Of a DNA stretch of 29,515 nucleotides, positions 1 through 29,515 are shown piece by piece. Source of the DNA: a virus; IMG/VR virus record IMGVR_UViG_3300030102_007926, positions 1 through 29,515 of that record, one strand, 5' to 3'. Numbering within the stretch: position 1 is the stretch's first letter; each line of letters begins with the position of its first letter. The notes under the pieces are model-generated. The model was not told the DNA's origin. It was given only the letters and a program-made list of their open reading frames with translations, and did no database searches. The position numbers and the translations under genes were made by a program.

Positions 1-3000
1 TTCAGGCCAATTACTTTGAAGGCACAGCGGGAACTAGAAGTTATTTCAACGGCAATGTTGGTATAGGAACAAATAATCCTAGTGCAGAACTAGAGATAGC
101 TTCATCAACAGCGACTCTAAGATTAACAGATTCTGATTTATCAAGTCATTTTAGTGAAATAGAAAAAGCTGGAATATATTTAAGTTTCTACTCTAGAGCT
201 AATACTGCTAACGGAGGGTTTATATTCATTGGAGATAACGGGACTACTGATACGGAGTTTTTGCGCATTGATACTGCTGGTAATGTTGGTATAGGATCAA
301 ATAGTCCTAGCGCACCATTAGATATAAAAGCCGCTGTCGCAAATAATGCTCCTTTACTAAAACTTAGAAACGAAAACAATTCTAATGGGGCAAGTATACA
401 ATTTATTGATCAGTCTACTGCTCTACAACCTGCAAACATAACTTACAGACACGCAGATTCTCAATCACAAGGTGGAGGAGCTTCTTTCAATTTTACTGGT
501 GAACCAGATTTAACATTAGTTGTTGGAGACTCTACCAACAAAGGTAGAATGGTTGTTAGTAGTGCAGGTTCTGTTAGTGAGGCTGATTATGGTTTCTATG
601 ATAATGTCAATATGGGCATGTCAAGGATGTCGTCAAATGAGCTTGGGCTTATCACAGCGGGGGTAGAGAGAGTGAGGGTTGATAGTGATGGTAAAGTAGG
701 TATAGGAACAAATGATCCAAGTGTCCCTCTAGAAGTAAATGGAAATATCAAGTGTAATGCTTTGAGTGCAGGAGTAGGAATTGAATTGCACACAAGTTCA
801 ACTACTAATTTTTTATCTTCTCAAGAGTCTGCGAATCAACTTGTAATTAGAAATACTGGACCAAATAAAGATATAGTTTTTCAAGTTTCTGACGGTTCTT
901 TATCTGAAATTCTAAGACTTGATGCCTCACTTCACACGGTCAATGTAAATGGTAAACTTAAATTAAACCAAGCTTCTAATGAGGTTATCATGTCAGATGG
1001 TAGTTTGCGAATAGATATCGACAATAACAATGATCAAACTGATAGGGTATTTGTAATATCCAAACATAACGCTGCAACTGAACTCATGCGGGTTCAAGAG
1101 GATGGTAAAGTAGGTATAGGAACAAATAATCCAGAAACACAATTACAAGTTGATACTCCTGCGACTAACCAAATTGGAAACGGTATAAGAATAAATAGAC
1201 CTGCTGCTGGAACGCATTATCATGCACTTGAGTTTTCTACTGATGGAACTTGTGACTGGTCTATAGGTCAGAACGCAGCGGATGCTTTAGAGATTTACGA
1301 AAATGGTGGTGATGCCACAACAAGATTAACTATTTTAGAGGGAGGTAATGTTGGTATAGGATCAGATAATCCATTTTCAAAACTTCATGTCGAAGACACA
1401 AGCAGCACACAAGCAATTAGAGCTTACAATGGAAGCCACTTTGCAGCTATGGGTGCGAACAGTAATGCCGCATGGATTACGGCAGGAGGAAACCCAGCTC
1501 ACGGGTTACGGTTATCCGCTGGTGGCAATGGATCTTTATCTGTATATGCTTCTCGCGGTGTAGCGATAGGAGAATACCCCACGACAGATCCTGGAGCAGA
1601 CAACCTTAGTGTCGCAGGTGGTTTAAGCCTAAAGGGAGCCTCTTTAAGTTCATATCACCAATTTCAGTCAGATCCAGTCTCATCATCAGACGGTAACAAT
1701 TTGTTCACAGTTGGTGGAAACGGTATGTTTGGTGGTTATTCAAGAGCCGTTTCCATGTTTTCAAGCACTGTTGGTGTATGGAATAGTTGGGTCGGCACTA
1801 ACTTGAGATTTGACGGAACGAACTTTAAAAGAGCTTCCGACAATGGAGGTCAAAACTGGGGTAATATAGCAGGAATTAGATTTTTAGGTAATAATTCTAC
1901 GACAGGAGCTTCTATAGTATTTTTAGTAGATCCTCCAACCCAATCAAATCCACCTAGCGGAGAACAAACGGTTGCAAGTTTGTCAGGAATGGAAGCTTTA
2001 GAAATACATAACGATAAAAAAATCGTTATGTCTGGCACTCTCGAAGTAGGTGGTATAGTAAAAACTACCGAAGTAGAATCTTCTGGAGCTTTACTTTTAG
2101 ATGCTGCCCTAGATATAACTATAGATGCGGGTGGCCAAGACATTATATTAAGTGATGATGGAACTATATTTGGTACTTTAAGTAATTCAAGCGGTTTTCA
2201 AATTAGGTCAAGGGTAAACAATGCTGATATGTTGTTTCGTGGAGTTGATGGCGGCACAGAATTTACTGCTCTTACCCTTGATATGTCAGAAGGTGGTAAC
2301 GCAACTTTTGCAGGTAGCACAACAGCAAAAGGTAATGTAACTGTAACAAACACAGGCTCTGGTAATGCTTATCTTAAAGCATTCGCCACAGGAACTGGTG
2401 CTGCGGGTTTATATATAGATGCTGTTGATGGAGATGCTGCTGGTTCTGATTATTTTTCACTTAGACAATTAGATAATAAAGCTATTGAGTTTAATGCTAG
2501 AACGGGAACTGGTAATACTTTATTTTATTCAAAAGGTTTACTTAACCTTACACAAAATGGTGCAAATTCAACTTTTGCAGGAGATGTGGTCGTAAGTGGC
2601 GGCGATATCACATTAGGTGGGACAGGTAGAATCCAAGGTATAGATACTGTTTCATCAGGGACGGACGCTACAAGTAAAACTTACGTTGATAATGCTATTA
2701 CGACTGGTCTTGGAAGTTACTTGCCACTAACAGGTGGCACAATGACTGGTAATATAGTTCTAGGTAGCAATAATGTAAACTTTAAAACAGGCGGGAACTC
2801 CACAAGCCCAAACTTCTTTGGACATAGATCATCTACTGATTTAGACAGCAGGTTCACCACAAGTGAAGCGGGTTGGAGTTATACTACTTTTAATGCTAAT
2901 AGTTCTAATGCTCCAAGCTCTGGTCTACATAACGGTAACGGCTTATTGAGTTTCAACACTCACGCAGGGAATTATGGTCATCAAATAGCAATGACCACAT

Positions 3001-6000
3001 CTACCCAGAAGATCTGGTTTAGAACCAACAACAACGGAGGGTTTGGTGATTGGCAGCAAATTTTTACAGATGCTTATCACCCAAATGCAGATACTTTAAC
3101 TACAGCAAGGACGATTAATGGTGTTTCATTTGATGGTTCCGCTAATATTACAGTATTTGATAGCACTAAGTTACCACTATCAGGTGGCACACTCACTGGC
3201 AACTTAACAATAGGTAGTGATACTAATGAGAAAGACTTCATAGTATACGGTAATGATACTGGTGAAAAGTTAAGTTGGGATGGTAGTGAAAGTAAATTGC
3301 AAATTTATCATGACACAAATGACTTTGGGCTTGGTATATTTACAGTTTCATCAGCATCCATGAGTCAACCTCAATTGAAAGTAGGTAGAGATCAAAATCA
3401 ATATTGGGGGGTTTACACTGAAGATAGAAACGCACGTTTAATACATAGACAAGATGAAACTAGTGGTTCAATGACCACAAGATTTGTCCAATGGGATAGT
3501 AATACATCAGACACTAATGCTTCATGGGTTTGGGAGCATGGTAATGGTAGTGGCGGGAATATAGCAAATGCTATGACTTTGACTCAAGCAGGAAACTTAA
3601 CTATAGCTGGTAAGGTAGGTATAGGAACAGATGCACCAGCATTTACTAATGGTAGTGGTTTAGAAATTGAAGCGACAACAGCGACATTAAGACTCCAAAA
3701 AATAGGAGCTAATGCAGCCGAATTAAATATGGGCGCAAGCTCTTTTGACATAAGAGATTTGTCGTCTGGTCACATAAATTATTATGTGTCTAATAACATA
3801 AAGTGGAAAATGAATGCCGATGGCTTTCATAGTCAAAATATAGCTAACGGTATTTCCTTTTATGGAGACTCTAGTCTAAATCATGCTATTGTTTCACGAA
3901 ACACTTTGGGTTCTAATGCTGATGATTTAAGAATAAATTCTTATGGAGCAGTTTATATAAACTTAGACTCTAATAACAATAATACTTCTGGAGCAGATTT
4001 TGCAATTGGGAGGCATGGTGGTGGCACAGGTACAATCGCAAATACGAGCTTTTTCTACCTTAACGGAGAAAATGGCAACTTAGGTCTAGGAACAACTGGT
4101 CCAACAGAAAAACTCCATGTTGAAGGAAGATTAAGACTTGGGACGACTCCAGTTATCAATTCACATGATGATATCACTATAGATATAGATTCTAACAACA
4201 ATCAAAGTGATAGACGTTTTGCAGTTACCAAAGATGGAGAAGCTACTGAACTTATGCGAGTTCAGGAGAATGGTAACGTTGGTATAGGAAGCAACGCCCC
4301 AGCGCACAAATTAGATGTTGACGGTTATGTTCAAGTTCAAAACTCCGCAGATAGTAGCTCTAGGTTATATTTAAAAGGGGGTAGAAGTTATTTCTTAACT
4401 TCAACCGTAGGAGGTGATTTTGGTTTATATGATGATGATGTAAGTGCTTATCGTCTATATGTTAAGAATAATGGTAATGTAGGTATAGGAACAAATAATC
4501 CACTAGGATTGCTGATGCTTCGTAAAGATCAGACAGCCCCTACTAGACTAATTATATCAAATGGAGGCACTGCTAATGCCAGCACATCTGCTCGATTATC
4601 TTTTTACGAAGGAATTGCTGAAAAGAATTACATAGAAAGAAGGAGAGATGGTTCTGGTGATTTTGCTTTTGTATCACCCGCTGATGATAATCCTTTTGTT
4701 TTTGAGAATTCAAGCGGAGAATTTGTTAGATTTGTTAATAGTAAAGTTGGCATAGGGACAAATAATCCAAGTTCTGTTTTACATGTATCAGGTGGTTCAG
4801 GTACGATACCTACTTTAAGTACTTCCCATCCCCTTACAATTTCTAACGCTTCTAACTCTGGTATATGTATAATATCAGGTAACACTTCTTCTGTAGGACA
4901 AGTTGTTTTTGGCGACCCAAATGATGCGGATGTAGGAAGAATAAGATATCAACACAGTGATAATTCATTAAGGTTTTGGACTGATGCGAATGAGCGTGTA
5001 GCTATTGACTCAAGTGGTAAGGTTGGTATAGGAATAACTAATCCAAACGCTAAACTAAAGGTAAATGGAGTTATTTTTTCTCAAGGAGGCAACTATACAT
5101 CAGGTGTTGAAACTAAAACCGATGCTGGTCTGATAATGACCAAAGGCGATTATTTATATTCTGACGATGGAAATTATCCAAGAAGGCTTTTAGGACATAC
5201 ATCTAGTGGTGTAATTGAAATAGGTCAAACTGGGACATCTCTTATCTCTGATATAAAACTACACCCTGGGACTAGCGGTAATATACTGTTTTTCGCATCT
5301 GGCTCGGAAGATGTAAGGATTAATTCTTCAGGTAATGTTCTCATCAAAGGGGCTAATGATAATAGTAACAAGGCAGATTTCGCTGTAGGTGTCGGAGGAA
5401 GCCCAAGGGTTTCATGGCATGGAAACCAAGTTCAGATAGGCGGGACCGACATGAACTACAATGGAAACATCACACATGATGGGACTTTTAGAATGACCTC
5501 TTGGTCTAGCCCTATAAACTTCATGTGTAATTCGGGTTCTGGAAGTAACTCAAGAGACATATCATTTACGCCCTTTAACGGCACTTCACCCGTAACGTCA
5601 GTTACCATGAAAGGTGCTGGTCAAGTTGGTATAGGCACTGATAATCCATCAGATGGAGATTTAACAATAAATGCACCAATACTTCATGTAAAAGGCCCAG
5701 ACACTGCAAGCGCTTATAATCTAGTCGCTAGATTCCAAGCAGGTAACGACTCTGATAATACAGGAGCATCTATAGTTATTAACCACGGTAACGATAGAGG
5801 TTTATTAATTAAAGCTGGTAGAAAAGATAGTGATAGAGAAGTTGCTTTTTTTGACTTAATATCATCTGGTGCTAACTTAACTAACATGCTTACTATGGGT
5901 AAGTATGGGAGTGCTTATAATGTAGGTATAAGAACAACTAGTCCACAAGCGGAGCTTGATGTCGCTGGAGAGATTAGAGCTGAATCAAATATGACCTTGG

Positions 6001-6728
6001 GTTCTGATGGAACCTTCGGAAGTGCCTATGGAGCCATTGGTATAGGAACAACAAACTTGACAAATGGTCATCATAGAATATTCGCCAAATCCTCTGACCA
6101 TATGTACTTTGCTGCTTCATCAAGTAAAGGGTTTAGATTTAGGCCAAACGGTGGAACATCAACAGCATCTGCTGGAGTTACAATTACAAGTGCAGGTAGA
6201 CTTGGCGTAGGTATAACAAACCCATCAAGTAAAATGGCTGTAGGTGGCGGTGTCGCTATTGGCGCTAGTTACGTTAGTAGTTCAGCACCATCTAATGGGG
6301 CAATTATCCAAGGTAATGTAGGAATTGGAACATCTAATCCATCTTACGCGCTACAAGTAAATGGAGCTATTGTGGGTAATTCTAAATCATTTTTAATTGA
6401 TCACCCAACCAAAGAAGGAAAACAGCTTCTTCATGCGTGTATTGAGGGACCAGAACACGCAGTATATTTTAGGGGCAGGAGTAATTTAAATATAATTACA
6501 ATGCCAGATTACTGGGAAGGTTTGGTCGACCTAAATACAATGACTGTAAGTCTAACTGCAATAGGAGACAATCAAAATATCTATGTTGATACAATCGCAG
6601 AAAACGGAGACATAACTGTTGGCTCAAATACAAATGAGCCTTTAAATTACTTCTACGTTGTCTATGGAGAAAGAAAGGATATAGATAAACTGGAGATAGA
6701 AATTATAAAGCCAGAATATTCTAACTAA
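1..6728 (+). CDS. Giant tail fibre / receptor-binding protein, 5' end outside window
   Basis: The frame is open from the first bases (QANYFEGTAGTRSYF...) and stops with TAA at 6726-6728, so at least 2241 residues are visible and the true start lies to the left. A TTG at 261 sits inside continuous coding sequence and is not a start. The protein is low-complexity, rich in Gly, Asn, Ser and Thr. It carries about sixteen copies of the motif N/K-VGIGTNNPxxxL, known from phage fibres and other long beta-structured surface proteins. Near 2670-2760 it has TSKTYVDNAI followed by LPLTGGTMTGN, and near 3170-3210 LPLSGGTLTGN; both are typical of phage fibre shafts. The stretch at about 2860-3160 (GDWQQIFTDAYHPNADTL..) resembles the knob-like W-QI modules of phage and pyocin fibres. 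The last 114 residues form a distinct cap. The role is inferred to be host recognition at the virion surface. It is probably expressed late, on the strand opposite to replication genes. Confidence 0.9.
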   Translation, partial: QANYFEGTAGTRSYFNGNVGIGTNNPSAELEIASSTATLRLTDSDLSSHFSEIEKAGIYLSFYSRANTANGGFIFIGDNGTTDTEFLRIDTAGNVGIGSNSPSAPLDIKAAVANNAPLLKLRNENNSNGASIQFIDQSTALQPANITYRHADSQSQGGGASFNFTGEPDLTLVVGDSTNKGRMVVSSAGSVSEADYGFYDNVNMGMSRMSSNELGLITAGVERVRVDSDGKVGIGTNDPSVPLEVNGNIKCNALSAGVGIELHTSSTTNFLSSQESANQLVIRNTGPNKDIVFQVSDGSLSEILRLDASLHTVNVNGKLKLNQASNEVIMSDGSLRIDIDNNNDQTDRVFVISKHNAATELMRVQEDGKVGIGTNNPETQLQVDTPATNQIGNGIRINRPAAGTHYHALEFSTDGTCDWSIGQNAADALEIYENGGDATTRLTILEGGNVGIGSDNPFSKLHVEDTSSTQAIRAYNGSHFAAMGANSNAAWITAGGNPAHGLRLSAGGNGSLSVYASRGVAIGEYPTTDPGADNLSVAGGLSLKGASLSSYHQFQSDPVSSSDGNNLFTVGGNGMFGGYSRAVSMFSSTVGVWNSWVGTNLRFDGTNFKRASDNGGQNWGNIAGIRFLGNNSTTGASIVFLVDPPTQSNPPSGEQTVASLSGMEALEIHNDKKIVMSGTLEVGGIVKTTEVESSGALLLDAALDITIDAGGQDIILSDDGTIFGTLSNSSGFQIRSRVNNADMLFRGVDGGTEFTALTLDMSEGGNATFAGSTTAKGNVTVTNTGSGNAYLKAFATGTGAAGLYIDAVDGDAAGSDYFSLRQLDNKAIEFNARTGTGNTLFYSKGLLNLTQNGANSTFAGDVVVSGGDITLGGTGRIQGIDTVSSGTDATSKTYVDNAITTGLGSYLPLTGGTMTGNIVLGSNNVNFKTGGNSTSPNFFGHRSSTDLDSRFTTSEAGWSYTTFNANSSNAPSSGLHNGNGLLSFNTHAGNYGHQIAMTTSTQKIWFRTNNNGGFGDWQQIFTDAYHPNADTLTTARTINGVSFDGSANITVFDSTKLPLSGGTLTGNLTIGSDTNEKDFIVYGNDTGEKLSWDGSESKLQIYHDTNDFGLGIFTVSSASMSQPQLKVGRDQNQYWGVYTEDRNARLIHRQDETSGSMTTRFVQWDSNTSDTNASWVWEHGNGSGGNIANAMTLTQAGNLTIAGKVGIGTDAPAFTNGSGLEIEATTATLRLQKIGANAAELNMGASSFDIRDLSSGHINYYVSNNIKWKMNADGFHSQNIANGISFYGDSSLNHAIVSRNTLGSNADDLRINSYGAVYINLDSNNNNTSGADFAIGRHGGGTGTIANTSFFYLNGENGNLGLGTTGPTEKLHVEGRLRLGTTPVINSHDDITIDIDSNNNQSDRRFAVTKDGEATELMRVQENGNVGIGSNAPAHKLDVDGYVQVQNSADSSSRLYLKGGRSYFLTSTVGGDFGLYDDDVSAYRLYVKNNGNVGIGTNNPLGLLMLRKDQTAPTRLIISNGGTANASTSARLSFYEGIAEKNYIERRRDGSGDFAFVSPADDNPFVFENSSGEFVRFVNSKVGIGTNNPSSVLHVSGGSGTIPTLSTSHPLTISNASNSGICIISGNTSSVGQVVFGDPNDADVGRIRYQHSDNSLRFWTDANERVAIDSSGKVGIGITNPNAKLKVNGVIFSQGGNYTSGVETKTDAGLIMTKGDYLYSDDGNYPRRLLGHTSSGVIEIGQTGTSLISDIKLHPGTSGNILFFASGSEDVRINSSGNVLIKGANDNSNKADFAVGVGGSPRVSWHGNQVQIGGTDMNYNGNITHDGTFRMTSWSSPINFMCNSGSGSNSRDISFTPFNGTSPVTSVTMKGAGQVGIGTDNPSDGDLTINAPILHVKGPDTASAYNLVARFQAGNDSDNTGASIVINHGNDRGLLIKAGRKDSDREVAFFDLISSGANLTNMLTMGKYGSAYNVGIRTTSPQAELDVAGEIRAESNMTLGSDGTFGSAYGAIGIGTTNLTNGHHRIFAKSSDHMYFAASSSKGFRFRPNGGTSTASAGVTITSAGRLGVGITNPSSKMAVGGGVAIGASYVSSSAPSNGAIIQGNVGIGTSNPSYALQVNGAIVGNSKSFLIDHPTKEGKQLLHACIEGPEHAVYFRGRSNLNIITMPDYWEGLVDLNTMTVSLTAIGDNQNIYVDTIAENGDITVGSNTNEPLNYFYVVYGERKDIDKLEIEIIKPEYSN
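58..6345 (+). repeat. Sixteen dispersed VGIG-type repeats inside the fibre gene
   Basis: A core of about 20-30 bp (ggtaatgttggtataggaac plus a following aataatcc-like stretch) recurs throughout the fibre gene. Copies begin near 55, 285, 690, 1107, 1345, 3610, 4270, 4470, 4740, 5018, 5620, 5917, 6035, 6200 and 6312, with a divergent copy near 4075. Each encodes the consensus VGIGTNNPxxxL. Several copies are nearly identical in DNA as well as protein (for example 699, 1116 and 4479). Spacing is irregular, from under 100 bp to over 2 kb (a gap from about 1370 to 3610). In fibre families this motif recurs between shaft segments. The nucleotide-level conservation could permit recombination between copies. 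Confidence 0.9.
1011..1132 (+). repeat. Long internal duplication in fibre gene, copy 1 (copy 2 at 4179-4300)
   Basis: Copy 1 encodes IDIDNNNDQTDRVF...ATELMRVQEDGKVGIG. Copy 2, starting exactly 3168 bp later, encodes IDIDSNNNQSDRRF...ATELMRVQENGNVGIG. The two are colinear without gaps over about 120 bp and share most codons. This unit is longer than the ordinary VGIG core and points to a past segmental duplication in the shaft. Confidence 0.75.
6384..6725 (+). other. Conserved C-terminal cap domain of the fibre
   Basis: The last 114 codons differ in character from the shaft. They open with SFLIDHPTKEGKQLLHACIE, followed by GPEHAVYFRGR, and continue as a mixed hydrophobic/charged beta-rich sequence ending IEIIKPEYSN. 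I recognise the HPTK...L-H...EGPE...Y-RG pattern as a recurrent C-terminal segment of marine phage fibre and structural proteins. I cannot name an experimentally defined family for it. It sits where intramolecular chaperone or trimerisation domains sit in other fibres, so a folding, trimerisation or tip role is a reasonable inference. Confidence 0.6.
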
Positions 6729-6750
6729 CTCTTTTTAGAAGAATTGTTGA

Positions 6751-6966
6751 TTAATCCTTTTCTTCAACAACTTCAAAGTCAGTAGGCTCACCTGCAAATT
6801 CGGAAGAATCAGGCTCTGCATTTTGTTTCTGTAAATGAGAACCAAATTTCTTAGCAAGAATAGAGCCAGCTTCTGCCACGTTAAGGCCACCAGCTTTAAC
6901 AGCGATATCAATGAGTTGGATTGTCACGTTAATTTCCTCTTCGGATAGTTCAATTTTTTTATTCAT
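6751..6966 (-). CDS. Small conserved-type phage protein, unknown function
   Basis: This is a 71-residue protein starting at an ATG at 6966-6964 and ending with TAA 22 bp beyond the fibre stop, so the two genes converge. The N-terminal 45 residues (ELSEEEINVTIQLIDIAVKA) look helical and soluble, followed by a hydrophilic acidic tail (FEVVEEKD). There is no signal peptide or membrane segment. The pattern of acidic start, a Leu/Ile-rich helix and AVKAGGL resembles small proteins often found beside tail genes of marine phages. No function is known to me. It is oddly placed: a single minus-strand gene between two plus-strand structural-type genes, diverging from the glycosyltransferase at 7001 with 34 bp between the two start codons. 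A shadow frame is unlikely because the region has no competing plus-strand reading frame. Confidence 0.65.
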   Translation of the reverse strand: MNKKIELSEEEINVTIQLIDIAVKAGGLNVAEAGSILAKKFGSHLQKQNAEPDSSEFAGEPTDFEVVEEKD

Positions 6967-7000
6967 AGTTTAAAATGTATTAAAATCTATATAATAATAT
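6967..7000. promoter_or_regulatory. Divergent AT-rich promoter-like region
   Basis: These 34 bp separate the divergent starts at 6966 (minus) and 7001 (plus) and contain almost no G or C. On the plus strand a perfect TATAAT lies at 6990-6995, ending 5 bp before the ATG. A weak TTTAAA lies 15 bp further upstream. If used, the transcript would start at or next to the start codon, giving little or no leader. No Shine-Dalgarno sequence is visible for either gene. This is inferred from pattern alone, and AT-rich DNA yields such matches by chance. Confidence 0.35.
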
Positions 7001-7693
7001 ATGCTAGATTGCATTTTTCTAATTCCAATTGATCATAGAGGCATACAAGGGAAATTATTTCCACAATATTTAGAATTAAACTCTTGGTGCGAAAAAAATA
7101 ACGCTAAAATTCTTACTTGTAATGGTTTATTTTTAAACTTCGCACGTAATTATTTAGCTACTGGAGGTAAAGGTTATGTAGATACCACTCCTCCTCCAGC
7201 AAAATGGCTATTTTGGATTGATTCTGACGTAGAATTTACTATTGAACAGGTAGAGTATATGATGAAAATACCAGAAGATAAGAAATTTGTTACTGGTTGG
7301 TATAGATCTGATTACAGCGATCACGCGATGGTGGGGAATTGGGATGAAGATTTTTTTAGGGAAAAGCTCCACATGCCATTTACTTCGGTAGATTGGTTAA
7401 CAAAAATAGGAGAAGAAGACTCTAATAAGCTAGTCCAAGTAGATTGGTGTGGTTTTGGATTTACCAAAGTCCACAGATCAATATATGAGCAAATGAAATA
7501 CCCTTATTATCCTTTAAGGGATGCTAATATCGCAAATTGTCAACATCCTATTAAAAAAGACCAAAAAATAGATGTTAATGACCTTAGTTTCGAAGATGTA
7601 AGTTTTTGCCGAAATTGTTACGACGAAACAAAAATTAAACCTTTAGTAGCCCCTAAAATAAGAGTAGGTCACTTAAAGTCGTTTTTAGTGTAA
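7001..7693 (+). CDS. GT-A fold glycosyltransferase-like protein
   Basis: The 230-residue protein starts LDCIFLIPIDHRGIQ and has the layout of small phage glycosyltransferases related to family 2. An N-terminal beta strand is followed by LFLNFARNYLA (residues about 43-53), where such enzymes bind the nucleotide. KWLFWIDSDVEF follows, with a DSD motif at residues 74-76 that matches the metal/nucleotide-sugar binding DxD. Near the C-terminus, FEDVSFCRNC corresponds to the acidic ED motif preceding the acceptor site, and VGH to a common terminal metal-ligand His. It has no signal peptide or transmembrane segment. The likely role is transfer of a sugar to a phage or host glycan, protein or modified base; donor and acceptor cannot be read from sequence. 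It lies directly after the fibre gene, so modification of a virion protein is one possibility. Confidence 0.75.
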   Translation: MLDCIFLIPIDHRGIQGKLFPQYLELNSWCEKNNAKILTCNGLFLNFARNYLATGGKGYVDTTPPPAKWLFWIDSDVEFTIEQVEYMMKIPEDKKFVTGWYRSDYSDHAMVGNWDEDFFREKLHMPFTSVDWLTKIGEEDSNKLVQVDWCGFGFTKVHRSIYEQMKYPYYPLRDANIANCQHPIKKDQKIDVNDLSFEDVSFCRNCYDETKIKPLVAPKIRVGHLKSFLV

Positions 7694-7732
7694 TTAAAAA
7701 TAGATAAATTAAAATTAAATTATATTATTAGT

Positions 7733-8224
7733 ATGCCAGCGAAAAATTCAGACAAAGTTCTAGGAGATCCTATTCCAAGAGATGAGCCTTTTGTAGTACC
7801 AGCCAAACCAGAAGAAACTTTTGATTCTGTATGGTTGCGTAGCATCAATATTTATGTGCCGAACACCTCCACAGAAGCTCCAACAGAAGGTAGTATAAAT
7901 GTCGAAATGCTACCTTATGACGGATCTAATGAAAAAGTATTTGTAACTGCCGATAATGAAGGTGTGGAATATATTAATGTTCCTAACCGTGTAAACGGTA
8001 GGAAAAGTTTTTGGGATTGTGTAAATGAAGTCCCAGAAGTTAAAGCTGCTATGGATGCAATTATCGCAGCGATTCCTGCTTTGAGAGATTGGGCTAATAC
8101 ACCACCGCCAGAGCCTGATCCACCAGTAGATCCAGACTTTGGTGTCGATCCAGAGCCTACTCCTGATCCAGAGCCTACTCCTGATCCAGATCCAGAGCCA
8201 GAGCCAGAGTTAGAAGAAGAGTAA
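7733..8224 (+). CDS. Probable virion-associated protein with acidic Pro-Glu/Asp tail
   Basis: The 163-residue protein has two parts. Residues 1-125 look globular and beta-rich (DSVWLRSINIYVPNTS, NVEMLPYDGSNEKVF), then a short helix (VKAAMDAIIAAIPALRDWA). Residues about 126-163 are a disordered tail of Pro, Glu and Asp with PEPTPDP repeats. The start ATG at 7733 follows a 39-bp AT-only-like leader. No family is recognised with certainty. Its position after the fibre and glycosyltransferase genes on the same strand suggests co-expression with structural genes. Such acidic tails in phage proteins may act as flexible linkers or DNA mimics, but this is speculation here. Confidence 0.7.
   Translation: MPAKNSDKVLGDPIPRDEPFVVPAKPEETFDSVWLRSINIYVPNTSTEAPTEGSINVEMLPYDGSNEKVFVTADNEGVEYINVPNRVNGRKSFWDCVNEVPEVKAAMDAIIAAIPALRDWANTPPPEPDPPVDPDFGVDPEPTPDPEPTPDPDPEPEPELEEE
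8147..8182 (+). repeat. Tandem 18-bp direct repeat (two copies)
   Basis: The unit gatccagagcctactcct occurs twice in tandem (8147-8164 and 8165-8182) and is followed by a degenerate third copy (gatccagatccagagcca). It encodes DPEPTP units of the acidic tail. Its length is a multiple of three, so slippage would lengthen or shorten the tail without a frameshift. Confidence 0.85.
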
Positions 8225-8229
8225 TATAA

Positions 8230-8463
8230 CTACTCACCCACAGAATAGATGTGGAAATGAGGGGTATTACCTTCTTGGTAATCGTTTTTAAAGATTAGAC
8301 ATGGGATTTTTTTCCCATTTACGACTATCTCTCCAGAGAGATACTGTCTACCATTATCCTTACTCTTTATCCAAAATGATCCCACCTTGTTCTTTGTCCA
8401 AGGAGACTTTTCCAATTTCGTTGAATGTGGTTTCGAGGAGGTCGAGGAAATCTCTTTTTGCAT
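8230..8463 (-). CDS. Small uncharacterised phage protein
   Basis: The 77-residue protein has a clearly protein-like core, KVGSFWIKSKDNGRQYLSG then EIVVNGKKIPCLIFKND and NTPHFHIYS. It reads as a small antiparallel beta domain of the kind seen in many phage hypothetical proteins. I do not know its function. The first 26 residues are Ser/Thr/Lys-rich and overlap the upstream gene (8360-8572) by 104 bp in another frame. A GTG at 8385-8383 directly before GSFW would reduce the overlap to 26 bp and retain the whole core, so the true start may be there. Neither start has a convincing ribosome binding site. The stop lies 5 bp from the stop of the plus-strand gene ending at 8224, so this is the convergent end of the minus-strand block. 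Confidence 0.6.
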   Translation of the reverse strand: MQKEISSTSSKPHSTKLEKSPWTKNKVGSFWIKSKDNGRQYLSGEIVVNGKKIPCLIFKNDYQEGNTPHFHIYSVGE

Positions 8464-8572
8464 GATGTGGTACTTTGGTATATTGTTTCTTCAATCGACG
8501 ATATACCCTTTTTGAAACTGTGTCAACAGGATTACAGATTTTTCTAAGTCTTTTAGCAACTCTTTGGTTCAT
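8360..8572 (-). CDS. Small basic phage protein, unknown function
   Basis: The 70-residue protein is strongly basic in its first half (MNQRVAKRLRKICNP, VYRRLKKQYTKVPHHAKRDF), probably helical, and acidic at the end (SLDKEQGGIILDKE). Its ATG at 8572 overlaps the stop of the acetyltransferase gene as ATGA, the junction used throughout this block, which supports it as a real gene. Nucleic-acid binding is plausible from charge only. The C-terminal third shares DNA with the next gene in another frame. Confidence 0.6.
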   Translation of the reverse strand: MNQRVAKRLRKICNPVDTVSKRVYRRLKKQYTKVPHHAKRDFLDLLETTFNEIGKVSLDKEQGGIILDKE

Positions 8573-9027
8573 AATTTAGCAATATATGTTTCGGAATCTT
8601 TAATAAAGCCCATTTTTTGGTAGAATTTGGCTACCTTGCTGGATTTAGGATGAGCTTCTACACAGCTCATCATGACATATTTAAATTCTTTTTCTCTAGC
8701 GAACTTCATAGCGATACCTAAGAGCTTTTGACCAACTCTTGGATTTTTAGAAAGCCAAAGATATTCCGCAAATATCTCTTCTCCAAATTTTTCATTCTTA
8801 TTGTTCAAGAATGCAATCATCGCGTCGAATTTACCTTCATCATTGTAATTAGCCCAGACAAAGAAATCCCAAGCCAAAAGAGATTTATCTCCGAAAGCAT
8901 TAAAGATGTATTCTTTGTTGTGAGTTAAAAGAGCGTGACCTTGCTCTTTATTTTCGAAACTAAATAAGTCATCGATATCATCCAAAAGAGTTTTAAATTC
9001 TTTAGGGTCTAGTATTCTCTTAATCAT
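8569..9027 (-). CDS. GNAT-family N-acetyltransferase
   Basis: The 152-residue length fits a single GNAT domain. LWLSKNPRVGQKLLGIAMKF (residues about 91-110) matches motif A, where the pyrophosphate of acetyl-CoA binds between the end of beta 4 and helix 3. KVAKFYQKMGF near residue 135 is the typical motif B with the Tyr-x-x-x-Gly-Phe pattern. The strand FKYVMMSCVEAHP precedes it. The family transfers an acetyl group to an amine on a small molecule, peptide or protein; the substrate is not evident. It overlaps both neighbours by ATGA (9024-9027 and 8569-8572), implying translational coupling with the genes on both sides. Confidence 0.8.
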   Translation of the reverse strand: MIKRILDPKEFKTLLDDIDDLFSFENKEQGHALLTHNKEYIFNAFGDKSLLAWDFFVWANYNDEGKFDAMIAFLNNKNEKFGEEIFAEYLWLSKNPRVGQKLLGIAMKFAREKEFKYVMMSCVEAHPKSSKVAKFYQKMGFIKDSETYIAKL

Positions 9028-9800
9028 TTATTTAAAGCCACGATAAGCTTTCTAGCTTCTTTAGCCGAAATGTCTGAAAAAGAACTCCATGTTTTAGCTT
9101 CCTCATTTCTATACTTTTCGCTCTTCCATAAGTCTCGAAGAACATCTTTACACGACTCAAATGAATCTACTCCATGTTTTTCTCTTAATGTCTTTGTAAG
9201 AAGCTCTACAGGAGTAACAGGGGTAGCTATGGCATCTGCCTCGACTGCTTGACCTGCTCCTTGTGACTTATCAATCTCATCTGCTCCGACGATGTGAATA
9301 TTGAGATAATTACGGACACAACGGACAAAAGCTCGGTTACAAGCAATCGTTTCTAAGAATTTAGCACAAAAACTATCTGTATTCGCAAGGGTAGCGTTAG
9401 CATAGTCTTGATATGCGACTTCATGCTGGGTCTCATAATTCTTATCCCAGTTTATCGTGCATTTGGCTGTTACATAGCCATCTGAAAGATGGGTTACATC
9501 AAAAGCTACAGTGGAATATCCTCTCATTTTAGCTAGCTCTTTGATTCCTCCAAGCATGATCAGAAGCTGTTTATCTTCCAAGCCCTCTGGAGATGTAGGA
9601 ACTGGCTTATTACGGACATCAAACCAACCTTTATTGGGATACAGAAACTCTGGCTTAATCATAGCCCTCCAGTTTACCGTTCCGTCCTCGTTGAATGCAT
9701 AATCCACATTCTCTAATAAACCATGCTCGTTGCGTATATACGCATCAGGTCCATAGAATTTCTTTGCTGTTTTCTTCTTTGCTGTTTTAGTCGCGCTCAT
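9024..9800 (-). CDS. Phage protein, possible Rad52-like ssDNA annealing protein
   Basis: I chose the ATG at 9800-9798 (MSATKTAKKKTAKKFYG). A start at 9845 would overlap the upstream gene by 59 bp and add a hydrophobic leader; the chosen one overlaps by 14 bp. The basic N-terminus is followed by YIRNEHGLLENVDYAFNEDG and NWRAMIKPEFLYPN, then a mixed alpha/beta region. ETIACNRAFVRCVRNYLNIH (about residues 150-170) resembles the A-x-x-R-A-x-x-R-A-x-x-x-x-L helix of Rad52/Mgm101-type annealing proteins. A linker (GQAVEADAIATPVTP) and a helical C-terminal region end the protein. The overall layout, DNA-binding core plus flexible linker plus small C-terminal domain, fits a single-strand annealing or recombination mediator. 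This rests on one motif and could be wrong. Confidence 0.5.
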   Translation of the reverse strand: MSATKTAKKKTAKKFYGPDAYIRNEHGLLENVDYAFNEDGTVNWRAMIKPEFLYPNKGWFDVRNKPVPTSPEGLEDKQLLIMLGGIKELAKMRGYSTVAFDVTHLSDGYVTAKCTINWDKNYETQHEVAYQDYANATLANTDSFCAKFLETIACNRAFVRCVRNYLNIHIVGADEIDKSQGAGQAVEADAIATPVTPVELLTKTLREKHGVDSFESCKDVLRDLWKSEKYRNEEAKTWSSFSDISAKEARKLIVALNK

Positions 9801-10929
9801 AGATATAAAAATGGTCTGATTCTCTCCAATATTCAGGAGTATCAATCACTTTATTATTACTGTCAAGACCTTTTTTCCAGTGAGCATAACTTAAATATTC
9901 TTTGCCCCCTTCAACAAGCCTTAAAGAAGACATAAATCTAGAATCATCACTAAGCTCACAAGGAGCTTTTTTATCGGAGTGATAAGATATTACAGGAATA
10001 TCAAAGTATTTATTTCTTATACTATTTAGCTCTTCTTCTTTTTTGACTATCATAGACATGTTAATATCCATGTTTTTTAGAATCTCAAAGTAGTTTTCTG
10101 GAATAGAATCCCAACTTTTATCTAAAAATAAATAAAATTTATTTACATTTTTTGCTATTTTTTGCAATCCATGAGGTTGGATTAAGCTAGAAGCAAAAAT
10201 ATTTACAGGATACGAAGAACAATACTTCATAAAAGGATCCTCATTAAAAGCGTAATCAGCTCGAACCATTAATTCTTGCCCAGATTTTATTTTCAAAGGA
10301 TTAAAAGAAGTAGGAATAACTTCTACAACAGGGTTTTGGAATGAAGAACCTATATATTTAGTAGTGAATCTAATATCTTCTTTTTCTATTTCGAGAAAGT
10401 CTAAAACAGATTGAGCTACAACTTCAGGTTTTATGCTGTCGATTTGTTTTTTAGGGTCTTCAATGTTAAAACATGGTTTTTTGTTCCATTTAGGCTCCAG
10501 CGTTACATTTATAGATTCATCAGAGAAAACAGGTTTCGCATTAGCAGCAAAAACATTACCGAATAAAGTAACTGTAGGCAATTTTTTAGAGCTAGATAAC
10601 TGCGCTAAAGCACTGTCACATCCTAAATGGACTAAAGATTTAGATAAAATAAAAGACTGCTGTTTAAAAGAAACATTTAGAGCAGCATCCACCCCTTCTA
10701 TTTTTTTAGAACCCCCTAACTGCACAACTTTAATTTTTGCACGTTCTAAAAAAGGTTTTAAAAGACTAACTACTATGTCGTAGTGAGAATAAGTTTTAGA
10801 GGAAACATTAGAAGCTTGATGGATAGTAATATACTTATCAAAGCAAATAGGAAAGTAATGATCTTTTACTACAGGGTTGCTTATTTTAACGCCTAGACTT
10901 TTTGCATACTCTTCAATTAAATGAGACAT
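9787..10929 (-). CDS. GT9-like glycosyltransferase, C-terminal half, fused to unknown domain
   Basis: Residues 1-185 resemble the second Rossmann domain of the ADP-heptose:LPS heptosyltransferase family (GT9). MSHLIEEYAKSLGVKI matches the inter-domain segment. LGCDSALAQLSSSKKLPTV followed by TLFG (residues about 102-124) matches the family signature of a D-S-x-x-x-H/Q-x-A motif followed by P-T-V-x-L-F-G. The N-terminal Rossmann domain is missing here and appears at the C-terminus of the adjacent upstream gene. Residues about 195-380 form a separate domain (LMVRADYAFNEDPFMKYCSS; TPEYWRESDHFYIYE) I do not recognise. The start ATG overlaps the upstream stop as TAATG at 10931-10927, so translation is probably coupled. 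Donor and acceptor are unknown. Confidence 0.7.
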   Translation of the reverse strand: MSHLIEEYAKSLGVKISNPVVKDHYFPICFDKYITIHQASNVSSKTYSHYDIVVSLLKPFLERAKIKVVQLGGSKKIEGVDAALNVSFKQQSFILSKSLVHLGCDSALAQLSSSKKLPTVTLFGNVFAANAKPVFSDESINVTLEPKWNKKPCFNIEDPKKQIDSIKPEVVAQSVLDFLEIEKEDIRFTTKYIGSSFQNPVVEVIPTSFNPLKIKSGQELMVRADYAFNEDPFMKYCSSYPVNIFASSLIQPHGLQKIAKNVNKFYLFLDKSWDSIPENYFEILKNMDINMSMIVKKEEELNSIRNKYFDIPVISYHSDKKAPCELSDDSRFMSSLRLVEGGKEYLSYAHWKKGLDSNNKVIDTPEYWRESDHFYIYERD

Positions 10930-12821
10930 TATATTAGTGAAAATTGATGTTTATCTAATCCATTGTGGATATAAGATATATTTTTTTGGGTAGTAGAGTG
11001 TGGATAAAATACCATATCAAAATAACCTTCGTGGTCAGACACACCCTCCATAATCAACGAGTTTTCTACCACAGGATTGTAAGGAAGTAATTTATAAATA
11101 GCTGGATTGTCATCGATATAAGCATAACATTGAGGTTTAGTGAAAATATAAATGTTATATTCTTTGTATTGTGATTTTAAGTTTTTTAATAAAGAATTAA
11201 TCAATAAAACATCTACCTCACTTTGAGGTATGACCACAGCTATTCTTTTACTGTCCCCTTCTTTAGATAGCAAGTCTTCTAAATCTGGAGTTTTTAATTT
11301 TTGGGTTTCCTGTATAGCTACTTTCTTGAAGTAATTTACTACTTCAGTTGGATTTTTACCAGATCTTAGTTGAGTCATCCAGTGTTTAAAACCTTGGGAA
11401 TTTTCGTCAACATCATCGCATAAAATATTTTTATAAATGTCAATTAGAAACTCTTCTTGAGAAGTATAGTTATTTCTAGGTTGATAATTAGGGTTGTAAT
11501 CCATCCCCTTGGAATCAAAGTCATAGTCTATAGGAGGCATTTTATCAATTATCTCTTCGAGCTGTTTACCTATGACTTCAACACTAAAATTATCTACAAC
11601 CCACTGCCTAGATTTTTTTTCCATAGCCACTCTTTTATCCTGCTCCATATCTCGAACTAACTCTAGTTTTTTAGCTATATCATCCGCAGAAGTAGACGCT
11701 TTAATAAATTGAGTCCCAGGTTCTCTATACTCACTCCATTCCAAAGGAATACCCCCAGACTCTTCTGAACAGCTATCTTCCCCACAAGAATAATTAGTTA
11801 CTAAAGTAATCATCTCTGTGAGTTTAGCTTCTTGGATCGGAATCTCTTGGCCACCACTTGTAAAAGGATGACAGTATACATCCATCAAATTGTAGATTTC
11901 GTTTAATTGAGAATCACTTACCCCTCTACCTGTGTTAGTTGTGTTCACAGATTTTTGTGTGCCACAAGAAGCGCATGTAAGTTCTTGCCCCCTGAAAGGA
12001 GATATATGATACAATCCGCATTTATTGCAAATATAAGTAGTGATAATATCTTCTGGATTGATACCTTTTTCTTTGATAAGTCTAGGGATGTCCCAACCTT
12101 CAGACCAGTGTGTGTGTAGTAGTAATTTTGCTTTTGGCTCTTTTTCTTTAAACAGTTTAAATCCTTCGAGCATATTAGGGACACTCTTTCTTAATTGATT
12201 CCTAAATACAAACCCGACAATAAACTCATCAGATAAATTGTTAGACTTTCTTAAAGAAGCTCTCTTTTCATCGCTCAATCTAAAAAATTTACTAGTGTCT
12301 AAAGATCCTCTTAAAGTTTTTACATGGTTATACCCCATCTCTTTCATCCCTGTCTCTGCGAAAGAAGCCCAAACATAATAATTTTTTATTTTAGGGGCAT
12401 ATTCAATAGCTTGGGGCAAAATAGGAAGACTATCTAGTGTAGTCCAAATCATTGTATTGATTTTGTTCCACCAAGGCTTTGTATGGAACGAATTAAAAGC
12501 CCAAATATCTTCCATACCTATATAAACATCTGGTTTAAATTCTTTTATAGCTTTATCGACTAATTTACGCCCATAGCCTTCAGCTCTTTGATCTTCAGCA
12601 CTTAAACCCTGTAATTCGTTAGGTGGTAAACCAGACCCTCGACACTTCCAAGGCAAAAGCTTTGTAGAAGGATCATCCCATTGAACTCCGTTGGCTAGCT
12701 CTACAATATTATACTTCTCTGTATTATATAGGTATCGAAGAATATTTTTTTTATTCTTACCGAAACCTGTATAAGCTCGACAAAAATTAGAATGTATTAA
12801 TACAGTCTTTTTTTTACTCAT
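10929..12821 (-). CDS. Multi-domain glycosyltransferase: GT4 with zinc ribbon, DUF4214-like, GT9 N-half
   Basis: The 630-residue protein has at least four parts. Residues 1-430 form a GT-B family 4-type enzyme: VLIHSNFCRAYTGFGKNKKN at the N-terminus, IVGFVFRNQLRKSVPNMLEG at about 201-220 for the start of the donor domain, and TSGGQEIPIQEAK at 321-333 for the sugar-nucleotide E-x-x-x-x-E loop. Inserted in the donor domain at 265-286 is a four-Cys zinc ribbon (CNKC...CASC). Residues about 454-502 match the DUF4214 pattern (EEFLIDIYKNIL, SQGFKHWMTQLRSGKNPTE). Residues about 525-630 (KRIAVVIPQSEVDVLLINSL; NIYIFTKPQCYAYIDDNP) look like the N-terminal Rossmann half of a GT9 enzyme, which ends abruptly. 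The start overlaps the upstream stop by ATGA. Function: transfer of sugars to an unidentified acceptor. Confidence 0.8.
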   Translation of the reverse strand: MSKKKTVLIHSNFCRAYTGFGKNKKNILRYLYNTEKYNIVELANGVQWDDPSTKLLPWKCRGSGLPPNELQGLSAEDQRAEGYGRKLVDKAIKEFKPDVYIGMEDIWAFNSFHTKPWWNKINTMIWTTLDSLPILPQAIEYAPKIKNYYVWASFAETGMKEMGYNHVKTLRGSLDTSKFFRLSDEKRASLRKSNNLSDEFIVGFVFRNQLRKSVPNMLEGFKLFKEKEPKAKLLLHTHWSEGWDIPRLIKEKGINPEDIITTYICNKCGLYHISPFRGQELTCASCGTQKSVNTTNTGRGVSDSQLNEIYNLMDVYCHPFTSGGQEIPIQEAKLTEMITLVTNYSCGEDSCSEESGGIPLEWSEYREPGTQFIKASTSADDIAKKLELVRDMEQDKRVAMEKKSRQWVVDNFSVEVIGKQLEEIIDKMPPIDYDFDSKGMDYNPNYQPRNNYTSQEEFLIDIYKNILCDDVDENSQGFKHWMTQLRSGKNPTEVVNYFKKVAIQETQKLKTPDLEDLLSKEGDSKRIAVVIPQSEVDVLLINSLLKNLKSQYKEYNIYIFTKPQCYAYIDDNPAIYKLLPYNPVVENSLIMEGVSDHEGYFDMVFYPHSTTQKNISYIHNGLDKHQFSLI

Positions 12822-13300
12822 TTATCTCGCAAACTATTATTTTTTGTCAGCCTATGTATGTAAAGCTCTTGGAGATAAAATTTACAAAATTCTAAAAGAT
12901 TGTAAGCCTCTGACATCTCAACTCCGATACCGAACTTATTTGCTGAATTTCTTGTCACCCCAAATGAAAAAGCAGGAGTCCCATTCTTCTTTTGATAAGG
13001 TTTGAACGAGATAGAAGTTTTATTATCTTCGTAAGAATGAAAAGCCGAAAATTCAGTATACTTTTCTACAGCATGAATAAATCCACCAATTTCATTTTCA
13101 TTTAATTTGATAGAAATAGACTTATCTGGATCTTTAGCATTTTCAGAAAATGACCCTGTTCGCGTCTTATCGTTCCAAGAATACTGCTTTACAGCTCGAA
13201 TATAAACGCATGGTTCTTGGTTTTTATTATTGGCTCCGATATCAAAGCTAAAAGCACAACCTTTATTACTAGAATTAGGTTTATAATACTGAACAATCAT
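12818..13300 (-). CDS. Phage protein, possible single-stranded nucleic-acid-binding fold
   Basis: The 160-residue protein alternates short beta strands with charged turns: GCAFSFDIGANN, PCVYIRAVKQYSWND, then DKSISIKLNENEIGGFIHAV and NKTSISFKPYQKKN, with a C-terminal helix (SEAYNLLEFCKFYLQELYIH). Two similar four-stranded sheets followed by helices recall the Whirly/PUR/PC4-type ssDNA-binding fold, and phage proteins of this look are sometimes labelled ssDNA-binding. I infer this from pattern only. It is preceded by a 39-bp spacer with no good terminator and overlaps the glycosyltransferase start by ATGA. If it is the phage SSB, its placement outside the main replication block is unusual. Confidence 0.55.
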   Translation of the reverse strand: MIVQYYKPNSSNKGCAFSFDIGANNKNQEPCVYIRAVKQYSWNDKTRTGSFSENAKDPDKSISIKLNENEIGGFIHAVEKYTEFSAFHSYEDNKTSISFKPYQKKNGTPAFSFGVTRNSANKFGIGVEMSEAYNLLEFCKFYLQELYIHRLTKNNSLRDK

Positions 13301-13339
13301 GTAGAATATTAAGCAACTAGGGCTTTTTTTCTACATAAA

Positions 13340-13819
13340 TTAATTTTTAGCTTTTTTAATTTGATCGGGAGTAGGAGCGCCTTTTTCTCCTTTTTTACGC
13401 ATCTTTTCACCAGAACCTCTTTTAATTCGTTCTCTTTTTTTTCTGATATTTTCCCAAAGACTGCTAAATGTTTTATAATCAGGTCCAGCCATATAAAGAG
13501 TTTTACCTTTATCGTTTTTGTAAGTATGATAACCTTTTAGGCCAAACTCAATAGCATCAGCCATAGCCTCTTCTTTTGTTTCCCTGTAATGATCCATAGG
13601 GGTTTTGTTTGATTTAGAAAAATAGTAATAAATATCTGAATCATCCCAAGGATTTTCAACTACAATAGATGCTTTACTTTCTGCTTTATCAAATTGAGAA
13701 GCGCATACCGCCAGTCTCTGTTTTACATCCTTAAATTCATCTTTAGCTGTGAGATCGACCATACAGCGACTCATAAACTTAGATTTTTTCTCTCCGTCTC
13801 TAGGTGATGGCAGTGGCAT
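13340..13819 (-). CDS. Uncharacterised phage protein with QRLAVC motif
   Basis: The N-terminus MPLPSPRDGEKKSKFMSRCM followed by EFKDVKQRLAVCASQFDKA matches a motif common at the start of phage head-associated proteins and related hypotheticals (FMSRCM...F-D-xx-QR-AVC). A central region (DIYYYFSKSNKTPMDHYRET; GYHTYKNDKGKTLYMAGPD) and a basic end follow. The ending GSGEKMRKKGEKGAPTPDQI is a tail pattern I associate with cyanophage and other marine phage proteins. The function is unknown. The gene starts 2 bp after the stop of the kinase-like gene, in the same operon. The basic tail may bind nucleic acid. Confidence 0.65.
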   Translation of the reverse strand: MPLPSPRDGEKKSKFMSRCMVDLTAKDEFKDVKQRLAVCASQFDKAESKASIVVENPWDDSDIYYYFSKSNKTPMDHYRETKEEAMADAIEFGLKGYHTYKNDKGKTLYMAGPDYKTFSSLWENIRKKRERIKRGSGEKMRKKGEKGAPTPDQIKKAKN

Positions 13820-13821
13820 AC

Positions 13822-14886
13822 TTAAGCTTTTACACCAAAAATAGGCTCACAGATAGTTTTCATGATAAAATCTTTATTTTTATTGAAGATTTTTATTTTA
13901 CAAAACCTCTCGTAACAATGAGAAAAAACATCCGCTATATTCAAGATATTGTCATAGCGATATGAATCGTAAATGTAAATTTCTTTTATGTAATTAGAGA
14001 TTAAATCGCCCAATTTTTTTCTAAGTTGAATTTCATACAAACATTTAAAATAATCTCTTTCTTCAGATAATTCTCCCACTGCACAAAATTTAGATAAGAT
14101 TTGATATTGGTTTTCTTCAGGTAATCCTATTTCTAATAACAAATCAACTAAATCTATGAATGGATGCCCCATATACACAGAATCAAAACTATCAAAGTAA
14201 AACATTTTTTTATCAAAAAATATATTGTCTAAACAAAGGTTACCGTGACATTTAAATTTATAAGGAAGGTGTGTTTTTTTAGTCAATGCATACGTCTCTT
14301 CTTTTAATTTTTTCATGAATTCTCGACATAAAGGATAATCTGTATAACTTTCAAATGCTCGAAGAGAATCTTTTGGTAAATAGTTTTGAGGGTCTAAATT
14401 GTTGAAAAACTTATCTAATGAAGTTTTATATGTAGGCCGAACAGATTTAGTGCATTGAAAATCAAAGTAATTAACAAAAAATAAATCCATATTCTCCATG
14501 AGACACGATCTTCCATAATCTCGAACGCTCTCATAAGATGGTATAATTGTGAGTAAATAAGAAATATTTTCTCCTATTTTAATTTCCCCATAACTTTTAA
14601 ACTTAGGGACAGTTTTTGATTTGGTGTTTTTTATAACGGAAGCTTCTTTTTTTAAGATACCATCAGAATCATCTAAAGATATTTTTAGTTTATATTTTTT
14701 TTGATTTATATCTGTTATAGTAAAAACATCATAATTATCCTTAATTTCACCCAAAGAGATGTTAGTTACATCTAATTTAGAGTCTACTTTTTCAATAACT
14801 TTACTTGCAAAAGTTAAATCTTGTTCTTGATTTTTAGTCTGCGGGAAAGCGTAAACTTTACCTTTAAAGAGAGAAGAAAGCTTCAT
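13822..14886 (-). CDS. Atypical APH-fold kinase-like protein
   Basis: The 354-residue protein has the layout of the aminoglycoside/choline-kinase-like (APH) superfamily. A beta-rich N-lobe carries YKLKIS (about 65-70) and an E in KEASVIKN (about 80-87), candidates for the ATP-binding Lys/Glu pair. The helical C-lobe carries KCHGNLCLDNIFF, FYFDSFDSVYMGHPFIDL and LVDLLLEIGL. This matches the HGDLHxxNIL...IDFExAxxGxPxxDLA pattern, but the catalytic-loop Asp (HGD) reads Asn (residue 216), while the loop Asn (N221) and the metal-binding Asp (D232) are retained. It could be a pseudokinase or have shifted chemistry. It is the first gene after the terminator at 14891-14930, with a promoter-like element just upstream. 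Possible substrates are sugars handled by the neighbouring glycosyltransferases, but this is inference. Confidence 0.7.
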   Translation of the reverse strand: MKLSSLFKGKVYAFPQTKNQEQDLTFASKVIEKVDSKLDVTNISLGEIKDNYDVFTITDINQKKYKLKISLDDSDGILKKEASVIKNTKSKTVPKFKSYGEIKIGENISYLLTIIPSYESVRDYGRSCLMENMDLFFVNYFDFQCTKSVRPTYKTSLDKFFNNLDPQNYLPKDSLRAFESYTDYPLCREFMKKLKEETYALTKKTHLPYKFKCHGNLCLDNIFFDKKMFYFDSFDSVYMGHPFIDLVDLLLEIGLPEENQYQILSKFCAVGELSEERDYFKCLYEIQLRKKLGDLISNYIKEIYIYDSYRYDNILNIADVFSHCYERFCKIKIFNKNKDFIMKTICEPIFGVKA

Positions 14887-14890
14887 CAGC

Positions 14891-14930
14891 TATAATAAAA
14901 GAAACCCCCCCTTTTTCAAGGGAGGGTTTC
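14891..14930 (-). terminator. Rho-independent terminator after the replication/Clp block
   Basis: On the minus strand, GAAACCCTCCC (14930-14920) pairs with GGGGGGGTTTC (14911-14901) around an 8-nt loop, and the stem is followed by TTTTATTATA. One position is a C/A mismatch if read on the plus strand but a G-U wobble in the minus-strand RNA, so the hairpin is perfect only in the minus direction. The position, just after the 74-residue gene and before the kinase-like gene, fits termination of the right-hand operon. A second, smaller inverted repeat (CACCTAA/TTAGGTG, 14945-14960) lies upstream in the same 92-bp spacer. Confidence 0.85.
14892..14919 (-). promoter_or_regulatory. Sigma70-like promoter nested in the terminator
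   Basis: Read on the minus strand, TTGAAA (14919-14914) and TATTAT (14897-14892) are separated by 16 bp, each differing from the bacterial consensus at one position. Transcription would begin about 7 bp downstream, at or next to the ATG at 14886, giving a nearly leaderless mRNA. The element lies inside the terminator hairpin and U-tract, so it could restart transcription for the kinase-like gene after the upstream operon ends. Predicted from sequence only. Confidence 0.4.
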
Positions 14931-14978
14931 CATCATGAGCAAACCACCTAACATTAGGTGACCAATTATCCAGCAAGA

Positions 14979-15203
14979 CTAGAACACCTTACCAAAATTT
15001 TTTTCTGCGATTCTGACCCCAGAAATGCTTGCTTTAGAGAAGCGGCGGGTCCGATTATAATTGCGATCATAAATCACAATTGTTTGATCTGTTTCAGATT
15101 GTAGCTGGGCGTTTACTGATTCGCCTTGCTTTGTGTAAAGTCCAAAGAAGCGCCCTTTGGAATTACGAATAGCATTCATTACTCGCATGTTAACTTTCTT
15201 CAT
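14979..15203 (-). CDS. Small basic phage protein, SH3-like or DUF2693-like
   Basis: The 74-residue protein begins [20 protein letters not shown] and continues GLYTKQGESVNAQLQSE, TIVIYDRNYNRTRRFS, SISGVRI. The succession of short strands separated by polar turns suggests a small beta barrel, similar in look to small phage proteins of the DUF2693 type. It is rich in Arg and Lys. Its ATG overlaps the Clp gene stop as ATGA (15200-15203), and it is the last gene before the terminator. That tight coupling to the Clp ATPase makes an accessory or adaptor role worth testing, but nothing in the sequence shows it. Confidence 0.65.
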   Translation of the reverse strand: MKKVNMRVMNAIRNSKGRFFGLYTKQGESVNAQLQSETDQTIVIYDRNYNRTRRFSKASISGVRIAEKNFGKVF

Positions 15204-17668
15204 ATAGCTATCTTAGAGAATTCTAGAGATTTGTCAACTACTTTTATGGAAATTTTATCTATATTCCTATTTTTTACTATGTAGTTTGAGATGGGAACTT
15301 GCACAATAGTCTTCACTGCGTTTTTAATTTGTCTGGCATGGCTTTTCTGCATTTTAATTTGGTTTAAAATGTGTTTTTCTACGCTTTTATTGATACAAAT
15401 TTCTATATCTCTTTCAGAAAGTCTGTCTTGTATAGCTGATAATTCGGCTCTAATAATCTTGAGTAACTCGGATTCTCCTAACTCATTAAAAACTAACACC
15501 TCATCTACTCTAGCGAGTAATTCGGGTCTAAAATATTTTTTAAGAGAGTTTTTATAGATTTCATCTTCATTCTCTTTTTGTGGAGCGAACCCCATGCTTC
15601 TTTTTGTTTTCTCTTTGTGACCGACATTAGAAGTCATAACTATTATAGTCTTACTTAAATCAATTCTTCTATTAAGGTTGTCTGTAAGATATCCTTCATC
15701 TAGTATTTGTAGTAAAATATCTAAAACCTTTGGCTCACATTTTTCTACCTCATCAAACAAAACCACACAATTAGGATTATTTCTAACGTATTCAGTCAAT
15801 AAACCCCCTTCTTCATATCCTATATAACCAGCATTAGCACCCAAAAGCTTGGAAATACCTGTTTTATCTTGATATTCGCTCATATTTAGCTGCAAAAACG
15901 ATTTTTCATTACCGAAAAAGTATTTAGCTATTTTCTTTGCTGTGAATGTCTTACCAACGCTTGTAGAACCAATAAACAAAAAGTTACTTAATGGCTTTAG
16001 AGGATCGTTTAGACCAGCTTTAACACATGCTAATGCGTTATGTATGACTTTTATGTTCTTCTCTTGACCAAAAACTTCAGAGTTCATCTGATTGTAGAAT
16101 TTAGTAAAAGAAGAAGTGTTTTTGGCTATTGTTTTGGGAGATAAGCCCGTTTTTTCTTCAAAAACAGAAAGAATATCTTTCTGTCTTATGTTTTGCTTTC
16201 TACCTTTCCTCTCTGCGTATCGAGCCATGACTTGTAGATAGTTTTTTAGCATTAAAGTAAATTTTTCTTCATCTAATTTCTCATCCTCTGTAGTCCCCAT
16301 CAAAAATTCACAAAATGATGTTCTTACTTCCTCGACAGTAGAAGGAACTTCGTTGTATTTTATTTTAGTTCTGGCTCCTAATTGGTCAATTACATCAAAT
16401 GCTTTGTCTGGGAACTTCTTGTTACTTAGAAACTTATCACACAAATCAATAATGGTATCTATATCTGACTCCTTATACTTAACATGGTGAAAATCTTCGT
16501 AGTAAGGTAAAGCTTTCATCACGATCTCTTTAGTATCTTCTTTAGAAGGTTCTTCGACAAAGATTTTATCAAACCTTCTCTTCATAGCAGTATCTTTCTC
16601 AAAGAATTTTTTATATTCTTGAGATGTAGTAGCCCCAATACATTTTATATCGCCCCTCGCTAAAGCTGGCTTAAGCATATTAGATGCATCGACCGCTCCT
16701 TCAGAATTTCCTGCTCCTATTATTGTGTGTATTTCATCAAAAAACAAAATAATACTAGACTCTTTTTCCGCTTCAGCGATAAGAGACTTAAATCTTTCCT
16801 CAAACTCGCCTCTATATTTTGTCCCTGCTATCATAGCGCTTATATCCACAGCATAAATTTGCGCTAGAGACATATAAGGTGGGCTTTCTTGGTTGATTAT
16901 TTTCTGTACGAGACCCTCTACTATAGCGGTTTTGCCAACACCCGCATCGCCGACTAAAATAGCATTACTCTTATTCTTTTTAGATAAAATTTCTACTAAC
17001 TCATCTATCTCACGATCTCTACCAGAGATAAGAGAGGATTTTTGAGTCACAAATCTTTCGTTTAAATTAACGCAGTATTTTTTTAAGTTAGACAAAGAAT
17101 CTCCTGAAGAATCTTTTTTACTACGAGATTTTAATTTAAATTTTTCTTCTATATCCAATCTCGTAGAGTCAGTCAATATGGTTTTTATTTGATCTGTAGG
17201 AGGAATACTCGTCTCAAGAATATAAGTTTCGATAATATCTTTAGCGTGTATGGTATCTATACCATTACTCTTCATATATTCTATGAAATGACCTTCCATA
17301 TCCAAGATCGTGTAAAGAATATGTTCAATGCCTATAAAGTAACTGTCGAAGTTATCTGAAAAATCTTTAGCAAAAAATATAATTTCATTTACATCTTCGT
17401 GCCAACCTCCTTGGCCTTTGGAAGCTTGAAAATAGTCTTTATTTTGAGCCGCATACTTCTTAAACAACTTAATAAATTTCTTCCCTGCTATATGAAGATC
17501 ATAAGACTTTAGCCTGACAGCACAACTGTCAGATATATTCATCATGCAACCGTAAACTAAGTGAGCTGTTGTTACTAGAGTGTGTCCATTAGCTTCTGCA
17601 AATTTTTGCGAATCCTTAAGCCCCTTTTTTGCTTTGGGTGTTAAATTGAAATCGGTTAGACCCATCAT
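15200..17668 (-). CDS. ClpA/ClpC-type AAA+ protein unfoldase
   Basis: The 822 residues match a complete Hsp100. An N-terminal repeat domain (about 1-155, [28 protein letters not shown]) precedes D1 with Walker A GDAGVGKT (240-247), Walker B ILFFDE (307-312) and arginines at 364-365 in [11 protein letters not shown] short linker of about 60 residues (450-510) lies where ClpB has its long M-domain. D2 has Walker [10 protein letters not shown] (to 574), Walker B VVLFDE (635-640) and sensor 1 MTSN (678-681). RSMGFAP places MGF (692-694) where ClpA has IGL and ClpC has VGF, the loop that docks on ClpP. The protein likely unfolds substrates and may feed them to host ClpP; no clpP gene is in this window. 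It starts 11 bp after the polymerase gene's stop and is coupled to the next gene by ATGA. Confidence 0.93.
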
Positions 17669-17679
17669 AATTCTTTACA

Positions 17680-20241
17680 CTATTTAAGTTCAGATAGCTT
17701 CATGTAGATTTTGTCTTTTAAAGGGAAAATCTTATCTATAAACACAATATCATCTCCTTTTGAACCGTATATTATCACAACATCGGACTTTTTGGGTAAT
17801 TTTTTCCCAGAATCTAAATAATCTGTTAATCTAGCATCTCTACTACTGTCTAAGAATAAACCCTCTAAAACCCCACCTTCATCTTGCATAGTTAAGCGAG
17901 CATATTTATTACCGTTCCTACTGGTTCTACGCATAATATCCGTCAAAACGCCTACAAATTTTACATTAGCGCGATCATTAAGTTCTTTAACGGTATCTGC
18001 CGAATGAAAGTCATCTTCATAGCTAAAAACCTGCCTGATATTATGAGAATAACTATAACCTAAAAGCTTTTCTTCAAAAAACCAATTAGCATACTTAACA
18101 TGCTTTTTGTTCATCTCATAAATATCTTTATATGGCTGATATTTTTTGCGAAATGTCTCAAATCTTTTGTCTGAAAACATCTTCCTATTATCATCTCCAA
18201 CCATATCTTGCTTCTTGGCGTTATGGATGGAATTGATTATATCATAGTTGTCTTTTTCCCCAAGAGCTAAAAAGTTTCTCTTCTCTCTATCCGTTAAAAT
18301 ATTGAATGTTTGAGCTTCTAAAACTAGTCTAGGACGATTACTTAGGACAAAGGAGTCTAGTAGACCTGCTTGAATTAAAGCTGATAAAGTTCCTATGTTC
18401 AAACCTGCTTGTTTAGCAGATAAAAATACTTCATACTTATTAGAAAAAGATTCATCTCTAAAATCTAGTAAAGATTGCAAGACTTTAGTAGATACACCTT
18501 TAATTGAATTCAATCCATACCTAATATTTTTACCTTCTATCTTAAAATCAATATCAGATTTGTTTAGATCGGGCGGCAAAAGTTTTATGTCAAAATGAGA
18601 AAGTTCTTGAGAGATTTTAGCTATCTCCTCATGAGAGTTGGGTTCATATTTTGCAAACTTTAATAAGCTTAAAAAGAACTCTTGTGGGTATGTAAATTTT
18701 AAATAAACCGTTATCGCAGCTAAGTGAGCATAGCTGATAGAATGAGATTTGTTGAAAGAGTAATTAGCTGAATCTTCAGCCACTCTCCATAATACATCTC
18801 CGATAGCGCTATCTAGTTTATTAGAGATGATTTTTTCCTCAATTTTAGCTTTCCAAGCTGGCATTTGATCAACCTTCTTTTTGCCAACGATCCTTCTTAA
18901 TTGTTCGGCTTCATCTAGAGTAAAGCCAACCTTAACAGCCATTTTCATAAGCTGCTCTTGGTAAAGAGGAATGCCTCCAGTGTAGCTTAAAATATCATCA
19001 AAGAATTCGTGGACAGATTGGAAGTCTCCAGTTCTTACATAAGTAGCATAATTATCCTTGAAATCTAAAGCTCCAGGTCTTGCTATAGCGACAACAGCAG
19101 ATAATTGCTCTAGATTTTGTGGCGCTATAAGTTTGCAGACTTTAAAGTTAGTTTCAGCCTCAATCTGGAAAAGACCTTGGGGTGATCGGAGGCAAGATAA
19201 AGCTGTGTAAATAATTTGATCGTTAACGTCTATATCAGAAGCGTTTATTCCTACTTGTTTGCAAACATCATAAACAACCGAAAGAGTTCTTAAGCCTAAA
19301 ATATCAAATTTAACACTAAGGCTAGCCACATCATTCATATCATATCCAGAAACTAACGCATCGTCATTAGTTTTCTGTAGTGGCATAATGTCATCTAGAT
19401 CGTAATATGAAATAGAAATACCAGATGGATGAACCCCAGTGTTTTTGTTTAATCCTTGTAATTTTTTAGCTATACTAAATACTTTAGGGTATTTGTCAGC
19501 GTAAGATTTGAAGGATTCGCTTTCCTCATAAGCTGTATCTAATTTAGCCACAATACCAAAATGTTTGGGGATTGTATCACTGATTTGATTGACATCCATT
19601 TCAGAGAGTTCAGCTATAATTTTACCACACTCTTTCATACAAAGCTTACCACTAAGAGTGTTTAAGGTAAGGATCTTCGAAGTCTTACCTTTGTACTTCT
19701 TTTCGATATATTCAATAACTTCTCCCCTTCTATCATAAGAAATATCATTATCTACATCAGCCAGTAAGCTACCGTCTAAAAATATTTGTCCCTCATGTTC
19801 AATCTTTTTAGCCCTGCTTTTAGAAACGAATCTCTCAAAAAATAAGTCGTATTCAATAGGATCAATGTTAGTGACACCTATCACATAAAGAACTAAGGAA
19901 CCTGCCGCACTACCTCTACCTGCTCCTGTAGGAATATCATTTTCTTTACAAAAGTTAATTATATCCCAATTCAACAGAATATAATCAACAAATCCAAGAT
20001 CATCAAAAATAGTTAACTCTTCTTTTAATCTGTCGTAATAGACTTGAGCGTTTTCTAACTCATGTATTCCCTTTTCTTTAAGACGAGTAAAGCAAAGCTT
20101 TCTTAAGAATTGGAAGTTATCTCCCAGGTCTTTGCAAGAAACCTCGTCATAATATTTTTTTTGTATTTTAATTTCTGGGAGCTTAACTCCTACGGGAAAT
20201 GGGGTATTATAACCTTTATATTTATTCTCTGCCATAGTCAT
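17680..20241 (-). CDS. dnaE: DNA polymerase III alpha-like (family C), catalytic part without PHP domain
   Basis: The 853 residues correspond to DnaE after its PHP domain. NTPFPVGVKLPEIKI matches the linker, TGAGRGSAAGSLVLYVIGVT (105-124) the nucleotide-binding loop, and LFFERFVSKSRAKK the palm. ADVDNDISYDRR (161-172) holds the first two catalytic Asp residues (D162, D164), NTGVHPSGI the fingers, and VKFDILGLRTL the third Asp (D313). A short insertion of about a dozen residues precedes the DVD motif. Helix-hairpin-helix sequence follows near residue 600 and an OB fold near 765-845 (KFVGVLTDIMRRTSRNGNKY). It ends shortly after, so the tau-binding tail of cellular enzymes is absent or reduced. 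The second ATG at 20235 (MAENK) is an equally good start. The missing PHP domain is encoded at 21813-22550. Function: replicative chain elongation. Confidence 0.93.
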   Translation of the reverse strand: MTMAENKYKGYNTPFPVGVKLPEIKIQKKYYDEVSCKDLGDNFQFLRKLCFTRLKEKGIHELENAQVYYDRLKEELTIFDDLGFVDYILLNWDIINFCKENDIPTGAGRGSAAGSLVLYVIGVTNIDPIEYDLFFERFVSKSRAKKIEHEGQIFLDGSLLADVDNDISYDRRGEVIEYIEKKYKGKTSKILTLNTLSGKLCMKECGKIIAELSEMDVNQISDTIPKHFGIVAKLDTAYEESESFKSYADKYPKVFSIAKKLQGLNKNTGVHPSGISISYYDLDDIMPLQKTNDDALVSGYDMNDVASLSVKFDILGLRTLSVVYDVCKQVGINASDIDVNDQIIYTALSCLRSPQGLFQIEAETNFKVCKLIAPQNLEQLSAVVAIARPGALDFKDNYATYVRTGDFQSVHEFFDDILSYTGGIPLYQEQLMKMAVKVGFTLDEAEQLRRIVGKKKVDQMPAWKAKIEEKIISNKLDSAIGDVLWRVAEDSANYSFNKSHSISYAHLAAITVYLKFTYPQEFFLSLLKFAKYEPNSHEEIAKISQELSHFDIKLLPPDLNKSDIDFKIEGKNIRYGLNSIKGVSTKVLQSLLDFRDESFSNKYEVFLSAKQAGLNIGTLSALIQAGLLDSFVLSNRPRLVLEAQTFNILTDREKRNFLALGEKDNYDIINSIHNAKKQDMVGDDNRKMFSDKRFETFRKKYQPYKDIYEMNKKHVKYANWFFEEKLLGYSYSHNIRQVFSYEDDFHSADTVKELNDRANVKFVGVLTDIMRRTSRNGNKYARLTMQDEGGVLEGLFLDSSRDARLTDYLDSGKKLPKKSDVVIIYGSKGDDIVFIDKIFPLKDKIYMKLSELK

Positions 20242-20572
20242 CTTGTGATCTAATTATATCATCTTCTCCAAAATATTCTCCAGTCTGAACTTCAACAAAA
20301 ATCAAATTTTGTAATCCAGTATTCTTAACTCTATGCTTCATCATGCGAGGGATAAAGACAGAATCTCCAACCTTACATGCCCTGCTAATTTTTGAAGTCA
20401 TAACCAAACCTTCTCCTTTAACGACTACCCAATGTTCATCTCTTCTAAGATGAAATTGTTCACTTAGCCTTTGGTCTGGCTTAACAATAATCCTTTTTAC
20501 TTTGCAATAAGGCTCTTCTAATAAGTTTTCAAAAGACCCCCAAGGTTTATTTTCTTTGTAATTTTTGCCCAT
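20222..20572 (-). CDS. Cupin, type II mannose-6-phosphate isomerase domain (ManC C-terminal-like)
   Basis: All 116 residues fit the cupin that forms the C-terminal domain of bifunctional GDP-mannose pyrophosphorylase/mannose-6-phosphate isomerase. KPWGSFENLL at the start is followed by VKRIIVKPDQRLSEQFHLRR, then DEHWVVVKGEG, GDSVFIPRMMKHRVKN and FVEVQTGEYFGEDDIIR with QDDYGR at the end. The metal-binding His and Glu residues of the cupin (FHLRRDEHW, KHR) are retained. The N-terminal nucleotidyltransferase domain is absent. It probably interconverts fructose-6-phosphate and mannose-6-phosphate or acts on a related sugar. With Gmd and Fcl nearby, it could help feed GDP-mannose and then GDP-fucose synthesis. 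It sits between the methyltransferase (adjacent, no gap) and the polymerase (14-20 bp overlap). Confidence 0.85.
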   Translation of the reverse strand: MGKNYKENKPWGSFENLLEEPYCKVKRIIVKPDQRLSEQFHLRRDEHWVVVKGEGLVMTSKISRACKVGDSVFIPRMMKHRVKNTGLQNLIFVEVQTGEYFGEDDIIRSQDDYGRE

Positions 20573-21187
20573 TTATACGTTTTTAATAGCTATTAAGTCC
20601 TCCTTGCAATTTGCATCAAACAAAATTGTGTATCCAAATTTATTTAATCTGCGTATTGTTTTTTCTAAATTAGGACCATTAGATTTAAAAGTGTTTTCAG
20701 AGTGGGTCTGCTCAAATCTAATATAACCTATATTATATTTTTCGAAATCTATGTCATCTATTATTTTACAATCTAAACCCTCAACATCTATGTAAAGTCT
20801 ATCTATATATTCTTGATGAAAATAATCTAAAAGATTGTTAATTTTAGTTGCTGGAACTTTTTCTTTTTTAACTTTTTCAGCAGGGCGTTGAAAAATATCT
20901 CCTTCAATTTCTTTGTGTTTCGTTACATGTCGCTCCAAAACCGAGCAATGAACATTATTTGGTGTGTTAACTGGATAGAACAGATCGACCTCACTTTCAT
21001 CACTATCAATCACAGCCACATGGCGAAAATTAATACCTTCAAAATCTTTATAAAATGTTTTTGCCAATTCTAAAGCGCCAGAAGAAGCGTCCACTAATAA
21101 AACTTTACAAAGATATTTTTTATTTTTATTCAGGAATTCGGTAACTTTATCATTACCTTCGTTGCATCCAATTTGTAGTATGTTCAT
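20573..21187 (-). CDS. FkbM-family SAM-dependent methyltransferase
   Basis: The 204-residue protein opens with NILQIGCNEGNDKVTEF, the glycine-rich SAM-binding loop at the end of strand 1. The strand-2 acidic residue follows in VLLVDASSGALE. RLYIDVEGLDCKIIDDIDF is the FkbM signature (LKIDVEG-D). The family O-methylates sugars and small molecules, often in glycan synthesis. The neighbourhood (cupin next to it, gmd/fcl further upstream, glycosyltransferases downstream) agrees with methylation of a sugar residue. It overlaps the DnaQ-like gene by ATGA (21184-21187) and lies between the two halves of the polymerase. Confidence 0.85.
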   Translation of the reverse strand: MNILQIGCNEGNDKVTEFLNKNKKYLCKVLLVDASSGALELAKTFYKDFEGINFRHVAVIDSDESEVDLFYPVNTPNNVHCSVLERHVTKHKEIEGDIFQRPAEKVKKEKVPATKINNLLDYFHQEYIDRLYIDVEGLDCKIIDDIDFEKYNIGYIRFEQTHSENTFKSNGPNLEKTIRRLNKFGYTILFDANCKEDLIAIKNV

Positions 21188-21816
21188 ATTTCAAGATCAA
21201 ATAATTGTTTACGGAATACTTTGAAGTTCATCTCAATATCATATAGAGCATCATGAAGCCTTTTGGGGTCATGGTCAATATTATATTTCTTTAGTAGAGT
21301 TGCTTGGGATGTTTTTAAGCCTCTTTCTCTATAGTTTAGTAATCTATATTGCCAATTAATAAAATCATTTTTAGCCACAGGTATTTCTTTTGCGATAGCT
21401 GTTGCTAAAGACTTTGTATCAATTATACGAGAAACAAAGGAGTAGTCTGGTTCTTTACCCATTAGCTTACGCCAGATATTCACCATGTAAACATCAAATC
21501 CTAGTAAGTTTTGACCGATGATTAAATTGTTTTCGTCGTAAAGATCTTTAGAAAATTCCTCCCAAACTTGATTCGGAGCTTTACTTTTTTTATTGTATTC
21601 TTTTGTGGAGAAGCCTGTCACTTTCGCAGCTCCTTCTGAAACATTAAGGTTAGGCCAATGGATAAACATGTCATTACGCGCAATAACTTTATCACCTTCG
21701 GCTAATAACCATGCAACTTGCCAAGGCCGAGAAGTGACCAAGTTCAAACCCTCTGTTTCAGTATCAAAGACCACATATCTTTGCTTTTTGTTAAATCTAA
21801 GTAGTGATTCGTTCAT
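21184..21816 (-). CDS. DnaQ-like 3'-5' exonuclease (DEDDh)
   Basis: The 210-residue protein has Exo I as VVFDTETEGL (residues about 14-23), with the DxE metal-binding pair, Exo II as IGQNLLGFDVYM, and Exo III as HDALYDIEMNFKVF, with the H-x-x-x-x-D arrangement that defines the DEDDh subclass. IIDTKSLATAIAK is the usual central strand. This is the architecture of polymerase III epsilon and stand-alone RNase T/DnaQ-type exonucleases. It lies directly after the PHP-half gene (ATGA overlap 21813-21816) and upstream of the catalytic polymerase half, so proofreading for the phage polymerase is the natural assignment. RNA or DNA trimming is the alternative. Confidence 0.9.
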   Translation of the reverse strand: MNESLLRFNKKQRYVVFDTETEGLNLVTSRPWQVAWLLAEGDKVIARNDMFIHWPNLNVSEGAAKVTGFSTKEYNKKSKAPNQVWEEFSKDLYDENNLIIGQNLLGFDVYMVNIWRKLMGKEPDYSFVSRIIDTKSLATAIAKEIPVAKNDFINWQYRLLNYRERGLKTSQATLLKKYNIDHDPKRLHDALYDIEMNFKVFRKQLFDLEI

Positions 21817-22550
21817 TTTTGTTTTTCTAAGTAAGATTCAAAACAGAACTCATCGCTCCCAAAGTGGTCTAAATTAGGACAACTTAAGGTAGCGGGTCTG
21901 CCAAAGTTCCTATTACAAATAATTTTGTATGTTTGTAAGGCTTCTACGTCCTTTTTGTTTTTGTAGTAAATACTTTTGACTGTTTTTACGGGTCTATTGA
22001 TTCTGTCAGAAAATGCAATGACTTTTTCCCGCAATAATTGATCAAATGGTAAATTATTTTTTTCCACCCAAAAAGTAGGAGTTATTTTGTTAAAATCAGG
22101 CAAACATTTCTTTAAATGAAAATTATTATTAAAAATAAATGAATCATAAAAAGGAATAACTAGCTCAACACTATCATTCCAAACAGAATTAAGAAAAGAA
22201 AAATCAACCTTACCATTCCCTGTATGCGCGTAAGAATATATTTTATAAAGAAGTTTACATCCAGCATCATCATTCGCAAATATTACAATCTTATGGTCTG
22301 AATTGTCATCTTCTTTTACGTCATTACAACAAGTCAGCCTCAATCCAAAAACAAGATCAATGCCTCTATCCTTACACCTATTGTGGGCGGTAACAAACCC
22401 CGTCATAGAGTCCTCCACAAGAACTAGTGATTTAATATTGTTATCTTCGCATATAGAAAGAATGCTATCAGGACCACCCTCGATCTCATTTTCATCAAGG
22501 GTTAGAATACTCTTTCCTATGGAGTAGGTGGACTTAAATACAGGTATCAT
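21813..22550 (-). CDS. Split PHP domain of DNA polymerase III alpha, degenerate
   Basis: The 245 residues match the N-terminal PHP region of DnaE. PVFKSTYSIGKSILT stands where the enzyme has LHVHSEYSLLDG, and LVLVEDSMTGFVTAHNRCKD, followed by GIDLVFGLRL, where it has a T-D-H...G...F...C...GI-PI-G-E pattern. The segment DVEALQTYKIICNRNFGR fits the end of PHP, and the protein stops where DnaE continues into the LP-F linker that opens the 853-residue protein at 20241. The H-x-H pair reads F-K, the second-motif His reads Ser and the Glu after I-G reads Arg, so the metal site looks lost. It probably acts as a structural subunit of the polymerase. Assignment is by pattern, and no intein sequence is visible at the break. 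Confidence 0.75.
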   Translation of the reverse strand: MIPVFKSTYSIGKSILTLDENEIEGGPDSILSICEDNNIKSLVLVEDSMTGFVTAHNRCKDRGIDLVFGLRLTCCNDVKEDDNSDHKIVIFANDDAGCKLLYKIYSYAHTGNGKVDFSFLNSVWNDSVELVIPFYDSFIFNNNFHLKKCLPDFNKITPTFWVEKNNLPFDQLLREKVIAFSDRINRPVKTVKSIYYKNKKDVEALQTYKIICNRNFGRPATLSCPNLDHFGSDEFCFESYLEKQK

Positions 22551-22556
22551 TGCTGT

Positions 22557-22584
22557 AAGATACCATAGTCATTACAGAAGTCAA
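22557..22584 (-). promoter_or_regulatory. Sigma70-like promoter before the split polymerase genes
   Basis: On the minus strand, TTGACT (22584-22579) and TATCTT (22562-22557) lie 16 bp apart, matching the bacterial consensus at 5/6 and 4/6 positions. Initiation about 7 bp downstream would coincide with the ATG at 22550. The -35 overlaps the stop of the upstream nuclease gene. An inverted repeat GGTATC/GATACC (22543-22564) flanks the start codon. This is one of the few spacers (30 bp) in the replication operon. Confidence 0.3.
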
Positions 22585-23609
22585 GAAGAATGTGCAGGAC
22601 AACCTTGATAATATCTAAGCTCACAAGATCCACCTTCAGGAATAGCAGTCTCTACAAAGTCTTCTTCGAAATATGACTTTAGAAACTGACCATCTTTGTC
22701 ATAAACTTCGTAGTAAAAAAAGTCAAACTTCATTGGGCAGTGCCATTTAGGAGAACCGTCTTTTTTTAGTTCTCCCTTTCTTGTAGCGAAACCACAAAGA
22801 AGTTTACCGCTAAAAGAGTTGTCTTTTGGAAATCCTTGGTGAGCTGCGAAATTGTATTTAGCGTCTCTCTCTGAAAAACAATCTAGATATTTTTGTATCT
22901 CTGTAAGCTGTAGCTCAAACCCTTCTAATTCGTCAGGATCTAAAGGCTTCATTCTAACCACACCAGATTTAGAAGCATTAGGGTCTAGATCAAACTTTAA
23001 AAACAAAAATTCAGAAACTCTATTAGAGTAATTTGGGAAAAGTTTTTTTACAGCTAGGCTGTACATTAAATCTTGTAGATTATCGGTTTGATCTTTTCCT
23101 TTGAAAACGTCTTTACTTGTTTTAAAATCCCTTATAAGAGCAAATTTTTCTTTTTTGTATAAAAAAAGCTTATCGATAAAGCCCCTTATTTTATAGCTGA
23201 TCTGACCTTCTGTTTTTATAATGTCAAAATCTTTTTCCGAATACTCCTCTGTAGGTTTGCATAAATCACCACCAAAAAAATCGTAGGATAATCCATTAAA
23301 TATCATATCCTTCATTAAATCCACATTTTCTTGATCATCAACACCTTCCTTCACGGCATGTTTCATGATCAACCTCTTTATCGATGGAACCGAAAAAACA
23401 TCTTTAGTTTTAATTATTTTATTAAAATATTTTTTTCTTTTTTTAACACCTAAAACCTCAAAGACAAGGTGGCATATAGAACCTCTCCTAGCTCCATCAT
23501 TTCCTTTCTCTGGCAGATGAAGCTTATATTTACACCAATATAACCAAGAGCAGGACTGTGCTGTCTTAATTCGACTGGCAGATAAAGGTGTTTGAGGGTC
23601 AGGCATCAC
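22581..23609 (-). CDS. PD-(D/E)XK nuclease, Cas4/RecB-like
   Basis: The 342-residue protein opens TPLSASRIKTAQSCSWLYWC and KLHLPEK, the usual start of RecB/Cas4 nucleases. RRGSICHLVFEVL (residues 41-53) gives the RG-x-x-x-H...E helix. GFIDKLF (143-149) and LIRDFKTSK (158-166, D161 and K163) form the catalytic D...D-x-K core. DNLQDLMYSLAV (176-187) is the Q-x-x-x-Y motif IV. Cys 20 and 26 at the N-terminus and several Cys near the end (CGF, HCPMKF, SCEL, GCPAH) could coordinate a metal or Fe-S cluster as in Cas4 and AddB, but the spacing is not canonical. It probably processes DNA ends during recombination or replication. The start codon overlaps the primase gene by 11 bp; no CRISPR array or cas1/cas2 is present. 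Confidence 0.85.
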   Translation of the reverse strand: MMPDPQTPLSASRIKTAQSCSWLYWCKYKLHLPEKGNDGARRGSICHLVFEVLGVKKRKKYFNKIIKTKDVFSVPSIKRLIMKHAVKEGVDDQENVDLMKDMIFNGLSYDFFGGDLCKPTEEYSEKDFDIIKTEGQISYKIRGFIDKLFLYKKEKFALIRDFKTSKDVFKGKDQTDNLQDLMYSLAVKKLFPNYSNRVSEFLFLKFDLDPNASKSGVVRMKPLDPDELEGFELQLTEIQKYLDCFSERDAKYNFAAHQGFPKDNSFSGKLLCGFATRKGELKKDGSPKWHCPMKFDFFYYEVYDKDGQFLKSYFEEDFVETAIPEGGSCELRYYQGCPAHSS

Positions 23610-24669
23610 TAAGTAATAAAGCTGTCTTTATTTCTTTTTTAGTGAAGCTTGAAGAATTGTTTTTAACAAAATCGCAAATAAATTTTAATTGTGCATTCTG
23701 GTCTATTGATTTTTCATTCCAATATTTATTTATGTCACAACCATCTAAATGAGCATCACCAAAATCATTATATGACTTGGGAGGAAATTTTACACTTAAA
23801 CACGCAAGATCGAAGTAGGTAGAGAGTTTTAAAAAACTTTTTAACGCCGCAATAAAGCCCCTATTTTCCCCACTGTTGTTATCGTTATTTGTTGAAATAT
23901 ATATCCGATTAATACACCTACCACTAAGGTAATTAACAATGTTATTATTGACAGATAAACCAAAAATGACAAGAACATTCCTAATGTTTTGTTCATAAAG
24001 AGCCAACGCATCACCTATACTTTCTACTAAAATTACTTCTTTTTTTAAATCAATCTCTTCTTCTACCCCCGTGCTTTGATTAAAAGCTGGATAAACCCAA
24101 TTATTTCTCTTCCCTATATGTTTCCATTTAGGGAAGTTGTTATCTTCATCTACTTTTCTTCCTGAAAAGCCAATTATTTGTTTGTGTTCATTATATACAG
24201 GAAAGACCATTCTTCTATACATCTTACCTACTCCTGCCAAACCTACTTGAAAAGCTTTTTGAGTTTCTTCAGAAATATTTCTCTTGCTATAGAAGTTATA
24301 ATTTGGGAATAATCTCTCTAAATGAGAGTCGTCGTAAATTTTTTCCATTTCAATTTTTTCTTTGGGTTGATAAACAGTTACGTTATCTGTAGAAGAATTT
24401 GATAAAATTTCTTCTATCTGTTTGTTGTCCTTAAGAGTAAGTCTAATTAAAGCTTCAAAAGGTTTGCACCCTTTGTTTTCAACGAAGTCCATCCAAACAC
24501 CAGTGTTTTTGTATATTTTAACAGCGGTATTATTGTCTCCATCTCTATAAAGGGCTTGGGTTCTCCAATGATCGCCACAGTCTATCAAGCTGTAGCCTAT
24601 GGATTCCAGAATTCCTTGGAACTCTTCAGAATTGATCGAAGTCGGGGATTGTTTCTTGGATTCCATCAC
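23599..24669 (-). CDS. TOPRIM primase (DnaG / T4 gp61-type)
   Basis: The 356-residue protein starts with a small domain (CGDHWRTQALYRDGDNNTAV; NTGVWMDFVENKG) that keeps the fold pattern of a primase zinc-binding domain but lacks the four zinc ligands. YNFYSKRNISEETQKAFQVG and YRRMVFPVYNEHKQIIGFSG, with GRK following, are classic DnaG core segments. The TOPRIM domain has EVILVESIGDALAL (E206), ISTNNDNNSGENRG (248-261) and YNDFGDA (280-286). Where DnaG has D-x-D-x-A-G, this protein has NDNNSG, a form I associate with T4 gp61-like primases, with the NDFGD acidic pair as further metal ligands. It synthesises RNA primers with the adjacent DnaB-like helicase, whose gene overlaps this one by 44 bp. 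There is no later good start codon, so the long overlap seems real. Confidence 0.87.
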   Translation of the reverse strand: MMESKKQSPTSINSEEFQGILESIGYSLIDCGDHWRTQALYRDGDNNTAVKIYKNTGVWMDFVENKGCKPFEALIRLTLKDNKQIEEILSNSSTDNVTVYQPKEKIEMEKIYDDSHLERLFPNYNFYSKRNISEETQKAFQVGLAGVGKMYRRMVFPVYNEHKQIIGFSGRKVDEDNNFPKWKHIGKRNNWVYPAFNQSTGVEEEIDLKKEVILVESIGDALALYEQNIRNVLVIFGLSVNNNIVNYLSGRCINRIYISTNNDNNSGENRGFIAALKSFLKLSTYFDLACLSVKFPPKSYNDFGDAHLDGCDINKYWNEKSIDQNAQLKFICDFVKNNSSSFTKKEIKTALLLSDA

Positions 24670-26143
24670 TGTCTAATTCTTCCTCTCCATTTAAAACTCT
24701 TGCTATATCTCTAAGGTCTCCTCTTTCTGTAATATTAAAATTATTAAAATCTAAATTAATAGCATTTTTTCTTAAAGAATCACCAATACTTACAGGCTCT
24801 ACTGCTCCAGCAATATCACTTCCTAAATGTCGAGCTTTCACGTTGATAAGTTTATGTGTCCCAAATCTTCCTCCTTCAGTTTCTACTTCATCTGTAGTTT
24901 TACTGCGAAGAATAAACATGTGAGAACAGAATTGAGTGATTCGATCTGACAAGGAAACAATAGATTCATCGTCAACTATATTTTGAGAAGTCCTGTTTGT
25001 TGTTATACCATACCTATTAGACTGAACAGATGTTATCATTGGTATGACTGGGTTGCCTTCATGTAAAATCTCTTTCTGAACACACTTTTTAAATTTGTCC
25101 ACCATCTCGCCGACAACTTGCCATTCTGATTTATTGCCGTTATTTTCAGATGTTGTTTTAATGTAATCAAAAGAAAAAACCATCTGGTTTCCTCTGCCGA
25201 CCTTAGAGTAGTAAAATCTCTTCAATGTGTTTACCATAGAATCTACATCCATACCTCCCACATTGTAATAGTAAAACTTTAAGTTTTTTACTTTAGGCCA
25301 AACAGATCTTACTTTTTGTACGACATCTTCTCCTGCCTTTCTCCACTTACCACTTTCTAGCAAATGCATAGGAACACCAGACAAGGCAGCGCACTGTCTC
25401 ATAATAAGTTCCTCTTTACTCATCTCTCCGTTGTCAAAATGTAAGACAGGGACATCATACTGTAAGCTCACCTTAGTGGAATAATCCATGCAAAATTGTG
25501 TCTTACCAACTCCAGACCGCGCCACAATAACGGTTATATTGCCAGCTCTTAATAAAGATCCATAAATATCATTTATTTTTTGATGTGGACCCATCATGCC
25601 AAATTCTGTCACGGGGTTATTCCCACGCTCTTCGACAAGAGCTTCCATTTCCTCATAAATGTTTTCTGGAGTATCGTTTCCTATCTCATAAAGATTAATT
25701 CGAGAATTATAAACATTATCAGCTACCTCTACGATATCTCTATAAGAAGATTCTGGAGATATATTCTTCATCTTCTTAGCTATCTCTTGAGAGGATTCTA
25801 GTATTTCTCTTCTTATTGTATACTTTTTGAGTTCTTTAGCTGTTTTTAAAATATTACCTTTAGGCACTTTTCTCAAAGACAAAGACTTAATGTAATCAGA
25901 AGGATTAAGGTTATCTTCAAAAGACAAACCAACCTCATTTACTCTTTGCGCGATTATAATCTCATCAATTTCATCACCCGCATCAATGGCTTGCTGAATG
26001 ATTCTAAAGATAGCGGAATGCAAAGAGCTTTGCTTGGAATAAAAATCTGAATTGCTAATAAAATTAGAAATTTCAGAAAGGCTCTCTGGCTCTTTGAGTA
26101 AACCTGCCAATAATTGTTTTTCTAGTTCAAAATTGTATATCAT
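24626..26143 (-). CDS. DnaB-like replicative helicase
   Basis: The 505-residue protein has a DnaB-type N-terminal helical domain (NFELEKQLLAGLLKEP; FYSKQSSLHSAIFRII), a linker (about 120-180) and a RecA-type motor. GNITVIVARSGVGKT (201-215) is the Walker A, VPVLHFDNGEMSKEELIMR (about 233-251) has the E of helicase motif H1a, MVFSFDYIKT is Walker B, and VIPMITSVQSNR resembles motif H3 with the sensing Gln. KARHLGSDIAGAV resembles the R-x-G arginine-finger segment. It unwinds DNA ahead of the fork, 5' to 3' in this family, as a hexamer. The ATG at 26143 directly follows the stop of the 80-residue gene and is preceded by AGAAGAAGA, one of the few purine-rich ribosome-binding candidates in the window. 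Confidence 0.92.
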   Translation of the reverse strand: MIYNFELEKQLLAGLLKEPESLSEISNFISNSDFYSKQSSLHSAIFRIIQQAIDAGDEIDEIIIAQRVNEVGLSFEDNLNPSDYIKSLSLRKVPKGNILKTAKELKKYTIRREILESSQEIAKKMKNISPESSYRDIVEVADNVYNSRINLYEIGNDTPENIYEEMEALVEERGNNPVTEFGMMGPHQKINDIYGSLLRAGNITVIVARSGVGKTQFCMDYSTKVSLQYDVPVLHFDNGEMSKEELIMRQCAALSGVPMHLLESGKWRKAGEDVVQKVRSVWPKVKNLKFYYYNVGGMDVDSMVNTLKRFYYSKVGRGNQMVFSFDYIKTTSENNGNKSEWQVVGEMVDKFKKCVQKEILHEGNPVIPMITSVQSNRYGITTNRTSQNIVDDESIVSLSDRITQFCSHMFILRSKTTDEVETEGGRFGTHKLINVKARHLGSDIAGAVEPVSIGDSLRKNAINLDFNNFNITERGDLRDIARVLNGEEELDSDGIQETIPDFDQF

Positions 26144-26386
26144 CTAATCTTCTTCTGTTATCTCATGAGCTGGGCTTTGGAAATGATTTTCCAAGGCTTT
26201 TGTTAAAGCAAATTCTGTCATACCACAATCAAATTTGCAATAAATAAGTGGTTTGCCGTTTTCAGAAGAAACAGCCATAATGACACCTTTATACCTATCT
26301 GCACCACCTGACAGATCATAGATTTTGTCAACCATTTCTGTGGGGATACAAAATTCCCCGTTATCACTTCCTTCTGGTAAATTCAT
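26144..26386 (-). CDS. Small acidic phage protein, unknown function
   Basis: The 80-residue acidic protein reads MNLPEGSDNGEFCIPTEMVD, then KIYDLSGGADRYKGVIMAV, LIYCKFDCGMTEFALTKALE and NHFQSPAHEITEED. It appears to be a small alpha/beta domain with three Cys residues and no signal or membrane segment. It overlaps the endonuclease gene by ATGA (26383-26386) and abuts the helicase start, so it is translated within the replication operon. I do not recognise a family. Confidence 0.7.
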   Translation of the reverse strand: MNLPEGSDNGEFCIPTEMVDKIYDLSGGADRYKGVIMAVSSENGKPLIYCKFDCGMTEFALTKALENHFQSPAHEITEED

Positions 26387-26790
26387 AGATAGATGTCTTG
26401 TTTGTTAAATAAAGATGCTTTTATTTCGTCTTTAGGGTAAACCTCTGCCAGTTTAATTTTATTAGCTTGACAAAAGTTTAATTTTTGCTCATCTCTTTTT
26501 AGTTGATCAGCATACTTAAAATGGTTCTTGTGAAAATGCTTTACAAATTTAGTGTGTTGAGCGCCTTGGACTTCAACTGCTATTTTTTTATTAGCGTTAT
26601 AAAAATCTAAAGTTAATCTGCTTCCAACAACCCTAAATTCTTCAAAGACAATATCATTTTCCCAAAATGGCCGCAAGAATTTTTTCACACTTGTTTGGAA
26701 TTTACTTCTGCTAGGCTTATCCCAATCAATTAAATATTTCTTTGCGTTTTTAAGATTTCTTTCTTTCCCATACTGATCAACAAACTTCAT
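26383..26790 (-). CDS. Small PD-(D/E)XK-like endonuclease
   Basis: The 135-residue protein has the order seen in small restriction-like nucleases. EEFRVVGSRLTLDFYNANKK gives the first catalytic Asp, IAVEVQGAQHTKFV the E-x-Q strand, and KRDEQKLNFCQANKIKLAEV the following helix and strand. E-x-Q in place of the usual E-x-K occurs in Vsr-like and phage nucleases. A likely role is processing of recombination or repair intermediates, supported by its place between a recombinase (26787, ATGA overlap) and the helicase. A Holliday-junction or flap nuclease function is possible but not shown. The N-terminal 40 residues (FVDQYGKERNLKNAKKYLID) are basic. Confidence 0.7.
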   Translation of the reverse strand: MKFVDQYGKERNLKNAKKYLIDWDKPSRSKFQTSVKKFLRPFWENDIVFEEFRVVGSRLTLDFYNANKKIAVEVQGAQHTKFVKHFHKNHFKYADQLKRDEQKLNFCQANKIKLAEVYPKDEIKASLFNKQDIYL

Positions 26791-27896
26791 GCCCCAATTT
26801 GTTCTCTAAAATACTTTATCAAAAATTTAGATAAATCTTCATTTTGATCCAATGTTTTAAAAAGGTTGTTGTCTCCTTGTATTTGTTCAGGAAACTCAAA
26901 ATCGTTCTCTTTTAAAAGCTCTTGAAAATCTTCAGTAGGCTTGATCCATGCACCCTTTTTTTCAACAAATTCCCAAGCGTATAATAAATCTACAATTTCT
27001 TTTTCAATCCAAATAGAGTTACCCCCAGAGCGGTTATATCTAACAGGGTAGGTTAAGCTTACGTTGGATTTTTCATTGGGAGATTTACAGATTAAAACTT
27101 TTGCAAAATGACCAATGATTGGATTCTTTTTTTCGTCAATAGTTTTTAAGCTAGGGTTTTGAAGAATCAAATCTGATTTGTATCTAGGTTGGAACTGGAT
27201 AACACTGTTAGCATAATGTTGCAAAGCATATCCCCCTGTGGCTACAGACTGTCTAGGGGGTTCTTTAGAATATTGATCTCTCATCTCTGACCTCACTTGG
27301 CTGATGAAAATAGCCATATGACCCCTCTTACCTAAAGCGATACTGGTTTGTTTGCACCAAGTAGAAGCAATACTCGCTCCTGCGGCTATTTTAGCAAACT
27401 CATCAAAACCTTTAGACGCATCATTTTTCGCAACCAAACCATCAACAGAGTCTAATATGAAACAATATTTATGTTTATTCTTTTCATTGTCGATGAGTTG
27501 TTTGATGCAAGTCATTGCGGTTTCGTAGATATTTGTTTCTAAAACAAAGCAAGTCCCATCTACCCACTCTTCTGCTGACCACACAAATTTGACCCCAGAT
27601 CTTTCTCTAACTTCTTTTCCTAATCTACCTTCAGCTTTAATATACAAGCCTCTAGGTTTTTCTATTGTGTTTAGAAAGTTTTTCATAACTTCTAAAGCCT
27701 CGGAAGTTTTTCCTCCTTCTGTTAGACCAGTGAAACGATGTAACCCAGGTCCAAACCCTCCATTCATGCACAGATCGAATTGAAGAGAGCCGCTAGAAAC
27801 TTTATAATCGAACTCCTCTTCAAAATTGTAATGATCGGTTTTATTTGATTTCAAAAAATTACCTAAAATATCGTTTGGTTCTGGTCCTTCACTCAT
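26787..27896 (-). CDS. uvsX: RecA/UvsX-type recombinase
   Basis: The 369-residue protein has the RecA core. Walker A is GLTEGGKT (57-64). The catalytic-Glu strand LYIKAEGRLGKEVRERSG (E89) matches the RecA D-A-E-H pattern. YCFILDSVDGL (144-154) is Walker B. HMAIFISQVRSEM with the following VATGGYALQHYANSVIQF corresponds to the Gln sensor and the L2-like region (GG-AL-x-x-x-x-S). The N-terminal 35 residues include a short acidic segment, and the C-terminus ends in an acidic helix-rich region (NNLFKTLDQNEDLSKFLIKY). It forms filaments on ssDNA for strand exchange and repair or recombination-dependent replication. UvsX is the T4 counterpart, so the symbol is by analogy. It overlaps its neighbours by 8 bp and by ATGA. 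Confidence 0.88.
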   Translation of the reverse strand: MSEGPEPNDILGNFLKSNKTDHYNFEEEFDYKVSSGSLQFDLCMNGGFGPGLHRFTGLTEGGKTSEALEVMKNFLNTIEKPRGLYIKAEGRLGKEVRERSGVKFVWSAEEWVDGTCFVLETNIYETAMTCIKQLIDNEKNKHKYCFILDSVDGLVAKNDASKGFDEFAKIAAGASIASTWCKQTSIALGKRGHMAIFISQVRSEMRDQYSKEPPRQSVATGGYALQHYANSVIQFQPRYKSDLILQNPSLKTIDEKKNPIIGHFAKVLICKSPNEKSNVSLTYPVRYNRSGGNSIWIEKEIVDLLYAWEFVEKKGAWIKPTEDFQELLKENDFEFPEQIQGDNNLFKTLDQNEDLSKFLIKYFREQIGA

Positions 27897-28236
27897 GTAA
27901 AAAGTCTTTTATTGTTTTAATTTTACGAGGTAAATTGAGATCTTCTCCTACCTTGTCGCCTATATCATAGGTCTTATACTTCGATAAGTCAACCTTAAAA
28001 TTAAAAGCTCTGAATTTTTCATCAAGAGTTCCTTTAAGCTTATCGCTGACAAGGTAAGCTAAAGAGTCAAATTTTTTATCAAAAGAGACAATAGACATGA
28101 AATCCTGTGAGTAACGATCACAAAGATCGTTAAGCATTTTCATTTCTCTAGCAAAAAAAGGTCTTCTCCCTTTTTCGGGGACTTCTAGCAATCTGAATAA
28201 GATTTCTCTTTTATTAAGTCCCTTTTTTTTGCTCAC
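27889..28236 (-). CDS. Conserved-type small phage protein, unknown function
   Basis: The 115-residue protein begins basic (MSKKKGLNKREILFRLLEVP), continues FAREMKMLNDLCDRYSQDFM and FDSLAYLVSDKLKGTLDEKF, and ends DLNLPRKIKTIKDFLHE. It is predicted to be mostly helical and soluble. Its place is fixed by ATGA overlap with gmd (28233-28236) and an 8-bp overlap with the recombinase. This resembles small proteins found next to the recombinase in T4-like marine phages, but I recognise no function. A recombination mediator role is speculative. Confidence 0.7.
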   Translation of the reverse strand: MSKKKGLNKREILFRLLEVPEKGRRPFFAREMKMLNDLCDRYSQDFMSIVSFDKKFDSLAYLVSDKLKGTLDEKFRAFNFKVDLSKYKTYDIGDKVGEDLNLPRKIKTIKDFLHE

Positions 28237-29282
28237 GGGTAAGGGTAAGCCGATGCGACATCAAGGTCAACCATTTTTTTGACCAGTTGAAGAAAGTTGG
28301 TTTGAGGTTCCCAACCAAGTTCTTTTCTAGCCTTACTTGAGTCTCCCCATAATAAGTCAACTTCAGCAGGTCTATAGAAATCCTTATTGATTTCTACAAG
28401 AAGATCAGGGCCATGAATATATTTTTCATCCAATCCTTCACCCTTCCATCTGCATTGACTTCTATGAAATCCAGCAAAATTAAAAGATTCTTCTACAAAC
28501 TCTCTAATTGTGTGCGTTTCGTTTGAAGATAACACATAATCTTTTGGATGTTTCTCATTTTGATTTAGCATTAACCACACACCTTTTACAAAATCTTCAG
28601 CATCACTCCAGTCTCTTTTTGTATCTACATTACCCAATTGTAAAGGTTTAACCACTTTTCCCATTTCATATTCTGCAACAATTCGCGCAACATTTTTAGT
28701 AATTTTACGAGTAACGAACTCTTCACCTCTCCTTATCCCCTCATGATTAAATAACCAGCCCTGAACTGCATAAATATCATAAGAATCTCTGTAAACCTTA
28801 ACTAAATGTCTAGCAGCGCACTTGGATGCCCCGTAAGGGCTTCTGGGGCGTAGAGGATGCTCTTCTGTCTGTGGAGAAACTATAACATCACCAAACTCTT
28901 CAGAGCTGCCAGCGTTGTAATAGCGGCAGTTAGGATTGTGTCTGCGAATAGCTTCTAATTGATGCAGAACAGCCATACAATTAGTTTGCATATGATTGAA
29001 GGGCATATCCCAACTGCTGCCAACAAAAGAATTTGCTGCAAAGTTAATGAAGTAGTCAGGTTTATGTGTCGAGATAACTTTCTCTGTATTTTGCGGATCA
29101 GATACATCTAAATCAACTAGAAAAAATCTAGGGTTATCTTTTAAATGTTTAATATTTTTATGGTTCTCGACACTTAATCTTCTAACACCTCCAACAATTA
29201 TATGTTCTGTATGTTTAAGCAAATAGTCAGCCATAAGGCTACCATCTTGACCAGTGATTCCTGTTATTAATACTTTTTGCAT
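28233..29282 (-). CDS. gmd: GDP-mannose 4,6-dehydratase
   Basis: The 349-residue protein is an extended short-chain dehydrogenase. VLITGITGQDGSLMADYLL (residues 4-22) is the NAD(P)-binding glycine-rich loop. NFAANSFVGSSWDMPFNH matches the Gmd N-x-x-A-x-S-x-V-x-x-S motif. AGSSEEFGD (124-132) holds the active-site Ser/Glu region, and SPYGASKCAARH gives the catalytic Tyr150-x-x-x-Lys154. LFNHEGIRRGEEFVTRKI is the conserved N-H-E-S/G-x-R-R-G-x-x-F-V-T-R-K-I segment of GDP-mannose dehydratases. It makes GDP-4-keto-6-deoxymannose, the precursor of GDP-L-fucose and related sugars. It is 20-25 residues shorter than E. coli Gmd. The adjacent upstream gene encodes the next enzyme and overlaps by a TAATG stop-start. 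Confidence 0.93.
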   Translation of the reverse strand: MQKVLITGITGQDGSLMADYLLKHTEHIIVGGVRRLSVENHKNIKHLKDNPRFFLVDLDVSDPQNTEKVISTHKPDYFINFAANSFVGSSWDMPFNHMQTNCMAVLHQLEAIRRHNPNCRYYNAGSSEEFGDVIVSPQTEEHPLRPRSPYGASKCAARHLVKVYRDSYDIYAVQGWLFNHEGIRRGEEFVTRKITKNVARIVAEYEMGKVVKPLQLGNVDTKRDWSDAEDFVKGVWLMLNQNEKHPKDYVLSSNETHTIREFVEESFNFAGFHRSQCRWKGEGLDEKYIHGPDLLVEINKDFYRPAEVDLLWGDSSKARKELGWEPQTNFLQLVKKMVDLDVASAYPYP

Positions 29283-29515
29283 TATTCGTTGATATACCAG
29301 TTGTAAGTTTTCTCTAAACCCTTTTCTAAAGTTGTTTCAGCAACAAAATTAAGTTCTTTTTTAGCTTTGCTTGTGTCAAGACATCTACGAGGTTGACCGT
29401 TTGGCTTGCTTTCGTCAAAGTTTATCTCTCCCTTGTAACCTACGACATTTTTTATGAGAACAACAAGATCTTTGATTGATATTTCTTGACCAGTTCCGAT
29501 ATTCATTGGTTCTGG
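29282..29515 (-). CDS. fcl: GDP-L-fucose synthase, C-terminal part, 5' end outside window
   Basis: The frame continues to the right edge (PEPMNIGTGQEISIKDL...), so the ATG at 29506 is internal and the start is beyond the window. The visible 77 residues match the C-terminus of GDP-4-keto-6-deoxymannose epimerase/reductase: NIGTGQEISIKDLV, then VVGYKGEINFDESKPNGQPR, with RRCLDTSKAKKEL and LEKTYNWYI. Fcl converts the product of Gmd to GDP-L-fucose using NADPH. The catalytic and NADP-binding motifs lie outside the window. With gmd directly downstream this gives a complete two-step GDP-fucose branch from GDP-mannose. Confidence 0.85.
   Translation of the reverse strand, partial: PEPMNIGTGQEISIKDLVVLIKNVVGYKGEINFDESKPNGQPRRCLDTSKAKKELNFVAETTLEKGLEKTYNWYINE

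Follow-up and report, generated by a model that had tools for sequence, protein, structure and literature searches.

Glycosyltransferases of the GT-B fold that are divided between two polypeptides are already known from the MurG family, in which Alg14/Alg13 and EpsE/EpsF are MurG-type enzymes cut at the domain boundary into an N-domain protein and a catalytic C-domain protein (PMC4973528). For the GT9 family, the residues that matter most are known from the E. coli heptosyltransferase HepI (WaaC), where the substitutions D13A, D261A and K192A cut activity 4688-, 2027- and 926-fold, respectively (PMC5713226). Our search of open-licence papers found no earlier description of a split GT9. Phages are familiar with split genes, as in the gene 39/60 topoisomerase of T4, where one ancestral protein is made from two genes, and a further gene is sometimes inserted at the break.

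The window analysed here, the whole stretch of DNA that we examined, is 29,515 bases long and comes from an uncultured virus record. It carries two abutting genes, here A and B, for which the original prediction proposed a GT9-like fold split across a TAATG junction; it named no strand, and both genes lie on the minus strand. Their features are:

10929-12821, minus strand: gene A, an ORF of 630 aa with a GT4 module, a DUF4214-like segment and the GT9 N-terminal half; relatives occur together with B in 165 distinct loci
11532-12821, minus strand: GT4 module, A residues 1-430 (PF00534 at 28.3 bits, cut-off 26.4; phrog_2170 glycosyltransferase, E 1.3e-19)
11964-12029, minus strand: invariant, zinc-ribbon-like CxxC...CxxC inserted in the GT4 module, A residues 265-286
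11328-11471, minus strand: DUF4214-like segment, A residues 451-498 (PF13946 at 22.0 bits, just under the cut-off of 23.2)
10932-11246, minus strand: GT9 N-terminal (acceptor-side) Rossmann domain, A residues ~526-630 (hhalign, and model against 1psw 1-147 and 3tov 5-149)
10927-10931, minus strand: TAATG junction, read from the sequence, in which the stop of A and the start of B have one base, the A, in common
9787-10929, minus strand: gene B, an ORF of 380 aa with the GT9 C-terminal half and an extra domain
10378-10929, minus strand: GT9 hinge helix and donor-binding Rossmann domain, B residues 1-184 (hhalign, and model against 1psw 128-348)
9790-10362, minus strand: additional alpha/beta domain absent from GT9, B residues 190-380 (confident model; hhalign against GT9 below 1%)

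The one-base overlap of A and B is thus as predicted, and so is the fusion of the N-terminal half behind a GT4/DUF4214 region, with PF00534 above its cut-off and PF13946 narrowly below. Of the usual GT4 EX7E motif, A seems to lack the first Glu. The C-terminal ~190 residues of B gave neither a Pfam nor a GT9 match.

For profile comparisons, we assembled a GT9 set of 69 sequences, comprising E. coli WaaC, WaaF, WaaQ and WaaU and GT9 proteins from the genomes of two groups, and left out of it the phage B proteins found in the mis-binned contigs L176, L181 and L183; an apparent match of the C-terminus of B to GT9 was an artefact of these three proteins and was gone once they were removed. Both segments match this profile in hhalign, the A tail over columns 23-91 (probability 97.8%, E 9e-13) and B 1-182 over columns 154-363, which cover the linker and the C-domain (99.2%, E 1.7e-19), in agreement with the proposal that the last ~105 residues of A and the first ~185 of B correspond to the first and the second Rossmann domain of a GT9 enzyme. 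When the A tail and B are virtually concatenated, they align collinearly with columns 23-363 (99.7%, E 1.5e-26). As controls, 40 column shuffles per half reached at most 3.0% and reversed alignments at most 0.6%, and the GT4 domain of A, its DUF4214 region and the C-terminus of B each scored about 1% or less against GT9. In Pfam, the B protein of the window alone matches PF01075 weakly (E 0.042, 13.6 bits, under the cut-off of 22), and 47 of 50 B relatives match the same model, the best with an E-value of 3.8e-12. Pfam scans of the window proteins and the B relatives, the one comparison made with GT28, match no GT28 model. Searched against the PDB, a profile of B retrieves WaaF (1psw, E 6e-4), and a profile of full-length A gave no match at E 0.01.

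From the window's own A and B, we also modelled the two halves separately with AlphaFold2, with relatives from the fetched loci in the alignment. In Foldseek, the model of the A tail (pLDDT 79) is matched best by WaaF (1psw) and the GT9 protein 3tov (E 6e-3); in VIA-align, it superposes on 3tov 5-149 with a Z-score of 6.7 and on E. coli WaaF 1psw 1-147 with one of 6.3, values of 6-7 being modest for a small Rossmann domain and within the range that other Rossmann folds reach. The model of B (pLDDT 91.7, pTM 0.84) is closer to its counterparts, its residues 1-183 giving a Z-score of 16.1 both against WaaF 1psw 128-348 and against WaaC 138-322. Because the tail model covers 1psw 1-147 and that of B 128-348, the two chains are, as modelled, complementary parts of one GT-B/GT9 fold, cut just ahead of the hinge helix. 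Confidence is low at the conserved TTQK...HNG end of the A tail in the model of the tail by itself, as could be expected of an interface segment, and the GtfA/B structure 5e9t appeared weakly among the structure matches. By profile and by fold, the A tail and B are complementary halves of GT9.

The same split is found throughout the family. B adjoins A as a separate frame in all 80 first-fetched IMG/VR relatives of A, and the two are separate ORFs in 165 of 165 distinct loci that carry both, with no fused A-B ORF among them, so that the search for an unsplit version in related phages returned none. One locus, L173, in which A is without its tail, was set aside, as it looks like a chimeric assembly: it sits at the edge of its contig and continues as unrelated sequence. 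Over the 165 loci, the A-to-B offset varies from -14 to +12 and takes all three reading frames; the junctions of 99 distinct B proteins show eleven stop/offset combinations (TAATG in 29, TAA+1 in 28, ATGA in 22, and others), with relative frames 2, 1 and 0 at 67, 31 and 1 of them. In 11 of the 165 loci, and also in the MAG contig L167, a third gene stands exactly between A and B (L167, L335, L339-L341, L346, L363, L367, L372, L383, L394 and L387). It encodes DUF6165 in the five tested (PF19662 above its cut-off) and a cupin in L387. The inserted genes often overlap their neighbours by 4 nt; DUF6165 is named in no paper that our search of open-licence literature found. On the tree of A, whose root is without insert, at least four changes are needed to account for them, and the nearest relatives of L387 (87% and 91% identical) have none.

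These junctions bear directly on whether the halves are still made as one polypeptide, either by a frameshift or stop readthrough, which the original prediction offered as its alternative, or because the stop is a sequencing error, an indel at 10929. The TAATG and ATGA junctions of many loci would allow a -1 shift, and in L134 the frame does continue across the stop; this is, however, the sole such locus among 99, and 18 of the 99 junctions leave at most three open codons ahead of the start of B in which a shift could occur. Since no single frameshift or readthrough event could serve junctions that fall in three frames, recoding is untenable, and since whole genes intervene in some loci, A and B are separate proteins. 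An indel is excluded by the relatives, as the same break recurs in independent contigs from many samples. We therefore regard a single polypeptide, by whichever route, as scarcely credible.

Both GT9 halves are under purifying selection, with dN/dS of 0.05-0.15 in the A tail and B and of ~0.05 in the GT4 module (window against four relatives). They also travel together: B always adjoins A or lies one small gene away. One could still suppose that A and B do not pair and that each half serves elsewhere, B as a homodimer and the A tail as an accessory domain of the GT4 enzyme, their adjacency being a matter of operon inheritance; the extra domain of B could then offer another contact surface. Against this speak the constant co-occurrence of the two genes and the complementarity of the halves, of which neither is duplicated nor missing. 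The distances of tail and B correlate as well (r 0.82, n=97), though shared ancestry alone could yield this. Altogether, we judge independent roles for the two halves to be improbable.

The surroundings of the pair are likewise conserved. The A/B block has a tail-fibre-like gene on one side and DNA replication genes on the other, and the window also holds the following ORFs, the first two of them adjoining the pair:

12818-13300, minus strand: conserved upstream neighbour, an ORF of 160 aa (with a similar one in 151 of 167 loci)
9024-9845, minus strand: conserved downstream neighbour ORF (with a similar one in 161 of 167 loci)
28233-29282, minus strand: GDP-mannose 4,6-dehydratase-like gene (PF16363, E 2e-103)

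The downstream neighbour matches nothing in Pfam and PHROG only weakly; its beginning overlaps the last part of B, and the TTG listed as its start could be set too early. The GDP-mannose 4,6-dehydratase family is represented in 14 of 15 large relatives, in some by several paralogues, which points to a phage-encoded glycosylation pathway and hints at a GDP-6-deoxyhexose as the sugar. In 13 of the same 15 relatives, there is a lone GT9 match, apparently B, and the other two have further GT9-like matches. In L397 (record G133:C1:106020-108659), an ORF of 1317 aa has two GT9 matches, so that unsplit GT9 domains coexist there with the split pair. By tblastn, 50,697 phage records yielded nothing for B, which no isolated phage of that collection carries, and only weak GT4 similarity for A; against PHROG, B had no match better than E 0.02. 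The pair thus defines a large protein family that has no PHROG, is absent from the isolated phages searched and is hosted by widespread uncultured phages. Contigs of this phage family are also found inside GTDB species genomes (L164-L172; Flavobacteriaceae, Lokiarchaeota, Verrucomicrobiales, Halobacteriovorax and others), where they are probably mis-binned.

Across 98 aligned relatives, the three most important HepI residues, D13, K192 and D261, have equivalents that are kept, one in chain A and two in chain B:

11211-11213, minus strand: codon of A-Asp537, equivalent of D13, the catalytic-base candidate of HepI (WaaC) (Asp in 98 of 98)
10795-10797, minus strand: codon of B-Lys45, equivalent of HepI K192 (Lys in 89 of 98, Arg in 6 of 98)
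10615-10617, minus strand: codon of B-Asp105, equivalent of HepI D261 (Asp in 89 of 98, Asn in 9 of 98)

With an Asp/Lys/Asp set kept across two proteins that are split in all 165 loci and held by purifying selection, the proposal of a broken GT9 gene whose halves were both retained as coupled subunits is supported. Other positions have changed. That of HepI H266, invariant among the 69 GT9 sequences used, is His in 57 and Gln in 40 of the 98 relatives, and Gln in the window; HepI E222 has no clear equivalent. As neither position is kept, we claim membership of the GT9 fold family and not heptosyltransferase activity. By the same two departures, the split pair is not a standard heptosyltransferase, and its donor may be a different one; together with the change of Asp105 to Asn in some relatives, they suggest that the pair may catalyse differently from heptosyltransferases, or that some members may no longer be catalytic.

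Some glycosyltransferases have a GT-B-like partner that is itself non-catalytic, as in GtfA/GtfB. The GT9 halves could pair without catalysis and serve for binding or as a scaffold, aiming the GT4 activity of A at an acceptor or partner, and the altered E222, H266 and Asp105 positions would fit such a role. A pure scaffold, however, needs none of the residues that are kept, neither an Asp537 without exception, nor a Lys or Arg at position 45 in 95 of the 98 relatives, nor an Asp105 in 89, and we consider this explanation unlikely, although less so than that of unpaired halves.

We find it quite probable instead that A and B, each translated on its own, are the subunits of a single GT-B glycosyltransferase of the GT9 type, which was divided by an old gene fission and has its active site at the A-B interface. 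An ancestral GT9 gene would have broken just ahead of the hinge helix (around WaaF residue 128), leaving the A tail with the N-terminal domain and its catalytic-base Asp, and B with the hinge and the domain that binds the nucleotide sugar, whose Lys and Asp would act on the donor. As the likely catalytic Asp is on A and the sugar-nucleotide pocket on B, the active site probably forms only on pairing of the two, for which the tight spacing of the genes, an overlap or a few nucleotides in most loci, would favour equal production and co-translational pairing. As the A tail is attached to a GT4 enzyme, the pairing of A and B would further place two glycosyltransferase sites in one complex, which could add two sugars in sequence; from the domain content of A, which carries both, a tie of GT4 and GT9 activities into one assembly, as originally proposed, is plausible. 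For such an assembly, we infer the physical association and its catalysis, and with them the order of transfer, the sugars and the acceptor. That the bipartite GT9 site, spread over two phage proteins and docked on a GT4 enzyme, makes up a single two-step sugar-adding machine, by a fission independent of those of Alg13/Alg14 and EpsE/EpsF, is a reading towards which we lean slightly. If true, an independent and fixed fission in GT9, with the N-terminal half placed on another glycosyltransferase, would indicate that the GT-B fold tolerates division into subunits more generally, and A/B would lend itself to testing why such fissions persist.

Compared with the known systems, both halves are alike in profile and fold to the GT9 heptosyltransferases (E. 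coli WaaC/HepI, 2h1h, and WaaF/HepII, 1psw; the V. parvula protein, 3tov; TibC, 4rap), with which A/B have in common the Asp of the N-domain and the Lys and Asp of the C-domain; unlike them, A/B are two polypeptides, with the N-terminal half behind a GT4 and a DUF4214-like segment, a shorter N-domain, an extra C-terminal domain on B and divergent E222 and H266 positions. As in Alg14/Alg13 and EpsE/EpsF, the N- and C-domains are on separate polypeptides, in A/B in 165 of 165 loci; those systems, however, are relatives of MurG (GT28), whereas the halves of A/B are GT9 by profile and fold, and in A/B the likely catalytic base is on the N-domain protein, which also holds a complete GT4. As with split genes of the T4 gene 39/60 type, two phage genes account for one ancestral protein, sometimes with an insert at the break, but the inserts identified in A/B are DUF6165 or cupin genes rather than homing endonucleases, and across the family being split is the rule.
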